From: Ndongobacter massiliensis
GTDB taxonomy: Bacteria > Bacillota > Clostridia > Tissierellales > Peptoniphilaceae
Assembly (NCBI RefSeq): GCF_900120375.1
Contig: NZ_LT635480.1
Coordinates: 1,054,001 to 1,118,000, forward strand
DNA length: 64,000 nt
Direction of reading: 5' to 3'
Under the pieces are notes generated by a model, which worked only from the letters and a program-made list of their open reading frames with translations, was not told where the DNA came from and made no database searches. Shown here piece by piece: positions 1-64,000 of this stretch (the stretch's first letter is position 1; every line of letters begins with the position of its first letter). A program made the translations under genes and the position numbers.

Positions 1-60
1 ACCTTTTTCCGTCCTGTCCGCTGTGATATTATGAACCTGTTCGCAGGGAAGGGAGAGCTT

Positions 61-1269
61 ATGTTATCAAAACGAATTCAACAAATGCCTGCCTCCGCCA
101 CGCGCAAACTGCTTCCCTATGCAGAAGCCGTGGAAAAGGAAGGCGTAGAAGTCATTCATCTAAATATTGGACAACCGGACATCCCGACGCCCACATCTTT
201 TTACGATGCGGTTGCCGCCCACCGACCTTCGGTGCTGTCCTATGCCAATTCCAAAGGCATCGCCCCGATGATCGAAGCGACGCGCGCCTACTATCAACAC
301 TATGGGCTTGCTTTTGACGCGCAGGAAATACTCATTACCGCCGGCGCCAGCGAAGCATTGCGCATTGCACTGACCTGTCTCTGTGACCCCGGCGATTCCA
401 TACTCGTTTTTGAACCCTTTTATACCAATTACCGGAGCATGGCCCAGATGTTGAATATTCGCCTGATTCCGGTGACCACGACGGCGGAGAAGCAATTTTC
501 CATCCCCGATATTGCGGAATTGGAGCGCGTCTATGATGCCTCACTGCGAGCGGTGCTGCTTTCCAATCCGTGCAATCCGACCGGGCGCGTCTACACAGCC
601 GAGGAACAAGATACCGTCGTTGCCTTTGCCAAAAAGCACGATTTGTATGTCATTGCGGATGAAGTATACCGCGAATTCAACTATTCCAATCGTCCGTTCC
701 ACTCCTTTGCGGAGCGGTCGGAGCTGGCGGAACATGTGGTACTGCTCGACAGCGTCTCCAAGCGTTTTTCCGCCTGCGGCGCGCGCATCGGGGCGATTCT
801 TTCCAAAGATCCCACCTTTATGAAGGGGGCGCTGAAATTGTGTCAGCTGCGTCTGGCCGTTTCCACGCTCGATCAAATCGGCGCAGCAGCAATCAATCCA
901 CTGGATGAAAACTTTTTGGTATCTGTGCGTTCGACGTTCCGAAAGCGTCGGGACGTCCTGCAGCATTGTCTTGCACGCATCGAAGGCATTACCGCTTCGC
1001 ATCCCGAAGGTGCTTTCTACACCATGGTCCGGCTGCCCGTTGACGATGCGGAACGCTTTATCATCTGGACGCTGCAAAATGTGCGCGTTCACGGGCGAAC
1101 TGCACTTTTCACCCCGGCAGAAGCTTTCTATGCGACTCCCGGACTGGGTCGCAATGAAATTCGCATTTCCTACAGCGTCGATGCGCAGAAATTGGAGCAG
1201 GCGATTGAAATATTGGCGCAGGCATTGACAATCTACCCGCATCGCGTGGACGGAAAGGAGACGAAATGA
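61..1269 (+). CDS. PLP-dependent class I/II aminotransferase (first of tandem pair)
   Basis: Fold-type I pyridoxal-phosphate aminotransferase of the aspartate aminotransferase superfamily; the amino donor cannot be read from sequence. Visible landmarks are NIGQPDIPTP near residue 35, the NPTG cofactor/substrate motif (Asn172), ADEVY with Asp200 and Tyr203, and the Schiff-base lysine K234 in SVSKRFSACGARIG. I chose the ATG at 61 because AGGGAGAG sits directly upstream; an upstream in-frame ATG at 31 lacks a site and would add ten unconserved residues. The product is 402 aa, normal for the family. Its stop overlaps the ATG of the next gene (ATGA), so the two paralogues are probably co-translated. 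TGATATTAT near 23-31 may be an extended -10. Confidence 0.93.
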   Translation: MLSKRIQQMPASATRKLLPYAEAVEKEGVEVIHLNIGQPDIPTPTSFYDAVAAHRPSVLSYANSKGIAPMIEATRAYYQHYGLAFDAQEILITAGASEALRIALTCLCDPGDSILVFEPFYTNYRSMAQMLNIRLIPVTTTAEKQFSIPDIAELERVYDASLRAVLLSNPCNPTGRVYTAEEQDTVVAFAKKHDLYVIADEVYREFNYSNRPFHSFAERSELAEHVVLLDSVSKRFSACGARIGAILSKDPTFMKGALKLCQLRLAVSTLDQIGAAAINPLDENFLVSVRSTFRKRRDVLQHCLARIEGITASHPEGAFYTMVRLPVDDAERFIIWTLQNVRVHGRTALFTPAEAFYATPGLGRNEIRISYSVDAQKLEQAIEILAQALTIYPHRVDGKETK

Positions 1270-2471
1270 ACTTTTCAAAGCGCGCGCGTTCCATGATCGC
1301 CTCCCCCATCCGCAAACTGATCCCCTATGCGGATGCGGTGCGAAAAGAGGGCGTGCATGTCATTCCGCTGAACATTGGACAGCCGGATATTCCGACACCG
1401 CCGGATTTTCTGGAAGCGGTGCGCCATTACGATGTCAGCGTTCTCGAATACGCCAATTCGCAGGGAATGAAAAAAGCGCTGGAGACGACACAGCTGTATC
1501 TACATAACTACGGACTCGATTTTTCCATTGACGAACTCCTGATCACGACCGGTGCCAGCGAAGGGCTGAATTTCTCCTTAGCCTGCATCTGCGATCCCGG
1601 CGACGCCTTGATTGTCCTGGAGCCTTTTTATACGAATTACCGCAGTCTGGCGGAAGCGCAGGGCATTCATCTACACCCCGTAACGACCTATGCTCGGAAT
1701 AATTTCTCCGTGCCCGATGCCGAAACGCTGGAGCGCGCCTACGACAAAAGTGTGCGCGGCATTTTGCTTTCGAGCCCCAGCAATCCAACCGGACGCGTCT
1801 ACACGCTGGAAGAAATGCAGCGTCTCGTCGATTTTGCCGAGCGCCACAAACTTTTCATTATTGCCGACGAGGTATACCGCGAATTCAATTACACGGACCG
1901 TCCGTTCTATTCCTTTGCGCAATTCCCCGCCATTGAACAGCAGGTCATACTGCTGGACAGCATTTCCAAAAAATATTCCGCCTGCGGCGCGCGCATCGGT
2001 TCCATCGCCTCCAAAAATCACGAATTTCTGCGCCATGCACTGAAGATGGCGCAGGCGCGATTGGCGGTGTCCACACTCGACCAAATCGGTGCCGGTGCGA
2101 TGGACATCGTCGATGACCAGTACGTCATCGATAACCGATTGACGTACAAAAAGCGGCGCAATGTGCTGCAAGCGCGCCTATCTCGCATGCAGGGCGTGTT
2201 GGCGCCGCTGCCGGAGGGTGCCTTTTATAATATTATTCAGCTGCCGGTGCCCGATGCGGAGGAGTTCATCCTATGGACGCTCAACAATATCCGCATAAAT
2301 AATCACACGGTGCTGCTGACCCCCGCCGAGACTTTCTACTCCACGCCCGGCCTTGGAAAAAATGAAGTCCGCGTGTCCTATTGTGTCGGCGTGGAGAAAA
2401 TTGAATTGGCCATGGACATCTTGGAAAAAGCTCTGCGGGAGTACCCGCACATTGTACCCCTATCCGTATAA
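1266..2471 (+). CDS. PLP-dependent class I/II aminotransferase (second of tandem pair)
   Basis: Paralogue of the preceding gene, co-linear over its whole length and with the same landmarks: NIGQPDIPTP, SNPTGRVYT, ADEVYREFNY and the PLP lysine K235 in DSISKKYSACGARIG. The ATG is embedded in the preceding stop (ATGA). The pair clearly arose by tandem duplication. Conserved active-site residues in both copies argue that both are functional, perhaps with different substrates or as a heterodimer (inference). No U-tracted terminator follows on this strand; the hairpin at 2493-2515 has its T-tract on the other strand and belongs to rnpB. Confidence 0.93.
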   Translation: MNFSKRARSMIASPIRKLIPYADAVRKEGVHVIPLNIGQPDIPTPPDFLEAVRHYDVSVLEYANSQGMKKALETTQLYLHNYGLDFSIDELLITTGASEGLNFSLACICDPGDALIVLEPFYTNYRSLAEAQGIHLHPVTTYARNNFSVPDAETLERAYDKSVRGILLSSPSNPTGRVYTLEEMQRLVDFAERHKLFIIADEVYREFNYTDRPFYSFAQFPAIEQQVILLDSISKKYSACGARIGSIASKNHEFLRHALKMAQARLAVSTLDQIGAGAMDIVDDQYVIDNRLTYKKRRNVLQARLSRMQGVLAPLPEGAFYNIIQLPVPDAEEFILWTLNNIRINNHTVLLTPAETFYSTPGLGKNEVRVSYCVGVEKIELAMDILEKALREYPHIVPLSV

Positions 2472-2488
2472 AAACTCTATATTCTCAT

Positions 2489-2515
2489 AAAAACAGCCGG
2501 GCAATGCCCGGCTGT
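2489..2515 (-). terminator. Rho-independent terminator of rnpB
   Basis: Perfect 10-bp stem ACAGCCGGGC/GCCCGGCTGT (2493-2515) with a 3-nt loop, followed on the minus strand by five Ts (2489-2493). It lies immediately after the RNase P RNA 3' end. The plus-strand side has no T-tract. Confidence 0.9.
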
Positions 2516-2830
2516 AAAAGCATATCGGTAAGCCGTGTTCTGTTTTGATCATCATCTATCTCGTCTCCCCGTCACCGGGGAGATCCAGCGAACTGCGGGA
2601 TCCGACGAGCCGCCGATTTGATCCCTCTCTTGCACCGGATGGGGTTTACATGGCCGCATTGTCTCCAATGCGCCGGTGAGCTCTTACCTCGCCTTTCCAC
2701 CCTTACCTTTTCAGGCGGTATCTTTCTGTTGCACTTGCCTTGGAGTCACCTCCACCGGACGTTATCCGGCATCCTGCTCTGTGGTGCACGGACTTTCCTC
2801 GAACCTGTCGCGATGATCTGATATACTTTC
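2516..2830 (-). ncRNA. rnpB: RNase P RNA
   Basis: Catalytic RNA of RNase P, which matures tRNA 5' ends. On the minus strand the universally conserved blocks are present in order: GAGGAAAGTCCGTGCACC near 2782-2799, GAGCTCACC near 2675-2685, the AACCCCATCCGGTGCAAGA region near 2630-2650 and ACAGAACACGGCTTAC near 2530-2545. The P1 helix can be drawn from AGTATATC (2820-2827) pairing with GATATGCT (2519-2526), which fixes both ends to within a few bases. It has its own promoter and a strong terminator. The sub-type (A or B) was not resolved by eye. Confidence 0.95.
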
Positions 2831-2837
2831 GCTTTCC

Positions 2838-2866
2838 ATTATAACATACGATTTTTGATGCAACGA
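2838..2866 (-). promoter_or_regulatory. rnpB promoter
   Basis: Perfect -10 TATAAT (2838-2843) lies about 7-8 nt before the predicted rnpB 5' end. The hexamer 17 bp upstream (TCGTTG, 2861-2866) is a poor -35 match, so the -35 placement is uncertain. Confidence 0.6.
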
Positions 2867-2882
2867 CATCTTCTCCGTGCAC

Positions 2883-5606
2883 TCATTCCGGCATCGCCGT
2901 CCAGACAACTCCTTCTGCCTGCGCCAATCGTTTCATGCGCCCATGACATGTAAACAGAAAGATCTGACGATTCTGTTCCGCTGCATAGGTCTGCAGAAAA
3001 TGCAGTGCGCGCTCGGCGCGTTGATCGTCAAAAAGAACAAAGGAATCATCGAGAAATAGCGGGAAAATCTCCTCGCTTTGAATCAACTCCGTCATCGCGA
3101 TACGCAGAGCAAAATAGGCCTGTTCCATGGTGCCGGAGCTCAACATGTCCCAAGGGCGACTCGCCTGCTCCGCGGATTCGACTGTGATACCGTAATTGCC
3201 GTCCACCCACACCCGCTCGTAGTGCCCGCCCGTAAGCTGCCGAAGGATTTCTCCCGTGCGTTCGTTCAGTTTTACGCTGATCCCGCTTCGTGTGTGTTTA
3301 TACGAAGCTTCCAGCGTTTCCAGAGCAAGCGATAAGGCATCCGCTTGGATACACAGGTGTTCGCGCTCCGCCAGATACGACGCTTTCTCCGCCTCCAACT
3401 GCGAAACATTTGGCGTATCTTTGAACTTTGTATTGATCTCCGCAGTGCGCTCCACGATTTTTCCCCGCAGGTTCGCCACTTCCTGATGCAACGCGTCGAT
3501 GGTGCGATCCAAGTCTGCTTGCATTTCTTCGGCGGGAAGATTTGCAGGTGCCGCTATGCAGTCTTCTTCCTGTGCCACAGATGCGTCAAACCTCTGTTTC
3601 CACGTCGCCCACCGTTCCTCCAATTCCGCCACCGAGGTACCGTCTGCTTGCTGCAACCGCTCTGCAAGCAATGTAACATCCCGGCTTGCATCTTCCCAAT
3701 CGCGCACCGCTCGCCCTACATCCTGCAAAAATTCGGTGCCTGCAGCCGAGTTCTGCGGTGCATTCTTCCCGAAGAAGGTCTCGAAACGTGCGGCATGATC
3801 CGCTATTGTCATGTCCCATTTTTCCAGATCTGCCGTCGACGCTTCGATCGTCTGCGCGATTCGCTCGCCCTGCTGAAGGTCTTCCTCCAGGTTCCGCGCC
3901 GCATCCGTGCAATCCCGCTCACACAGTGCCACTGCCGTTTGTGCTTCATGCAACGCACGTTCCGCAACACTGTATTTTTGGTTGCATTCTTCAGAATCCT
4001 TCCGGGCACTTTCGCATTCCCGCTCTTTTTCCTGCAGTATCTGCGCAGTCTGTTCGCGTACTTGTCGCGCCGATGCCTGCGCCTCCTGCTGCTTTCGAAC
4101 CTCCGTTTCCCATGCAGCCTGCTGCTGCCGGGCTGTTTCTTGCCGCTTGCTTTCTTCGCGCCTTTGCATTTCCCAGTCGCTTTGTGCCTTTTTTGCACGA
4201 TAGAAACCGAGCAGCGTTAATAGGGCACTCCCGCCGAAGAGAAGTCCTGCCGGTATTTTCGGAAGAAATTCCAAATAAAAAGCAATGCCAAAAAACAGCA
4301 TGAGCATACCGCCGCTAAGGAGGATGGGCAAACTTCGCTTCGGCGCGGGTACTATGCTTTCCACAAAAGTTGCCGGGCGATTCCGTTCCAGTGCACGAAG
4401 CTCTTCTTCGCACTTCCACAGCGCCGACTCCTGCTCTTGCAATTGCTCTCGAATTTTTTCTCTCTGCGCATCGGCGGTGTTGATTCGATTCCGAGTTTCC
4501 GAACGATTTGCTTCCAAAAACTCCAGCCGCTGCTTTTTCTGTGCGACGTCCTGCTCCGCATTCGCTAACGCTTCTTTCGCCTGTTTCAGACGCGCTTGCG
4601 GTGCGCTCTGCCCCGTCGCCTTATGCGCCTCTCGTTCCTCCTGTGCCGCCGCTTGCCGCGCCGCCGCCTGCCGGCGTCCGCGCTCCGCGTCCTTCCACTT
4701 TTCCAACACCTGCTGCCAACGCTCCAACCCCTCGCGCGTCAGCACGCCACCCGGATACTGCAGTTTTTGCGCCCGCTGCGCCCGCGTCGCGGTCAACCGC
4801 TCCAATTCCCGCGCATTTTCGAGCGCCTGCTGCAGCCGTCGGCCTTCCTGCTCCTGTGCCAACTGCGTCCGCCGGCGCTGACACCGCTCCAATTGTGCCA
4901 CTTTCTCCGCCCTCGCACTCGACCAGATGGCGATCTGTTCTTCCGCTTCTTTCCGCTCGTGTTCTGCCGCCCGCGCCGTTATGAATTGCTCCTCCAACGC
5001 TGCAATATGTTGATCCAAATCATTCAGCCGCCCTGTATTACCGCGCAGGCTGACAAGTGTTTTCTTTGCCTCTTCGAGGCGCTTTTTTGTCACATCGTAC
5101 GAGACCGAAACGTCGCCCGTACTCACCGCGGAAAGCAGACGATCCTTCAATGTATCGCTGCCGTTCGGTTTCTGTACCAGATTTCCCTGCGCATCGATAA
5201 ACAGGGTGCGCAAAAAGGCATTTATATCCATCCCGAAAAAATAATCGCCCGGAGTCTGTCCCGCCGGTAGAGAAATCAATTCCCCCGTGTGTTCATCTTG
5301 CAGTGTCACGGTATCTTGTCCCGGCGCCGACCCGAATTGATGGGACAGGCGATACTTCCGGTTTCCCGATGTAAATACGATCACACCGCCGTCGTCGACT
5401 TTCTTAAATTGGTAGCGCAGACGAGGATTATTGCGTACGTCATGCTTTCTGGAATATCCGACATAAAAGGCCAATAAAATAAAGTCCAACACGGTCGATT
5501 TTCCGCTCTCGTTTTCGCCGTAAATGACTTGAAGATGCGGCGCGCCGGATAACTCAAAATTTTTCATTTTTCCAAAAGATCGGATGGAAAGTGTTTCAAT
5601 TTTCAC
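2883..5606 (-). CDS. YhaN-like SMC/SbcC-family ATPase
   Basis: Large coiled-coil ATPase of the SbcC/Rad50-like class, closest in architecture to Bacillus subtilis YhaN, which pairs with a metallophosphoesterase. Walker A is GENESGKST (residues 30-38). The C-terminus carries the ABC-type signature region SSGTMEQAYFALRI and a Walker B-like FLDDSFVLFDD. Between them lie Gln/Glu/Arg-rich coiled coils interrupted around residues 420-468 by two hydrophobic segments (LPILLSGGMLMLFFGIAFYL and a second), suggesting membrane association. I chose the GTG at 5606: it overlaps the upstream stop (GTGA) and has GGAAGGAG 9-10 nt before it; a longer ATG start at 5636 lies inside the partner gene. Expected role is DNA-end processing or repair with the adjacent nuclease. 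Confidence 0.85.
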   Translation of the reverse strand: MKIETLSIRSFGKMKNFELSGAPHLQVIYGENESGKSTVLDFILLAFYVGYSRKHDVRNNPRLRYQFKKVDDGGVIVFTSGNRKYRLSHQFGSAPGQDTVTLQDEHTGELISLPAGQTPGDYFFGMDINAFLRTLFIDAQGNLVQKPNGSDTLKDRLLSAVSTGDVSVSYDVTKKRLEEAKKTLVSLRGNTGRLNDLDQHIAALEEQFITARAAEHERKEAEEQIAIWSSARAEKVAQLERCQRRRTQLAQEQEGRRLQQALENARELERLTATRAQRAQKLQYPGGVLTREGLERWQQVLEKWKDAERGRRQAAARQAAAQEEREAHKATGQSAPQARLKQAKEALANAEQDVAQKKQRLEFLEANRSETRNRINTADAQREKIREQLQEQESALWKCEEELRALERNRPATFVESIVPAPKRSLPILLSGGMLMLFFGIAFYLEFLPKIPAGLLFGGSALLTLLGFYRAKKAQSDWEMQRREESKRQETARQQQAAWETEVRKQQEAQASARQVREQTAQILQEKERECESARKDSEECNQKYSVAERALHEAQTAVALCERDCTDAARNLEEDLQQGERIAQTIEASTADLEKWDMTIADHAARFETFFGKNAPQNSAAGTEFLQDVGRAVRDWEDASRDVTLLAERLQQADGTSVAELEERWATWKQRFDASVAQEEDCIAAPANLPAEEMQADLDRTIDALHQEVANLRGKIVERTAEINTKFKDTPNVSQLEAEKASYLAEREHLCIQADALSLALETLEASYKHTRSGISVKLNERTGEILRQLTGGHYERVWVDGNYGITVESAEQASRPWDMLSSGTMEQAYFALRIAMTELIQSEEIFPLFLDDSFVLFDDQRAERALHFLQTYAAEQNRQIFLFTCHGRMKRLAQAEGVVWTAMPE

Positions 5607-6856
5607 AGCCGTATATCTCCTTCCAGCGCTTGCCAACCATACCGCAGTGCCAATTGTTGCACTTCTTTTTCACGCTCATCGCCCGGGGCGGCAATTTTCT
5701 TTTGCAGCGCGTCGACGAAAAAGCCGCGCAAATTCTGTTCTTTTCGCACCGACGCCCAATTGACCGCCGGCTGCGTTTCGTCGAAAAGTTCTACATAGTA
5801 CAACCGATCGCGCAACTCTTGTTCCAGCATCGGGACGCGGCGCGCAAGTGACTCCTCACAGTTTCCAATTAGATAAAAGCGATAGTAATCTGCTTGCACA
5901 TCGCGCGTTCGCAGTGAAGTGTCGACACCCGCCTCCGGCTCAACGCCATCTGTCGTTTGCGCCGCATCCATTTCAAACTGCTGCACACGCGCTTCAATGC
6001 GCGCGGATAGCTCTTCCCGACTTTGCACTTCACTCACGTCAATTTCTTCCCGGTGGAATTGTCGCGAAGAAAAGGACAAAAATTGTGATTGCATTTGCCG
6101 GCCATCCCACGTCAACAGATAGCCCCCTTTTGCACCGGTCTCATCAAAACCCGCACCGTCAAGACAACCCGCATAGGCATAGGCCGTTTTCCCGATGTTC
6201 TGAATCGGCGTGCGCTTGTGCACATGGCCTAGGGCGACATAAGCAAAATAATCCGCGGGAAAGGCTTCTGGCACAATCGGGTGATAGTTCGATTTCTCAC
6301 CCGGACGCACGAGATCGCCATGCAGCACGGCCAGGTGCAGGAAAGAGGATGAATCCGGTACTTCTGATTTTTCTGTCCGGTTTTCTCCAAAGTTCTGTAT
6401 GCTTCCGAATCCGCACATCGGATCAAAATCGCACAACAGGCTCTCCCTTTGATACGTTCCTTCAAAACCGGCGCCGGTTATGGAAATCTGTTGCGCAGGC
6501 AACAATACGGTCGAGGCCTTCCCGCGAAAAATATGCACACAGTCAGGCCAATGCGGCTGCGCATAGGGCGAGTCAATGGCAAAATAATCGTGGTTACCCG
6601 GGCTGATAAAAACCTTCGTTTTTGTCAACACACCGAACATCTCCTGCACCTCTTGCAAAAGCGCCGGCGGAATGGTCACGTTATCAAAAATATCCCCGGC
6701 AAGAAGCAGTATATCGACGCCTTCCTCTTCACAAAAGGTGAGCATCCGCCGAACCGTCTGAATTTTTTCCCGGCTACGCTCCGAAGCGTAAGTGCCCAGC
6801 GCCTGTAATGGTGCCCCCAAGTGCAAGTCCGCCGCGTGAAACACTTTCCATGTCAT
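5603..6856 (-). CDS. YhaO/SbcD-like DNA repair metallophosphoesterase
   Basis: Calcineurin-like phosphoesterase of the Mre11/SbcD/YhaO group. Two-metal motifs are visible: Asp10 and His12 in HAADLHLG, GDIFD (Asp55), GNHD (88-90) and GHVH further on. I placed the start at the ATG at 6856 because MTWKVFHAADLHLG is the canonical N-terminus and GGAAGGAG precedes it; a longer open frame reaches 7063 but runs into the upstream gene and is unconserved. The product is 417 aa. It is translationally coupled to the ATPase (GTGA overlap), as expected for an obligate nuclease-ATPase complex. Confidence 0.88.
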   Translation of the reverse strand: MTWKVFHAADLHLGAPLQALGTYASERSREKIQTVRRMLTFCEEEGVDILLLAGDIFDNVTIPPALLQEVQEMFGVLTKTKVFISPGNHDYFAIDSPYAQPHWPDCVHIFRGKASTVLLPAQQISITGAGFEGTYQRESLLCDFDPMCGFGSIQNFGENRTEKSEVPDSSSFLHLAVLHGDLVRPGEKSNYHPIVPEAFPADYFAYVALGHVHKRTPIQNIGKTAYAYAGCLDGAGFDETGAKGGYLLTWDGRQMQSQFLSFSSRQFHREEIDVSEVQSREELSARIEARVQQFEMDAAQTTDGVEPEAGVDTSLRTRDVQADYYRFYLIGNCEESLARRVPMLEQELRDRLYYVELFDETQPAVNWASVRKEQNLRGFFVDALQKKIAAPGDEREKEVQQLALRYGWQALEGDIRL

Positions 6857-6873
6857 GGACGCTCTCCTTCCTC

Positions 6874-8715
6874 TTATTCGGTGCCCAGAAGCGTCAGTCC
6901 TTCCGCCCGATCGACCGGCAGAACTGATAAAGCTAATGAATGAAATTCCGGTTGTTCCCGCAGTGTCCACAGCGTCGTGCAAAGTGGCTCCGTCAACTCT
7001 GCCTTGACGACCAACCACAGCATTTCCTTCTCCGGATCCAAATTGAGGGAATAGCTGGACCACGCACGCGCCCGGGCATCGCGACCATGCAAAATGGTTG
7101 CTCCCTGCGCTCCGATTGTGTGCGCCGTCTCTACCACCTCATCCGCCTTGCCGCGATCGACCGTGCAGGAAATCAGGTCGTATAAGGGTCCGTCAAAGGC
7201 GGCCATTGTACGCAATTGCATCACCGGTTCTTCCAGCAAAAGGGTCTCCGATCCGGCTTTTCGGCGGCGCAGCTCAAACACCGTACCCAATATCATGACG
7301 CTGAGCACCGGGGCCATGGCAATCATGGCAATGACGCCGAAGCCGTCCGCAAGCACATCCGCCGTCGGAATGCTGTCGGCGGCGCCTTGCGCGAACGACA
7401 GTACAAAGGTCGCCGCCATCGGTCCGGAAGCGACGCCCCCGGCATCATAGGCGATACCGACAAAAATCGGATCGGCAACAAAAGACAGCACCACCGCGAT
7501 CAAAAATCCCGGCAGGAGAAAATACCAGAGTTTCACTTCGGGTATCATGATGCGGACCATGGACAGCGCAATCGCCGCGCCAACGCCGATCGACAGCGTA
7601 AGCTTCAGCAACTTTGTCGGAATGTTCCCCGCCGTGACTTCTTCCACTTGTTCGCCCAATACGTGTACCGCCGGCTCCGCCAAAACGACGATCAAGCCGA
7701 TTACCAGACCGACGGCGGGAAGCAGCGATGGATGTGCCTCGGCAAGACCGGTGCCGAGCAGGCGCCCCATATCCATAAATCCCTGATTGGCGCCCACTAA
7801 AAAGAGGGTCAACCCCAGCAGTGTATATACCAGTCCGCGGACGATCCCCACCAGTTCACGGGCCGGCAGCTTGAATTTTACAAAATGGAAAGCAAAAAAC
7901 AGCACAACGATCGGTGCGAGCGCAGTCAGTGACTCGACAAAAATCGGTCCTAGATGCGCAAGAATCGGTCCGAATACGCCTTCTTCCATGACAAAGGGGA
8001 CGGCTTCTCCTTGGATGTGCGTCTGCCCTGTCAGAATGGAAAGCAACATGACCGCTAAAATGGGACCCGCGCTCATCGTACCAACCATGCCGAAGGAATC
8101 CGCTTCAGAGTTTTTTCCGCCTTTTAAGTAGGACAGTCCAGCGGAAAGTGCCAAAACAAAGGGCGTCGTAAGCGCTCCGGTGGTCGCGCCGGACGCATCA
8201 AAAGAAATTGCCAAAAATTCTTCCGATACGCGCAGGCCTAAGAGCAGAATACTGCCGTACACGATCCCCATAAAGAGATTCAAGCGCCGACTGAACAGAA
8301 TCCGCAGCGCGCCCAACGCAATCATAATCCCTACGCCGATAGAAATCATCGCCACGAGAAAGGCGGCGTTCATGGTCCCTCCGGAAGCCTGTTCGACCTG
8401 GTTGCCGAGAATGAGCAGATCGGGCTCGGCAACGGTGATGAGAAAGCCGAGCAGAAAGCTGATCACTACCGCTTTCAGCCACCCGCCGGAGCTTGCCACT
8501 TCCTGGGCCATATGCCGACCGATCGGCTGCATACTCTGATCAACCCCCCACAGAAAAATAGAAAGACCGAGAAAAATTAGCAGGGCGCCCAGTAAAAATC
8601 GCAGAACAACGGTAGTGTCCACCGGTACAAGGAGCAAGCTGATGGCTACCACAAGCAGGACAATGGGCAACAGCGACTGGCTGACTTCCTGTACTTTACT
8701 CTGTAAGGCGTTCAT
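6874..8715 (-). CDS. DUF1538 membrane protein with C-terminal PII-like domain
   Basis: A 613-residue polytopic membrane protein with two tandem DUF1538 repeats (about residues 1-240 and 250-490), each containing an AEP motif and a YDAGG/FDASG-type loop (ISFDASGATTG in the first, IAYDAGGVASG in the second). The last ~110 residues form a soluble PII-like fold: CTVDRGKADEVV followed by GATILHGRD and a strand-rich end. PII proteins normally gate transporters or enzymes according to nucleotide and metabolite levels, so a self-gated channel or transporter is a reasonable inference. The substrate is unknown. Its ATG overlaps the stop of the tandem-PII gene upstream (8712-8715), so the two are co-translated. 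Confidence 0.85.
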   Translation of the reverse strand: MNALQSKVQEVSQSLLPIVLLVVAISLLLVPVDTTVVLRFLLGALLIFLGLSIFLWGVDQSMQPIGRHMAQEVASSGGWLKAVVISFLLGFLITVAEPDLLILGNQVEQASGGTMNAAFLVAMISIGVGIMIALGALRILFSRRLNLFMGIVYGSILLLGLRVSEEFLAISFDASGATTGALTTPFVLALSAGLSYLKGGKNSEADSFGMVGTMSAGPILAVMLLSILTGQTHIQGEAVPFVMEEGVFGPILAHLGPIFVESLTALAPIVVLFFAFHFVKFKLPARELVGIVRGLVYTLLGLTLFLVGANQGFMDMGRLLGTGLAEAHPSLLPAVGLVIGLIVVLAEPAVHVLGEQVEEVTAGNIPTKLLKLTLSIGVGAAIALSMVRIMIPEVKLWYFLLPGFLIAVVLSFVADPIFVGIAYDAGGVASGPMAATFVLSFAQGAADSIPTADVLADGFGVIAMIAMAPVLSVMILGTVFELRRRKAGSETLLLEEPVMQLRTMAAFDGPLYDLISCTVDRGKADEVVETAHTIGAQGATILHGRDARARAWSSYSLNLDPEKEMLWLVVKAELTEPLCTTLWTLREQPEFHSLALSVLPVDRAEGLTLLGTE

Positions 8716-9371
8716 GTGTGGCTCCCTTCCCGGTTCTCATAGAGCCCTGAAACCCGTGAAACCGGCAACACGAAGAGAATGCCCGTCCCCGGCGCATGCA
8801 GATCCATTTTCTCAACAATGCCTTGACGGATTCGTGGCGCATCTTCCGTGGGGCATAGAAACAGAACGATATCTTTTTCCGGCTGGAGCATGGTAGCAAA
8901 GTAATTGCCCGCCGGCACCCCGGCACCACGTCCGTGCAAAATCGTGCCGCCCGCCGCACCCGCAGCGCGCGCCGCTGCTACACATGCGCGACTGTTACCG
9001 CGATCTGAAATCACGACGATACATTGATAGCGAAAGCTCAGAGGATCGGGGCGCTCCTCTTCCGGAAAGAAACGCGTCTGTCCCATTCTGCTGAGGGGCA
9101 TCGTAAAGGCGATTCCTCGATTTTTCTTATGAATATGAAAACGAGCCCGCATCATCTCATGTAAAGATGCTTCAAATTGTTGTGGACTCGTCAGTACGAT
9201 AATGTCTTTTTGGGTCTCTGCCAAACCCATTAACTCCAGCCAGCGATTGGAAACCGTCCCCTCCCCGTGAAACACGGTGCCGCCCGGCAGGCCGAAAGCG
9301 CGCGTCTCGGCAAGCACCTCTTCCGCTCGTCCGCGATCCACGACGCCCATAAATAGCATCTGTTGATCCAT
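8712..9371 (-). CDS. Tandem PII-like domain protein
   Basis: A 219-residue soluble protein made of two PII-like modules, each opening with the same signature: VVDRGRAEEVLAETRAFG then GGTVFHGEG, and VISDRGNSRACVAAARAAG then GGTILHGRG. Each matches the beta-alpha-beta start and ligand loop of PII/GlnB-like sensors, and both resemble the C-terminal domain of the adjacent DUF1538 protein. The start ATG has AAAGGAG upstream and a perfect palindrome only 15 bp before it. The likely role is regulation of the coupled membrane protein, by hetero-association with its C-terminal domain. The ligand is not predictable. Confidence 0.8.
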   Translation of the reverse strand: MDQQMLFMGVVDRGRAEEVLAETRAFGLPGGTVFHGEGTVSNRWLELMGLAETQKDIIVLTSPQQFEASLHEMMRARFHIHKKNRGIAFTMPLSRMGQTRFFPEEERPDPLSFRYQCIVVISDRGNSRACVAAARAAGAAGGTILHGRGAGVPAGNYFATMLQPEKDIVLFLCPTEDAPRIRQGIVEKMDLHAPGTGILFVLPVSRVSGLYENREGSHT

Positions 9372-9386
9372 TCGTCTCTCCTTTAT

Positions 9387-9412
9387 GGTATAAAATTATT
9401 TAATTTTATACC
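9387..9412 (-). promoter_or_regulatory. Perfect 26-bp palindrome, probable operator
   Basis: GGTATAAAATTA and its exact reverse complement flank a 2-nt centre, ending 15 bp before the ATG of the tandem-PII gene and just upstream of its ribosome binding site. AT-rich TATAAA/TATACC hexamers inside it could serve as a -10. There is no T-tract or GC-rich stem, so a terminator is unlikely. A repressor operator overlapping the promoter is the best reading; the cognate regulator is not identifiable here. Confidence 0.6.
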
Positions 9413-9448
9413 CTATTTATTGGAAGTACGTGGAAATTTTCTTCCCAC

Positions 9449-9474
9449 AAAAAAAGCGCCCATGCGGGCGCTTT
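9449..9474 (-). terminator. Terminator of small charged-protein gene
   Basis: Stem AAAGCGCCC/GGGCGCTTT (9453-9474) with a 4-nt loop, followed by a run of Ts on the minus strand (plus-strand As at 9449-9455). It lies a few bases past the stop of the gene at 9487-9693. Confidence 0.85.
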
Positions 9475-9486
9475 CGTAACTTGAGC

Positions 9487-9693
9487 CTACTTTTTCAGCT
9501 TATTCCATTCCTCTTCGATTTTGTCTTTTGCCTCGCTGCCTTTTTTGCGAGCATCATCATACAAATCCGAGGCGCCCTTTTTTACGTCTTCCGCTTTTTC
9601 CTCGGTGAACTTCTTGGCGTCATCAAATTTTTCCTTGGCGGCATCGCCGACGTTTTTCGCCTGTTTTTTCACATCATCAAATAAATTGCTCAT
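9487..9693 (-). CDS. Small charged amphipathic helical protein
   Basis: A 68-residue, Lys/Asp/Glu/Ala-rich protein starting MSNLFDDVKKQAKN, with 11-residue-like repeats of the type DDAKKFTEEKAEDVKKGA. Composition and periodicity resemble CsbD/LEA/YtxH-type stress proteins, but no specific family is certain. The ATG at 9693 is preceded by AAAGGAGAT, and a good terminator follows, so this is a monocistronic, probably well-expressed gene. The longer frame to 9723 lacks a ribosome binding site. Confidence 0.75.
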   Translation of the reverse strand: MSNLFDDVKKQAKNVGDAAKEKFDDAKKFTEEKAEDVKKGASDLYDDARKKGSEAKDKIEEEWNKLKK

Positions 9694-9806
9694 ACTATCT
9701 CCTTTTCTTGCACTCTTCCGCACCGCTTACGATGTCGGCGCAGTCAAAATGTTTCACATTCTATCTACCCGGACCGGTGACTTTCAAACAAAAAGTGCAT
9801 TCGAAT

Positions 9807-11162
9807 TTACTTCCGGGGCGTAAAACCCTGTGCCCAGTTTGATCGCAAATAGTAAACCAAATACATGACGGAGCTGATCGCCCAGGTAAGGGGATATGCC
9901 CAGTAGATGTAGCCGATTTCTCCCAAAAAGTGCATCACGAGGACAATATAGGCAATACGCACCACACACCAAATCGAAAGCATGATGAACATTGGTACCA
10001 TGGCGTGCCCGGCGCCGCGGCAAACGGCGGCAACGGAGTGCGAGAATGCCAAAAGGCAGAAAAAAGGTGAAATCGTACGCGCCTGTTGAACGCCGAGTTC
10101 GATCACGCCGGGATTGGTATCAAAAAAGGCAAACAACTGTGGAGCGAAGGCATAACAGAAAATGCCGATGCCCCCCGCCAAGAGCATGGCCGCCCAAATG
10201 CTAAAACGTGCCCCTTTTTTGGCCCGATCCGCCTTGCCGGCGCCGAGATTCTGACTCACAAAAGTTGTTGAGGCCATATTGAAGCTCGTGATCGGAAGAA
10301 AGGCGAAGCCTTCGATTTTCGCATGTGTGCCATAAGCCGCCATCGCTAAGCGACCGAAAGAATTGATTTGCGACTGGACAATTACATTGGCGAATGCAAT
10401 GACGGAATTCTGAATGCCGGCGGGAATGCCGTTTTTCAAAATTTCTGCCAGCAAATTTCCGTGAAAGCGGATTTTTCGAATCTCCACGGAATAGATATGA
10501 CCCTTTTGCAGTAAATGGGCCATGCACAGTCCCACGCTAAAGAGCTGCGAAAGGACGGTGGCAAATGCGGCCGCCCACACGCCCCAGCGGAAGACGGCGA
10601 TGAAAAGCAGATCCAACACCACATTGATCGCCGAAGAGATGATCAGATAGTACAAGGGGCGTGTACTGTCCCCGAGAGCGTTGAGAATGCTGCGGCAGAT
10701 ATTGTACATCATGACCGCCAACGCGCCCATAAAATAGTAGCGAAAGTACTCGATTGCTTCCCCGAGGACGGCGGGATCCGTCTGCATCCAACGCAAAAAT
10801 GCCGGCGTAAAGGCGACGCCAATCACCGTAAGCAGGGCGCCGCTCAAAAGTCCAAACGCCAGCACGGTATGCACCGCCTGCGACACCAAGCGCTCCCGCT
10901 GCGCACCGAAATAGCGGGAGATAACGACGCCGGCGCCCATCGCAACGCCCATGAAAAAACTGATCATCAGAAAAATCAGCGTACCGGAAGAAGTCACCGC
11001 CGCCAACGCATTCGTGCCTAAAAAACGCCCGACAATGAGCGCATCCACCGTATTGTACAGTTGTTGAAAAACTGCGCTGAAAAAGACGGGGAGGGCAAAT
11101 CCGACCATTAAGCGGTACGGACTGCCCACCGTCATATCCTGCGTATATCCTTTTTTTGCCAC
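9807..11162 (-). CDS. MATE family efflux transporter
   Basis: A 451-residue, 12-helix MATE (NorM/DinF-type) exporter that couples Na+ or H+ entry to expulsion of cationic or organic compounds. Family hallmarks are the N-terminal TVGSPYRLMVGFALP segment, QQLYNTVDALIVGRFLG in helix 1-2 and the mirrored QSQINSFG/MSLATFVSQNLGAG-like region in the second half. The start is a GTG at 11162 with GAAGGG upstream; an internal ATG (at 11135) is an alternative that would keep all helices. It lies 80 bp downstream of the acid-sugar operon on the same strand, with no clear terminator between, so read-through is possible. Confidence 0.9.
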   Translation of the reverse strand: MAKKGYTQDMTVGSPYRLMVGFALPVFFSAVFQQLYNTVDALIVGRFLGTNALAAVTSSGTLIFLMISFFMGVAMGAGVVISRYFGAQRERLVSQAVHTVLAFGLLSGALLTVIGVAFTPAFLRWMQTDPAVLGEAIEYFRYYFMGALAVMMYNICRSILNALGDSTRPLYYLIISSAINVVLDLLFIAVFRWGVWAAAFATVLSQLFSVGLCMAHLLQKGHIYSVEIRKIRFHGNLLAEILKNGIPAGIQNSVIAFANVIVQSQINSFGRLAMAAYGTHAKIEGFAFLPITSFNMASTTFVSQNLGAGKADRAKKGARFSIWAAMLLAGGIGIFCYAFAPQLFAFFDTNPGVIELGVQQARTISPFFCLLAFSHSVAAVCRGAGHAMVPMFIMLSIWCVVRIAYIVLVMHFLGEIGYIYWAYPLTWAISSVMYLVYYLRSNWAQGFTPRK

Positions 11163-11241
11163 GACAACAGCCCTTCGCCTATGCCGCCTTCAAAAACATC
11201 CTCAAAAAAGTGCCGTCGAATCAGCTGCGCAGAGGACCGCT

Positions 11242-12402
11242 TTAGAAGGTATAGGAAATTCGATAGATACCGAATTCATTATGCCCCAGACTCTCGGCTT
11301 TCGTCAACTTTCCCCGGGAAACTTCGACAATTTCCTGCAACAGTTCATCGCCCAGTTGATCCAGAGGAATACCCTCCGAGATAGCACGCCCCGCATTGAT
11401 GTCGATGTTGCCACGCATCTTTTCATAGGTGTCGGGGTTTCCGGTGATTTTTATCACCGGCGCCACCGGACAGCCCGTCGGCGTTCCACGCCCCGTGCTG
11501 AACAGCACAATCTGCGCACCGCCGGCGGTCATCCCCGTAATGGAGTCGATGTCCTGTCCGGGCGTGTCCATAAAGTACAGACCCGGGTGATCCGGAATGG
11601 CCTCACCGTATTCCAACACGTCTTCCAATGGTACTGTGCCCGCTTTGTAGATACAGCCCAGCGATTTTTCTTCGATGGTCGTAAGGCCGCCTTCGATATT
11701 CCCCGGCGTCGGCTGCGTCCCGCGCAAATCAACACCCATGGCGAGCGACCGATTTTCCACGCGCTGCACCATTTCGATAAAGCGTTGCCCGATTTCCGGC
11801 GTGCGCGCGCGGCGCTGCAAGATGTGTTCCGCCCCGATCATTTCGGTCGTTTCCGAGAGAACCGTCCGCCCGCCGAGGGCGATGATCTTATCCGAGGCGT
11901 TGCCGATTGTCGGATTGGCGGAGATGCCCGAGGTGGGATCGCTGCCGCCGCATTCCAGTGCCACGCAGAGCTCGGAAATATCCGCCTCCACCTTTTCCTG
12001 TTGGGAAATCTGTGCGGCGAATCCGCGGGCAATCTCCGCGCCTTTTTCAATCGCGCCAAGCGTGCCGCCAGATTCCTGAATGATCACCTGCCCCACCGGT
12101 TTTCCGGTTGTCTTCACTTCCTCGCAAATCTGCTGTGCCTGCAGTCCGTCGCACCCCAAACCGACGATCAACACCGCCGCCACATTCGGATTTTTCCCAA
12201 GTCCCGCCAGCGTGCGCAGCGTCTGTTCAAAGTCGGCGCCGATTTGGCAACAGCCGTTGGAATGTGCCAGCGCAACGGCGCCCGGAATCAAGGCGGCAAT
12301 GCGACGTGCCGTCTCCGAGGCACAGACGGAAGTCGGAATAATAGCCAGGTGATTGCGAATCCCGAATTGCCCGTTCTCCCGGCGATAACCCAAAATTTTC
12401 AT
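11242..12402 (-). CDS. UxaA-family dehydratase, large (C-terminal) subunit
   Basis: Homologue of the C-terminal catalytic part of altronate/galactarate dehydratases (UxaA/GarD), iron-dependent enzymes that convert sugar acids to 2-keto-3-deoxy acids. Conserved elements are NGQFGIRNHLAIIPTSVCA, HSNGCCQIG, GLGCDGLQ and ECGGSDPTSGISANP. The N-terminal SAF domain is encoded separately by the gene just upstream, overlapping by four bases (ATGA). The 386-aa length fits the detached large subunit seen in other Firmicutes. The precise substrate is not readable; a C4-C6 aldonate is implied by context. Confidence 0.87.
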   Translation of the reverse strand: MKILGYRRENGQFGIRNHLAIIPTSVCASETARRIAALIPGAVALAHSNGCCQIGADFEQTLRTLAGLGKNPNVAAVLIVGLGCDGLQAQQICEEVKTTGKPVGQVIIQESGGTLGAIEKGAEIARGFAAQISQQEKVEADISELCVALECGGSDPTSGISANPTIGNASDKIIALGGRTVLSETTEMIGAEHILQRRARTPEIGQRFIEMVQRVENRSLAMGVDLRGTQPTPGNIEGGLTTIEEKSLGCIYKAGTVPLEDVLEYGEAIPDHPGLYFMDTPGQDIDSITGMTAGGAQIVLFSTGRGTPTGCPVAPVIKITGNPDTYEKMRGNIDINAGRAISEGIPLDQLGDELLQEIVEVSRGKLTKAESLGHNEFGIYRISYTF

Positions 12403-12680
12403 GCGTGCACCTCATCTCCGCGCCCACGCGCGCTTTCCAGATTCTGTGTATGAACGTGATCGCCCCGGTGAATGTCGCAGGATGCCGTTCCGATAGACTC
12501 CGCGTACTTATGTACCGGTTGTCCCTTTTTAATATCCCTAAGAGCAACTTTGTGAAAAGCGGGCACCGGATTGTTTACGACGATCTCGCCACCGGTATGG
12601 TGAATGACATCTCCTTTTTGCATCGCATGAACGACGACGATGACATCATCGTCCGAATGCGCCTGAATCCAGTTTTTCAT
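12399..12680 (-). CDS. UxaA-family dehydratase, small SAF-domain subunit
   Basis: A 93-residue protein beginning MKNWIQAHSDDDVIVVV and containing the SAF-domain core KVALRDIKKGQPVHKYAESIG, equivalent to the first ~95 residues of full-length altronate dehydratases. It should form the substrate-access subunit of the dehydratase encoded immediately downstream, with which it overlaps (ATGA). AAAGGAG before the ATG at 12680 fixes the start; a frame extending to 12701 has no site. Confidence 0.87.
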   Translation of the reverse strand: MKNWIQAHSDDDVIVVVHAMQKGDVIHHTGGEIVVNNPVPAFHKVALRDIKKGQPVHKYAESIGTASCDIHRGDHVHTQNLESARGRGDEVHA

Positions 12681-12704
12681 ACGTCTCCTTTCGCAGCTCA
12701 TTCT

Positions 12705-13685
12705 TTACTGCTCGTGTTGCGCAAAGCGGTTCGCCAGTTTTAATGCCCAGAGCATACTCTCTTCGTTGGCGATGCCCTTGCCTGCAATGTCGAAAGCGGT
12801 TCCGTGATCAACGGAAGTGCGAATAATGGGAAGACCCAATGTGATATTCACTCCGCTGTCAAATGCAAGGAGTTTCATCGGAATATGACCCTGGTCGTGG
12901 TACATGGCAACGACGAGATCGTAAACACCCCGGCTGGCCTTCAAAAATACAGTATCCGGCGCCACCGGCCCGTCACAGTCTATCCCTTCCCGGCATGCCG
13001 CTTCGACGGCGGGGAGAATTTCGTCGCGATCTTCCGTGCCGAACAGTCCGTTCTCGCCGCTATGCGGGTTTAATCCCGCCACCGCCAGCTTCGGCTGCGC
13101 CACGCCCAAAGAGAGAAGCGCGCGATGCCCCAAACGAATCACATCCAACACGCGATCTTTTTTCACGCGATTACACGCCTCGCGCAACGAGCAGTGCGTC
13201 GACACGTGTACCACCGCCATGCGCTCGCTCCACAGCATCATCGTATATTTTTTTGTGCCTGTTAATGTCGCGAAGATTTCCGTATGCCCGTCATAGGCAT
13301 GACCGCCCAGATGCAACGCTTCTTTGTTTAGCGGTGCCGTCACGACCGGCCCCACCCGTTTTTCCATTGCCAACCCGATGGCACGTTCCAGATAGCGGAA
13401 AGCGGCATCGCCGCAAGCGGCCTGCACTTTGCCGATTTGAATGTGGTCAAAGTCCAAGTCGAGCACGGGAAGCACATTGATCTTCCCGGTGACAAAGTCT
13501 TCCGGCTCGCGGATGACGGCGATCTCTTTTTCCAGGCGCAGCCGACGATGATATTCCTGCAAAATGGCAGGGCTGCCGACTAAAATTGTCTGTTCACACA
13601 AGGCGTCACTTCCTGCCACCGCCTTCAGCGATACTTCCGGGCCGATACCCGCCGGATCGCCGATGGTAATCACCACACGTCTCAT
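12705..13685 (-). CDS. PdxA2-type 4-phosphate dehydrogenase
   Basis: NAD-dependent, metal-binding dehydrogenase of the PdxA family. In operons with a DUF1537 kinase, PdxA2 oxidises D-threonate or D-erythronate 4-phosphate and decarboxylates it to dihydroxyacetone phosphate, rather than making pyridoxal phosphate. The N-terminus ITIGDPAGIGPE, metal/substrate histidines in GHTEIFA, HVSTHCSL and HDQGHIP, and NPHSGENGLFG are all present. The product is 326 aa. The start at 13685 overlaps the kinase stop (ATGA) and has GAGAGGGA upstream. No other PdxB/C/J-like genes are nearby, which supports the catabolic role. Confidence 0.87.
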   Translation of the reverse strand: MRRVVITIGDPAGIGPEVSLKAVAGSDALCEQTILVGSPAILQEYHRRLRLEKEIAVIREPEDFVTGKINVLPVLDLDFDHIQIGKVQAACGDAAFRYLERAIGLAMEKRVGPVVTAPLNKEALHLGGHAYDGHTEIFATLTGTKKYTMMLWSERMAVVHVSTHCSLREACNRVKKDRVLDVIRLGHRALLSLGVAQPKLAVAGLNPHSGENGLFGTEDRDEILPAVEAACREGIDCDGPVAPDTVFLKASRGVYDLVVAMYHDQGHIPMKLLAFDSGVNITLGLPIIRTSVDHGTAFDIAGKGIANEESMLWALKLANRFAQHEQ

Positions 13686-15046
13686 AATTCCCTCTCTTTC
13701 AATAGATGCAGGCAAACGGCAACGGCATCTTCTTTCCCGAATCCTCCGGCTTTGGTAATAATGGGAATTCCATCGTAGGCGCCGCCCCGCAATCGAGAAC
13801 GGACGATGCCCGTGCGCACTTCTTCTTCAATGGTGCAGCCCGCCGCGCCCAGTTGTTCAATGATGGCATAGGCGGTGTCTCCACCGGTCATAAAGATGCC
13901 GGCGGGACGAAAGTCATGCAGAACCCGGTCCAACACCCCCGCCAGATATTTCTGTACGCGGTGTCCCACTTCACCGGCGGCAATGCCGGATTCCTCCGCC
14001 GTCCGCATCGTCTTTTCATACTGCGCGCGCGACCGGGTTGGTGCAAGAATCACATCCTCGCCCGCCGCCAAATGAGCAAGCACGCTCTGCGCAAAGGGCT
14101 CCTGTCCGTTTCCGGTCAACAGATCCGCAATCGAGGGCTGCAGCACCGTCACCCCCTGCGCTTCGGCGTAATACACCTGATCGATGGAGGTTGAACTGAT
14201 GGAACCGACCACTGCCAATGCCGGCACCTGGCGCCCTAGCCGGGCAAACAGCGCGTTGGCAAGACCGGCCGAACCGACCCAAAGCGTTCGTCCTGGCGCA
14301 TCCAAACCGATCTGTACAATGCGCTCCAGATCTGCTTCATCCAAAACATCAAAAGTATACAGCTGCGGACTTTCTGTCTGCTTCTTTCTTTGTCCCGCGT
14401 CCGGTTCGTCGGTCTCCCGTCGCACCATCTCCGCAAAATCCGACGCGGCAAGCTCCTGCACTCCAATATGCCGTACGGAGCCCAGTTTTTCCAGCAACAC
14501 ATCTACGCGATCGGTCCGAATCGGCTTTTGCGGATCCTTCGCAAATTCCGTTTCCATCAGGGGCGTTCCGTTTAAGAGCAGACGCTTTTGCCGCACGGTC
14601 CGTCCGATAACCGGGTAGGCAGGGGCAAAGAATACGCGCGCTGCCGGCGCCCACGCGAGAATCGCCTCCAATTCTTCCACAATATTTCCACGCAGTGTGG
14701 AGTCCACCTTCTTATAGAGGATTTCAAAGGTGTCCGGATTCAGAAAGGTCAAGGCTTCCTGGACTTTACCGCGCGCCACCGTTCCGTCGATATTGCGCGA
14801 CTCGGTATCCAACACCATTGATCCGCTGCCCGCAAAAGTCGACGCCGACAACACGACATCGACGGCAATGCCTTGCTTTCGCATCTGCACACCGGTATCG
14901 CCGGCTCCCGTAAAATCATCGGCAATGACCAGCGCACGAAACGGTATCTCTTCGCCCCATCCCGCCGCGCCGGACAAATTCTTTTTCTGTCCGGCGCGCG
15001 AAACGACTTTCCCGATCGGCGAAAAGTCCGTGTTTGACAGTTTCAT
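13682..15046 (-). CDS. Four-carbon acid sugar kinase family protein (DUF1537)
   Basis: ATP-dependent kinase of the OtnK/DtnK family, which phosphorylates the terminal hydroxyl of threonate, erythronate or 3-oxo-tetronate. Signature segments are VIADDFTGAGDTGVQM (N-domain), KKVDSTLRGNIVEE, FFAPAYPVIGRTV, then the C-domain GSAGLANALFARLG and the nucleotide-binding FMTGGDTAYAIIEQLGA. The 454-aa length includes ~35 extra N-terminal residues before the conserved core. It starts at an ATG sharing one base with the larA stop (TAATG) and ends in an ATGA overlap with pdxA2, so the three are one translational unit. Confidence 0.88.
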   Translation of the reverse strand: MKLSNTDFSPIGKVVSRAGQKKNLSGAAGWGEEIPFRALVIADDFTGAGDTGVQMRKQGIAVDVVLSASTFAGSGSMVLDTESRNIDGTVARGKVQEALTFLNPDTFEILYKKVDSTLRGNIVEELEAILAWAPAARVFFAPAYPVIGRTVRQKRLLLNGTPLMETEFAKDPQKPIRTDRVDVLLEKLGSVRHIGVQELAASDFAEMVRRETDEPDAGQRKKQTESPQLYTFDVLDEADLERIVQIGLDAPGRTLWVGSAGLANALFARLGRQVPALAVVGSISSTSIDQVYYAEAQGVTVLQPSIADLLTGNGQEPFAQSVLAHLAAGEDVILAPTRSRAQYEKTMRTAEESGIAAGEVGHRVQKYLAGVLDRVLHDFRPAGIFMTGGDTAYAIIEQLGAAGCTIEEEVRTGIVRSRLRGGAYDGIPIITKAGGFGKEDAVAVCLHLLKEREL

Positions 15047-16317
15047 TATTTGCGCACGATGACGGCGATGCCGTCCGGGATGACCGTAACACTGGCATCC
15101 TTGCCCTCCAGCTCATCCGCAATATTCATCGCTTCTTCCAGTGAATGTGCCGGGATCATGTGCATATCGCGAATGATGGCGTCGTCTACTTCCGAAATGT
15201 AAATGACGCGCGCACGCAGGAGCACCCGTGCAAAGATTTGCGACTGCCACTGATCGGCAATGGTTTCTTCCTTCGGAGTGGCGAGAAATTCATCGATAAT
15301 TTTCTGCTCATCCGGTTCTTCTTTGAACGTGCGATAAAATCCGTCGCCGCCAAGGCCGTCGTTGGAGAGGCAGGAACAGATAATGACCCCGCCCGGATTG
15401 ACGCAGGCCTCTGCTGCGGTCATGGATTTTACGGACTGGTAAACATTCTGATCCAACGGATAACCGCCATTGGACGTCAGCACAATATCCGCCGGCGTGT
15501 ACGGAACACCCGCCTTGCCGGACAACCATTGCGTCCCCGCTTCATGAGCGGCTTCCAAATCCCCGGCAACGGCGTGAATGATTTTCTTTTCCGAGTTGAT
15601 GACGACGTTCAGAATGAAAACGAGCTTCAACTGCCGCGCGGCGGAGACCATGTCTTTATGAATGGGATTGCCTTCCAAAATACCCGTACGGGCATAGGGG
15701 CTGTCGATAAATTCGGCATTGTGGTTGTACATTACGGTTTTCATCGAACAGCAACCCGGAAATACGCTCTTGCGGCCTCCGGAAAAACCGGCAAAGAAGT
15801 GCGGTTCGATAAAGCCCTCGGCGACAAGCAAATCCGCTTCCGCCGCAATTTTGTTGACGACGATGTCCCCGCCGGACGGCAGCGTCCCCACATGCACCAA
15901 CATGGATTCGTCGCGGCTGTCGTGCACATAGATGTCTTCGTTTTCAAAAACTTCGTCACCGAATTTACCGCGCAATTCCTCTTCATCCGTCAGCCGATGG
16001 CATCCCGTTGCAATCAGCAGCGTAATCTTTGCCTGCGGATTGCCTTTACGGATTCGCTCCAGCATCTGCGGAATCAAAATTTTGCTCGGCACCGGGCGCG
16101 TGTGATCCGAACAGAGAATGACCACCTTGTCTTTTCCCTTGGCCAATTCCTCCAATTTTTCACAGCCAATCGGGTGATCCAGCGCCTCTTTTACGAGTTC
16201 TTCCTCGGATTTTTCCCGCGGCACCTCTTCCAATTTGGAGACCAACACACCTTGGATGCGCGCATCGTCAATTTCTGCAGAAACCTGCGTTTTCCCATAG
16301 GGCAATGAGACCTTCAT
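15046..16317 (-). CDS. LarA-type nickel-dependent racemase/epimerase
   Basis: Member of the LarA family, which racemises or epimerises alpha-hydroxy acids using a lysine-tethered nickel-pincer nucleotide (NPN). The key residues of Lactobacillus plantarum LarA (His108, His174, Lys184, His200) are all present one position earlier: His107 in GCHR, His173 in EPHFFAGFSGG, Lys183 in GGRKS and His199 in YNHN, plus SDHTRP at 70-75. The product is 423 aa from the ATG at 16317 (AAAGGAGAG upstream). The cofactor-making genes larB, larC and larE are not in this window and must lie elsewhere if it is active. The operon suggests an aldonate C2-epimerase rather than a lactate racemase (inference). Confidence 0.9.
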   Translation of the reverse strand: MKVSLPYGKTQVSAEIDDARIQGVLVSKLEEVPREKSEEELVKEALDHPIGCEKLEELAKGKDKVVILCSDHTRPVPSKILIPQMLERIRKGNPQAKITLLIATGCHRLTDEEELRGKFGDEVFENEDIYVHDSRDESMLVHVGTLPSGGDIVVNKIAAEADLLVAEGFIEPHFFAGFSGGRKSVFPGCCSMKTVMYNHNAEFIDSPYARTGILEGNPIHKDMVSAARQLKLVFILNVVINSEKKIIHAVAGDLEAAHEAGTQWLSGKAGVPYTPADIVLTSNGGYPLDQNVYQSVKSMTAAEACVNPGGVIICSCLSNDGLGGDGFYRTFKEEPDEQKIIDEFLATPKEETIADQWQSQIFARVLLRARVIYISEVDDAIIRDMHMIPAHSLEEAMNIADELEGKDASVTVIPDGIAVIVRK

Positions 16318-16350
16318 GATCTCTCCTTTCTCCATTTTCAGGGACGATAA

Positions 16351-17304
16351 CTACGCTTTTACTTCTTCTTTCTTTGTATCGTAGCGCTTGGCCAGTGCAT
16401 TCACTAGAAGCGGGCAGAGAATCGCCGTTACGATAATGGCTGCCGCGACCTGCGCCGTTGCCGCCGCCGCGACCTCTTCCGTGATGGCGCCCACTGCAGC
16501 CAGCGCCGCCGGAGTCGCCGCGGCATTGCCCGCCGTCGTTCCGATTGCCGCGCCGACCGCCGGATTCTTTGCTTTCATCAGTTTATACGCCAAGAACCCG
16601 GCAGCACCGGTAATTGTGGTACAAAGAACACCCAGCAGGATGCCCGGTACGCCGGCGACGAGTAATTGACGAAAATCTAATGCGGATCCCAGCGGGAAGG
16701 CGAAAAATGGAATCAGCAGTGAAGTGCCCGGCGCGAGGAATTTCCGCAGGTCTTCATCAAGATTGCCGAAAATAAAACCTAACAAAATCGGAACTACTGT
16801 CGCAACCAGAGCAATGATTGGAATGTTGGCAATGCCGGTCGCACCGAAAGCAACCATGGTGAAGAAGGGACCGTCGTTCAAAGACAGCACGGAAACCGCA
16901 CCGACGTCATTTGCTGTGCCGTATTGGCTCGCTAATGCCGTGTACAGTCCGCCGTTCGAGTTCGTAATGGCAGAAATTGCCGCCACGGCGCTGATGCCAA
17001 GAAAGCCGGCCGTGCCGAAAAAGTTATTGATCATGACGCCGATGCCGGCGCCGATGAAAAATTTGACTGCTGTCAACACGACGCCCTTAATCAGGGGTTC
17101 GCCAACTTGCTTAATGTTGATTTGTGCGCCGTTGCAAAAGAGGAAGCAACCCAGAATAGCCGCGGAACCCGTTTTGAACATCGCTTCGGTAAAACCGCCG
17201 ATCTGAATGGCCTGCGGAATAAATGTGTTTACCAACGCACCCAAAAGCAGCGGCACGATCATCAAGCCGCCCGGGATTTTATGAATCGTTCCTAGAATTT
17301 TCAT
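16351..17304 (-). CDS. kdgT: 2-keto-3-deoxygluconate permease family transporter
   Basis: KdgT-family secondary transporter of 317 residues with about ten hydrophobic segments. The typical start MKILGTIHKIPGGLMIVPLLLGALVNTF, the ITNSNGGLYTAL segment and the C-terminal AIGTTAGNAAATPAA stretch match the family. The start at 17304 has GGAGGAAGG directly upstream. The neighbouring acid-sugar enzymes imply uptake of an aldonic or keto-deoxy acid as operon substrate. The transported species may differ from the E. coli one. Confidence 0.88.
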   Translation of the reverse strand: MKILGTIHKIPGGLMIVPLLLGALVNTFIPQAIQIGGFTEAMFKTGSAAILGCFLFCNGAQINIKQVGEPLIKGVVLTAVKFFIGAGIGVMINNFFGTAGFLGISAVAAISAITNSNGGLYTALASQYGTANDVGAVSVLSLNDGPFFTMVAFGATGIANIPIIALVATVVPILLGFIFGNLDEDLRKFLAPGTSLLIPFFAFPLGSALDFRQLLVAGVPGILLGVLCTTITGAAGFLAYKLMKAKNPAVGAAIGTTAGNAAATPAALAAVGAITEEVAAAATAQVAAAIIVTAILCPLLVNALAKRYDTKKEEVKA

Positions 17305-17342
17305 ACCTTCCTCCACTTGTTTTTCGCCCTTCATAAACGGGT

Positions 17343-18482
17343 TTATTCGTCCGCTGTGAAAGGATGTTGATGCAAGTCACACAGCAGGGCAAAAAGCGTC
17401 TCCAGACGCGGTTCTGCTGTATCGACCAAAAGCGTTTCGTCACTCGTGTGCGCGCCCGCACCGCAAGGGCCGCACCCGTCGATTGTGGGACAACCCAGCG
17501 CCGAACAGAAATTTCCGTCGGACGCTCCGCCCGTGTGAATCCACTGCACGGACAGCCCCGTCTTTTCTCCCGCCGCTTCCAAACGCTGCATGAGAATCTG
17601 TGTCTTGGCAAATGGCATCATAGCGGGGCGATAGCCCGTTTCTGTAATTTCTACGCGCACGCGTGCATCCAGCGGATTTTCCTGCGCTTCGCGAATCACA
17701 TGGCTGAGTCGTCGATACTCCTCCTCGGATTGAAAGCGCACATCCACCGCGCATTGCGCATGGGCGCTAAGTACGTTGACCGCCGTACCGCCTTGCACCA
17801 AGCCTACATTTACCGTCGTCCCCTGCGCCTCATTTTCCGCGCCGCGGATCTTCATGATAAAGTCTGCCATGGTGTGAATGGCGCTTGCTCCGTCTTTCGG
17901 CGCGGCGCCGGAATGCGAAGCAATGCCGAAGAATTGCACATCATAGCGCGACACGCCTTTGCGCTGTGAGACAAACTCTCCCTGCGGCCGTCCGGGTTCA
18001 AAGACGATGGCACAGTCTGCTTCCCTTGCCAGTTCTTGAATCCACTCGTACGACTGCGCCGATGACAATTCTTCGTCACTATTGTGCGCAATGCAAAAGG
18101 AGAAGTCCGGCAATTCTTTTACCAAACGTCGTACAAGAAAGTACAGCAGCACATCGCCGCCCTTCATGTCCATGGCCCCCGGCCCATGTGCGACTCCGTT
18201 TTCCACGCGATACGGACGGCGTTTCGCTTCTCCATCCGGGAAAACGGTGTCCATATGTCCCAGAAAAAGAGCCTGCACCCGTTTTTTCTCCGGGTGGTTG
18301 CGCACTTCCAAGCGCGGTCCGACGCCCCCTGTGCCCTCATATCGCTTCACTGAAAGGCCCAGTTCCTCATACAATTTTTGCAGGTAGTCGGCAACCTTTG
18401 CCGTCCCACCCGGCACATAACTGCCGCTGTCGATGTTCACCAACGCTTCGTGATGTGCCAAAAATTCTTTCAATTGGAACAT
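17343..18482 (-). CDS. M20 family metallopeptidase (carboxypeptidase G2-like)
   Basis: Di-zinc M20 peptidase, 379 aa, like glutamate carboxypeptidase/CPG2. GHMDTVFPDG supplies the first metal His and the adjacent Asp, GPGAMDMKGGD the bridging Asp, NSDEELSS the general-base Glu and metal Glu, FEPGRP the next ligand, and a late HTGGASDGNF the dimerisation/substrate region. The ATG at 18482 has AAAGGAGG upstream. It is the first gene of the acid-sugar operon. Why a peptidase heads it is unclear: it may release the acid from an N-acyl or amide conjugate, or be unrelated (inference). Confidence 0.87.
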   Translation of the reverse strand: MFQLKEFLAHHEALVNIDSGSYVPGGTAKVADYLQKLYEELGLSVKRYEGTGGVGPRLEVRNHPEKKRVQALFLGHMDTVFPDGEAKRRPYRVENGVAHGPGAMDMKGGDVLLYFLVRRLVKELPDFSFCIAHNSDEELSSAQSYEWIQELAREADCAIVFEPGRPQGEFVSQRKGVSRYDVQFFGIASHSGAAPKDGASAIHTMADFIMKIRGAENEAQGTTVNVGLVQGGTAVNVLSAHAQCAVDVRFQSEEEYRRLSHVIREAQENPLDARVRVEITETGYRPAMMPFAKTQILMQRLEAAGEKTGLSVQWIHTGGASDGNFCSALGCPTIDGCGPCGAGAHTSDETLLVDTAEPRLETLFALLCDLHQHPFTADE

Positions 18483-18502
18483 TTTATCCTCCTTTCTTTT
18501 TT

Positions 18503-18521
18503 TTATTATAACCAATAATAA
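18503..18521 (-). promoter_or_regulatory. Acid-sugar operon promoter with inverted repeat
   Basis: A -10 TATAAT (18505-18510) lies inside an inverted repeat, TTATTAT-N5-ATAATAA (18503-18521), directly before the M20 gene. The -35 region is weak (TGAATA), suggesting activator dependence or simply a weak promoter. The repeat is a candidate operator; the GntR/FCD regulator encoded 2-3 kb away is one possible reader (inference). Confidence 0.5.
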
Positions 18522-18592
18522 AATAGTTATTCACACCGCCCTCAGATTTCCGTAATACATGAAAAGATACGTGTATCATTGAAACATCCACG

Positions 18593-18670
18593 CTACAAAA
18601 AATGCCATAAACCGACAAGTGCACTGACTATGACTGTAACATAATACAACGCGAAAATTCCTTTTTTCAT
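18593..18670 (-). CDS. Possible 25-residue single-pass membrane peptide
   Basis: Short frame MKKGIFALYYVTVIVSALVG plus LWHFL, ending in TAG. It has a two-lysine N-terminus and a single hydrophobic helix. Its ATG is embedded in the stop of the upstream MFS transporter gene (CTATGA), the same coupling geometry used elsewhere in this genome. It could be a small regulatory subunit of the transporter, or a chance frame; ribosome profiling or conservation would decide. Confidence 0.35.
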   Translation of the reverse strand: MKKGIFALYYVTVIVSALVGLWHFL

Positions 18671-19914
18671 AGTCTGGCTTCTCGACCCCTCTCTCCGCCC
18701 TCCATCGCTTCGAAGGTCGGAATCGTTCGCAGACTCGGCTGCCATCCCCAATACAATGAAACCAGCAGAATCAATAGACTCGCCAAGCGGATCGCGGGCA
18801 CGCTGCCCAGTGTTTCCCCGATCCACCCGCCGCTCAATGCGCCAAAAGGCGCCAGCAAGGTGGAAAGGCCCATCATAACGCCCATGGCACCGCCCATATT
18901 TTGCTGCGGCACGAGTCTTTGCACCATTGTCTGCGCATAAACATTGACGATGCCAATGACAACCCATCCGCCGGCATAAAAGACGAGTGCTCCCGCCGGA
19001 AGGTGTTGTAGTTGAGAACTGCTCAGCCAGAAAATTCCGACAAGGGCCATGCCGACAATATAAAGTTTCCCCAACGCGCAATTTTTGAAAAAGGATAGCC
19101 CAGAGGCAAATGCGCCGAGTAAAACACCGCCGCCCATCGCCGCCATCATCAAGCTATAAAAAATTTTGTTGCCTGTAAAGGCAGGCAGTACAGCGGTCAC
19201 GCCGGTTGCGGCAAAATTAATCGCAATGATACCGATCAGCAAAGCCTGTAATCGACTTTCTCGAAAAAGAGACAGCCCCTCTTTTAAGCGGTTCCGATAT
19301 CCTTTGAAAGGATTTTTTGACATTTCTTTTTCGACCCTCTTTCCATCACCCAGCCCCGCGCGGGATAAAAAGGTAAATAAAATGGCGGTCATGAAAAAGA
19401 CGGCGCTGTTACAGAAAAGACTCAACAGATACCCCGCACCGGCAAGTAATAGCCCGGCAGCCGTATCAAACAGCGCATTGGAACCCTGATATGCCATGGT
19501 GAAGAAAGCATTTCCCTTCACCAATTCTTCCTTGGACAGGATTTTCGGCAAGAGTGCAATTTGCCCCGGATAGACCAGCTGATTGACCAATGCAATGAGC
19601 GGTGTAAGTACCATCACATGAACAACTTGTAACTTTCCTGTATGCAGCAAGAGCGGAAGCGCCAAAACGAGAATTGCCTGCAACAACTGGCTGAAAATCA
19701 AGAATTTTCTCATATTGATCCGGTCCAAAACCGGACTGAACAGCAACTGGATAATGGCCGTGAATGACGTCAGAAACAGCATGAATCCCGAAGCCAATAC
19801 GGAACCGGACAACTCGTAGACCAACAGGGACGCCGCAATGGAATAAATGCTGTCTCCAAAGTTCGTCAAAAGCCGACCCAATAGCAAAATAGTAAAGTCT
19901 TTATTTTTAATCAT
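18667..19914 (-). CDS. MFS efflux transporter (MFS_3/MefA-like)
   Basis: A 415-residue, 12-helix major facilitator of the DHA3-type drug/macrolide exporter group. The N-terminus KDFTILLLGRLLTNFGDSIYSIAASLLVY is typical, and the loop VLDRINMRKFLIFSQ carries the motif-A equivalent between helices 2 and 3. I placed the start at the ATG at 19914, nine bases after GAGAGG; another ATG at 19923 abuts the same site too closely. It follows an ArsR regulator on the same strand. The substrate is unknown, but antimicrobial or toxic-metabolite export is likely. Confidence 0.85.
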   Translation of the reverse strand: MIKNKDFTILLLGRLLTNFGDSIYSIAASLLVYELSGSVLASGFMLFLTSFTAIIQLLFSPVLDRINMRKFLIFSQLLQAILVLALPLLLHTGKLQVVHVMVLTPLIALVNQLVYPGQIALLPKILSKEELVKGNAFFTMAYQGSNALFDTAAGLLLAGAGYLLSLFCNSAVFFMTAILFTFLSRAGLGDGKRVEKEMSKNPFKGYRNRLKEGLSLFRESRLQALLIGIIAINFAATGVTAVLPAFTGNKIFYSLMMAAMGGGVLLGAFASGLSFFKNCALGKLYIVGMALVGIFWLSSSQLQHLPAGALVFYAGGWVVIGIVNVYAQTMVQRLVPQQNMGGAMGVMMGLSTLLAPFGALSGGWIGETLGSVPAIRLASLLILLVSLYWGWQPSLRTIPTFEAMEGGERGREARL

Positions 19915-19933
19915 TCTGAACATCCTCTCTTTC

Positions 19934-19944
19934 TTTAACGTTTT
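19934..19944. promoter_or_regulatory. Shared 11-mer TTTAACGTTTT before the MFS gene
   Basis: The 11-mer TTTAACGTTTT (plus strand) occurs here, 20 bp upstream of the MFS start, and again at 20494-20504 just upstream of the arsR -35. It contains the palindrome AACGTT. Repetition at both genes makes it a candidate binding site for the encoded ArsR regulator. Confidence 0.4.
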
Positions 19945-19972
19945 GATTTTATTGACAGTTTGGTATTTTTTT

Positions 19973-19997
19973 ACCGGCAACTCTCTCGGTTGCCGGT
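19973..19997. other. Stable hairpin between arsR and MFS gene
   Basis: A 9-bp perfect stem ACCGGCAAC/GTTGCCGGT with a 7-nt loop, immediately after the arsR stop. On the minus strand it is followed by A7 rather than T7, so it is not a normal terminator. It may stabilise or process the bicistronic mRNA, or be an attenuator. Confidence 0.5.
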
Positions 19998-19998
19998 G

Positions 19999-20433
19999 CT
20001 ACTCCACCTGATACACTTCCAGTTGATACGGTACGGGATGTAGAACCTCTGACTGATACTTCCGAACCAGTTGATCCAATTCTCTTTCAAAATCGGCAAC
20101 CATTTCCGGAGCCAAGGCAATGGAGAAGCTTTTTTTTCGCTTCGCATTGCTGAATAAGCCGGTGTTCGGAATGAATGCCTTCGCGACCGGCAGGAAATAT
20201 TTTTGTGTGATGCCATTGATGAGTTCCGTTTTCACCACCTCGATGATGCCAGCGTCTTCCAAAATTTTCAAATGATAATGAATTTTGGAACGACTGACGC
20301 CCAAGGCATCTGCCACGTCCTGTGCCGTTTTCGGGGTCGTACCCAAATGGAGAAGAATATCCAGGCGAATCGGATCGCTTACGAGATTGACTTCATCCAA
20401 GGTATTGAGAATATATACATCCTTCACGGCCAT
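19999..20433 (-). CDS. ArsR-type winged-helix transcriptional regulator
   Basis: A 144-residue DNA-binding protein. The helix-turn-helix lies at about residues 18-75: SDPIRLDILLHLG, TAQDVADALGVSRSKIHYHLKILEDAGII, then a wing and an extended C-terminal helix region. No clear metal-binding Cys pair is visible, so it probably senses an organic ligand or conformational signal. The ATG at 20433 sits almost on the AGGAGG; the GTG two codons later (20427) has ideal spacing and may be the true start. It likely controls the MFS exporter downstream and itself. Confidence 0.83.
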   Translation of the reverse strand: MAVKDVYILNTLDEVNLVSDPIRLDILLHLGTTPKTAQDVADALGVSRSKIHYHLKILEDAGIIEVVKTELINGITQKYFLPVAKAFIPNTGLFSNAKRKKSFSIALAPEMVADFERELDQLVRKYQSEVLHPVPYQLEVYQVE

Positions 20434-20458
20434 TCCTCCTGTTCCTGTTGATAGAAGA

Positions 20459-20487
20459 AGTATAGATTAGTTTTTAACTTCTGTCAA
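20459..20487 (-). promoter_or_regulatory. arsR-MFS operon promoter
   Basis: Consensus -35 TTGACA (20482-20487), exact 17-bp spacer, -10 TATACT (20459-20464). Two GTTAAAAA-like direct repeats lie around it. Confidence 0.85.
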
Positions 20488-20493
20488 ATATTT

Positions 20494-20504
20494 TTTAACG
20501 TTTT
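20494..20504. promoter_or_regulatory. Second copy of shared 11-mer TTTAACGTTTT
   Basis: Identical to the element at 19934-19944, placed just upstream of the arsR -35 box. See that entry. Confidence 0.4.
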
Positions 20505-20669
20505 ATTTATTTTTCTCATTTGGCAACAAAATGCCTACGAGAAAATACGCGGGTCCGGACTTCCTTTCGCCGCATCGTACCCGTGCATCCTCCCGTCAAT
20601 TCGCAGAACAATCTCGCCCAAAGGAGTTGGAAGGTTTTCCATCCGATTCTCCCAAAATTCCCGCTCCCG
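20505..20669. other. Intergenic stretch without recognised features
   Basis: Between the arsR promoter and the GntR gene stop. I see no convincing gene, hairpin with T-tract, or repeat here. Confidence 0.4.
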
Positions 20670-21359
20670 TTACAATTTCTCCAGCGTATCCAAGTGCGAA
20701 CTCAGCGCCTTGCGGCACGCCTGCGCATCGCGCGCTTCCAGTGCCTGTACAATGCGCTCATGCTGTCGCAGCTGCTCCATATAGAGGCTGCGGTTCCCCG
20801 GCTTCATAATGCGCTTCCAACGCTGTTCGCTGATATAGGTGATGTAGACTTCCGCCAAACGGTAAATCAGGGAAATGAGCGGATTGGCAATGGCATTGCA
20901 AAAATCCGTATGGATCTGAATGTCCATCTTGCTGGCGATCTTCGGATCTTCTGTCGTGCGCATCTGTTCAAACGCGGCTCGGATTGCGGCAATTTGCTCG
21001 TCCGTTATGGAAAGAATCACGCGATCGGACATCCCGAGCTCGACAATTTGGCGAAACTCTAAAAAAACGTCCTCCTCTTCCGCCGGCAAAAACATCAATA
21101 GCTGCAACGCCGGATGCGCCTCCGTAAGGGACGCGGAACGCAGGTATGTGCCGCCTCCGTGTACCGTGCGCACTACACCCATCATTTCCAGCGAAGCGTA
21201 GACTTCATGAACTGCCGCACGCGAAACTTGCAGGCGTTCGGCAACAAAATTCTCCGAGTAAATTTTATCGCCAACGGCAAATTTACGCTCCAAAATACTT
21301 TCCACAATGTAGTCTAAAATGGCCGTACGCTGTTTTAAGCGTGTGCTGTTCCGATTCAT
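20670..21359 (-). CDS. GntR family regulator (FadR/FCD type)
   Basis: A 229-residue regulator with an N-terminal winged helix (residues ~10-75, including FVAERLQVSRAAVHEVYASLEMMGVV and the HGGGTYLR wing) and an all-helical FCD effector domain. FCD metal/ligand residues are plausible at the Asp/His positions DIQIHTDFCNAI and the later HERIVQALEARDAQ-x-HLD. FCD-type GntR proteins usually sense sugar acids, hydroxy acids or amino acids, so control of the acid-sugar operon is an attractive inference although ~2 kb separates them. GGAGGAACC precedes the ATG. Confidence 0.87.
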   Translation of the reverse strand: MNRNSTRLKQRTAILDYIVESILERKFAVGDKIYSENFVAERLQVSRAAVHEVYASLEMMGVVRTVHGGGTYLRSASLTEAHPALQLLMFLPAEEEDVFLEFRQIVELGMSDRVILSITDEQIAAIRAAFEQMRTTEDPKIASKMDIQIHTDFCNAIANPLISLIYRLAEVYITYISEQRWKRIMKPGNRSLYMEQLRQHERIVQALEARDAQACRKALSSHLDTLEKL

Positions 21360-21389
21360 GGTTCCTCCGTGTTAGCCTTCGCTATCATT

Positions 21390-21418
21390 AGCATAGCAGA
21401 TTTCACGGATTTTCTCAA
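21390..21418 (-). promoter_or_regulatory. Promoter of GntR regulator gene
   Basis: -35 TTGAGA (21413-21418), 17-bp spacer, -10 TATGCT (21390-21395), about 30 bp before the start codon. The upstream interval to 21503 holds nothing else recognisable. Confidence 0.65.
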
Positions 21419-21502
21419 TGAAGTCGTTGACAAGTTTCAGCGATTGTTTTGTCAATGGAAAGCTTTCCGACACATTCGCCGCCATATTCCTTCGCATGAT
21501 CC

Positions 21503-22072
21503 TCAAAGCAGCGTCGGAAACGCTGCATGCAATACCAGACCAAATGCCGCCGCCAGCGAAATCATGCGAATCAAACTCCATTTGCGGATGCGATAGAGGT
21601 AAAAGCCGATCAAAAATCCGATAAGCCCGAGAAAACTCAGGTGAGAAGCACTCCACGCATGGCCCGGAAGAAACAGCGATTCTTCCGTCATCGACAGCGC
21701 GGCAATCGCAATCAGCCCGACAATGGCGGGTTTCAGCGCCGCCAGAATTTTATCCAGAAAGCGCAATTTGCGTCCTCCGAACAGGAAATAACCCAATGTC
21801 ATCATCAGCACAAATTGTGGCAGGACATTCGCCAATGTTGCCGTAATCGCACCGGGCAAGCCCGCCACTTTGGTGCCGATAAAGGTCGCGGAATTGATTG
21901 CAATGGGACCCGGCGTCATTTGTGAAAGCGAAACGAGATCCGTCAGCTCGCGCGTCGTTAGCCAACCCATCTCTTCCACTACAAAAGAACGAATGAGAGG
22001 CAACACGGCATAGCCACCGCCGAAGGCAAAAGAGCCGATCTTCAAAAAAACAAGAAAAAGCGCCGTCAACAT
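21503..22072 (-). CDS. Chromate transporter family protein, half-size subunit B
   Basis: A 189-residue CHR-family membrane protein with ~5-6 helices. The repeat hallmark KIGSFAFGGGYAVLPLI, then GWLTTRELTDLVSLSQMTPGPIAINSATFIG, matches single-domain short ChrA proteins, which function as pairs. Its ATG overlaps the stop of its partner by one base (TGATG). These pairs are widespread in anaerobes where chromate is not the likely natural substrate. Confidence 0.87.
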   Translation of the reverse strand: MLTALFLVFLKIGSFAFGGGYAVLPLIRSFVVEEMGWLTTRELTDLVSLSQMTPGPIAINSATFIGTKVAGLPGAITATLANVLPQFVLMMTLGYFLFGGRKLRFLDKILAALKPAIVGLIAIAALSMTEESLFLPGHAWSASHLSFLGLIGFLIGFYLYRIRKWSLIRMISLAAAFGLVLHAAFPTLL

Positions 22073-22659
22073 CAGTGCACCCTCCCTTCGTCAACAATGG
22101 AAAAAACGATCAATCCGATAAGTCCGGAAAAAAGAATGATCAATGCCGTATTGACGGAAAAGAAATAACTGGACGAAAAGGAAGCGATCATCAAAACAAG
22201 GCCGAATTTCCTGTGCTTACGCAATGCCGTTTTGGCCATATCTACCGTCGTCAAAATCAGTACCGCACTGATTACACCGCCCATCACCGCAAAAGCGGCC
22301 TGCGCCCATGGATTCGTCGATACCGCCTCATAGGCATAAAATAAAAGTGTAATAATCACCAGACAGGGAAGCACGGAGGCGATTAAACACGTGATCGCGC
22401 CGAACGGACCGCGCACGCGGTAACCCGTCAACAGCGAGGTGCTGATTGCCATCGGACCCGGTCCCGACTGCGCGAGGGCAACAAGGTCAAGCATTTCATC
22501 TTCATCAATAAGTTTCAAACGCTGAATGAATTCATCGCGAATGACGGGTACAATCGTGTAGCCCCCGCCGAAGGTAAAGGTGTTGATTTTCAAAAAAGTA
22601 AAAAAGAGCGTCCATAAACTGATTGCCGGACGCTTTTGTATGTTCTCGGTTTCCTTCAT
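22072..22659 (-). CDS. Chromate transporter family protein, half-size subunit A
   Basis: A 195-residue CHR-family protein, the first of the pair. It shows the equivalent motifs KINTFTFGGGYTIVPVI and DEDEMLDLVALAQSGPGPMAIST. The two genes encode antiparallel halves of one transporter. AATGGAG lies before the ATG. An extended -10 promoter sits ~70 bp upstream. Confidence 0.87.
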   Translation of the reverse strand: MKETENIQKRPAISLWTLFFTFLKINTFTFGGGYTIVPVIRDEFIQRLKLIDEDEMLDLVALAQSGPGPMAISTSLLTGYRVRGPFGAITCLIASVLPCLVIITLLFYAYEAVSTNPWAQAAFAVMGGVISAVLILTTVDMAKTALRKHRKFGLVLMIASFSSSYFFSVNTALIILFSGLIGLIVFSIVDEGRVH

Positions 22660-22726
22660 ATCTTCTCCATTTCTTTCAAAGCACTTCGTGCCATATCAAC
22701 GCAATGGAACGATCGGGCCGATTCTC

Positions 22727-22735
22727 GTTATAACA
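22727..22735 (-). promoter_or_regulatory. Extended -10 promoter of chromate-transporter pair
   Basis: TGTTATAAC on the minus strand gives a TGn-extended -10 (TATAAC, 22727-22732) in the short gap after degV. No good -35 is visible. Confidence 0.45.
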
Positions 22736-23593
22736 TTAGCGCCACGGTTGTTTGGAAAATCCGCTGACCGCCAGCGCACCCGGGCCGATATGTGTGCCTA
22801 CCACCCCGCCGATGGGCGAAATGCGAAACTGAGCCTGTGGACGGAGTTCCTGCAGAGTCTCCGCAAAAGATGCCGCCATTGCGCGTGTTTCCTGCCCGCT
22901 GTATGCGATCTGAATGATCCCTTGTTCTTCTAGGTCCCATTGTTGGAAGAGATTATACATCTTTGAGAGACCTGCTTTATGGCCACGCGTTTTTTTCAAA
23001 AGTTCCAGCGTTCCGTCCGGTGCAAAATAAATGATCGGTTTGATCCGTATCATTTCCCCGATTGTCGCAAGTGCACCGGGAATGCGACCGCCCTTGCGCA
23101 GATACTGAAGCGTGTCAACCAAAGCCATGCCCCGCACGCAGCGAATTGCCTCCTGCAGCCGCGCACAGAGAACTTCCGCCGTGCATCCTTCATCGCGCCA
23201 CTGTACCAGTCTTTCAACGAGCAGGTGCTGCACCAGTGTTCCTGCGCGGGAATCTACAATATAAATGCCCTTGGCTCCTGATAGATCCAACGCCTTATAA
23301 GCGGATTCATATGTGCCGCTGATTTTGGAAGAAAGAAGAAGCACGATTGCTTCATCGCCGGCCTCATCGATCGCTTCAAAGGTTTGCAATAAATCTCCGA
23401 ATACCGGACGACTGGTATGCGGCAATTGCGTACTTGTCGCTAACTTTTCGTAAAAGCGATCAAAGTCCGGTTCTTCTCTTTGTATATAAGGACCATCAGC
23501 AAACTCAATCGGTAGCGAGATGCATTCCACCTGCCATTGCCGCGCGGTGGAGGCTGTCAAGTCGGCACCGGTATCCGTCAAGATTCGAAGCAT
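22736..23593 (-). CDS. DegV family fatty-acid-binding protein
   Basis: A 285-residue DegV/FakB-like protein. FakB proteins bind a fatty acid and present it to the kinase FakA for phosphorylation. Features are the N-terminal RILTDTGADL, the TSRP motif in TSRPVFGDLLQTF, SSKISGTYESA and IYIVDSRAG. I used the ATG at 23593 (TAGGAGAG upstream); a longer frame reaching 23737 lies in the PBP gene. It is the last gene of the FHA-FtsW-PBP cluster, eight bases after the PBP stop. No FakA homologue is in the window. Confidence 0.88.
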   Translation of the reverse strand: MLRILTDTGADLTASTARQWQVECISLPIEFADGPYIQREEPDFDRFYEKLATSTQLPHTSRPVFGDLLQTFEAIDEAGDEAIVLLLSSKISGTYESAYKALDLSGAKGIYIVDSRAGTLVQHLLVERLVQWRDEGCTAEVLCARLQEAIRCVRGMALVDTLQYLRKGGRIPGALATIGEMIRIKPIIYFAPDGTLELLKKTRGHKAGLSKMYNLFQQWDLEEQGIIQIAYSGQETRAMAASFAETLQELRPQAQFRISPIGGVVGTHIGPGALAVSGFSKQPWR

Positions 23594-23601
23594 AAACTCT
23601 C

Positions 23602-24990
23602 CTATCGATTCATCCAATATTGGAACAGACGGCCGGCAATCGGTGCCGCCGCCTCGCCTCCGTAACGTCCTTCTTCTTCCAACACCACCGCGACGACAAT
23701 TTGCGGATGATCCGCAGGGGCATAACCACAGTACCACGCGTGCTCGTTACCGGAGGCATTTTCGGCCGTGCCCGTTTTCCCCGCCACGGCGTAGTCTTCA
23801 ATATTTGCCGCAGAATCCGTCTCCACGGCGACCCGCGCAAGCAGCGTGCGCAATGTTTCCACCTGATTTGCCGGCCCGATTTTCCCCAGGTCTTTTGCCA
23901 CCGGCATCGATGTCGTCTTTCCCGATGCGGACACAACCTTATCCAGCAAAGTCGGTGCAAACAGGTGTCCGCCGTTAGCAATGGCGCCATAGGCCATGCA
24001 CATCGACAGCGGGCTGACCAGTGTATCACCCTGTCCAAAGGCTGCTGCAGCCAACGCCGTTTTTTGCATCCCCGCGCGGTACGGAATTCGTGCGCTCTCC
24101 ATTGGCAAATCAAAGGGAAAATCGACAAAAAACCGTTTGGCATTCTCTGCCAGCGCCTCGGCGCCGATCTCCAACGCTTTACTCGCAAAATACGTATTCG
24201 ATGATACCACAAGCGCCCCGCCCAGATCGATTTCCCCGTACGCCGCCTCGCCGACATTCGCAAAGGTAAAACCGTCCACCGTAAGCGTTCCCTCATCATC
24301 AAAATCGAGATTCCTACCGGATTCCAGCAGCGCCAGCCCCGTAATGGGTTTCATAACCGATCCGGGCGCATATAGCCCCTGCGTCGCCCGATTGAGCAGC
24401 GGACTGCTTTCATCCGCGATCAGATCATTCCAATCCTCATCAATGCGATTGGCATCAAAGGTCGGCAAATTGACCATGGCCAAAATGCGCCCCGTAGAGG
24501 GTTCCATCGCGACAATTGCCCCTTTATGTCCCTCGAGGCAATTGTAGGCGAGCTGCTGCAATCCGCTGTCGATGCTCAACCAGACATCACTTCCAGTGTC
24601 GGCCTCCAAAATTTGATCGCGCAATTTGGCAATGATATTATCGCTCGATAAATTCAACAGATACTTATTCGCGCCGGCCTCCAAACCACTTTTTCCGTAT
24701 ACATTGGAATGATAGCCGATAATGGACGAATAGAGTTCCGGTTGCTGAATCCTTCGCACCGTCGTGCCGTCCTCTGCTTGACTGCGTGTTACGATCGGCT
24801 CTCCATTGCAATCATAAAAAAGGCCGCGCAGCACTTTGGATTCATCCACCCAGTTGCGCATATTGCTCGGATTCTCACGCAGCCCCGCTGCCGGCACCAA
24901 CTCAAAAAATACGAGATACAGACTGAGCAGAGAAAAGGCGATCAGAAAGATACTCAAAAGTACCGCTAAGCGTTTCTTACTTCGTACCAC
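23602..24990 (-). CDS. Class B penicillin-binding protein (PbpA/PBP2-like)
   Basis: A 462-residue monofunctional transpeptidase with one N-terminal membrane anchor (residues 8-30). The three active-site motifs are intact: Ser210-x-x-Lys213 (SVMK), SSN at 262-264 and KTG at 404-406. It should cross-link peptidoglycan as the cognate partner of the SEDS glycosyltransferase encoded just upstream, with which it overlaps by 14 bases. I chose the GTG at 24990, four bases after GGAGGG; the longer open frame to 25071 lies in ftsW. The gene order FHA-SEDS-PBP resembles the actinobacterial and clostridial pbpA clusters. Confidence 0.9.
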   Translation of the reverse strand: MVRSKKRLAVLLSIFLIAFSLLSLYLVFFELVPAAGLRENPSNMRNWVDESKVLRGLFYDCNGEPIVTRSQAEDGTTVRRIQQPELYSSIIGYHSNVYGKSGLEAGANKYLLNLSSDNIIAKLRDQILEADTGSDVWLSIDSGLQQLAYNCLEGHKGAIVAMEPSTGRILAMVNLPTFDANRIDEDWNDLIADESSPLLNRATQGLYAPGSVMKPITGLALLESGRNLDFDDEGTLTVDGFTFANVGEAAYGEIDLGGALVVSSNTYFASKALEIGAEALAENAKRFFVDFPFDLPMESARIPYRAGMQKTALAAAAFGQGDTLVSPLSMCMAYGAIANGGHLFAPTLLDKVVSASGKTTSMPVAKDLGKIGPANQVETLRTLLARVAVETDSAANIEDYAVAGKTGTAENASGNEHAWYCGYAPADHPQIVVAVVLEEEGRYGGEAAAPIAGRLFQYWMNR

Positions 24991-26359
24991 GGCGCCCTCC
25001 TTTCTTGCGGGGACGGGTCTGACCCGGTTCGGAACAAACCTGCAGGACCGCCAATAGGGAAAAGCTGGCAACCAGTGAGGAACCGCCCGAGGTTAAAAAA
25101 GGAATGGTAATGCCCGTCAAAGGAATCACCTTCATCACGCCGGCAAACATAATCAGTGCCTGCGCCGCAAAAAGTGCACTCACGCAGAGCGCCAAGACGC
25201 TGTAGAAATCGCGCGCCTGCTCCATCGCCACTTTGAAACCGCGATAAACGAGCAGGGCAAAAAGCATCATCACGCAAATGCCCATAAAAGCCCCCATCTC
25301 CTCGACGATGGAAGCGAAAATAAAATCCGAATACCCCAAAGGAATCGTATCCGGGTGCCCCAAACCGATGCCGGTCCCGAAAAAGCCTCCTTCTGCCAGC
25401 GCAAACAGCGATTGCACAATTTGGTAGCCCTTATCATTGCTGTCGCTCCACGGATCCAGCCAAATATCAAAACGCACACGAATATGGTGAAAAAGGCGAT
25501 ACGCCAGATAAAGTCCGGCGCCTGCCACCACGATGTTGAGTACAATCTGCCAGGGACGTCGCTCATACGAAAACTGCGCCGCCGTCAAAACGATGAAAAA
25601 TACGATGGCGGTGCCCAATTCCTTCTGTAAAAAGAAGATGCCGATCAAAAGGTAAGTGCCGACGAGCAGGCCGAGAGTTCCAAATATGCCGCGCCTGGAT
25701 TTCGGCTTTTTTTCCGCGACAAGGTCGTCCGCATTTGCTGCCGCCAACTCTTCCATTTCTTCCACGTTCTCGCGCTTGTAATACCACGAGGCGATAAAAA
25801 AAACAAAGCTGAGTTTTGCCAATTCAGAGGGTTGAAGGAGCACGCCCCCCAATGAAATCCAGTTCTTCGCTCCGTGAATTTCCGTGCCGAAAACGAGCGT
25901 CACAAGAAGCAATCCTGCCGTGAGTGCAAAGAAAAAAATAGTTTTTCCCATCCAAATGTTTTTCGTCGCGCGAAAAAACAGGTAGACGACAAAATAAACC
26001 GCCATGCCGACTAGGTACATAAACATCTGCCGCACACCCAGACCAAAATCAATGCGTAAAATCATGACCACGCCGATGGAAAAAAGTGCCTGTGCGATCA
26101 ATAGCAGATAGCTGTCACCGGGGGTGAAACGCGAAATCAGCGTTGTCGATACGAAGGTTCCTACCAGAAGCAGGACACTCAAACTGATCGCCTGCGGTGT
26201 CAATTCCTGTACGCGATAGCCCAACACGAGCGCCAGGGCAAACAGCTGAAAAACGAGCACCAACCACTTGCCGCTGGCGTAATAGAAGCGATGCAAACGG
26301 CGCGTCTTGCGCGCCGGACTCGGCACCACCGTTTTGTTCGTCTGCGCGTCCGAATGCAT
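24977..26359 (-). CDS. FtsW/RodA/SpoVE (SEDS) peptidoglycan polymerase
   Basis: A 460-residue SEDS-family lipid II polymerase with ten or so membrane helices. GAKNWISLGGVLLQPSELAK, FFLQKELGTA, DPWSDSNDKGYQIVQSLFAL and the C-terminal VIPLTGITIPFLTSGGSS are diagnostic. An unusual cytosolic, acidic/lysine insertion (NVEEMEELAAANADDLVAEK) separates helices after the PSELAK motif. The ATG overlaps the FHA stop (TAATG). It is one of two SEDS proteins here; the other is at 62244. Confidence 0.92.
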   Translation of the reverse strand: MHSDAQTNKTVVPSPARKTRRLHRFYYASGKWLVLVFQLFALALVLGYRVQELTPQAISLSVLLLVGTFVSTTLISRFTPGDSYLLLIAQALFSIGVVMILRIDFGLGVRQMFMYLVGMAVYFVVYLFFRATKNIWMGKTIFFFALTAGLLLVTLVFGTEIHGAKNWISLGGVLLQPSELAKLSFVFFIASWYYKRENVEEMEELAAANADDLVAEKKPKSRRGIFGTLGLLVGTYLLIGIFFLQKELGTAIVFFIVLTAAQFSYERRPWQIVLNIVVAGAGLYLAYRLFHHIRVRFDIWLDPWSDSNDKGYQIVQSLFALAEGGFFGTGIGLGHPDTIPLGYSDFIFASIVEEMGAFMGICVMMLFALLVYRGFKVAMEQARDFYSVLALCVSALFAAQALIMFAGVMKVIPLTGITIPFLTSGGSSLVASFSLLAVLQVCSEPGQTRPRKKGGRRGTK

Positions 26360-26859
26360 TACGCCACCTCCGCATCCACAAAGCGAAACAGAAGCCCGCC
26401 GATGCGAATCTGATCTTCCGATTCCAGTTGTACTGGTCCCTCCAGCGGCTGATTATTGACATAGGTCGGATTGGTCGCGCCCAGATCGTCAATGTAGTAA
26501 AAATCCGTATCGCGTACGATACGCGCATGGTGCTTACTGACCCGGGAATCCTTCAGCACAATGCTGTTGTCGTCCGCCCGCCCGATGGTCGTATTATCGC
26601 TCAAATAGTACTCCGCCTGCACCGGAAAATCAAAACTCTCCGGGCGGCTGAGCAGTTGCAGGTGCGGCGCCCGCGGGACTTCCTTCTGCCAATTGGAACG
26701 TATGTCCAAAGTAATCATCTTGACGATCGTGTAGATGAAGCGCAACACGAGAATCACGAACAGAAACTTGAGTCCGGTCGCAAGGATTGTATAGAGGTTG
26801 ATCTCGCCCAACACATTGGTAAATAAAATTGTCTCCAGCAGATCGAAAATTGGTTCCAT
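26359..26859 (-). CDS. FHA domain protein with N-terminal membrane anchor
   Basis: A 166-residue protein: a membrane segment (about residues 20-45, INLYTILATGLKFLFVILVL), then a C-terminal FHA phosphothreonine-binding domain with TIGRADDNSIVL, SRVSKHHARI and TNPTYVNNQPL. Start at 26859 is fixed by GAAGGAGG. It heads the operon with ftsW and pbp. By analogy with FhaA/FhaB, it may recruit the synthase complex in response to Ser/Thr kinase signalling; no such kinase is encoded in this window. Confidence 0.88.
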   Translation of the reverse strand: MEPIFDLLETILFTNVLGEINLYTILATGLKFLFVILVLRFIYTIVKMITLDIRSNWQKEVPRAPHLQLLSRPESFDFPVQAEYYLSDNTTIGRADDNSIVLKDSRVSKHHARIVRDTDFYYIDDLGATNPTYVNNQPLEGPVQLESEDQIRIGGLLFRFVDAEVA

Positions 26860-26881
26860 AGCCCCTCCTTCAAGTAGGGGT

Positions 26882-26887
26882 ATTGTA
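26882..26887 (-). promoter_or_regulatory. -10 of FHA-ftsW-pbp operon
   Basis: TACAAT about 25 bp before the FHA start codon. The matching -35 position reads TTCGCG, a weak match. Upstream GATACAAT context is otherwise typical. Confidence 0.45.
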
Positions 26888-26936
26888 TCACAATGCGCTT
26901 CCACCGCGAAAATGCGGATACCTCATAAAACGCAGG

Positions 26937-27917
26937 TTATGCCATTGGATTTCCGCTGTCCTTTCGGTCTTCCTCCGTCGGTTTTTCCCCACCATTTTCC
27001 GTTTTCCCGCGCGGCGCATCGGACGGGATCTGCGGCGCACGAATCCCCGCATTTCTCTTCCGTGATGCATGGCGACGACTCCACAGCTTATACAGCAATG
27101 CAATCAGTAGCGCAGCGAGCACTGCCCACGGAAGGAGGACGATCAGGCCCGCCAACAGACCATTCAGTATATTGAGCGAGTCGTTCATGCCTTCGGCAAT
27201 ACGCGCCTTCAACTTCCCGAAAAAGCCCTGTGATACCACGGTTGTTCGCGTCTGCAGGGAAAGAGAAATCGTCGCATACTGCACTTGGCTGTCCAAACTT
27301 TTCAGCGTCGCCGTCGTGCGTTCAATCTCCTCCCGCACCTCCTGCAACTGCGTTTCAATGGCCAGCAAATCCTCAATGGTTTCCGCGTTTTCCAGTAACG
27401 CCAGCAGGCGCTCTTCTTGGACACCCAAGGTTTTGAGCCGCGCATCCGTATCAATATACTGCTGCGTGATGTCGTCCGTCTGCGTATGCGCCGACTGCAC
27501 TTCGCCCAATTGTTTCAGCGCTTCCATCGCTTCCGTGAACCGTTCGGCATCGACCCGCAGGGTCAGTTCCGCATGGCAAAATGCATCGCTTTTTTCAATC
27601 CAACTGTTTTCCACATAGCCGGCGAAATCTTTCGCCAGCGTTTCCGCCTGTTCCTGCGCACTGGCGAGATCGTCGACCTGCATCTCCAGCGCCCCGGTTT
27701 GTATGCGTTTGCGCGGCACCGCAACGTCTGTCGCCTCTTGCACAGAAGGTTTCATCGCTTCTTTCGGCATTTCCGCGATAAAATCTTCCTGCGGCATTTG
27801 CGCAACCATGCTTTGTGCAGCCTCCCCGTCGCTCTTTTCAGTCGACGACGCGCTGCAGGCGCTGAGCAGGAATATAGCCAGACACAGCGCAATACAAATT
27901 CGTTTTAACTTTCGCAT
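26937..27917 (-). CDS. DUF4349 lipoprotein
   Basis: A 326-residue envelope protein of the DUF4349 family. It has an N-terminal lipoprotein signal MRKLKRICIALCLAIFLLSAC with lipobox LLSAC, a Ser/Glu-rich linker, a periplasm-facing domain with a long helical hairpin (TQTDDITQQYIDTDARLKTL to EVREEIERTTATL), and a C-terminal transmembrane helix followed by a basic tail. Function of the family is unknown; similar proteins appear near envelope-stress genes. Start at 27917 is set by GGAGGAGGA. It overlaps the upstream ybaK stop by 13 bases, so it is the tail of the same operon. Confidence 0.87.
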   Translation of the reverse strand: MRKLKRICIALCLAIFLLSACSASSTEKSDGEAAQSMVAQMPQEDFIAEMPKEAMKPSVQEATDVAVPRKRIQTGALEMQVDDLASAQEQAETLAKDFAGYVENSWIEKSDAFCHAELTLRVDAERFTEAMEALKQLGEVQSAHTQTDDITQQYIDTDARLKTLGVQEERLLALLENAETIEDLLAIETQLQEVREEIERTTATLKSLDSQVQYATISLSLQTRTTVVSQGFFGKLKARIAEGMNDSLNILNGLLAGLIVLLPWAVLAALLIALLYKLWSRRHASRKRNAGIRAPQIPSDAPRGKTENGGEKPTEEDRKDSGNPMA

Positions 27918-28390
27918 TCCTCCTCCTTTACCACGTCCACAAAGGGCGCTTGGATAAATTCCGCCAGAGCTTCTGCGGAAAGTTTCACTTGCACGCCGAT
28001 CTGCCCCGCGCTGATCGCGATGATGCCTTCCCGGCGTGCTCGTACATCTAAAAAAGTTCGCAGCGGTTTTTTCAAACCGATTGGGGAACACCCGCCGTGC
28101 ACATATCCTGTCAATGGTTTCAGCTTTTTTTGCGGCAGCATCTCCACTTTTTTCAGCCCCGCAGCCTTCGCCGCTTTTTTCAAATCCAGGTGTGCGGGCC
28201 CGGGAATGATGCAGACGATGGCTTCGTGCTCGCCCTCGACGACGAGCGTCTTAAATACTTTTTGTGGCGGCAACCCGATTTTTTCCGCCACATGTACCGC
28301 ATCCAGCACACCGTCGGACACGTCATAAAATCCCGGTTCGTAGGCAATTTTCTGGCGATCCAATATGCGCATTACATTCGTCTTTTTCAT
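27905..28390 (-). CDS. ybaK: YbaK/EbsC family Cys-tRNA(Pro) deacylase
   Basis: A 161-residue trans-editing enzyme that hydrolyses mischarged Cys-tRNA(Pro). Core family features are KTNVMRILD at the N-terminus, VFKTLVVEG with the catalytic-region lysine, and GYVHGGCSPIGLKK. The start ATG at 28390 has TGGGAGG upstream; an upstream in-frame extension to 28465 lacks a site. It lies between tadA and the DUF4349 gene on one strand. Confidence 0.9.
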   Translation of the reverse strand: MKKTNVMRILDRQKIAYEPGFYDVSDGVLDAVHVAEKIGLPPQKVFKTLVVEGEHEAIVCIIPGPAHLDLKKAAKAAGLKKVEMLPQKKLKPLTGYVHGGCSPIGLKKPLRTFLDVRARREGIIAISAGQIGVQVKLSAEALAEFIQAPFVDVVKEEECES

Positions 28391-28477
28391 GCTTCCTCCC
28401 ATTACCGCTGATCGATTCCGTTGTCCTTTTTCTCCTGTCCCAACACCAACAATCTCGTTTGGCAAACAAACCGCAGC

Positions 28478-29125
28478 TTATTTTCGCTTTTGTGCACGTC
28501 GTTGCTGAAAAAACGTGCGCAATAGCGCAGCGCAGCGCTTGGAAAGAACCGGGCGCGCCACACGCACGCGGGCGAACAGATTCGGCAAACGCGTCAGATC
28601 ACACGCCGAACCGCAGCACCCTCGTGCGGGATCCGGTGTGCCAAACACCAAGCGCCCCACGCGTGCATTTAATAGGGCGCCCGTGCACATGGCGCAGGGT
28701 TCCAACGTCACATACAGAGCGGTTTCACACAGGCGCCAGCCCAGTTGTCGCGCGCCCGCTTCCAGTACCAACAGCTCCGCGTGCGCAAGAGCGCTGCCTT
28801 TTTCTTCGACGCGATTGCCCGCGCGTGCGATGATGCGATTGTGCCACACGAGGACGGCGCCGACGGGGACCTCGCCGCGTCGAGCGGCGCGCGCGGCTTC
28901 CCGCAGAGCGACCTTCATAAAGTAGGCGTCGAGCGGGCGCCGCTCGTGACGGAGCAACGCACGGGGACGCTGTTTGCCCTTGGGACCTGTGAGCACCGGC
29001 TTGAGGGGGCGGCGGATGATGGAGCCGGCGCTCGGCCGCAGGCGGAGCGCCGAGCGGGGCAACACGGCTGCGGACGGTACTGCCTTCGGGTCCGCGGCCG
29101 ACACATCAAGAGGTCGCTTTGCCAT
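28478..29125 (-). CDS. tadA: tRNA adenosine(34) deaminase with N-terminal extension
   Basis: Zinc deaminase converting wobble A34 to inosine in tRNA-Arg. Catalytic elements are His115-Ala-Glu117 (AHAELL) and Pro143-Cys144-x-x-Cys147 (PCAMC). The usual TadA start (…FMKVALREAARAARRGEVPVGAV) occurs only at residue 69; before it lies a ~65-residue Arg/Pro-rich, probably disordered extension. The ATG at 29125 has GAGG six bases upstream and overlaps the uvrA 3' end by 20 bases. If the extension is not made, an internal GTG near 28996 could start the protein. Confidence 0.85.
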   Translation of the reverse strand: MAKRPLDVSAADPKAVPSAAVLPRSALRLRPSAGSIIRRPLKPVLTGPKGKQRPRALLRHERRPLDAYFMKVALREAARAARRGEVPVGAVLVWHNRIIARAGNRVEEKGSALAHAELLVLEAGARQLGWRLCETALYVTLEPCAMCTGALLNARVGRLVFGTPDPARGCCGSACDLTRLPNLFARVRVARPVLSKRCAALLRTFFQQRRAQKRK

Positions 29126-31961
29126 GTCCGACCTCGATGCGGTCCCGTTCCAAAATGGGAGCCAAGTATCGCCCCGTGTAGGAGCGCGGTTCCTGCACCA
29201 CGGTCTCCGGGGTGCCCGCCGTTACGACGGTACCGCCGCCGTCGCCGCCTTCGGGTCCCAGATCGACGATCCAGTCCGCCACTTTAATGACGTCCAAATT
29301 GTGTTCAATGACGACAATCGAATTTCCGGCGTCGATCAGCCGTTGAAATACCAGAATCAGGCGGGCAATGTCCGCCGTATGCAGACCGGTGGTCGGTTCG
29401 TCCAAAATATAAATGGTCTTTCCGGTCGATACTTTTCCCAACTCCGCCGCCAATTTGACGCGCTGCGCCTCTCCGCCGGAAAGTTCCGTCGATGGTTGCC
29501 CGATTTTGAGATAGCCCAAGCCGACGTCCACCAGCGTTTGCAAACGGCGCCGGATACCCGCGTGATGCGCAAAGAACTCCAATCCCTCGTCAATGGTCAT
29601 TTCTAAAATATCGCTAATCGTCTTGCCTTTATAGTGAACCTGCAGCGTTTCGCGGTTATAGCGCTTCCCGTGACACACTTCGCACGGCACATACACATCG
29701 GGCAAAAAATGCATTTCCACCTTGATGGTGCCGTCGCCCTTGCAGGCTTCACAGCGACCGCCCTTGACGTTGAAAGAGAAACGCCCCTTATCATAGCCGC
29801 GCAGCTTTGCTTCATTGGTCATGGCAAAGACGTCGCGGATCAGGTCAAAAACCTTCGTGTAGGTCGCAGGATTGGAGCGCGGCGTGCGTCCGATCGGCGA
29901 CTGGTCGATTTCTATGACTTTGTCCAGGGCTTCCAGACCGCGAATGCCCCGATAGCGCCCCGGGCGCAGGCGCGCGTGATTCAAACGGTTGGCAAGTACT
30001 TTGTAAAGGATGCCTTCGACAAACGAACTCTTCCCGGATCCCGATACACCCGTAATACAAGTAAGCACGCCGAGGGGAATCTCGATGTCGATGTCCTTGA
30101 GATTATTCTCCTGACAGCCGCGCACACACAACATCGACGTGGGCGTGCGCCGCTCCGTCGGTACGGGAATAAATTTCCGATGTGTCAGGTAATCGGCGGT
30201 AATCGAATTTTTTGCCTGTACGATGTCGAGCGCAGGTCCGCTGTATACAATGTGTCCGCCGTGAATGCCGGCGCCGGGTCCTACATCGACAATCCAATCC
30301 GCCGCGCGCATGGTGTCTTCATCGTGTTCGACGATAATCAGCGTATTGCCCAATGAGGTCAATCCGCGCAGGGACGACAGCAATCGATCATTGTCGCGCT
30401 GATGCAAACCGATGGAAGGCTCGTCCAACACGTAAATGACGCCGACCAGACCGGCGCCGATCTGTGTGGCGAGACGGATGCGCTGCGATTCGCCGCCGGA
30501 GAGAGTCGCCGCATAGCGGTCGAGGGTCAGATATTCCAACCCCACGTCAATCAGAAACCGCAGACGCGCCAAAATTTCTTTCATAATGGGTTTGGCGACA
30601 ATCTGTTCTGTTTCGCTGAATTGCAGACTTTTTGCCCAATCGTAAGCGTCTTTGACGCTGAGTTTCGTAAACTCACTGATATTTTTGCCCTGAATCTGTA
30701 TGGCAAGGGCTTCCGGACGCAGCCGATCGCCATGGCAGGTTTCACATGTGTTTTCCGCCATATATTCTTCAATGCGATGCTGCATGGCATCCGACGTTTG
30801 ACGGTACCGCCGGGTCAAATTCGGAATGACGCCTTCCCAGACATCGTGAAACACTTTGTTGCCGGAAAAATGCGATTGAAAAGAAAATCGCACCGTCCGA
30901 TTGCCGGTCCCATAGAGCAGATCTTCAAAAAACTCTTTGGGTGCATTGCCGATGGGTTCATCGAGGGACACCCCATGCATTTTCGCCAAAGCCGCAATCA
31001 TTTCATAGTAGTAGGTCTTCGGCTGACTCGTAGCGAAGGGCGCCACGGCGCCCTCGCGAATCGACAAGTCGGGATTCGGAATGCACAACTGCGGATCGAC
31101 GGCAGCGTGAAAACCGATACCGTTGCAGTCCGGACAGGCGCCGAAAGGGCTGTTGAAGGACAGCAGGCGCGGTTCGATTTCATCAATGGACATATGCCCG
31201 TTCGGACAAGCTAAGCGCGACGAAAATCGGTGCGCCGGACCGTCCACTTCCTGGATGACAACCAAACCGTCCGCCTGCTCCAACGCCGTTTCCACCGAAT
31301 CGCTCAGGCGCGAAGCAATGCCGGAACGCACAACCAAACGGTCGACGATGATGGAAATATCGTGCTTCTTATTTTTATCCAAGTTGATTTCATCTGTAAT
31401 TTCTGCCGGCTCTCCGTCGATGCGCAAGCGCGTATAGCCCATGCGCCCGATATTTTCAATCGCTTTTTTGTGCTGTCCTTTCTTGGCGCGGATGACTGGC
31501 GACTCGATAAGAATGCGCGTCCGCTCCGGCAATGCGAGCACGGCGTCGACGATCTGATCCACGGAGGACGCCTGAATCTCTGCGCCGCAAACCGGACAGA
31601 TTGCATGGCCCGCTTTGGCGTATAACAGACGCAGATAATCGTAAATTTCCGTCACCGTACCGACGGTTGAACGCGGATTGCGATTGGTCGTCTTCTGATC
31701 GATGGAAATGGAGGGCGATAGCCCCTCCACCGCATCGACATCCGGCTTATCCATCTGTCCCAAAAACTGGCGCGCATAACTGGACAGACTCTCGACATAG
31801 CGGCGCTGTCCCTCCGCGTAAATCGTATCAAAGGCCAGCGAGCTCTTTCCCGAGCCGCTGAGCCCGGTCATCACAATCATTTGATTGCGCGGCAAAACGA
31901 GCGACACATCTTTCAGATTATTGGCGCGCGCGCCGCGAATTACTATATTTTCAAGCGTCAT
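29106..31961 (-). CDS. uvrA: Excinuclease ABC subunit A
   Basis: A 951-residue damage-recognition ATPase of nucleotide excision repair, full family length. Two ABC modules are present: Walker A GLSGSGKSS near residue 35 and GVSGSGKSS near 640, two ABC signatures (LSGGESQRIRLA, LSGGEAQRVKLA), and zinc-binding Cys pairs in CPVCGAEI, CETCHGDRLRPEA and CEACKGDG/CEVCHGKRYN. AAAGGAG precedes the ATG. It is 66 bp downstream of uvrB, so the two form one operon, as in many Firmicutes. Confidence 0.97.
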   Translation of the reverse strand: MTLENIVIRGARANNLKDVSLVLPRNQMIVMTGLSGSGKSSLAFDTIYAEGQRRYVESLSSYARQFLGQMDKPDVDAVEGLSPSISIDQKTTNRNPRSTVGTVTEIYDYLRLLYAKAGHAICPVCGAEIQASSVDQIVDAVLALPERTRILIESPVIRAKKGQHKKAIENIGRMGYTRLRIDGEPAEITDEINLDKNKKHDISIIVDRLVVRSGIASRLSDSVETALEQADGLVVIQEVDGPAHRFSSRLACPNGHMSIDEIEPRLLSFNSPFGACPDCNGIGFHAAVDPQLCIPNPDLSIREGAVAPFATSQPKTYYYEMIAALAKMHGVSLDEPIGNAPKEFFEDLLYGTGNRTVRFSFQSHFSGNKVFHDVWEGVIPNLTRRYRQTSDAMQHRIEEYMAENTCETCHGDRLRPEALAIQIQGKNISEFTKLSVKDAYDWAKSLQFSETEQIVAKPIMKEILARLRFLIDVGLEYLTLDRYAATLSGGESQRIRLATQIGAGLVGVIYVLDEPSIGLHQRDNDRLLSSLRGLTSLGNTLIIVEHDEDTMRAADWIVDVGPGAGIHGGHIVYSGPALDIVQAKNSITADYLTHRKFIPVPTERRTPTSMLCVRGCQENNLKDIDIEIPLGVLTCITGVSGSGKSSFVEGILYKVLANRLNHARLRPGRYRGIRGLEALDKVIEIDQSPIGRTPRSNPATYTKVFDLIRDVFAMTNEAKLRGYDKGRFSFNVKGGRCEACKGDGTIKVEMHFLPDVYVPCEVCHGKRYNRETLQVHYKGKTISDILEMTIDEGLEFFAHHAGIRRRLQTLVDVGLGYLKIGQPSTELSGGEAQRVKLAAELGKVSTGKTIYILDEPTTGLHTADIARLILVFQRLIDAGNSIVVIEHNLDVIKVADWIVDLGPEGGDGGGTVVTAGTPETVVQEPRSYTGRYLAPILERDRIEVGHGKATS

Positions 31962-32027
31962 ACAAACTCCTTTATTGACGTCTTATTGTCCTCTGCCGCA
32001 CCTCTTGCAACCTCCCTCGGCGCCGAC

Positions 32028-34031
32028 TCAGCGCAATGCCACTTCTTCGAGGCCGTATTGCTTCTGCAGTGCGCGAATCTGATCGCGAATATCCGCCGCG
32101 CGTTCGAAATCGAGTTCTTCCGCCGCCTTGCGCATTGCAATCTCCAGCGATAACAGGATCTCCTTGACATCGCCCACCGTCACGACGTCTTTTTCCATTT
32201 CCGGAACATGATAACCGGCTTCACTTTCCGCGGCGACTTCTGTGGTAATAATCTCATGGATCGGCTTCACGATGCTCTTTGGAATGATGCCATGTGCCTC
32301 ATTGTAAGCAGTCTGAATGGAACGCCGGCGATTCGTTTCGTCGATGGCGGCACGCATCGCTTCGGTAATTACATCGCCGTAAAGCACCACGCGCCCCTGT
32401 GCATTGCGCGCCGCGCGCCCGATGGTCTGAATCAGAGACGTTTCCGAACGCAGAAAACCCTGCTTGTCGGCGTCCAAAATCAAAATCAGCGAGACTTCCG
32501 GCAAATCCAGCCCCTCGCGGAGCAGATTGATGCCGATCAGTACATCGTACTTGCCCAAGCGCAGATCGCGGATGATCGCCATGCGCTCCAGCGTGTCGAT
32601 ATCCGAATGTAAGTACGTCACTTTTACGTCGAGCGCTTCCAAATAATCGGTGAAGTTTTCCGCCGATTTTTTTGTCAGCGTTGTAATCAGGACGCGTTCC
32701 CCGCGCGCCGCCGTCTCGCGCACTTCACGCAGCACATCGTCCATCAGGTTCGTCATAGGGCGCACTTCCACTTTCGGATCCAGCAGCCCCGTCGGACGAA
32801 TCAACTGATCGACAATCTGCGTCGAATGCGTTTCCTCGAAGGCGGCAGGCGTTGCCGAAACGAAAAGAGCCTGCGGAATCAACGACGAAAACTCCTGGAA
32901 AGTAAGCGGACGATTGTCCAATGCCGACGGCAAACGAAACCCGTAATCGACTAAATTCTGTTTGCGCGCGCGGTCGCCGTTGAACATGCCGTTGACCTGT
33001 GGCAACGTAACATGGCTCTCATCGACAAAGAGCATAAAGTCTTTCGGAAAATAATCGATCAGTGTATAGGGTCGACTGCCGGGCGGGCGTTGACTCAAAT
33101 GTCGGGAGTAATTTTCAATGCCCGAGCAAAAGCCGACTTCTTTGAGCATTTCCATGTCATAAAGCGTGCGCTGCTCCAGTCGCTGCGCTTCGACCAATTT
33201 ATTTTGTGCGCGCAGTTCCGCCAGGCGCTCGGTTAGCTCTTCTCCAATCGTCTCCACAGCGCGATCGACTTTCGCGCGCGTCGTCGCATAGTGCGACGCC
33301 GGAAAGATCAGCACGTGATTGCGTCCGCCGAGAATTTCGCCGGTGAGCGCTTGAATTTCGGTAATGCGGTCAATTTCATCGCCGAAAAACTCCACGCGCA
33401 CCGCCTCTTCATTGGAACCGGCCGGGTAAATGTCGACCGTATCGCCACGCACGCGAAAGGTCCCTCGCTCGAAACTGATATCATTGCGCGTATATTGGAT
33501 ATCGATCAGTTTGCGCAACACTTCATCCCGATCCATCTGCATCCCCGGGCGGAGGGAGACGGTCATATGCTCGTAGTCGATCGGGTCCCCCAGCCCGTAG
33601 ATACAGGACACGGACGCGACAATAATCACATCGCGCCGCTCAAACAGCGCTGCCGTCGCCGAATGGCGCAGTTTATCGATCTCGTCATTAATGGACGAGT
33701 CCTTGGCAATATACGTATCCGTTGCGGCGACATACGCCTCCGGCTGGTAGTAGTCATAATAGGAAACAAAATATTCCACCGCATTTTCCGGGAAAAATTC
33801 GCGGAATTCAGAACAAAGCTGAGAAGCCAAGGTCTTATTGTGCGCCAACACAAGGGTCGGGCGCTGCACGCGCTCAATGATATTGGCCATGGTAAACGTC
33901 TTGCCCGACCCGGTTACGCCGCGCAGCGTCTGGTAATGATCGCCGCGCTGTAACCCCTTTACCAAAGCATCGATTGCTTCGGGCTGATCGCCGGTCGGCC
34001 GGAATGAAGCGTGTATTTTGAAATCTGTCAT
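32028..34031 (-). CDS. uvrB: Excinuclease ABC subunit B
   Basis: A 667-residue helicase-like subunit of UvrABC. Visible are GVTGSGKT (Walker A), the beta-hairpin region [27 protein letters not shown] (helicase motif), the QTIGRAARN motif VI, and a C-terminal UVR domain for UvrC ([23 protein letters not shown]). I chose the ATG at 34031, with GGAGGT four bases upstream, over a GTG two codons earlier that overlaps the ribosome binding site. Confidence 0.97.
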
Positions 34032-34065
34032 CGCCACCTCCGAACAAATGTTTGCTATTATGATA

Positions 34066-35370
34066 CTACTTTTCCGGCGTCTCCGCTTGCACTTTTTTTG
34101 CTTCTTCTATGGCGCGCTGCAGCTGGGTATCTTCCTCTCGGTGCTCTACACCAATTCCCTGAATGCCTTCGGGCAATTCCACTACAATATCCGGTTCAAT
34201 GCCCTTTTCATGAATATGCGCCCCCGAAGGTGTTAGGTATTCGGCGACCGTGATTTTATAGCCTCCGTCTTTCGGCTCGGCAAACAGCGGAAACAGGCGC
34301 TGTACAATGCCTTTCCCATAGGTCTTCGTACCGATGGCAATCGCGCGCTGATTGTCGCGCAAGGCGCCGGTTAAAATTTCCGAAGCGGAAGCCGAACCGC
34401 CGTTGACCAGCAACACCACGGGCAGCGTTTCCTGCTCAGCATCGGAGGAAACCACTTCTTTTTCGCCATTTTTCGATACTGTCGTCACAATCGTGGCGTC
34501 GCCCAGCAGATAATCCGCAATTTCGTCACACGCGGTCAGCAACCCACCGGGATTATTGCGCAAGTCGATAATTACCGATTTCGCCCCCTGTGCTTTCAAA
34601 TCCTCAAAATGCGCCTGAAATGCCTGTGCCGTCGGCTCGTCAAACGAAGTGATCTGCAAATATCCCACGGCGTCTTCCAACATTTGTGAATGAACACTCT
34701 CCACGTGGATGATTTCGCGGACAATGGATATGTCTAAAGTTTGTACGTTCTCGCCCTCCGTTCGCTGAATCGTAAGCGTGACGGGCGCACCGACTTCCCC
34801 GCGCATGTGCGTAACCGCTGCATCCATCTCCTGCGCCGTATAATTGACACCGTCCACGGCAAGCACTTTATCCCCGGCAAGAATGCCGGCACGCGCACCG
34901 GGTGTATCGGCAATGGGCGAAACCACCGTAATAAGTCCGTCCGTTCCGCCTGTTACGACGACGCCGATGCCGGCAAACTCCCCCGCCGTATCCTCCATCA
35001 GACGTGAAAACTCCTCCCCCGTATAAAAGACGGTGTAGGGATCCTTCGTCGCTTCAAAAAGTCCCTTATACAATCCGATTTCCATTTGCTGGTCGTCAAT
35101 GCCGAACAGGTAATTTTCCTTCAACGCTTTCGAAAGATACCGGATCATGTTCATAATGCGTTGATCGCGTTCTCCTTCGGATTCCTCGGCCGTGGTCGAT
35201 GCGGACGACTCCCCTTGGGTCGTATCCCCCGATTCCTCTGTGCCGGGCACCGCCGACGGAATCGGCTGCGGTTCCGCCTTTCGTGCGCAATTTTCGCCCA
35301 GCGAAAAGCTGCCCCATGCGACAAGAAGTACCACCACCATCCAGATTATATTGCTGCGCAGTCGTTTCAT
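34066..35370 (-). CDS. S41 carboxy-terminal processing protease (CtpA)
   Basis: A 434-residue extracytoplasmic serine protease with an N-terminal membrane anchor (residues 8-25), an acidic Ser/Thr-rich linker, a PDZ domain (~130-215, [20 protein letters not shown]) and the peptidase domain. The Ser-Lys dyad is Ser328 in GGSASASEI and Lys353 in KTYGKG. CtpA proteases adjacent to M23/FtsEX genes typically control cell-wall hydrolases or their adaptors. It sits 35 bp before uvrB and 120 bp after the M23 gene. Confidence 0.92.
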
Positions 35371-35489
35371 GTATTCCCCTTTTCATTTCTGTCGAAAGAA
35401 AACCGCCATTCCAATGAATAGCGGTTCCCCTGTCCGATTTCCGTGTTTCCTACTGTTCAAACCATACGATAGAAAGGTGCCGCCTCTCG

Positions 35490-36767
35490 TTACAGATACC
35501 CCAACGGATCCACCTGCGCACCGTTGATCAAAATTTCAAAGTGCAGATGCGGTCCGGTCGAAGCGCCCGTTGATCCCACATAAGCGACGACTTCCCCCTG
35601 TGAAACCGACTGGCCGATGGAACAGTTAAAGCTCGACAGATGAGCGTAGCGCGTCATCGTTCCGTCTCCGTGATCGATTTCCACCAGATACCCGTATCCG
35701 CCGCAGTACGAGGCATCCACCACCGTACCGGCCTTCGAGGCATACACCGGCGTGCCGTACCCGGCTCCGATGTCCAACCCGGAATGATAGCGCGTTACCC
35801 CATAAATGGGATGTGTCCGCGTGCCAAAGTAGGAAGTGATAGTGTAACTTGTCGCCGGCCACAGATACCCGTCCGAACCGGACGGCGCCGGCGTAGCGGG
35901 TGCTTCCTCTTCCGCCGCCTGTTGTGCCTGTTGCTGCGCCTGCAGACGTTCCTGTCGAATGCTTTCTTCTCTTGCTGCCAGCTCACTAATTTCCGCCTTG
36001 CGCGCATCAATGCGCCCTTGCAGTTCGGACGACGCCGACGCCAGTGTCGTCAATTCTTCATTGGTCAAATCGATCTTCTGACCGACTTGCGCAATGAGAC
36101 TCTGCTTTTCCGCCTGTTGCACTTCCAATTCATTGAGCTTCGTCTGCTCGTTTTCTTTTGCAACTTCTAAAGACGCCTTCTGTCCCTTCAGTTCGTTCGT
36201 CTTGGCTTCCAGTTCTTTCATGTCGCTGATTAACGTTTCAATCAGATTCCGATCATAATCTGCCAGCGATTTCATCGTCCGCGCACGACTCAAAAAATCG
36301 TTGATGCCCTTGGAAGACAGCAATATCTCGATAGAAGTCACCGTTCCGTTTTTATACATGACATTCAGGCGTTCCTTGAATTTTTTTGTATTCTTATCCA
36401 CCCGCGTCTGAAGGGTGTCGATCTCTTCCTGCGTTTTATTCACATTGTCTTCAATTTCTGCAATCTGACCGCGCAGCTGCTGCAATGAATCCTGCACGCC
36501 GACAATTTCCAGATCGACCGCTTCCAACTGATCCAAAAGTTTGTTCTGTTCGGTGGAAAGTGCATCCAGCTCTCCGGCCTTCGCATCGACCGCTTCCTGC
36601 TTTTTCTCTTTTTCCTGCTGCAGGTTGTCCACTTCACTCTTCTTTTCTTCCTGCTGTTGCTGCACTTCCGTCAATTCGTCCGCATAGGCGGAAACTGGCA
36701 GCATGACAAGTGTCGCAGCAAGCAAACCACCGGCCCAGCGTCCCCATATTTTATGTTTGGATGTCAT
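35490..36767 (-). CDS. Coiled-coil M23 peptidase, EnvC/PcsB-like
   Basis: A 425-residue secreted murein hydrolase or hydrolase activator: signal peptide (residues 12-29, cleavage after SAYA), two long coiled coils (about 30-120 and 180-285), a Gln/Ala/Pro linker, and a C-terminal LytM/M23 domain. Zn motifs HSGLDIG and HLHFE are both complete, so it is probably an active endopeptidase rather than a degenerate EnvC-type activator. It directly follows ftsX, the arrangement expected for the hydrolase controlled mechanically by FtsEX. Confidence 0.92.
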   Translation of the reverse strand: MTSKHKIWGRWAGGLLAATLVMLPVSAYADELTEVQQQQEEKKSEVDNLQQEKEKKQEAVDAKAGELDALSTEQNKLLDQLEAVDLEIVGVQDSLQQLRGQIAEIEDNVNKTQEEIDTLQTRVDKNTKKFKERLNVMYKNGTVTSIEILLSSKGINDFLSRARTMKSLADYDRNLIETLISDMKELEAKTNELKGQKASLEVAKENEQTKLNELEVQQAEKQSLIAQVGQKIDLTNEELTTLASASSELQGRIDARKAEISELAAREESIRQERLQAQQQAQQAAEEEAPATPAPSGSDGYLWPATSYTITSYFGTRTHPIYGVTRYHSGLDIGAGYGTPVYASKAGTVVDASYCGGYGYLVEIDHGDGTMTRYAHLSSFNCSIGQSVSQGEVVAYVGSTGASTGPHLHFEILINGAQVDPLGYL

Positions 36768-36782
36768 ACTTTCATTCCTTTC

Positions 36783-37691
36783 TTATCGTATCCGAACGTA
36801 GCGACCCACGGAAAAGGCGCTACCGATCATGCCGATGCCGACGCCCAAGCCGAGAAAAATCCGCAACAGATCTTGCTGTAGCTGACCGGGCGTAATCAAA
36901 TACGCCGAGAGTAAATCGTACAGGCGAGCCGCAAAACGCTCATAGAGAAAACTGTATGCCCCATAGACGATGCCGAAGGCGATCAGCGAACCCAGAAGTC
37001 CGAATATCATGCCTTCCAAAATGAACGGTCCGCGAATCATATGATTCGTCGCCCCGACGTATTTCATCACCGAAATTTCCCGACGCCGGGAAACGACGGT
37101 GAGCTTTACCGTATTCAAGATGATAAACAGCGAAACCAACACGAGAATGCCGACCATCGCGCCGCCGAGCACACGAATCATAGACGAAATGTTCGAAATC
37201 TGCTGCACCAGATCTTGGTAATAGGTCACATCGCGCACCCCTTTTTCACTGCGCATCGACTCGACAAAATCGCTCGCCTGGTCGATATCATTGAGTTTAA
37301 TGACAAAGGATGCTTCCAACACCTGATTTTCATCTTCAATGCCTTCCAGAATATAGGCGTCTTCGCCCCACGAGGCTTTCATCAGATCCATCGCATCCTT
37401 GCTGGACCGATAGAGATACGCCTGCACGACAGAACTGCTTTTGATTTTTTCTTCCAGCGCCTGCTGGTCCTCCGGTGCAATCGTGCGGCTCAGGTAAATC
37501 TCCACCTGATCCACTTTCTGCCGGATTTCTTTCGCAAAGCCGTTGGCTGTAATCGTCGAGATGAGCATAATGCCCAACACCAAAAGCGTCGCAACAATAG
37601 AAATAATAGAGGCGAGTCCCATGGATTTATGTTTCCAGGCGCCCTTAAAACCCTGTTTCATCATGGTCAGGAGTTTGCGAAAACTTTTCAT
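36783..37691 (-). CDS. ftsX: Cell division ABC transporter permease FtsX
   Basis: A 302-residue four-helix membrane protein. The first helix ([18 protein letters not shown]) is followed by a large extracellular loop (~55-175) that binds murein hydrolases or activators, then three helices with [19 protein letters not shown] between the second and third. Its ATG overlaps the ftsE stop (ATGA). Confidence 0.94.
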
Positions 37692-38533
37692 TGCACATCC
37701 TCCTCCGCATCGCCGTCGCGCCGCACATCCTTCGCCTGCTGCCGCTTGCGTTCTTCTTCCGCCAGACGACGCTGCAGTTCCTCGCGCGGAAACGACGTCG
37801 TCGGGTCAAAGAGACCGATGTCATCTGCTTCCTTGGGGTCAAACGGCACAAAATCGGTCATATACCGTCCCCCCTCTTCGTCGCGCACCAACTGCCCATG
37901 CGACAGCTGCAGTACACGCTTTTTCATCGTATCGACAATTTCGCTCGCGTGCGTGCTGACAATGACGGTCGTCCCGTTCGCGTTGATGCTCTCGAAGGAG
38001 CGCATGACTTCCCACGATGTCGCCGGATCCAGATTGCCAGTCGGCTCGTCCGCAATGATAATTTCCGGTTTCGTCGCCATTGCCCGCGCAATGGAGATGC
38101 GCTGCTGCTCTCCACCGGAAAGCTGGTTGGGATAACTCTTCATTCGATCCTGCAAGTGCACCAATTCCAAGACTTCCCGAACGCGTTTCTTTTTGTCCTT
38201 CCGGCTCATGCCGAGCAAACTCAGACAATAGTCGATATTCTCGTAAACCGTCATATCTTCCAACAGCCGAAATTCCTGAAAGACAACGCCGATGCGCTGC
38301 CGCAGTTTCGGCACGCGCCGTGCCGGCAGATGCGTGATATTCTCTCCATTGAAAAAAATCTGTCCGCTATCCGGCTGAATGTGCTTCATCAGCAAATTGA
38401 CCAAACTGGACTTTCCCGCACCGCTCGGACCGATTAAAAACACGAATTCACCGGGTTCGATATGTAGGCTCACATGATCCAGCCCGATGACATTATTGTT
38501 ATATTTTTTTGACACATTCTTAAATTCGATCAT
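37688..38533 (-). CDS. ftsE: Cell division ATP-binding protein FtsE with C-terminal extension
   Basis: ABC ATPase partner of FtsX. Walker [10 protein letters not shown], signature [14 protein letters not shown], Walker [13 protein letters not shown] and the H-loop STHASEI are intact. At 281 aa it is some 50 residues longer than typical FtsE (~230); the extra C-terminal part is Arg/Glu/Asp-rich ([18 protein letters not shown]), likely a charged helix. An extended -10 promoter lies just upstream. Confidence 0.94.
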
Positions 38534-38561
38534 TTTGTCCCCTCAAATTTAATTCCTTCAC

Positions 38562-38570
38562 AGTATATCA
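38562..38570 (-). promoter_or_regulatory. ftsE operon promoter (extended -10)
   Basis: TGATATACT on the minus strand: TGn extension plus TATACT (38562-38567), about 30 bp before the ftsE start. The -35 region is poor. Likely drives the whole ftsE-to-DUF4349 run. Confidence 0.6.
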
Positions 38571-38662
38571 CAAAAATTACAAAAAGGTTACGGAATCTGT
38601 TCACCTGCTTTCACCGATTTCTGCTTTTTCTGTCTTGAAACTCTTTTTTCTATGCCAACCTA

Positions 38663-38671
38663 TGTTACAAT
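38663..38671 (+). promoter_or_regulatory. Promoter of second MATE gene (extended -10)
   Basis: TGTTACAAT: TGn extension plus TACAAT (38666-38671). No clear -35. It sets a transcription start near 38678 and leaves a ~100-nt leader. Confidence 0.55.
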
Positions 38672-38676
38672 GGGCG

Positions 38677-38757
38677 TACTGCAACGACGGTCGCAAAGAC
38701 AAGCGGGGGCGCCCCGCTTTCGAGACTGGACGCGCAGCCCGCCTCGGCGGGCTCTTT
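38677..38757 (+). ncRNA. Structured 5' leader of MATE gene (riboswitch candidate)
   Basis: Between the promoter and the MATE start the RNA can fold into a CTGC/GCAG-closed junction enclosing a GTC-GCAAA-GAC hairpin and a strong AAGCGGGG/CCCCGCTT hairpin, followed by AGCCCGC-CTCG-GCGGGCT with CTTTC after it. The last hairpin is terminator-like and sits just before the ribosome binding site, with pairing alternatives to the upstream arm. I could not match it to a named riboswitch class (checked by eye against GEMM, ykkC, crcB, yybP, TPP and ZTP consensus features). An attenuator or new ligand-binding leader is possible. Confidence 0.45.
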
Positions 38758-38781
38758 CATTGCATAAATTTGGGAGGAACC

Positions 38782-40206
38782 ATGACAGAATTAAACCAGA
38801 AGAATCCGACGCCGTCGCGCGCTGTTACAAAAAAACGCCATTCCCATCAGACAAATATGACAGAAGGCAGCCCCCTTATTCATATTGTACAGTTTTCGCT
38901 GCCCTTGCTTTTTGGCAATATTTTTCAACAACTCTACAATACGGTCGACAGCATCGTCGTAGGGAATTTTGTCGGCAAGTACGCGCTTGCCGCCGTAGGC
39001 GCCGGTTTCCCTTTTATGATGGCCTTGAGCTCCCTCTTTTTAGGCGTCGGCATCGCCGCAACGGTGATGATCGCACAGGCCTTCGGACGCCAGGATTTTC
39101 GTGAAGTGCGTCTGATCACCGGCACGGTCTATCGGGCGGCACTGATCGGAACACTGCCGCTCATGGCGGCAGGCTTCTTTCTTTCCGGTCCCGTCCTGCG
39201 CATGATGAATGTCCCCGACGATGGCACCCTTGCCATGGCGACCCAATATCTGCAGATCATCTTCATCGGTCTGCTCGGCACCGTCGGCTTCAATCTCAAC
39301 GCCGGCATGTTGCAGGGTGTCGGCGACTCTGTGAGTTCGGTCCGCTTTTTGATCATTGCCGCCCTGATCAATACGGTCCTCGATCTCTTCTTTGTCATCC
39401 CCCTCGGAATGGGCGTAACCGGCGCCGCATTGGCGACGGTCATTTCCCAATGGATCAGCTGGCTGCTCGGCATTCGCCACATGAATCGCAACTACAATTT
39501 CTTTCGCATCCATTTTTTTCGTTTGCCCTTTGACCGCCGTCTCTTTTCCCAAGCCCTTCGCCTCGGCGTTCCCTCGGCGCTCCAAAACCTCTTTTTCTCC
39601 GTCGGCATTATCGTTCTCAATTCCCTAATCAACCAATTCGGGACCGACTTCATCGCCGGTTTTAACGGTGCCAACAAAATCGACACCTTCCTGTTCATGC
39701 CCATTCAAAGCTTTGCCAATGCCGTGACGACCTTCACCGGACAAAATGCCGGCGCCGGCAATCTGGAACGCATTCAGCAGGGGCGCCGCGCCACACTCGC
39801 CGTTTCCATCCTCTTTTCCATTCTCGTCGGCGCGTTGGTGTTTTATTTCGCGCGCCCCCTCATCGGCCTGTTCAACAACTCCCCCGCCGTGCTGGACGCC
39901 GGACAGTGGTATCTCCAGGAAGTCATCCCCTTCTATTCGCTCCTCGCCGTTCTTTTTGTCAACAACAGTGTACTGCGTGGAGTTGGTAAGAGGGGTCCGC
40001 CCATGATCACCAGCATGGTCGGCCTGTGGCTTGCTCGCGTACCCGCCGCTCACTTTATCGCCCACACCTGGGGACATCAATATCTCTTCTTCTCCTACGG
40101 CGTCGGCTGGATCCTCGGCGTTGCCTTTTCTCTTGTGTATTACTACTTCGGCAATTGGCGCCAAAATGTAAAAGTGCCCGCCCCGGCAACCGAAACGGAC
40201 AACTAA
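38782..40206 (+). CDS. MATE family efflux transporter (second copy)
   Basis: A 474-residue, 12-helix MATE exporter, only distantly similar to the one at 9807. Canonical pieces are NMTEGSPLIHIVQFSLP, NIFQQLYNTVDSIVVGNFVG, and SFANAVTTFTGQNAGAG. The ATG at 38782 has GGGAGGAAC upstream; the frame continues 49 codons further 5' but that stretch is the structured leader, with no ribosome binding site. It is the only plus-strand gene between 2.5 and 62 kb that I accept. A drug or toxic-metabolite role, possibly ligand-induced through the leader, is inferred. Confidence 0.9.
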   Translation: MTELNQKNPTPSRAVTKKRHSHQTNMTEGSPLIHIVQFSLPLLFGNIFQQLYNTVDSIVVGNFVGKYALAAVGAGFPFMMALSSLFLGVGIAATVMIAQAFGRQDFREVRLITGTVYRAALIGTLPLMAAGFFLSGPVLRMMNVPDDGTLAMATQYLQIIFIGLLGTVGFNLNAGMLQGVGDSVSSVRFLIIAALINTVLDLFFVIPLGMGVTGAALATVISQWISWLLGIRHMNRNYNFFRIHFFRLPFDRRLFSQALRLGVPSALQNLFFSVGIIVLNSLINQFGTDFIAGFNGANKIDTFLFMPIQSFANAVTTFTGQNAGAGNLERIQQGRRATLAVSILFSILVGALVFYFARPLIGLFNNSPAVLDAGQWYLQEVIPFYSLLAVLFVNNSVLRGVGKRGPPMITSMVGLWLARVPAAHFIAHTWGHQYLFFSYGVGWILGVAFSLVYYYFGNWRQNVKVPAPATETDN

Positions 40207-40260
40207 GCCATGTCGAGCCCTGCCATGGGTTGACATCGGGTCCCTTTTCTTCCACCTTTT

Positions 40261-41742
40261 TTACTTCAACGGAAAGCGTCTCATCAGTTCTTGTAGCGCG
40301 AATTTTCCGCTCGCCGCCGCAATGGGAAGTCCACCGCCGGTTTGCACCCATTGGCTGGCAAGAAACAGGTTCTTGAGCCCTTTGACAGTACTCTTGCCAT
40401 AAAGCGATTTATATCCTTTGCGCGCGTTAAAACTCATATAGGCGCCCTGATACGCATGGCACCATCGGGCAAAGGTCAGCGGGCTATAGGTATTCAGTAA
40501 AACGAGCCGCCCTTTTACTATCGGAAAGCGGCTTTCGATGCGCTGTCGGAGCGCTTCCGCCAAGTTGCGTTTTTCTTCCTCATACGCTTGCTTTGACAAG
40601 GAATTCCAGTACGCAAAATTTCCGTTATTCAGCAACACATTGCACTGAATCACCCGCTTGTCGGCAGGAAACAGCGTTTCATCATAATCGTATATTCTTA
40701 TACCGCACAGATCTCGGTTTTCTCCGCTCACCGTATAGGGTTCACAGGGAAACACCACCGATCCTTTGGGAAGAGATAACTCCTCCTCCCCCAAAATGCC
40801 AAAAGCCGCTTGGTAACCGGTATTCGCCCCATACCCTTCAGGATTGTCATACATGGTTTTCAAATTTTTATCGAGATATTTTTCGGATAAAATATCGTAG
40901 AACAATGGATGGGGATCGGACGCCCAAATATACGCTTCCCCGGTGACGGTCCGATGATCTTTCAACCGCACACTGCGCAGGCGTTGTCCATCCACTTCAG
41001 CCGCGGATACGGCGGCATTCCATTCAATGGAGCCGCCCAAACTTTGATACCATTCCTGCATTCGTTGCACCATTCCGACCGAACCGCCCCGCGGGATCCC
41101 GGCGCTACCGCTTGTATAAAACGCATAAGAAGTAAGCAAGGTCATTGCAAGGAAATCTTTTGGAAAGAATGCGCTCATCATCAACTTCATCAAAGGATGG
41201 TGAAATCTCTCCGCCAATTCAGCAATCGTAATATTGCCATAAATCTGATAGGCTTTTGAAGCCCCTTTCATGCCCATGGCCATTTTTATATATTGAAACA
41301 TATTCATATGCGCCGGCGATTTTTCACAGGGCGGTTGTATGCATTCCGCCTGCCGCACGGAATCAAAAAAGAGATTGATTTCCCGCGCATCTTCCGGTGC
41401 GATGGCTAAAAATTCCGCCCTGCTTTTTTCAAGATTTCTGTCGAAGGTCAGTATCTTGTCTTCCGCCTGCAAAGTATAAAAGGTCGGTTCATAGTAAATT
41501 TCAACATCCGCATTCAGCACGCCTAACTCGTTCCAAAGATGATATAGGGCATTTTCTTTATTACATCCGACAAGCCAATGGATGCAGTTATCAATGTGAT
41601 ACCCCTGACGGTTCCAGCCTGTGCACTCCCCGCCGGCCATCTTATTTTTTTCAAGGATTACGGTCTGATACCCCTGTTTTTGAGCGAAAATTCCGGCGCT
41701 TAAACCGGAGATTCCGCCACCTACGATTACAAGCTTATCCAT
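40261..41742 (-). CDS. CrtI/phytoene dehydrogenase-like FAD oxidoreductase
   Basis: A 493-residue FAD-dependent oxidoreductase of the phytoene desaturase/retinol saturase superfamily. The N-terminal dinucleotide fold reads VIVGGGISGLSAGIFAQKQG with the second motif GGECTGWNRQGYHID; the C-terminus ends FLASQWVQTGGGLPIAAASGK, the standard FAD-closing motif. No carotenoid biosynthesis genes are nearby, so carotenoid activity should not be assumed. A -10 TATAAT (41776-41781) lies 35 bp upstream; transcription is convergent with the MATE gene. Confidence 0.85.
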   Translation of the reverse strand: MDKLVIVGGGISGLSAGIFAQKQGYQTVILEKNKMAGGECTGWNRQGYHIDNCIHWLVGCNKENALYHLWNELGVLNADVEIYYEPTFYTLQAEDKILTFDRNLEKSRAEFLAIAPEDAREINLFFDSVRQAECIQPPCEKSPAHMNMFQYIKMAMGMKGASKAYQIYGNITIAELAERFHHPLMKLMMSAFFPKDFLAMTLLTSYAFYTSGSAGIPRGGSVGMVQRMQEWYQSLGGSIEWNAAVSAAEVDGQRLRSVRLKDHRTVTGEAYIWASDPHPLFYDILSEKYLDKNLKTMYDNPEGYGANTGYQAAFGILGEEELSLPKGSVVFPCEPYTVSGENRDLCGIRIYDYDETLFPADKRVIQCNVLLNNGNFAYWNSLSKQAYEEEKRNLAEALRQRIESRFPIVKGRLVLLNTYSPLTFARWCHAYQGAYMSFNARKGYKSLYGKSTVKGLKNLFLASQWVQTGGGLPIAAASGKFALQELMRRFPLK

Positions 41743-41775
41743 ACTCTCGTACCTCGCCGTCTATTCTTATAAATT

Positions 41776-41781
41776 ATTATA
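41776..41781 (-). promoter_or_regulatory. -10 of oxidoreductase gene
   Basis: Perfect TATAAT 34 bp before the start codon; the -35 position (TGTAAT) is weak. Confidence 0.5.
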
Positions 41782-41885
41782 CTACGCAGGGCAGCTGCAT
41801 TACACGGTGATCGATTAGAATCGCACCACCGCAGGAGCTCGAAAGGAGAAGAAAATAAAATTTTTGGTAACTTTTTGGTAACCAT

Positions 41886-41919
41886 AAAAAAAGAGAACGT
41901 TGAAATTTCAACATTCTCT
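41886..41919 (-). terminator. ssrA terminator
   Basis: Hairpin AGAGAATGTTGAAA/TTTCAACGTTCTCT (41892-41919) with one mismatch, followed by seven Ts on the minus strand. It lies eight bases past the tmRNA CCA end. Confidence 0.92.
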
Positions 41920-41926
41920 AGCTTAG

Positions 41927-42274
41927 TGGTGGAGATGGAGGGGGTCGAACCCTCGTCCAAAAACACTTCCCGGGAAATCTCTCCGAGCGCAGTTTATTTG
42001 CATTTTTCCCCGCTCACCAAGAAAACAAACAAACAAAGTGAACAGGTAGCTTCATCATTTCTGAATCGCACGCAAAGCTTAATGCGATCCGTTCCCCGAC
42101 ATTGTTGAGGTCAGCGGGCGCGTTACGGGTCCACACCCGGGACCGGCAGCCTTTAGGCTGCGTATGCTAATTCTTGATCGTTAGCGTTTATATTTAGTTG
42201 TCTTGTTTTACGTCTACGACCCGACGGCTCGCTATTTCCCCTTCCGTATCCCTGTCGAAACCAAGCTCATCCCC
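41927..42274 (-). ncRNA. ssrA: tmRNA
   Basis: Transfer-messenger RNA for ribosome rescue. The 5' end GGGGATGAGCTTGGTTTCGAC (42274 downward) pairs with the 3' acceptor strand CATCTCC before the encoded CCA, and GGTTCGACCC forms the T-arm. The tag reading frame at 42185-42153 runs GCT AAC GAT … TAA and encodes ANDQELAYAA, the same length and ending as known tags (E. coli ANDENYALAA). Length 348 nt. It has its own consensus promoter and terminator. Confidence 0.97.
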
Positions 42275-42284
42275 AAGCACTTAT

Positions 42285-42313
42285 AGTATAGCATGCGCGG
42301 AAAAATGCGTCAA
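42285..42313 (-). promoter_or_regulatory. ssrA promoter
   Basis: -35 TTGACG (42308-42313), exact 17-bp spacer, -10 TATACT (42285-42290), start site expected near 42277. The -35 is embedded in the end of the terminator hairpin of the upstream gene. Confidence 0.88.
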
Positions 42314-42355
42314 AGCGGCGATTTGGAAATCGGTTCGTCCCGATCGCCGCTTTGA
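42301..42355 (-). terminator. Terminator of CofE-like gene, overlapping ssrA promoter
   Basis: A 13-bp perfect stem TCAAAGCGGCGAT/ATCGCCGCTTTGA (42310-42322 with 42343-42355), 20-nt loop, then CGCATTTTT on the minus strand. The T-tract is offset by four bases. The descending arm includes the ssrA -35 hexamer. Confidence 0.65.
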
Positions 42356-42408
42356 TCCCCCCAATCAGCAACTTCAAAAGGCTTCGCAAGATCCGCACGT
42401 CCGCGGCG

Positions 42409-43602
42409 TCATTCGCCCACGGTCAGATTGTCAAAATAACCCTGAATGAGGACAATCGGCGTACCCTTGTCCCCGCTGCCCGATGTCAAATCGGCCAAAG
42501 AGCCGAGCAAATCCGTAATGCGACGCGGCGTGGTGCCTTCGGAAAGCATTTTACCCTTCAAATCGGACTGCTTGGCGCGAATGTCGTGGCGAATCGCCCG
42601 ATCCAGTTCCTCGCCACGCAGGTCGCCGTAGTTGTTGTCCGCCAGAAACTTGATTTTTAACTCATTCGGCACGCCCTCAAGCCCTTCCGTGTAGGCGGGC
42701 GAAACCACCGGATCCGCCAATTCCCAGATGCCGCCGACGGGATCGCGGAAAGCCCCGTCTCCGTAGATCATGACCTCAATCTGTTTTCCTGTGCTTTCGC
42801 GCAGGCGGCGTGCAATTTCGTTGACAATCGGTGCCGGATCTTCGGGGAAAAGTTTGACGCTCTCGTCCGTCGCTTTGTTGCTGCCCAAAAGTCCATACCG
42901 CGAATTAAAACCACTTCCATCCACCGACTCGGTCAGAATGTCACAGAGATTGTAGACCTGCTCTGCGCCGGCGTCCTTCAGAATGCGCTTGGTGCGTTTA
43001 CGCGTATGGATATCACAAGTCAAGATTTGATCCGTGTAGGAAAGAATTGCCGTCGGCTGATTCGCCAGAAAAATTTCCACTTCACAATGTTCCGCCTCGA
43101 TCAACGCCCGGTAGTATTGGAGATAGTCGACCCCGGTGAATTCGTGTGGATTCTCACCGAATTTCTCCCGATACTGCGCTTCCGTAAGCACATCCGACCA
43201 GGGATTGATGCCGCTTTCGTCCAAGTCATCCTCCGTCATGAGCGCGTTGCCCACTTCGTCGGAAGGGTACCCCACCTGCAAATAAATCTTCTTCGCCCCG
43301 CGTGCGACGCCCTTCAAGTTCATGGCAAAGCGGTTGCGGCTTAAAATTGGATGTACCACGCCGATCACGCCCTCCGGAAACTTTCTTCGCACATCCGCCG
43401 CGATCTGATCCACCGTGGCGTAATTGCCTGCAGCGCGCGCAACCAATGCTTCTGTCACACATACGACATCGCGATCGTGAAACGAAAATCCTTCATTTTC
43501 CGACGCCTTTTGTACCGCATCGACTACAAAATCAACAACATTATCGCCTCGCCGAATAATCGGCCCTCGAATCCCCCTCGAGGTCGTTCCTACCAATCTC
43601 AT
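42409..43602 (-). CDS. CofE-like (coenzyme F420-0:glutamate ligase family) protein
   Basis: A 397-residue protein starting MRLVGTTSRGIRGPIIRRGD, with VCVTEALVARAAG, GVVHPILSRNRFAMNLKGVARGAKK-type and GDGAFRDPVGG segments that match the Firmicute branch of the F420 gamma-glutamyl ligase fold. Bacteria of this kind do not normally make F420, and no other F420 gene is present here, so the annotated reaction is doubtful. A different amide ligase activity is more likely. CAAGGAGG sets the start at 43602. Confidence 0.75.
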   Translation of the reverse strand: MRLVGTTSRGIRGPIIRRGDNVVDFVVDAVQKASENEGFSFHDRDVVCVTEALVARAAGNYATVDQIAADVRRKFPEGVIGVVHPILSRNRFAMNLKGVARGAKKIYLQVGYPSDEVGNALMTEDDLDESGINPWSDVLTEAQYREKFGENPHEFTGVDYLQYYRALIEAEHCEVEIFLANQPTAILSYTDQILTCDIHTRKRTKRILKDAGAEQVYNLCDILTESVDGSGFNSRYGLLGSNKATDESVKLFPEDPAPIVNEIARRLRESTGKQIEVMIYGDGAFRDPVGGIWELADPVVSPAYTEGLEGVPNELKIKFLADNNYGDLRGEELDRAIRHDIRAKQSDLKGKMLSEGTTPRRITDLLGSLADLTSGSGDKGTPIVLIQGYFDNLTVGE

Positions 43603-43672
43603 GTAATCCTCCTTGCCGGCCATCCCTATCCTTCAGCCAAGCCGCACCCATTGTACCAAAAACAAGACCCGT

Positions 43673-44098
43673 TTATTCAATATTTTTCCGCGTAAAACGC
43701 AGCGGCAACATTTCCGCCAAAGTCCAAATCTGCACAGTACCCTTTCCGTTTACCAATATGATGGGAAAATCCCCATCACAGAACTCCGCCAGCGCTTGGC
43801 GACACACGCCGCACGGTGCCGTAAAAGAATCGCTCAAAACCGAACGATCGCTATTTTTTCCGACAATGGCAATGGCGCGAAAATCGCGCACGCCCTCTGA
43901 GACCGCCTTGAACAACGCCGTGCGCTCCGCGCAGCATGTTGGCGAATAGGCGGCCGATTCAATATTGCATCCGCGCCAGATATGCCCCGCGCCGTCCTCC
44001 AACGCTGCGCCGACGGTAAAATGTGAATACGGCGCATAAGAATATTCCAGCGCCTGTATCGCCTGCGTAATCAAGGGGCGATAGACACTAGTTTCCAT
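43673..44098 (-). CDS. cdd: Cytidine deaminase
   Basis: A 141-residue homotetrameric-type cytidine deaminase. Zinc site: Cys56-Ala-Glu58 (CCAERT) and Pro95-Cys96-Gly-Val-Cys99 (PCGVC). The start at 44098 has GAGG five bases upstream; the gene overlaps the end of the pyrimidine-nucleoside phosphorylase. Together they convert cytidine to uridine and then to uracil plus ribose-1-phosphate. Confidence 0.93.
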   Translation of the reverse strand: METSVYRPLITQAIQALEYSYAPYSHFTVGAALEDGAGHIWRGCNIESAAYSPTCCAERTALFKAVSEGVRDFRAIAIVGKNSDRSVLSDSFTAPCGVCRQALAEFCDGDFPIILVNGKGTVQIWTLAEMLPLRFTRKNIE

Positions 44099-44105
44099 GT
44101 TTTCC

Positions 44106-45455
44106 TCACGCATCAACCGCCTCGCTTTCCCCGTCCTTTACTCCGTCTTTTGTCACGGTAGCAATCACGGGATCCTGTTTCACCGCTGCAGGCGTGTCCG
44201 AAAAATGGTAGGCGCCACACACACGTTTGACGGCTTCCACCCCTTTTTTCTCCTCATTCGCACAGACGGTAAAGAGAAGATCCCCTTTCTGTACGGGGTC
44301 GCCCACTTTTTTTGCAAAGAGAAGGCCGACGGTGCTGTCAATCGATGCATCAACGCGTGCGCGTCCAGCGCCGAGCAGCAGGGAGGCGTGACCAATTGCT
44401 TCCGTATCCATGGCCTCCACGAAGCCGGACTGCTTGGCACGTCCTTCCATGCGCAGTCGGGCACGCGGGAAGCGCTGCGGGAAATCGACATAATCCGGAT
44501 TGCCGCCCTGATTTTCCACCATGATCCGAAACTTCTGCAATGCCTCTCCGTTCTTCACCACGCGCTGCACTTCATGCGCCGCTTCCTGCGTATTCTTTGC
44601 CCTGCCGCCGACGAGCAGCATCTGCACCGCCAATGCGCGGCAAAGTGCGACCAGATCTTCCGGCCCTTCCCCATGCAGAGTCTGAATCGCCTCAATGACT
44701 TCCAGATTGTTTCCAACGGCGCGACCGAGTGGCTGATTCATATCCGTCACCAACGCAATTGTCTTTTTCCCGTTCTCTTCCCCGATGGAAACCATACATT
44801 GCGCTAAAGCAAGTGCCCGCTCTTTGGTTTTCATAAAGGCGCCGGATCCACATTTTACATCCAATACAATCGCATCACTGCCGTCCGCCAACTTTTTCGA
44901 CATGATGGACGAGGCGATGAGCGGGATGGAATCCACGGTACCCGTAACGTCGCGCAGCGCATACAATTTTTTATCCGCCGGCGCGATATTGGCGCTCTGT
45001 CCCATCAGGGCAATGCCATCCCGCGCCACAAAACGCATAAACTCCTCTTCACTGAGTTCCGTACGGAAACCCGGTATGCTCTCCAACTTATCCACCGTTC
45101 CCCCGGTAAAGCCGAGCCCGCGTCCGGACAACTTGGCGACCGGAAGCCCCAACGCCGCAACAATCGGCGCGACAATCAATGACGTTTTATCGCCAACGCC
45201 GCCCGAAGAATGCTTGTCCACAATGGGCCGCTCGATACTTGGAAAAGAAATCTGTTCGCCCGACTGGGCCATAGCCCGTGTGAACGCCGCCAACTCCTCC
45301 CGATTCATCCCGCGGAAATAAATCGCCATGAGAAATGCGGAAATCTGGTAGTCCGCAACTTCTTCCCGGACGGCGCGCTGCACAAACCAAGAAAGCTCCT
45401 TTTCCATCAAAGGTTCTCCGTCGCGCTTTTTGAGAATCAGATCGACAATATTCAT
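44106..45455 (-). CDS. Pyrimidine-nucleoside phosphorylase
   Basis: A 449-residue phosphorylase of the DeoA/Pdp family (thymidine, uridine and deoxyuridine). Signature is SGRGLGFTGGTVDKLESIPG; phosphate-binding HSSGGVGDKTS and the active-site KLADGSDAIVLDVKCGSGAFMK are present. GGAGGAATGCC precedes the ATG at 45455. It ends in an overlap with cdd, a salvage pair. Confidence 0.94.
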   Translation of the reverse strand: MNIVDLILKKRDGEPLMEKELSWFVQRAVREEVADYQISAFLMAIYFRGMNREELAAFTRAMAQSGEQISFPSIERPIVDKHSSGGVGDKTSLIVAPIVAALGLPVAKLSGRGLGFTGGTVDKLESIPGFRTELSEEEFMRFVARDGIALMGQSANIAPADKKLYALRDVTGTVDSIPLIASSIMSKKLADGSDAIVLDVKCGSGAFMKTKERALALAQCMVSIGEENGKKTIALVTDMNQPLGRAVGNNLEVIEAIQTLHGEGPEDLVALCRALAVQMLLVGGRAKNTQEAAHEVQRVVKNGEALQKFRIMVENQGGNPDYVDFPQRFPRARLRMEGRAKQSGFVEAMDTEAIGHASLLLGAGRARVDASIDSTVGLLFAKKVGDPVQKGDLLFTVCANEEKKGVEAVKRVCGAYHFSDTPAAVKQDPVIATVTKDGVKDGESEAVDA

Positions 45456-45507
45456 GGCATTCCTCCCTCCGTTCGTCGAATCTATACCCGAAAAATGAAA
45501 AACCATA

Positions 45508-45535
45508 CGAAAAGGCGGCCTGCGCCGCCTTTTTC
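45508..45535 (-). terminator. Terminator downstream of fused nfn gene
   Basis: Stem AAAGGCGGC/GCCGCCTTT (45511-45532) with a 4-nt loop and four Ts on the minus strand. It separates nfnAB from the pyrimidine-salvage genes. Confidence 0.8.
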
Positions 45536-45565
45536 AGGATTGCTATGTAACAAATGCCGGAGCCG

Positions 45566-47881
45566 TCAGCCCTGTTTCATTTCCGCCCGTTTTTCTGATA
45601 GATATTGGTCAATGCCCGCTGCCGCTTTTCGTCCGGCGCCCATTGCCAAAATCACCGTTGCCGATCCGGTGACCGCATCGCCCCCGGCAAACACGCCCGG
45701 CATGGTCGTCATCCCGGTTTGTTCATTGATCACAATGCCCTTCCAGCGGTTTAAGGTGATTTCTTCACAGGTACGCGTCGAAATCGGATTCGGGTTCGTT
45801 CCCAGAGCCATGATGACGACATCGGCCGCCAATACAAATTCTGAACCCGGAATCACTTCCGGCCGACGGCGTCCGGATTCATCGGGTTCTCCGAGCTTCA
45901 TCTTGACGCACCGAATCGCAGAAACCCATCCCTGATCGTCGACCAGAATTTCCGTCGGCGTCTGCAAAAAGTTGAAGATCACACCCTCTTCCTTGGCATG
46001 ATGAACCTCTTCCGTGCGCGCCGGCAATTCATTTTCGCTGCGCCGGTAGATGATGCGGCTCTCCGCTCCCAGGCGCAGCGCCGTACGCGCCGCGTCCATC
46101 GCCACGTTGCCGCCGCCAATCACCGCAACCGAGCGTCCTTCGGTCACACGTGTATCATATTTCTGGTCGTAGGCGCGCATGAGATTCGTACGCGTCAGGT
46201 ACTCATTGGCGGAAAGAACGCCATTGGCATTTTCCCCCGGGATATGCATAAAGCGCGGCAGCCCGGCGCCGGAAGCGATAAAGACCGCTTCAAAGTGCTC
46301 GTCTTCCATCAACTGCTTGATCGTGATGCTACGCCCGACAAAAACGTCCGTTTCAATGCGCACACCGAGTCTTTTTACATTCTCCACTTCATATTCGACG
46401 ACGGTCTCTTTCGGCAGGCGAAACTCCGGAATGCCGTATTGCAACACTCCGCCCGCTAGGTGGAGGGATTCAAAAATTGTGACATCATAGCCCATCTTCG
46501 CCAAATCACCGGCACAGGCCAACCCCGCCGGGCCAGAACCGATCACGGCGACTTTCTGTCCCTTTCTCTCCATCGGCGGCTGCGCCGGCGCCAGTTCGTT
46601 GGCGCGTGCCCAATCGGCAACAAAGCGCTCCAATTTTCCGATTGCGACCGGATCCCCGCGCAAACCGCGTATACAGCGCCCCTCGCACTGTTCTTCCTGC
46701 GGACACACGCGCCCGCACACTGCGGGAAGTGCCGTCGATTCGCTGAGGATCCGGAACGATTCCTGAAAATTCCCTTCTTTGAGGAAGCGAATAAAGCCCG
46801 GAATGTCAATGGAAACGGGGCACCCGTCCACGCACTTCGGATTTTTACAATCAATGCAGCGTGCCGCCTCGCGTTTCGCCTCTTCCGGCAGATAGCCCAG
46901 ACAGACTTCCTCAAAATTATTGGAGCGGATAAGCGGATCCTGTTCACTGATCGGAACCACCTTCCATACACTATCCCCATCTGTTGCTTCCTCAGCGACA
47001 TCGACGCACTCGCCGCTGTGAAAACTGTCTCCTTCCCGCAGACGCAACTGCGCTCGTCCCTCCGGCGTTTTATACAGCTTCATCCGATTCATTGCCTCGT
47101 CAAAATCAATTTTGTGACCGTCAAATTCCGGACCATCCGCGCAGGCAAATTTTACTTCGCCGTCCACGGTGAGACGACAGGCACCGCACATACCCGTTCC
47201 GTCGACCATTATGGGGTTCATCGAGACAATTGTCGGAATATTCAATCCGTTTTTCGCTGTCAGCTTGCAGACAAATTTCATCATAATCATCGGTCCGATC
47301 ACGATGATTTGATCGTAGTGTTTGTTTTCTTTCTTGACCAGATCTTCCAAGCACTTCGTGACCATGCCTTCCCGCCCGTAACTGCCGTCATCCGTCGTTA
47401 CATACACATTCTCTGCCGCCGCACGCATTTTCTCTTCCCAAAAAATGAGTTCTTTCGTGCGCGCACCCATAATGACATCGACGTCCACACCGTGGCGCTT
47501 CATCCATTTGACTTGTGGGTAAATCGGAGCATTCCCCAATCCGCCGCCAATAAAGCAGTACCGTCTTTTGCGCAGGACATCCGGTCGCTCGTAAAGGAAA
47601 TCGGAAGGGCGTCCCAAGGGACCGACGACATCTTCCAGCATATCGCCCACTTTGTATTCCGCCAGTTTTTTTGTCGAAGCACCTACACGCTGTACGACGA
47701 CCGTCACCGTTCGCTTCGTACGATCATAATCCGCCAGCGTCAGCGGGATTCGCTCGCTATAGCGATCGGCTTTGATGATTAGAAATTGTCCCGGATGACA
47801 GTGCTGTGCAATGCGCGGTGCGACAATCTCCATACTGAAAATTTCACCACTGAGAATTTCCTTGCTTACAATTTCAAACAT
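45566..47881 (-). CDS. Fused NfnAB-type ferredoxin-NADP transhydrogenase
   Basis: A 771-residue fusion. Residues ~1-280 are an NfnA/DHOD-beta-like FAD-NAD reductase with a 2Fe-2S site in GTGMCGACRLTVDGEVKFACADG (Cys232, Cys235, Cys247). Residues ~320-771 are NfnB/GltD-like: Cys-rich 4Fe-4S region CIDCKNPKCVDGCP and CGRVCPQEEQCEGRC, then FAD fold VAVIGSGPAGLACAGDLAKMG and NADPH fold VAVIGGGNVAMDAARTALRLG. The family bifurcates electrons among NADH, ferredoxin and NADPH. The two parts are separate genes in Clostridium kluyveri but fused in some acetogens. It has its own promoter (47942-47970). Confidence 0.9.
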   Translation of the reverse strand: MFEIVSKEILSGEIFSMEIVAPRIAQHCHPGQFLIIKADRYSERIPLTLADYDRTKRTVTVVVQRVGASTKKLAEYKVGDMLEDVVGPLGRPSDFLYERPDVLRKRRYCFIGGGLGNAPIYPQVKWMKRHGVDVDVIMGARTKELIFWEEKMRAAAENVYVTTDDGSYGREGMVTKCLEDLVKKENKHYDQIIVIGPMIMMKFVCKLTAKNGLNIPTIVSMNPIMVDGTGMCGACRLTVDGEVKFACADGPEFDGHKIDFDEAMNRMKLYKTPEGRAQLRLREGDSFHSGECVDVAEEATDGDSVWKVVPISEQDPLIRSNNFEEVCLGYLPEEAKREAARCIDCKNPKCVDGCPVSIDIPGFIRFLKEGNFQESFRILSESTALPAVCGRVCPQEEQCEGRCIRGLRGDPVAIGKLERFVADWARANELAPAQPPMERKGQKVAVIGSGPAGLACAGDLAKMGYDVTIFESLHLAGGVLQYGIPEFRLPKETVVEYEVENVKRLGVRIETDVFVGRSITIKQLMEDEHFEAVFIASGAGLPRFMHIPGENANGVLSANEYLTRTNLMRAYDQKYDTRVTEGRSVAVIGGGNVAMDAARTALRLGAESRIIYRRSENELPARTEEVHHAKEEGVIFNFLQTPTEILVDDQGWVSAIRCVKMKLGEPDESGRRRPEVIPGSEFVLAADVVIMALGTNPNPISTRTCEEITLNRWKGIVINEQTGMTTMPGVFAGGDAVTGSATVILAMGAGRKAAAGIDQYLSEKRAEMKQG

Positions 47882-47941
47882 TGATTACTCCTTTTTTACC
47901 GAATGCGTTTTCCATAGCGCGCGGTTCACCATTTCTTCTTC

Positions 47942-47970
47942 ATCATACCCCGAAATTCCCGCGGAACCAA
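47942..47970 (-). promoter_or_regulatory. nfn promoter
   Basis: -35 TTGGTT (47965-47970), 17-bp spacer, -10 TATGAT (47942-47947), 60 bp before the start codon, between the hemW stop and nfn. The -35 matches the consensus in its first three bases. Confidence 0.6.
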
Positions 47971-47989
47971 GTATGTCGCTGAAAGAAAT

Positions 47990-49141
47990 TCAGGACGAAA
48001 AACATTCCAACAAATCCACTAAAAACGTATTTTGAAAGGCCAAGCCCTGCTCCGTCAACCGGACGCGCGTTTCACTCCAAACGAGATTTCCTCGTTTCCG
48101 ATGCGCTTCAAAAATCGGCGCAGCGCGTTCGCAGAGATCGTAGCCGTACCGTTTCGCAAAAGCATGGCGGTCAATTCCCCGCACAAGGCGCAGCCCCATC
48201 ATGACAAATTCGAATGCATCCTCCTCGTCTGTGCGTGGAATCACGTTCCATGCCGGTTTGCCGGCATCCACCCGGGCAAAATAGTCGGAAAAGGTACGCA
48301 CATTTTCACTGCGCACCCCGTCCAGATAGGACGCTGCTCCGAGGCCGAGTCCCCAGTAGGGCGCCGCCGTCCAATACTTCACATTATGCCGCGAAGCATA
48401 TCCCTCCTTGGCAAAATTGGAAATTTCATAACGCATATAACCCAATTTTGCCAATCCGCAGCGCGCCCGGCGCTCCAAAGCGTCCAACGCCTCCTCGTTT
48501 GGAAATCGCAATGTTTCTTGTTTTTCTTTTTCAAAAAAAATTGTCCGCGGCTCCACAATTAAGGCATACCAGGAAATATGCTGCGGTTCCAGCTCCGCAA
48601 TGCAGCGTAGATCTTCTTCAATGTCAGACGGTTGCTGACCGGGAATCCCATAAATGAGGTCCAGACTGAGATTAGTAAATCCCGCCGCCTGTAATATACG
48701 AACATCCTGCTTCGCACACTGTGCCGTATGATCTCTGCCACACGTCCGCAACAGGCCGTCTGAAAAGCTTTGCACGCCCAAAGAAAGGCGGTTCACGCCC
48801 GCCGCGCGGTACGCGGCCGCCTTTTTTTCATTCAGGGTTGCCGGATTGCCCTCCAATGTGATTTCACAATCTGCTGTCAACGAGAGAACCGACCGCAGTT
48901 GCTCCAACAGCTGTCGAATCGCAGACGGTGGAAAAAGAGACGGCGTTCCGCCGCCGAAAAAAACAGAATCACAGTGGCGCCCGCGCAATCCGCGTCGCAC
49001 CGCATCCTCCGTGATTTCTTGTAATATATGGGACAAATAAGGTTCGTGCAGCGACTCGGCATGGGGAAATGTGAGAAAATCGCAATAGAAACAGCGCTGT
49101 GCACAAAAAGGCAGATGGATATAGACGCCGATCGGCTTCAT
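47990..49141 (-). CDS. hemW: Radical SAM heme chaperone HemW
   Basis: A 383-residue radical-SAM protein of the HemN-like/HemW group, formerly annotated oxygen-independent coproporphyrinogen oxidase. The 4Fe-4S motif is Cys13-x3-Cys17-x2-Cys20 (CAQRCFYC), followed by FFGGGTPSLFP. The extra N-terminal residues and Cys found in true HemN are absent, which favours HemW. Its ATG overlaps the upstream stop (ATGA). Confidence 0.93.
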   Translation of the reverse strand: MKPIGVYIHLPFCAQRCFYCDFLTFPHAESLHEPYLSHILQEITEDAVRRGLRGRHCDSVFFGGGTPSLFPPSAIRQLLEQLRSVLSLTADCEITLEGNPATLNEKKAAAYRAAGVNRLSLGVQSFSDGLLRTCGRDHTAQCAKQDVRILQAAGFTNLSLDLIYGIPGQQPSDIEEDLRCIAELEPQHISWYALIVEPRTIFFEKEKQETLRFPNEEALDALERRARCGLAKLGYMRYEISNFAKEGYASRHNVKYWTAAPYWGLGLGAASYLDGVRSENVRTFSDYFARVDAGKPAWNVIPRTDEEDAFEFVMMGLRLVRGIDRHAFAKRYGYDLCERAAPIFEAHRKRGNLVWSETRVRLTEQGLAFQNTFLVDLLECFSS

Positions 49142-50469
49142 GCCTGCTCCGTATGCGTCACTTCGTCTTTCGCAACGACCAGCTGTTCTCCCAATGCTTG
49201 AATTTCTCGAATCAATTGGGCTTCGTAGCGTTCGCTCAATGCCTGCAGCGCCGGCTGCTCCTGCATCTGTTTTTGGTTGCGTATGCGGCGAAAATTGCGC
49301 AATAATTCCTGCTTATCCGCCAATTTTTCAATACAGGCATCCGTGGCAATCTCCCCGGCGTCCGGGTGCTCTTCCGACGCAAGCGCTCCGAAAAATCGTT
49401 TGACAAATTCACCGCCCATACGATACGCGCGCCACTGCTGAATCAACGTGAGCACGTCATCCGTTTCCGTCGCATTAAGCAATTCGATACTGCGCAGACA
49501 TTCGTGATACAGTTCTTCGCGCCGCTCGCGAACGATCTGTAACCCCTCCTGCGCCGTGCGGAACAGCGGCTCTTCGGAAGCGCGTAATCCTTTGATGAGC
49601 GAGCGATAGGCTTTATGGTAGCTTTTCTGCGATTCATAGGATAAGATTTCGCGCTTCAGGTTTTTTTCTTCCCGCTGGTGCAATTCTTCCATCGCCAACT
49701 GCAATGGCAAATAGTCTTCGCCACGCGCCACCATATCTTTCTGCAACCACCCGGTATAGAGAAATTCCCGACTCATCTCGGCATTGGCAAGATACCGATC
49801 CGTCGCCTGTGCGAGACGTTTTTCCGGCAAGATCGGCGACAACAAGCGAAGGAATGCCGCCATCAAAAGCGTATGGCGATCCGTTTCTGCATCGCTCTCG
49901 CCGCGCTGCAACGCAAAGCGGCTGAGTACAATGTCCACATGCACGGCAAAAGCGCATTCTTCCAACCACTGTTGTGCGCGCAGGTGCATCTCCGGTGAAA
50001 ACAACCGCACCAAAACCCGTCCGTCCTGCGCCCATTCCCACAGGATCACCCCCTGATCTCCGTCCGTCTCCATACAGATGGCTTCCATCTTACGAAGATG
50101 GATGCGCTCGCCGGACAGTTCCTCGATCCAATCCTCCAGCATCGGATTATGTCCCACAATGAGAACCGTGTCCGCCTCACATTCTTTCAAATGGCTGCGC
50201 AGCCGATCCACGCGGTTCTTTCGCAAAAACTTATACGTTTCAAGCGAGACGCCGCTCATACTTTCTTCAAAATAACGCGCCGTCTCCACTGCACGCACAT
50301 AGTCGGATGACCACAGCGCAACCCGACCCTGCATCGAAAAATACGACCGAATCTCCGATACGCGCCGCATAAGTTGTTCGTGCCCCTTGGTTGTCAACGT
50401 TCGCTCCGCATCGCTGATGCCCTCCTTCAAAGGCTCCGCATCGGCATGACGAACAAGCAAGATCTTCAT
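49138..50469 (-). CDS. SixA-like histidine phosphatase with CHAD-like C-terminus
   Basis: A 443-residue fusion. The N-terminal ~160 residues are a SixA/phosphoglycerate-mutase-type phosphatase: catalytic LVRHADAEP (His8), SSDYVRAVETA and the second His in VGHNP. The rest is helical with conserved basic positions spaced like a CHAD domain (RLLSPILPEKRLAQ, then long Arg/Lys/Glu helices). CHAD domains bind polyphosphate, so a phosphatase acting near polyphosphate or phosphohistidine is a possible role (inference). The C-terminal match is weak by eye. Confidence 0.72.
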   Translation of the reverse strand: MKILLVRHADAEPLKEGISDAERTLTTKGHEQLMRRVSEIRSYFSMQGRVALWSSDYVRAVETARYFEESMSGVSLETYKFLRKNRVDRLRSHLKECEADTVLIVGHNPMLEDWIEELSGERIHLRKMEAICMETDGDQGVILWEWAQDGRVLVRLFSPEMHLRAQQWLEECAFAVHVDIVLSRFALQRGESDAETDRHTLLMAAFLRLLSPILPEKRLAQATDRYLANAEMSREFLYTGWLQKDMVARGEDYLPLQLAMEELHQREEKNLKREILSYESQKSYHKAYRSLIKGLRASEEPLFRTAQEGLQIVRERREELYHECLRSIELLNATETDDVLTLIQQWRAYRMGGEFVKRFFGALASEEHPDAGEIATDACIEKLADKQELLRNFRRIRNQKQMQEQPALQALSERYEAQLIREIQALGEQLVVAKDEVTHTEQA

Positions 50470-50504
50470 CGCTCCCCCTCGCTTCGATGGTCTATTCCCC
50501 GCAT

Positions 50505-52316
50505 CTACTTGTTTTCATCGTACTTGAGTACGGACAGGAAGGCTTCCTGCGGAATCGAAACCGCACCCACCTGTCGCATTCGTTTCTTTCCCTCTTTTTG
50601 TTTTTCCAAGAGCTTCTTCTTTCGAGAAATGTCCCCGCCGTAGCACTTCGCCAGAACATCCTTGCGCAGCGCGCGCACCGTCTCCCGCGCGATAATTTTT
50701 CCGCCGATTGCCGCTTGCACGGGGATTTGGAACTGATGCCGCGGAATTTCATCTTTCAACCGTTCACAAATGGCACGCCCGCGTTCATAAGCTTTCTCTC
50801 GATGCACAATCAGTGAAAGCGCATCCACCACTTCTCCGTTGACCAACGTATCCAATTTTACCAAGTCAGATTTTTGATACCCCTTGAGCTCATAGTCTAA
50901 GCTGGCATAACCGCGCGTTTTTGACTTCAGCGCATCAAAAAAGTCGTAAATGACTTCGTTCAACGGCAAATCGTAATGAACGATCACGCGATTGTGATCG
51001 AGATACTCGAGATTTTTATACACGCCGCGGCGTTCCTGGCACAATTCCATTATCGTTCCGATGTAGTCCTTGGGCGTCATAATATCGGCAGCGACGACGG
51101 GTTCTTCCACCTCTTCGATCAGTGTGGCATCGGGGAAATCCGTCGGATTTTGAATTTCGAGCGCCTCCCCGCTTTGCAGGAGCAGGTGGTAAATCACGGA
51201 GGGCGCCGTCGCGATAATGTCCAGATCAAACTCACGTTCGAGGCGTTCCTCGATGATTTCCATATGAAGCATGCCTAAAAACCCGCACCGATACCCGAAG
51301 CCGAGCGCCGCGGAGTTTTCTTTTTCAAAAATAAGCGCCGCATCATTGACTTGCAGCTTCTCGAGTGCATCGCGCACATTGTTGACACTCTCGCCCTCCG
51401 CCGGATAGATGCCGGCATAAACCATCGGCACGACTTCTTTGTAACCGGCAAGCGGTGCCGCAGCCGGGCGGAGCGGATCCGTAATCGTATCGCCGACACG
51501 CGCATCGCCGACCTGCTTAATGGAGCACGCGACATATCCTACGTCACCGGCCTCCACACAATCCGTCACCACCGGACCGTGCGCCGTGTACCCGACTTCG
51601 GTCACTTCGTACTCCTTGCCCGATGCCATGAGCCGGATCCTTTGTCCGGGGCGAATTGCCCCGTCGACGACGCGCACATACATGACGACGCCTTTGTACG
51701 AATCGTAATAGGAATCAAAAATCAGTGCCTTGAGCGGACCGTCCTCGTTGCCGTTCGGCGCCGGAATATGCGCGACAATGTCTTCGAGCACCGCTTCAAT
51801 GTTTAAGCCCTCTTTCGCAGAAATCAGCGGCGTATCGGTCGTGTCAAAACCTAAAATATCTTCAATCTCGTTTTTCACCTCTTCAATATGTGCGCTGGGT
51901 AGATCGATTTTATTGATCACGGGACGAATTTCCAGATCCTGATCCATCGCCAAATAGGTATTGGCAAGGGTCTGTGCCTCCACCCCCTGCGTGGCGTCCA
52001 CGATGAGAATCGCCCCTTCACAGGCGGCAAGACTTCGGCTGACTTCGTAGTTGAAGTCGACATGTCCCGGCGTATCAATGAGATTCAAGGTGTATAATGC
52101 CCCGTCTTTCGCCTCGTAAAAGAGCTTGACCGCTTTGAGTTTGATCGTAATGCCGCGCTCGCGCTCCAACTCCATAGAGTCCAGCAGCTGATTGCGCATT
52201 TCGCGCTTCGTTACCGCACCAGTGAATTCAATCAGCCGATCCGCCAACGTCGATTTCCCGTGATCGATATGTGCAATAATGGAAAAATTACGGATATGTT
52301 TTTGTCGATTGTTCAT
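50505..52316 (-). CDS. lepA: Elongation factor 4 (LepA)
   Basis: A 603-residue translational GTPase that back-translocates or assists stalled ribosomes. G1 is [10 protein letters not shown]2/G3 are GITIK and DTPGHVDF, G4 is NKID. The C-terminal LepA-specific domain closes with [20 protein letters not shown]. It precedes hemW and the phosphatase gene in one run, a frequent neighbourhood for hemW in Firmicutes. Confidence 0.97.
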
Positions 52317-52341
52317 CGTGCCTCCTGCTATGTCACCCTAA

Positions 52342-52893
52342 CTAAATGTCGCCGAATGACTGGAACGGAAAAAAGCGAAAAACGGCATGACCCAGCAGAG
52401 CATCTGCCGAAATCGGTCCCAAAACGCGACTGTCCTTGCTGGCGCCGCGCTCGCGATTGTCGCCCAATACAAAAAACTCATTATCCCCGACCAACCATTC
52501 CGTCTGTTTCGCGGCATAGGTGTATGCGGTATTAATATAGGGTTCGTCCACTTTGACCCCGTTGACGTAAACAGCGCCGTCCAAAATCTGCACATATTCA
52601 TTCGGCAATGCGATGACGCGCTTAATGTAGTCTTTCCCGGGCGCATCGGGTGCATGAAAAACGACGATGTCGCCATGTTTGATCGAATCGATCGACACGC
52701 CGAACCGCCAAACAAACACGCGATCCTGATCATGCAGCGTTTCGCACATGGAGGAGCCCTCGACCAGCGTGGCACTGACGACGAATCGCGTAATTAAAAA
52801 CGCGAAGACAAATGCCAAGCCGATGACTTTTAACCCGTCCATCCACCGGAATCGCATTGAGTTTTTGCGCTTTTTTTCCTGTTCTGCGCTCAT
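52342..52893 (-). CDS. Signal peptidase I (short copy)
   Basis: A 183-residue type I signal peptidase with one N-terminal membrane segment (residues 20-40). The Ser-Lys dyad is Ser48 in EGSSMCETL and Lys91 in YIKRVIALP. Box B normally reads SMxPTL; here the proline is replaced by glutamate (SMCETL), a slight departure. FVLGDNRERGASKDSR is box E. It follows another signal peptidase gene by 18 bases. Confidence 0.9.
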   Translation of the reverse strand: MSAEQEKKRKNSMRFRWMDGLKVIGLAFVFAFLITRFVVSATLVEGSSMCETLHDQDRVFVWRFGVSIDSIKHGDIVVFHAPDAPGKDYIKRVIALPNEYVQILDGAVYVNGVKVDEPYINTAYTYAAKQTEWLVGDNEFFVLGDNRERGASKDSRVLGPISADALLGHAVFRFFPFQSFGDI

Positions 52894-52911
52894 TCTCTCT
52901 CCCCGTTCACA

Positions 52912-53586
52912 CTAAAACAATGCGCCGAATGTCTGCAGGGGCCATATCCGCCAAACGGCCACTCCCCGAATGTGTTTGCCCTCCACGGGACCAAACATCC
53001 GTCCGTCATTGCTCTTCCCGTGAATGCGATTATCGCCCAGGACAAAGTACTCATCCGTGCCCAAAAGCCATTCCGTTTCGTTATAGGTCGTCGTTTCGAT
53101 CGGCGGAATATAGTTCTCCTGCAGCAATTGATCGTTGATATAAATCTTGCCATCCAAAATGCGCACTCGTTCACCGGGCAATCCTATGATGCGTTTGATA
53201 TAGAATTTGTCTGGCAAGTGCGGCGCGTCAATGATGACAATGTCCGCCCGTTTATAATCCTGCTGATAAGTAGGCAGCTTGTTGACAATTAAGTAATCGC
53301 CATCGTGCAGGGTCGGCATCATGGACTCGCCTTGCACCTCCGTCGTCCCGCCGACGAAAACGCGAATCAAAACGGCAATGGCAATCGCAAAGCCCAAGGG
53401 CAGCACCCACTCCAACACTTTATCCAACCTCGTTCGTTGATCGGTTTCCTGCCGTCGCTCCTCTGTCAATTTTGCGTCCGGCGCTTCCTCCGCTTCGCTT
53501 TCTTCCTTTTCGTTGGCTATCTCGTCTATCCATAAATCCGAACGCGACATTTTTTCCGTCGTGTCGGAATATTTCCTGTCCTTCAT
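52912..53586 (-). CDS. Signal peptidase I (long-N-terminus copy)
   Basis: A 224-residue signal peptidase: a 50-residue acidic cytosolic N-terminus, one membrane helix (60-80), then the catalytic domain. Canonical box B is QGESMMPTL with Ser88, Lys131 in YIKRIIGLPGE, and FVLGDNRIHGKSNDGR. The start at 53586 uses AAAGG; a frame to 53640 has no site. The two adjacent copies likely divide preprotein substrates. Confidence 0.91.
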   Translation of the reverse strand: MKDRKYSDTTEKMSRSDLWIDEIANEKEESEAEEAPDAKLTEERRQETDQRTRLDKVLEWVLPLGFAIAIAVLIRVFVGGTTEVQGESMMPTLHDGDYLIVNKLPTYQQDYKRADIVIIDAPHLPDKFYIKRIIGLPGERVRILDGKIYINDQLLQENYIPPIETTTYNETEWLLGTDEYFVLGDNRIHGKSNDGRMFGPVEGKHIRGVAVWRIWPLQTFGALF

Positions 53587-53628
53587 TGTTGCGCCTTTCT
53601 TCCTTGAAATCTGGAAATCTGCTTTTTC

Positions 53629-53637
53629 AGTATAACA
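53629..53637 (-). promoter_or_regulatory. Promoter of signal peptidase/lepA run (extended -10)
   Basis: TGTTATACT on the minus strand: TGn extension and TATACT (53629-53634), 43 bp before the start codon. No good -35. Confidence 0.5.
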
Positions 53638-53675
53638 CAAAAGCCGGGTACCAACGCCGCGCCGAGAAAAAATGA

Positions 53676-53718
53676 AAAACCAGCAAAGCCAGGTTTCGGA
53701 GGCGTTTGCCGGTTTTTG
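53676..53718 (-). terminator. Terminator of lipoprotein gene
   Basis: A 13-bp stem AAAAACCGGCAAA/TTTGCTGGTTTTT with a 17-nt loop, ending in five Ts on the minus strand. It lies 65 bp past the lipoprotein stop. Confidence 0.75.
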
Positions 53719-53783
53719 ATTCGCACAACTGTTAAAGATGGGATATCCTTTTATTTTTTATCACAACGGACGTTCAAGTACGA

Positions 53784-55259
53784 TTATCCCCGACCCATTA
53801 TGGATAGGATTCTTTCAAACATAAGCCGTGAATAGGTATCTTCATTGATCAAACTCTTCCAATCGAGGATATCTTCCGCGTCCGTCACTTCCTCCGGCAG
53901 CATCGGACTTCCGTCCTTTAGACTGATGGAAGGCGAGAACTCCAACACATCGTCTCGATATCGGATGGTGATCTTGCCATTGGGAGCTACGTCGCTTCTA
54001 TTTTGACAGATAAATGTGGTGCCGCTGCAGGAAATCGAATCCAAGAATGGATTGTCCACCTCTTTTAAATTTCCATCCTCGGAAATTTCCAATTCCTTTA
54101 GAGAAACCGATGCATTTTTGTACTTTGGAATGATTAGGTAATACTCCTCTCCGATTAGGTAAGGTCTATTGCCGTCCTCACTTTGTTTCATCGCAAGGAG
54201 CATCCTCGGATCTTCGTAATTGGAAAATACCGCGGTCCATGCATATAGTTTTACAAGGGGATCTTTCAAAGTAGTCTCGTCGAAGGCAGAACCCAAATAG
54301 ATGACAAAAGCTTTGTGATTTGGATCCTTCGGGTCGACGCCAAGCCTTCTCGCCATCCTTAGATACTCGTCGGAAATCGGGTTTGAATCAAATCGGTTTG
54401 ATCGAAGTTTCAAAATCGTCGGGCTCTGTCCCATCTCCGCACTGGTATATCGGGCAAAGATAAAGGTTGGCATACCCACTTCGTCGATAAAGATTTGGTG
54501 ACTCTTCGAATTGTAATTGTCCCATAGATCATTCAGAACCAGCCCCGTGCAGTTATTTAGATTATACAGATAGGAAGAATCGGTGACATCTCTATAGTAG
54601 ATATTTGTATCAATAGAGTGTTCTTCCCTCAAACTGTTTTCAATCATCCCCAAGATCTCGTCCTTTTCAACCCCAAAAGTCTTCATGAGCTCATCGTCAG
54701 CAATCAACTTGCCATCCGGAAGTGAAAAGTTAAACACCGTGAACTGGGGAAACGTGCCCTCCCAAATATTGGAGTTTTTAATCATGACACTCAACACATT
54801 CTCATCCTGATACACCGAAAAAGAAGCGTAAATTCCTGTATCAAAATCTTCCATATGCTTCTTATTGGTATCGTATAGATCTTTTATACTTTTGACCAGT
54901 TCATCGATCTCATCATTTGCCGCCTTGGCATCCTCAGAATCCAAAAGAATCCTGGGCACGTGGATACCGAAGTCATACCGCTTTGCAAAATCTAGGTGTT
55001 TTTCATCGACGAAATCCGTCCAAACCTCCCTGTCTTCTATATAGGAAGATAGGGAACCGATCTTTGCCCCGTCAACAGGTCTTAAATTTTCTGCCACTTT
55101 AGGAGCCGTCTTATTCGAATCTTCCACCATGGACACCACAGAATTTGCGTTACTTGTATCTTCCTTTTCCGCATTCGTTGCATTATTTTCCTTCTTGCAT
55201 CCGGAAAGGAGCACCGCTGCCGCCATAAAAATAATTAAAATTTTAGAATTTGTTTTCAT
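53784..55259 (-). CDS. Lipoprotein of unknown function (lower-GC gene)
   Basis: A 491-residue protein with a lipoprotein signal (MKTNSKILIIFMAAAVLLSGC, lipobox LLSGC) and a low-complexity Asn/Glu/Ser linker. I do not recognise a family. The mature part is mixed alpha/beta with many acidic residues and contains two similar helix-strand stretches around FGIHVPRILLDSEDAKAANDEI; it loosely resembles anti-sigma or DUF3298-like extracellular domains, but I cannot support a function. By eye it is ~40-45% GC with AT-ending codons, unlike its neighbours at over 50%. It has its own promoter and terminator, suggesting acquisition as a cassette. Confidence 0.8.
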   Translation of the reverse strand: MKTNSKILIIFMAAAVLLSGCKKENNATNAEKEDTSNANSVVSMVEDSNKTAPKVAENLRPVDGAKIGSLSSYIEDREVWTDFVDEKHLDFAKRYDFGIHVPRILLDSEDAKAANDEIDELVKSIKDLYDTNKKHMEDFDTGIYASFSVYQDENVLSVMIKNSNIWEGTFPQFTVFNFSLPDGKLIADDELMKTFGVEKDEILGMIENSLREEHSIDTNIYYRDVTDSSYLYNLNNCTGLVLNDLWDNYNSKSHQIFIDEVGMPTFIFARYTSAEMGQSPTILKLRSNRFDSNPISDEYLRMARRLGVDPKDPNHKAFVIYLGSAFDETTLKDPLVKLYAWTAVFSNYEDPRMLLAMKQSEDGNRPYLIGEEYYLIIPKYKNASVSLKELEISEDGNLKEVDNPFLDSISCSGTTFICQNRSDVAPNGKITIRYRDDVLEFSPSISLKDGSPMLPEEVTDAEDILDWKSLINEDTYSRLMFERILSIMGRG

Positions 55260-55302
55260 AGTGTCCCCTCACATAAACAATCGGCATCCACTTAAGTCAA
55301 TT

Positions 55303-55331
55303 ATAATATAGAAACCAACTTTCTACATCAA
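55303..55331 (-). promoter_or_regulatory. Promoter of lipoprotein gene
   Basis: -35 TTGATG (55326-55331), 17-bp spacer, -10 TATTAT (55303-55308); an alternative TATAAT overlaps at 55300-55305. The leader of ~40 nt ends in GAGGGG before the ATG. Confidence 0.6.
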
Positions 55332-55450
55332 TATAAAAAAATGAATTGATAAAAAAGCCATTAAGGAGGAAGCACATATCTCCAGGGGATTTTATGAAAA
55401 CTTTGCTTCGCATGAAGGAGGATGTTTCGGTATCGAGATAGGTTGAATGG
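55332..55450. other. AT-rich intergenic remnant with two ribosome-binding-site-like sequences
   Basis: Plus-strand AAGGAGGA at 55372-55379 and again at 55416-55423; ATG at 55394 opens a 15-codon frame (MKTLLRMKEDVSVSR) that stops at 55441. It looks like the decayed start of a former plus-strand gene or the edge of the transferred lipoprotein cassette. Nothing functional can be claimed. Confidence 0.3.
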
Positions 55451-55490
55451 AGCAAAAAAAATAAAACTTCCGCAGAAGCTTTATTTTATC
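55451..55490 (-). terminator. rpsT terminator
   Basis: Stem AAAATAAAGCTTC/GAAGTTTTATTTT with one mismatch and a 4-nt TGCG loop (55458-55487), followed by Ts on the minus strand. It lies 20 bp past the rpsT stop. Confidence 0.85.
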
Positions 55491-55508
55491 CGTCGTATTA
55501 AGAAATCG

Positions 55509-55775
55509 CTATTGCGCCACTGCATTCAATTTCCGCTGCAGACGGCTCACCTTGCGAGAAGCCATATTTTTTGAAACCGCGCTGGAGAGGGAAGCTCTTT
55601 TTAACTTGCGATCAATCACTTTCAGCAACTCCTGTGCCTGATCTGCCTCTTTCGCCTCAATGGCTGCATCAAATTTCTTGATGTAGGTCTTAATCTCCGA
55701 CTTCTTACTCTTATTGCGGATACGGTTGCGCTCCGCCACCAAAATGCGCTTCTTTGCCGATTTAATATTTGCCAT
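55509..55775 (-). CDS. rpsT: 30S ribosomal protein S20
   Basis: An 88-residue S20 protein: MANIKSAKKRILVAERNRIRNKS at the N-terminus and typical three-helix bundle ending MASRKVSRLQRKLNAVAQ. CGAGGAGGTG precedes the ATG. Monocistronic, with its own promoter and terminator. Confidence 0.97.
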   Translation of the reverse strand: MANIKSAKKRILVAERNRIRNKSKKSEIKTYIKKFDAAIEAKEADQAQELLKVIDRKLKRASLSSAVSKNMASRKVSRLQRKLNAVAQ

Positions 55776-55815
55776 TCACTCACCTCCTCGCACGGTCATT
55801 TTCGACTACCGAAGA

Positions 55816-55844
55816 ATTCTATCACATTTTTCAGGACCTCGCAA
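55816..55844 (-). promoter_or_regulatory. rpsT promoter
   Basis: -35 TTGCGA (55839-55844), 17-bp spacer, TGn-extended -10 TAGAAT (55816-55821), leaving a 40-nt leader. Confidence 0.7.
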
Positions 55845-55916
55845 GCGCGCCCCAGGTGAACCCTCGTTGTACCGGAATTTCCGTTACTCAAGTCGCGTTT
55901 CCCACGTTGCGGCGTT

Positions 55917-56249
55917 CTACTTTTTCTTTTCCGCTTTTTCTTCCCGCGCACGCTTCAAATCGCGTTGAATCAAATCGTCCAGCACCAACGCATAGCCCTC
56001 GGCACCCGACTGCAATGTCCGGTTTACCCGAGAAATTGTTGCCGTCGACGCTCCGGTGTCCATTTCAATCTCGTTGTACGTCTTGCGAACGCGCAGCAAT
56101 TTCGCCACCTGCAAACGTTGTGCAATCGAATTCAATTCGCGCGCCGTGCATACATCCAGAAAAAAGCGCTCGCACTCTTCATGCGTTTTCAACATCAAAA
56201 CCGCTTCGAAAAAGTCGTCCACTTGCGCCTTTAAACGATTATCAATCAC
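55917..56249 (-). CDS. YerC/YecD family TrpR-like regulator
   Basis: A 110-residue member of the TrpR-related YerC/YecD family. The helix-turn-helix segment is NSIAQRLQVAKLLRVRKTYNEIEMDTGASTATISRVNRTL. The target is unknown in general. It starts at a GTG at 56249, with AGGAGG upstream; consensus promoter lies 30 bp before. Confidence 0.9.
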   Translation of the reverse strand: MIDNRLKAQVDDFFEAVLMLKTHEECERFFLDVCTARELNSIAQRLQVAKLLRVRKTYNEIEMDTGASTATISRVNRTLQSGAEGYALVLDDLIQRDLKRAREEKAEKKK

Positions 56250-56279
56250 TTTTCGCCTCCTAATAAATTAATCGTTTTC

Positions 56280-56308
56280 ATGTTACTGTAGCTTTTGTAG
56301 AATGTCAA
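56280..56308 (-). promoter_or_regulatory. Promoter of YerC-like gene
   Basis: Perfect -35 TTGACA (56303-56308), 17-bp spacer, -10 TAACAT (56280-56285). Confidence 0.8.
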
Positions 56309-56353
56309 GCAAAATTCTTCTACGTAGTACCGTGTTCCATGGAATAATCCCCC

Positions 56354-56394
56354 AAAAAAAGAGTGCCCGCCCCGATCATGCGGCCACCCTTTTC
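56354..56394 (-). terminator. Terminator after formyltransferase-like gene
   Basis: Extended stem with one mismatch (AAAAGGGTGGCCGC paired with the GGGCACTCTTTT side) followed by T7 on the minus strand. It closes the ileS unit. Confidence 0.7.
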
Positions 56395-56406
56395 AAAATT
56401 TGCAGT

Positions 56407-57030
56407 CTATTGGAAAAACACATTTCCATTTCCATCAATCCCCGTACGCCGTTCCAATACGGAAATCAGAACATTTTGCACGAGATAGCTTTCCGCCTTC
56501 TTCACGCGCTGATGAATTTTGACTACGCTGTCATCGTCAAATACCGGAACTGTCTCCCGCCGAAGAATCGGATAGGTTTCCGGTTGTCCCGATTGCAGCA
56601 GAAGGGCCATGCACCCCGCCCGGGTTTCATGCCGCTCATGGACATCCATGGCCGCGCGAATGCCCGCATCTGCCCGGTGCATATGCGCCCGCTCCAACGA
56701 AGGATGAAAGGCGACAATATGCGGAGAAAACTCGCGGATAAAAAAGTCCGGCAACGACATTCCGAAATCCAAGAGTACAAGCAAATCGATATGGGCGGCG
56801 CGCAATCGGTCCTTTAAGGCGCCAAAAAAAGCGTCGGTCGAGTCGTACTTCTTCGGATCGTAATACAGGTACTCAATGCCGGCATCCCGCGCGCGTGTCA
56901 GGCAGGAAGCACGCCCTGTCGTTCCCACAACAAAGGAAAGGCGCGCTAAAATCAGGTGATCCACGCAGGCGTCAATGACGGTCTGCATACCCGTTCCGTC
57001 ATCCGTTAGAAAGACGGCGATTTTTTTCAT
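56407..57030 (-). CDS. Formyltransferase-fold protein, degenerate PurN paralogue
   Basis: A 207-residue protein collinear with phosphoribosylglycinamide formyltransferase: MKKIAVFLTDDGTGMQTVIDAC at the N-terminus, HPSLERAHMHRADAGIRAAM in the middle, VPVFDDDSVVKIHQRV at the end. The catalytic His is kept (His109 in FHPS), but the Asn two residues before it is Ala (Ala107), and the Asp-containing loop (VDxGxDxGPI in PurN) reads QSGQPETYPIL. It therefore probably does not transfer formyl groups by the PurN mechanism. It lies 34 bp after ileS and may be co-transcribed with it. Confidence 0.75.
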   Translation of the reverse strand: MKKIAVFLTDDGTGMQTVIDACVDHLILARLSFVVGTTGRASCLTRARDAGIEYLYYDPKKYDSTDAFFGALKDRLRAAHIDLLVLLDFGMSLPDFFIREFSPHIVAFHPSLERAHMHRADAGIRAAMDVHERHETRAGCMALLLQSGQPETYPILRRETVPVFDDDSVVKIHQRVKKAESYLVQNVLISVLERRTGIDGNGNVFFQ

Positions 57031-57064
57031 CTCTGCCCCCTATTCCCAGCCGTTTTCTGCTGTC

Positions 57065-60000
57065 TTACTGCATTTTTTCCGTAACAAAGCGAACCGGATG
57101 CCCATTTAAGCCCACCGCTTCCGCCGAACCGAGAACCGCATCCGACTCCGGAACCTGTCGGATGGAAAGCGCCAGTGTTTCCGAAGCAATCGTATCTTTC
57201 CACAATTCCAATGCCTGGGCAACCACGTCCTCCGCGGCATAACAAATTGCGATGCGATCCGTCACTTCATAGCCGCTCGTGCGTCGCTGCTGCTGCACTT
57301 TGGACACAAACTCGCGCATAAAGCCTTCCGCAATCAGGTCTTCATCCAATGTCGTATCCAAAACCACACTCACACCTTCATCCATCGCGACATCAAAGCC
57401 TTCCTTGGCACGATAGGTTGCCAGCACATATTCTTTCGGCACGGTGCGCATTTCACCGCCCACTTCCAGCTGTGCGGTCCCCGCGGAGAGTTCTCTAAGA
57501 AATGCGTGCGGTTCCACCTGCGCGAGCGCCTTCGCAAAATCCCGCATGGCCGCGCCCAAAACCGGACCGGCCACACGATAGTCGGGTTTCAAGGTGATTT
57601 CCAAAAATTCATCAATTTTAGAAGAAAAGACCACTTGCTTTACATTCAGTTCTTCCTGAATCAGACCGCTCAAATCTCCGATCAATGCTTCATATTGTGC
57701 ATCGACGAGAATTTCGGAAAGCGGTTGACGCACCTTGATGCGCGCTTCTTCGCGGGACGCGCGCCCGAGATTGACGATTTTTCGCACGAGATCCATTTTG
57801 TTTTCCAGAGTTTCATTGTGCCACTCCCCCGGAACTTCTTCAAAGGTCTCAATATGCACCGAGGCCATCGCCTGATCCCCGAGCAGATTCAAATACAATT
57901 CTTCCGCGAGGAATGGCGTAATCGGTGCGATGATTTTTGCCAATCCGACCAGCACCTCCCACGTCGTGCGGAAGACCGACAACGTGTCCGCATTGTTCTC
58001 CGAAGACCAAAAGCGCCGACGGTTGCGACGGATATACCAATTGGAGACATCTTCGACGACAAAGTCGGACAGGGCGCGCACGACTTTCGTATATTCAAAG
58101 CGCTCCATTTCCCTGTCATAAAAATCGCGCAGCGATGCGTAGCGGCTGAGCAGCCAACGATCAATCTCCGGACGCTCTTCAAACGGAATATCGAGTTCGC
58201 GCGGATCGAGCTCATTCGTATTGGCGTAGAGAGCGAATAGGGCATATACGTTTTTCACCGTGCGGAAGAACTTCGCATTCACTTCTTTGAGACCAGCCAC
58301 ATCAAAGCGCGTCGGCACCCATGGCGGGGAGACGTACAATGAATAAAAACGCACGGCATCCGCACTGAAGCGGTCAAACATCTCAAAGGGATTGAGCGTG
58401 TTGCCGACCGATTTCGACATTTTCTTGCCGTCTTTGTCCAAAACAAGGTCGTTGACTAAGACATTTTTGTACGGAGAAATGCCCTTGTACAGCGTGGAGA
58501 TGGCCATGAGCGAGTAAAACCAGCCCCGCGTCTGATCAATGCCTTCGCAGATGAAGTCTGCGGGAAAGCGCTGTTCGAAATCCTCCCGGTGTTCAAAGGG
58601 ATAGTGCCACTGTGCAAACGGCATCGCGCCGGAATCGAACCAGACATCGATGACATCCGACTCGCGCGTCATACGCCCGCCGCAGGAGCAGCGCAGGTGC
58701 ACGTCGTCCACATAGGGGCGGTGCAGATCAATGGAGGCGTCAATCGGCTCAATCGCGCGCTCCACCAATTCCTCGCGGGACCCGATCGCATGAACGTGCC
58801 CACACTCTTCGCATACCCACAGATTCAGTGGCGTACCCCAGTAACGGGAACGGGAGATTGCCCAGTCGTTGAGATTTTCCAGCCAGTTTCCAAAACGCTT
58901 TTCCCCGACAAAGGGCGGGAACCAGTTCACACCATTATTGTTGGCAACCAACTGCTCCTTGTACTTCGTCACTTCAATGTACCAGGACGGTTTGGAATAA
59001 TAGATCAACGGCGTATGGCAGCGCCAGCAATGCGGATAATTATGTGTCAACTTCTGCCTGGAGTACAATTTTCCCTGTTCGCGCAAATAGACAATGATAT
59101 CCGGATCCGCATCCATGACGAAACGTCCCGCGTAGGGGCCTTCCGTAAATTTCCCGTCGTCACCCACGGGCGAAACGAGTGGGAGGTCATAACGCCGACC
59201 GGTATTGTAGTCGTCCTCACCGAATGCCGGCGCCGTGTGGACAATGCCCGTACCGTCTTCGGTGGTTACATACTCGGCACAGGTGACAAAAAACGCCTTG
59301 CCGGGAACGGAAATAAAGGGCAGCAGCTGTTCATATTCCATGTATTCCAAATCGCGACCCTTCATGCGCTCCAAAATCTCATAGGGTCCGAACTCTTCCT
59401 TCAAAACAGCATCTTTTAACGCATCCGCGACATAATAAATTTCATCGTTTTGCCGCACGCGCACATATTCCACATCGGGGTGAACGGTCAACGCCACATT
59501 GGAGGGCAAGGTCCACGGCGTGGTCGTCCAGGCGAGGAAAAATTCGTTGTCACGCCCCTTGACCGGGAATTTTACCACTACCGTGACGACGTCGTCTTCC
59601 TGATACCCCTGTGCGACCTCATGCGAAGCCAAGCCCGTTCCGCAGCGCGGGCAGTAGGGCAAGATCTTTGCACCTTTGTAGAGCAGCCCCTTTTCAAAGA
59701 AATCTTTCAAGAGGTGCCACTCGGTTTCAATATAGTCATTTTCCAGCGTGACATACGGGTGCTCCATATCCGCTAAAAACGCCATGCGTTTGGACATTTC
59801 CGTCCATTGGTCGCGGTAGCGAAAAACGGAATCGCGGCACCTTTTATTAAAGGCCTTAATGCCATACGCCTCAATGCCCTTTTTATCGTTGAGATGGAGC
59901 TCTTTTTCGACTTCAATTTCCACCGGCAGCCCGTGCGTGTCCCATCCGGCCTTGCGTTTGACCTGGTAACCGCGCATGGTTTTATACCGGCACGTCATAT

Positions 60001-60196
60001 CCTTCAACGTGCGAGAAATCACGTGATGAATGCCGGGGTTTCCGTTTGCCGTCGGCGGTCCGTCAAAAAAGACATAGGAAGGGCAGCCTTCCCGCGCCTC
60101 CACTGATTGACGCAGCAAATCCTCTTCTTCCCATTTCTGCGCCAACCGGGCTTCCATTTGCTGTGCCGATTCCTTTGAAAAATCATAAAATTTCAT
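57065..60196 (-). CDS. ileS: Isoleucyl-tRNA synthetase, type 2 (IleS2) with GIHH motif
   Basis: A 1043-residue class I synthetase. GWDTHGLPVEIEVEKEL, the KMSKS loop (DKDGKKMSKSVG), a full editing domain (TTPWTLPSNVALTVHPD) and the large C-terminal region mark the eukaryote-like IleS2 type. The first signature, normally HIGH, reads GIHH at residues 55-58, with first and third positions swapped relative to HxGH. This variant has been described in bacterial IleS2 proteins with extreme mupirocin resistance, so the same property is expected here. No T-box leader: only 74 bp separate it from the upstream gene. Confidence 0.96.
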   Translation of the reverse strand: MKFYDFSKESAQQMEARLAQKWEEEDLLRQSVEAREGCPSYVFFDGPPTANGNPGIHHVISRTLKDMTCRYKTMRGYQVKRKAGWDTHGLPVEIEVEKELHLNDKKGIEAYGIKAFNKRCRDSVFRYRDQWTEMSKRMAFLADMEHPYVTLENDYIETEWHLLKDFFEKGLLYKGAKILPYCPRCGTGLASHEVAQGYQEDDVVTVVVKFPVKGRDNEFFLAWTTTPWTLPSNVALTVHPDVEYVRVRQNDEIYYVADALKDAVLKEEFGPYEILERMKGRDLEYMEYEQLLPFISVPGKAFFVTCAEYVTTEDGTGIVHTAPAFGEDDYNTGRRYDLPLVSPVGDDGKFTEGPYAGRFVMDADPDIIVYLREQGKLYSRQKLTHNYPHCWRCHTPLIYYSKPSWYIEVTKYKEQLVANNNGVNWFPPFVGEKRFGNWLENLNDWAISRSRYWGTPLNLWVCEECGHVHAIGSREELVERAIEPIDASIDLHRPYVDDVHLRCSCGGRMTRESDVIDVWFDSGAMPFAQWHYPFEHREDFEQRFPADFICEGIDQTRGWFYSLMAISTLYKGISPYKNVLVNDLVLDKDGKKMSKSVGNTLNPFEMFDRFSADAVRFYSLYVSPPWVPTRFDVAGLKEVNAKFFRTVKNVYALFALYANTNELDPRELDIPFEERPEIDRWLLSRYASLRDFYDREMERFEYTKVVRALSDFVVEDVSNWYIRRNRRRFWSSENNADTLSVFRTTWEVLVGLAKIIAPITPFLAEELYLNLLGDQAMASVHIETFEEVPGEWHNETLENKMDLVRKIVNLGRASREEARIKVRQPLSEILVDAQYEALIGDLSGLIQEELNVKQVVFSSKIDEFLEITLKPDYRVAGPVLGAAMRDFAKALAQVEPHAFLRELSAGTAQLEVGGEMRTVPKEYVLATYRAKEGFDVAMDEGVSVVLDTTLDEDLIAEGFMREFVSKVQQQRRTSGYEVTDRIAICYAAEDVVAQALELWKDTIASETLALSIRQVPESDAVLGSAEAVGLNGHPVRFVTEKMQ

Positions 60197-60269
60197 TCCA
60201 CGCTCCGCTTCTTTTTCTACCCAAGTCCCCGTCGACCGACGAAAAACTTGTTTGCTTCCATTCTCTCAA

Positions 60270-61466
60270 TTATTGCAATGCCGCTGCCGCCGCATGCGCG
60301 CTCGCCCACGCCCAGTGCAAATTGTAGCCGCCGCATTCTCCTTGCACATCTAAAACTTCGCCGACAAAGTACAAACCCGAAACCAGACGGGATTCCAATG
60401 TCTGCGGGTCCACCTGTTCGGTGGAAATGCCGCCACAGGTTACCTGCCCGCGATCTTTCTTGCGACTACCCGTAATTTCCAACGAAAAGTGCTTTGTCCA
60501 ATGCACCGCCTGCCTCCATACGTCTTTCGTCTTTTCTCGGGCCATGCGCCGCAAAACCACATCGAGGAGCGGCTCTTGTAGCGAACCGCCCAGAACTTCC
60601 CTCACGTCCCAGTTTGAATGCGCCTTCTGTACACGCTGAAAGAACGAAAGCAGTGCCGTTTCCTCCACATCCGGATAGAAATCCAATTCCACAAAACAGC
60701 GTGCACCGCTTTGCAGCCGCTCCAGACAACGGTTCGAGGCCTTCAAGGCGACGATTCCGGAAAGACAGCCCCCGGCAAACAAGACATCTCCGGTGTACGA
60801 AAATTCACTGTCGCTCGCTTCCTCCGGGCACAACGTCAAGCGCATCGCGCGACGCAGTCCCGCAAGCCGGGTACATAAATCGGGTTCGCTCGTCGTCAGC
60901 GCAACAATGCCCGGATGCAAGGGGGTGATCGTATGCCCCAAGTCTTTTACCAACCGATACGCGGGACTAAATACCCCTTTTGCCGTATAGGCGCCGCCCG
61001 TTGCCACCACGACACGCTCCGCAGTTCGCTCGCCCTGCGACGTATCGAAGCAAAAGCCTTTTTTCAGATTTTTCACCGTCTCTTCCAAATGGAAGACGAC
61101 GCCGGCGTTTTCCGCCCAATGCTGCAAAGTACGAACAACGGTCTTCGCATCCATCGCATAGGGATAGGTCATGCCGCTTTTCAGCGTTTTGGACAACAAC
61201 CCCAGCCGCTTAAAAAAAAGGACCGCCTCCCGCGCGCCGAAGGTACGCAGCGTCGGCTCGACAAAGGATGCCGTTCCGCCCGTATAGAAACGCGTCTCCA
61301 TCGTTTCGTTCGTAAAATTACAACGCCCGTTTCCGCTGGCAAGCACCTTTTGGAGCAGGCTGTGCGCTTCATACAGATGTACCTCGCGCCCCACCTCCGC
61401 CAGCAATGCGGCGCAAGTCAGTCCGGCGGCGCCCCCGCCGATTACGGCGATGCGATTTGGCTTCAT
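60270..61466 (-). CDS. HI0933/YhiN-family flavoprotein
   Basis: A 398-residue FAD-dependent oxidoreductase of the YhiN/HI0933 family, whose reaction is unsettled. The N-terminal fold is IAVIGGGAAGLTCAALLAEVG; the family motif SGNGRCNFTN and the C-terminal GLYFVGEVLDVQGECGGYNLHWAWASA are present. TGGAGG before the ATG at 61466 sets the start; the frame continues to 61556 without a site and into nth. Confidence 0.9.
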   Translation of the reverse strand: MKPNRIAVIGGGAAGLTCAALLAEVGREVHLYEAHSLLQKVLASGNGRCNFTNETMETRFYTGGTASFVEPTLRTFGAREAVLFFKRLGLLSKTLKSGMTYPYAMDAKTVVRTLQHWAENAGVVFHLEETVKNLKKGFCFDTSQGERTAERVVVATGGAYTAKGVFSPAYRLVKDLGHTITPLHPGIVALTTSEPDLCTRLAGLRRAMRLTLCPEEASDSEFSYTGDVLFAGGCLSGIVALKASNRCLERLQSGARCFVELDFYPDVEETALLSFFQRVQKAHSNWDVREVLGGSLQEPLLDVVLRRMAREKTKDVWRQAVHWTKHFSLEITGSRKKDRGQVTCGGISTEQVDPQTLESRLVSGLYFVGEVLDVQGECGGYNLHWAWASAHAAAAALQ

Positions 61467-61489
61467 AATGCCTCCATTTGAGTATAGTA

Positions 61490-62155
61490 TCACAATTCCT
61501 CCGACTGCGAAATTGTCCTCCCGCCATAAAAAAGGCATGACGCGCGCACGGCACATTCTTCACACAGCGGTTTGCGGGCGCGACACACATAACGGCCTTG
61601 AAAAATCAAACGGTGATGTGCCTGATTCCACAGATTTTCCGGCAAAATGCGACGCAAATCGCGTTCACAGCTTTCCACATCCTTGCTCCGCGACAGCCCG
61701 ATGCGATTCGATACGCGAAATACATGCGTATCGACGGCAATCGCCGGTACCCCGAATGCATTGGACAATACGACATTGGCCGTCTTTCGCCCCACGCCCG
61801 GCAAGTTCATCAGCGCTTCTCGGGTATCAGGCACTTTGCCGTCGTACTGCTCGACTAAAATGCGCGCCGTCGCGCGAATATTTTTCCCTTTGGTGCGATA
61901 GAGTCCCACTTCACGAATGGCCTCCTGCACTTCTTCCAGTGGTGCCTGCGCCAACGCCTGCGGCGTCGGGTATTTCGGAAACAGAGTGCGCGTCGTCTGA
62001 TTGACGCGCACGTCCGTACACTGCGCGGAAAGAATCGTCGCAATTAAAAGTTCATACGGATTTTTGTGCGCCAACTCACAATGTGCGTCGGGAAAAGCGA
62101 CGCCCAGTGCTTCAATCACCGCAATACTCGCATCCTGGGAAAGCGGATTGGACAT
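61490..62155 (-). CDS. nth: Endonuclease III
   Basis: A 221-residue bifunctional DNA glycosylase/AP lyase for oxidised pyrimidines. Helix-hairpin-helix LPGVGRKTANVV with catalytic Lys124, catalytic Asp142 in VDTHVFR, and 4Fe-4S cysteines 191, 198, 201 and 207. AGAAAGGAG precedes the ATG. It is divergent from rodA. Confidence 0.95.
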   Translation of the reverse strand: MSNPLSQDASIAVIEALGVAFPDAHCELAHKNPYELLIATILSAQCTDVRVNQTTRTLFPKYPTPQALAQAPLEEVQEAIREVGLYRTKGKNIRATARILVEQYDGKVPDTREALMNLPGVGRKTANVVLSNAFGVPAIAVDTHVFRVSNRIGLSRSKDVESCERDLRRILPENLWNQAHHRLIFQGRYVCRARKPLCEECAVRASCLFYGGRTISQSEEL

Positions 62156-62201
62156 AGCAACTCCTTTCTTCGCCCGCTAAACGGACGGGCGGGAAACTGA
62201 T

Positions 62202-62207
62202 ATAATG
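62202..62207 (+). promoter_or_regulatory. -10 of rodA promoter
   Basis: TATAAT with a TGn extension (TGATATAAT, from 62199), 37 bp before the start codon. The -35 region (TAAACG) is weak. Confidence 0.6.
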
Positions 62208-62217
62208 GCAAGAAAGA

Positions 62218-62223
62218 TTATAC
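62218..62223 (-). promoter_or_regulatory. -10 of nth promoter
   Basis: TATAAT on the minus strand (GGTATAATC), 63 bp before the nth start. It lies only 10 bp from the divergent rodA -10, so the two promoters overlap. Confidence 0.5.
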
Positions 62224-62243
62224 CATGTACGAAAGAGGCTCTT

Positions 62244-63365
62244 ATGTTCAACCGCAATAAGAAAGTGCAAAAACAATTTGATTGGCCGCTTTTGCTGATT
62301 ACGCTGCTGATCGGCGTTTACGGTATGTTTGTATTGCACAGTGCCACCCTGACGCTCACAAACTCCGTCGGCTATCTGAAATCACAGGCCTTTGCTTCAC
62401 TGGTCGGGCTCCTTGCCATTTTCGTTCTCCTCTGGATTGATACGGATTTTTTGAAGCGCATCGCGATTCCCCTTTATCTGGTCAGCACAGCGCTGCTTCT
62501 GTCCACCATTTTGTTCGGATACGGGGAAGAGGAATGGGGCGCCAATCTCTGGCTGCGCGTCGGACCGGTCTCCTTTCAGCCTTCGGAATTTGCCAAAATC
62601 GGCATTATCCTTTCCTTCGGCGCTTTTCTGGAAAAGTCGCATAAAACGATCAACCATCCGCTGACACTGCTCAAAGTGCTCATCCTCATGGGCATTCCCC
62701 TAGTTTTGGTGTACAAGCAGGACGACTTCGGCACGATGATGGTTTTTGCATTTTTCCTGTCGCTTATGCTTTTTGCCTCGGGTCTCCACTGGGGTTATGT
62801 ACTCGGCGCCATTGCCATAGCCGGCGTCTCTGTGCCGCTCGTCTACAATATGTTAGATTCCTATCGCAAAGACCGCATTCTCGACTTCCTAGATCCCTCA
62901 CGCAATCCCCTCGGCTCCGGCTATCAGGCGATGCAGGGTACGATTGCCATCGGTTCCGGGCAGCTTTTCGGCCGCGGGTATTTGCAAGGTGTACAATCGC
63001 AGTTCGGCTTTTTGCCCGAACAACAAACCGACTTTATTTTTGCCGTCGTCGGCGAGGAATTCGGCTTTATCGGCGGACTTCTGTTAATCCTTGCCTACGC
63101 ATTTCTGCTCTATCGCATTTTACTCGTTGCGCGAAGGGCGAAAGACGTCTTCGGCGCCACGGTTTCCATCGGTATCGCCGCCATGATTTTCGTGCATATT
63201 TTTGAAAATATCGGCATGACCATCGGACTCATGCCGGTGACGGGCATTCCGCTTCCGCTCATGAGCTACGGCGGCACCTTCCAATTGATTATTCTCACGG
63301 GCATCGGTCTGGTGCTTTCCATCGGCATGCAGCGCCACCCGCTCGACTTCAATGCCTCGCCCTGA
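62244..63365 (+). CDS. rodA: RodA/FtsW (SEDS) peptidoglycan polymerase, RodA type
   Basis: A 373-residue SEDS protein starting MFNRNKKVQKQFDWPLLLIT, with GANLWLRVGPVSFQPSEFAK, VYKQDDFGTMM, DPSRNPLGSGYQAMQGTIAIG and MPVTGIPLPLMSYGG. These correspond to the elongation-type RodA. It stands alone on the plus strand, in contrast to the FtsW-PBP operon at 24-26 kb. AGAGG precedes the ATG. Its terminator is inside the convergent comEC gene. Confidence 0.93.
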   Translation: MFNRNKKVQKQFDWPLLLITLLIGVYGMFVLHSATLTLTNSVGYLKSQAFASLVGLLAIFVLLWIDTDFLKRIAIPLYLVSTALLLSTILFGYGEEEWGANLWLRVGPVSFQPSEFAKIGIILSFGAFLEKSHKTINHPLTLLKVLILMGIPLVLVYKQDDFGTMMVFAFFLSLMLFASGLHWGYVLGAIAIAGVSVPLVYNMLDSYRKDRILDFLDPSRNPLGSGYQAMQGTIAIGSGQLFGRGYLQGVQSQFGFLPEQQTDFIFAVVGEEFGFIGGLLLILAYAFLLYRILLVARRAKDVFGATVSIGIAAMIFVHIFENIGMTIGLMPVTGIPLPLMSYGGTFQLIILTGIGLVLSIGMQRHPLDFNASP

Positions 63366-64000
63366 TTCCCAAAAAAATACCGTAAAAAAGAAGAAGGAGA
63401 TTTTCCATCGGCCGCTCCAAAAGGGGCGGCTTTTTGAATCCCGCTCGCCAATGCCCATTTGCTTCCCAGAGACTCATTTCCCCTTTTTCATCGGTGCGCC
63501 ACACCGGGCAATCTGCCGCGGCAAGCCGCTCCAAGAGTTCCTTATGCGGATGTCCGTAGCGATTCCCCTCGCCGCAGCTGATTAGCGCCAAATCCGGCTG
63601 CAATCGCGCTAAAAAAGATGCCGCTGTGCCGGAACGACTGCCGTGATGCGAAATCTTGAGCACAAGGGCGCCCCTCCGGTTCGAAACGCCCTCGACCAGC
63701 CGTTCTTCCTCCGGTCCCGATGGTAAGTCACCGGTAAGAAGAAGGGTCAAGGGGCGGTGTTCTTTTGTATCAGGGATGCCAAACGCGCCAAATTCCCACG
63801 CGCCGCGTTTCCCTGCACCGCTTTCCAAAGCACTACTTTCCGAAATACCGCTTTCCCGGTTGCCGGCGCGCGGATAGAGTGTTAGGCGCAGGCACATGGA
63901 GCCCGCATTGCTGTCGCCGGACAGGGACCCGGCGCGCAACACAGTGAGTGAAAAATCGCGGTTCTGCCATGTCTGCCCGTGATGGACGCCGATGCGGCGT
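63349..64000 (-). CDS. ComEC/Rec2 C-terminal metallo-beta-lactamase domain (partial)
   Basis: The frame is open to the window edge; only the C-terminal ~217 codons are visible. LLLTGDLPSGPEEERLV, LKISHHGSRSGTAASFLARL and CGEGNRYGHPH match the beta-lactamase-like domain that ends ComEC, the DNA-uptake channel. The piece upstream in frame continues …HHGQTWQNRDFSLTVLRAG, consistent with the domain core. Its last 17 bases overlap the 3' end of rodA on the opposite strand. Confidence 0.85.
   Translation of the reverse strand, partial: RRIGVHHGQTWQNRDFSLTVLRAGSLSGDSNAGSMCLRLTLYPRAGNRESGISESSALESGAGKRGAWEFGAFGIPDTKEHRPLTLLLTGDLPSGPEEERLVEGVSNRRGALVLKISHHGSRSGTAASFLARLQPDLALISCGEGNRYGHPHKELLERLAAADCPVWRTDEKGEMSLWEANGHWRAGFKKPPLLERPMENLLLLFYGIFLGIRARH
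63411..63435 (+). terminator. rodA terminator inside comEC coding region
   Basis: An 8-bp stem GCCGCTCC/GGGGCGGC (63411-63430) with an AAAA loop and T5 afterwards on the plus strand, 46 bp past the rodA stop, within the comEC 3' coding sequence. Confidence 0.8.

Follow-up and report, generated by a model that had tools for sequence, protein, structure and literature searches.

Why is the gene for a DUF1538 membrane protein coupled to PII-like domains, and what would these domains do there? The question is raised by the Ndongobacter massiliensis contig NZ_LT635480.1, of which we analysed a window of 64,000 nucleotides. A minus-strand module of two genes encodes a tandem PII-like protein and then a DUF1538 fusion protein (Table 1), and the ATGA-type overlap described in the first-pass annotation of this DNA is plain from the sequence itself. 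Beside the pair there is no conserved third gene: the most frequent cluster of neighbours within 4 kb occurs at 14 of the best 80 of 573 loci. The reading we favour, which we hold to be rather more probable than its negation, is that the gene pair specifies a cation/proton antiporter with a dedicated PII-type regulator sensing adenine nucleotides, in the style of SbtB with SbtA or GlnK with AmtB.

Table 1. Features of the two-gene module and its upstream region (positions in the window; residues are those of the encoded protein).
Feature	Position	Strand	Basis and remarks
DUF1538-DUF1538-PII fusion gene, 613 aa	6874..8715	-	ORF; PF07556 1e-122; model pLDDT 83.7
Fused third PII-like domain, residues 512-608	6892..7182	-	own profiles, model; HGR kept, B-loop glycines lost
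DUF1538 repeat 2, residues 260-490	7246..7938	-	own profiles, model; invariant Glu347, Asp424
DUF1538 repeat 1, residues 4-239	7999..8706	-	own profiles, model; invariant Glu97, Asp173
ATGA stop/start overlap between both genes	8712..8715	-	direct sequence reading
Tandem PII-like protein gene, 219 aa	8712..9371	-	ORF; two PII-like domains; PF00543 on second half; AlphaFold2 model
PII-like domain 2, residues 115-216	8724..9029	-	own profiles; GRG motif, PEK lysine, PGxG B-loop present
PII-like domain 1, residues 1-103	9063..9371	-	own profiles; B-loop glycine present; GRG basic residue absent (GEG)
Inverted repeat, 12-bp arms and 2-nt centre	9387..9412	.	15 nt before tandem PII start codon
GC-rich hairpin and T run (minus-strand reading)	9453..9474	-	inverted-repeat listing; T run from sequence

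Our own profiles place exactly two PII-like domains in the upstream gene, as had been claimed. Domain 2 passes the Pfam cut-off for P-II (PF00543; 35.7 bits vs 25); domain 1 has no PF00543 match, the only Pfam stretch lying in the second half of the protein, and for the fused domain none is listed at E <= 1. The kinship of domain 1 and the fused domain with domain 2 comes from our own profile search and BLAST. The AlphaFold2 model of the tandem protein contains two ferredoxin-like units (mean pLDDT 87), and models of all three domains match the fold of the PII superfamily: Z reaches 9.8 against PII structures for domain 2, 9.0 for domain 1 (against CPII, a PII-like protein of Thiomonas intermedia), and 9.6-10.0 for the fused domain against TTHA0516, CPII (9.9) and SbtB (9.6). 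Since CutA, NIF3 and an aspartate kinase domain score close behind the PII structures for the fused domain, a fold match alone is no proof of PII kinship. At the sequence level this kinship is carried by profiles and BLAST, the folds coming from models, and the two agree with the earlier view that all three domains are PII-like.

The profile of domain 2 can be aligned with GlnK1 over the full length (E 1.5e-5), and in the alignment with GlnK domain 2 retains the Thr of GGT and both B-loop glycines, which hold phosphate in GlnK (PMC7919409). Across 86 domain-2 rows the Thr is conserved in 85, the Arg in 80, the Lys in 84 and the second B-loop Gly in 82, and the residue after that glycine is Ile, Leu, Val or Met in 84. 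The module resembles AmtB-GlnK, a transporter/PII gene pair in which GlnK blocks AmtB (PMC10710835), both in its gene pairing and in this alignment. Unlike GlnK, the window's domain 2 has Ile in place of the GlnK1 B-loop lysine, and GlnK1 RVVRVRTK lies opposite skvvGlykk, leaving the C-terminal arginine stretch with no counterpart. The B-loop lysine after GxG and the C-loop arginines by which classical GlnB/GlnK proteins are recognised are therefore missing, and classical ATP/2-oxoglutarate sensing is not supported. The genome contains no PF00543 match besides the tandem protein, so no classical GlnB/GlnK was found there.

The membrane protein scores 407.6 bits for DUF1538 (PF07556; cut-off 22.6), in two stretches, which together with our own profiles bears out its description as two DUF1538 repeats and one C-terminal PII-like domain. 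In the model, Glu97 and Glu347 lie at helix breaks, Asp173 five residues ahead of one and Asp424 a few residues ahead of one. A Glu and an Asp are kept without exception in 218/218 DUF1538 repeats of the split, single and fused types, counted after exclusion of repeats <180 residues and of the broken genes L117 and L118. Foldseek with the fusion model returned no match at E <= 0.001; among the 50 matches listed, the SbtA-SbtB system gives only SbtB-sized chains, and a second structure-match list was filled by the PII domain, with no reliable match for the membrane part.

The coupling of DUF1538 to this PII subfamily is seen well beyond the window. Over two pooled samples, which amount to at most 307 genomes, the subfamily is also carried by 112 of the 115 DUF1538 genomes, so the pair is conserved across genomes, a check that the first-pass annotation had proposed. 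In the phylum sample the subfamily is present at E <= 1e-20, a threshold picked after the data were seen, in 83/84 DUF1538 genomes vs 0/165 without DUF1538, and at E <= 1e-6 in 83/84 vs 14/165; in the relatives sample the counts are 30/32 vs 2/29. At the level of loci, a PII domain lies at 78 of the 80 named loci (the best 80 of 573 confirmed), which were fetched by DUF1538 motifs alone. Own-genome copies (L001, L002, L112, L113) were removed before the gene-order tally and subsequent locus comparisons. L019 and L012, judged by length and content to be the same contigs as L034 and L046, were removed before the trees, motif counts, Glu/Asp count and architecture tally; the raw gene-order tallies of 83 and 15 include these contigs twice. 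DUF1538 genes that lack a PII partner and function alone had been named as evidence against the module. Two of the best 80 of 573 loci have no visible PII (L076 and L087, the latter at the end of its contig), and in the three genomes without the subfamily (G010, G019, G115) the DUF1538 genes are broken. Orphan tandem PII proteins without DUF1538 occur in G031 and G034, and PII is retained despite a broken or incomplete DUF1538 in G011, G172 and a Chelativorans plasmid. Co-occurrence and gene order give very strong support to the view that PII and transporter are functionally linked, and the PII partner very likely controls the transporter.

What is transported can be approached through UmpAB of Halomonas zhaodongensis, a DUF1538 pair reported as a heterodimeric Na+(Li+,K+)/H+ antiporter encoded by two genes (PMC5484666), so the earlier statement that the function is uncharacterised was wrong for DUF1538 generally. 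UmpA and UmpB co-expressed alone yield antiport in E. coli KNabc, and PII has 0 occurrences in that paper (PMC5484666). The window's transporter shares the Pfam family and the two DUF1538 units per transporter; unlike UmpAB, it combines both units in a single chain that also carries a fused PII domain. It stays well under the NCBIfam UmpA/UmpB equivalog cut-offs (NF041627, 157.9 of 490 bits; NF041628, 153.9 of 500), which makes transfer of the substrate from UmpAB uncertain. The DUF1538 transporter is probably a sodium or potassium/proton exchanger.

In our preferred reading, the two homologous repeats would exchange Na+ or K+ for H+, with the paired Glu and Asp at or near the helix breaks serving cation/proton exchange. 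The tandem PII-like protein would dock on the cytoplasmic face of the transporter and bind an adenine nucleotide in its inter-domain clefts, most likely AMP/ADP-like and possibly c-di-AMP or cAMP; a c-di-AMP synthase domain is encoded in the genome, which does not discriminate between the candidate ligands. Binding would alter transporter activity through direct contact, as for SbtB on SbtA or GlnK on AmtB. The clade of the window has a third PII domain, of the domain-2 type, joined to the transporter C-terminus; with half its ligand motif lost, this domain would probably act as an anchor or docking subunit. Precedents exist for such contacts, since PII proteins gate an ammonium channel (PMC10710835) and bind a bicarbonate transporter (PMC8352866). 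In SbtA-SbtB, too, one operon encodes a PII-like protein together with a transporter that is linked to Na+ and contains internal repeats (PMC8352866), and SbtB is among the structures matched by the fused domain; the system differs in that SbtB is a single-domain homotrimer, against tandem and fused domains in the window. CPII, matched by domain 1 and the fused domain, has structure entries containing ADP, AMP and bicarbonate (by entry titles); unlike the window's proteins these are single-domain, with no DUF1538 link seen.

Two other explanations concern what the pair does. The substrate might be bicarbonate, an organic ion or something else that is not a monovalent cation, with UmpAB unrepresentative. 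The scores under the UmpA/UmpB cut-offs, the binding of a PII-like protein to a bicarbonate transporter (PMC8352866) and the fact that, among the papers found, a single pair of the family has been tested (PMC5484666) are in keeping with this; it nevertheless seems improbable given a Glu/Asp pair invariant in split, single and fused repeats alike and the listing of DUF1538 among the key protein domains in a growth-pH model (PMC13255231). The PII-like protein could also be an assembly or stability factor that senses nothing, its motifs being structural. Partial loss of the ligand motifs in domain 1 and the fused domain would suit this role, as would the coincidence of a broken transporter with missing PII in three genomes; the preservation of domain-2 motifs over long divergence and the activity of UmpA and UmpB by themselves in E. 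coli (PMC5484666) make it very unlikely.

The arrangement of the domains is a separate matter. Two domains of the tandem protein and one on the transporter had been proposed to assemble a pseudo-trimer, and as a general 2+1 rule this is rejected. It cannot be the general mechanism, because relatives mostly carry two PII domains instead of three, and a third is usually not found anywhere else in the genome. Of 22 genomes from the same order or family whose two-repeat transporter is not fused (the frame is broken in G011), 17 have no PII-like match beyond the tandem protein at E <= 1e-3. Four loci combine a single DUF1538 with a single PII gene. Two alphaproteobacterial plasmids carry a pair of DUF1538 genes, the first of them short on one plasmid, with a single P-II gene directly behind the pair. 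The fused third domain has a single origin and is present in 16/106 transporters, a comparison from which transporters <420 residues and L117 (a broken gene) were dropped.

Within the fusion clade the pseudo-trimer still has a place, where both tandem domains and the fused one would form one asymmetric ring per transporter with split half-sites and unequal clefts. We regard this as doubtful. The domain classes have diverged and mostly separate in a PII-domain tree built on 123 of 235 domain rows, a third PII gene is also found in the sister group (L067), and the motifs are unevenly kept in the fusion clade, the fused domain having the GRG Arg in 14/15 and the second B-loop glycine in 2/15, domain 1 a basic residue in 1/15 and the glycine in 14/15. 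Set against this, two domains suffice for most members, and the domain-1 Glu also occurs in sister L013 and scattered others, so that it is independent of the fusion; an Arg-to-Glu switch timed with the fusion is rejected for the same reason. The corollary that three paralogues share ligand half-sites, so that the transporter is gated through one or two sensor sites instead of three identical ones, is unlikely. Stacked homotrimers, in which three tandem chains make a domain-1 trimer and a domain-2 trimer on a transporter trimer and, in the fusion clade, the fused domain adds a further trimer directly below the membrane, have close to an even chance without reaching it. In this arrangement two-domain members need no missing third domain; SbtA and SbtB each form a trimer, on a common axis (PMC8352866), and stacking of GlnK trimers into hexamers can occur in crystals (PMC7919409). 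UmpAB is reported as a heterodimer (PMC5484666), and single-PII members would form one layer only, which speaks against stacking.

With a near-obligate PII partner for a family of likely cation/proton antiporters, PII control would also reach the homeostasis of pH and of Na+/K+, in many Bacillota and in at least some Alphaproteobacteria. The role of the 'P-II family nitrogen regulator' genes beside DUF1538 would then be explained, and their label is suggested to be wrong; work on UmpAB, the sole tested member, may have missed its regulator. The series of single, tandem and fused PII domains offers a natural experiment on changing the make-up of a PII ring. In the open literature, to which our search was directed, we found no paper on the DUF1538-PII pair. 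Among the matches listed, none contains both 'DUF1538' and 'P-II family nitrogen regulator', and the antiporter papers show no umpAB-PII link, 'pii' in PMC7221264 being a piece of a motif string.

Upstream of the tandem gene, the inverted repeat reads GGTATAAAATTA-TT-TAATTTTATACC. It had been called a perfect 26-bp palindrome controlling the start; the two 12-bp arms are perfect and go beyond chance (0/5000 dinucleotide-shuffled versions of the 118-nt intergenic region do as well), while the central TT is not self-complementary, leaving 24 of 26 bases. A search of the whole 1.86-Mb genome that tolerated up to 3 mismatches gave no second site, and the repeat is absent from 12/12 of the other fusion-clade loci whose upstream DNA was long enough, where the longest arm is 7 nt; the scan covered the fusion clade and four sisters, excluding loci with <80 nt upstream (L019, L025, L027, L041). 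A promoter scan found no sigma-70-like site overlapping it. Control of the start is thus unsupported, and a conserved operator is rejected. That a local repressor binds it is a tentative idea which the shuffles and the short distance to the start codon favour; the single site, the absence in relatives and the lack of an overlapping promoter-like site weigh against it, and the palindrome could equally be an mRNA hairpin. Further upstream, the GC-rich hairpin with its T run is absent from the output of the terminator scan; it may terminate the small gene upstream, in which case the module would be transcribed as a unit of its own.

We found that the PII-like subfamily described here travels with DUF1538 across genomes. 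Within identical genome sets, we searched for DUF1538 first and then for the PII subfamily, using profiles trained on DUF1538 partners, so that the test covers this subfamily and not PII proteins generally. Among relatives, 32 of 61 genomes encode DUF1538, and 30 of these 32 carry the PII subfamily versus 2 of the 29 others (profile A2, E <= 1e-20). A phylum-wide sample gave DUF1538 in 84 of 249 genomes and PII in 83 of the 84 (profile A3); in the 165 genomes without DUF1538, PII was found in 14 at E <= 1e-6 and in none at E <= 1e-20, a line set after the gap between the weakest partner (1.3e-26) and the strongest non-partner (6.4e-17) was seen. The window's own genome is shared between the two samples, as are at least two that lack DUF1538 (G032, G039), so their union is at most 307 genomes. 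Conservation of the pair, named as a check in the first-pass annotation, extends to 112 of the 115 DUF1538 genomes in this union, and in all three exceptions the DUF1538 gene is broken, through a deletion inside the gene together with a changed motif (G010), loss of its middle (G019), or six stops inside the match (G115). The converse is not strict, as G011 and G172 retain PII despite a stop within DUF1538.

Gene order was compared at 80 named loci, the best of 573 confirmed, fetched by their DUF1538 motifs alone. A PII domain was present in 78; the other two are L076, a metagenome contig with no PII in the following 5 kb, and L087, whose contig ends 749 bases further on. No further neighbor gene is conserved, the most frequent cluster occurring in 14 of the 80. 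Layouts were counted at 117 loci, duplicates removed and including loci fetched for missing one partner. We observed two repeats plus tandem PII at 82 loci (including L039, a fusion truncated by a contig end) and two repeats with fused PII plus tandem PII at 14, the window among them, beside which L041 was counted with a fused PII at its contig start. Additionally, there are four loci with a single DUF1538 and a single PII, two with two repeats and two separate PII genes, one with a separate third PII gene (L067), and a few with other layouts. On two alphaproteobacterial plasmids a single PII gene comes after a pair of DUF1538 genes; in the Chelativorans pair the first DUF1538 gene is a mere piece. 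Orphan PII genes of this subfamily occur in G031, G034, G060 and G037, the first two of which have no DUF1538 match anywhere in the genome; such genes could be degenerating leftovers or could regulate another system. Near single-DUF1538/single-PII loci or orphan single PII genes in four genomes (L018, L026, L029, L122) lie a gene starting YIPEVKSKLR and a transporter gene, presumably symporter-like; these two are possibly linked in function to the single or orphan PII type.

Features of the window and of selected fetched loci
Sequence	Feature	Positions	Strand	Description
Window	Tandem PII gene, upstream of pair	8712-9371	-	219 residues, two PII-like domains
Window	Fusion gene, downstream of pair	6874-8715	-	613 residues, two DUF1538 repeats and C-terminal PII-like domain
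Window	SbcD-like gene	5603-6856	-	3' of fusion gene; likely ATG at 6856 (MTWKVF), 17 nt past fusion gene stop
Window	Gene we take to be SbcC-like	2883-5636	-	3' of fusion gene
Window	Palindrome	9387-9412		Two perfect 12-bp arms flanking TT
Window	GC-rich hairpin and T run	9453-9474		Follows small charged protein gene
Window	Small charged protein gene	9487-9723	-	Just upstream of module; weak YtxH match below its cut-off
L095 (Mobiluncus porci)	Two consecutive DUF1538x2 transporters	2385-6569		One followed by tandem PII, the other by single PII
L119	Orphan PII-like gene	5142-5768		No DUF1538 neighbor
L120	Orphan PII-like gene	4915-5571		No DUF1538 neighbor
L121	Orphan PII-like gene	5080-5781		No DUF1538 neighbor
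L122	Orphan PII-like gene	5030-5332		No DUF1538 neighbor

Profiles, BLAST and models agree with the earlier assignment of two PII-like domains to the upstream gene and one to the transporter's C-terminus, and the ATGA overlap of the two genes is present. AlphaFold2 models show two ferredoxin-like units in the tandem protein (pLDDT 87, pTM 0.83; 26-sequence alignment) and a helical membrane part plus one such unit in the fusion protein (pLDDT 83.7, pTM 0.74; 25 sequences). The top structural matches of domain 2 and the fused unit are PII-type structures and domain 1 matches CPII, with Z within 9.0-10.0 over all three domains; for the fused unit, CutA and other ferredoxin-like proteins score only slightly lower. 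Against the PDB, the domain 2 profile matched P-II proteins (E 9.5e-9) and GlnK1 (1.5e-5). A common PII profile matches domain 1 and the fused domain, both of which were in its training set, and BLAST between domains also recovered them. We found no classical GlnB/GlnK in the complete genome, whose sole PF00543 match is the tandem PII protein.

The fusion appears on a single branch of the transporter tree, a quick tree of 106 rows with the PII domain excluded and L039 treated as a fusion: all 16 fusion rows lie on one side of it (SH-aLRT 100). The sister group comprises three Aerococcus loci and G014, and includes L067; G024, from the same family as the window genome, clusters with two loci of Anaerococcus, which points to Peptoniphilaceae as the probable family. 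A second tree, of 123 PII domains with few columns and many forks open, mostly separates domain 1 from domain 2 (42 of 46 domain-1 rows in one group) and places the fused domains on the domain-2 side.

In the transporter part, the Glu of the AEP motif and the Asp of the next motif are invariant in all 218 DUF1538 repeats, of which 104 are first repeats, 105 are second repeats and 9 come from split or single genes. The model places both Glu at helix breaks (95/98 and 346/348), and both Asp a few residues ahead of breaks (178/183 and 429/432) containing the glycines that end the Asp motif. PMC5484666 describes UmpAB, a DUF1538 pair of Halomonas zhaodongensis, as an Na+(Li+,K+)/H+ antiporter active in E. 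coli KNabc, for which umpA and umpB by themselves suffice; that paper nowhere mentions PII. DUF1538 is thus not wholly uncharacterized, as the function of such modules was earlier said to be; our literature search found no paper on the DUF1538-PII pair. The window protein scores far under the UmpA and UmpB cut-offs, so antiport is likely, rather than established, as its function. A growth-pH model counts DUF1538 among its key domains (PMC13255231).

That UmpA and UmpB alone give antiport suggests that PII is dispensable for transport and would act as a modulator. On the model of SbtA-SbtB (PMC8352866) and AmtB-GlnK (PMC10710835), the PII protein would dock on the transporter's cytoplasmic face, and a nucleotide bound to it would alter transport. 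The 2+1 pseudo-trimer proposed earlier does not hold as a general form, since 17 of 22 non-fused two-repeat genomes lack any other PII-like match (E <= 1e-3). As the general form we prefer layered homotrimers, in which two-domain members need no third partner. The description of UmpAB as a heterodimer does not speak for a transporter with threefold symmetry. Within the fusion clade a 2+1 ring is possible, and the ligand motifs, positioned by profile alignments to GlnK and by PMC7919409, bear on it. Outside this clade domain 2 keeps the Thr of GGT (85/86), the Arg of GRG (80/86), the Lys of PEK (84/86) and the second B-loop glycine (82/86). Domain 1 keeps that glycine (84/86), with the GRG position basic (Arg or Lys) in just 55/86, whereas the fused domain keeps the GRG Arg (14/15) and has the glycine in 2/15. 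This complementary loss would suit composite sites; the domain-1 change, though, is not bound to the fusion.

GlnK holds phosphate by the backbone of Gly87 and Gly89 (PMC7919409). GlnK1 has a lysine following the second glycine and arginines in its C-loop, and neither feature is conserved in DUF1538-linked PII domains; this speaks against the classical sensing of ATP and 2-oxoglutarate. We take it to favor AMP, ADP or a similar ligand, as present in entries for SbtB and CPII; by entry titles, SbtB crystals also contain ATP, cAMP and c-di-AMP. PII-gated transport is already known; what would be new is the transporter family and the tandem and fused PII make-up. Public annotation shows the pair as a 'DUF1538 domain-containing protein' adjoining a 'P-II family nitrogen regulator', and our literature search found no paper using both terms.

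The palindrome upstream of the module is a local feature. Its arms are perfect, but the TT center breaks the symmetry of the 26 bp first reported as a perfect palindrome. It was equalled in 0 of 5000 shuffles and so is more than chance, and a search of the 1.86-Mb genome that allowed up to three mismatches gave no second site; all 12 other fusion-clade loci with enough upstream DNA lack an arm longer than 7 nt. A promoter scan found no promoter-like site overlapping it. Downstream, the SbcD-like and SbcC-like genes may be co-transcribed with the fusion gene in the window genome; none stood out near the module in the 80 loci. At L013, a hairpin with 18-bp perfect arms, unrelated to the window palindrome, ends 55 nt before the module's first gene.
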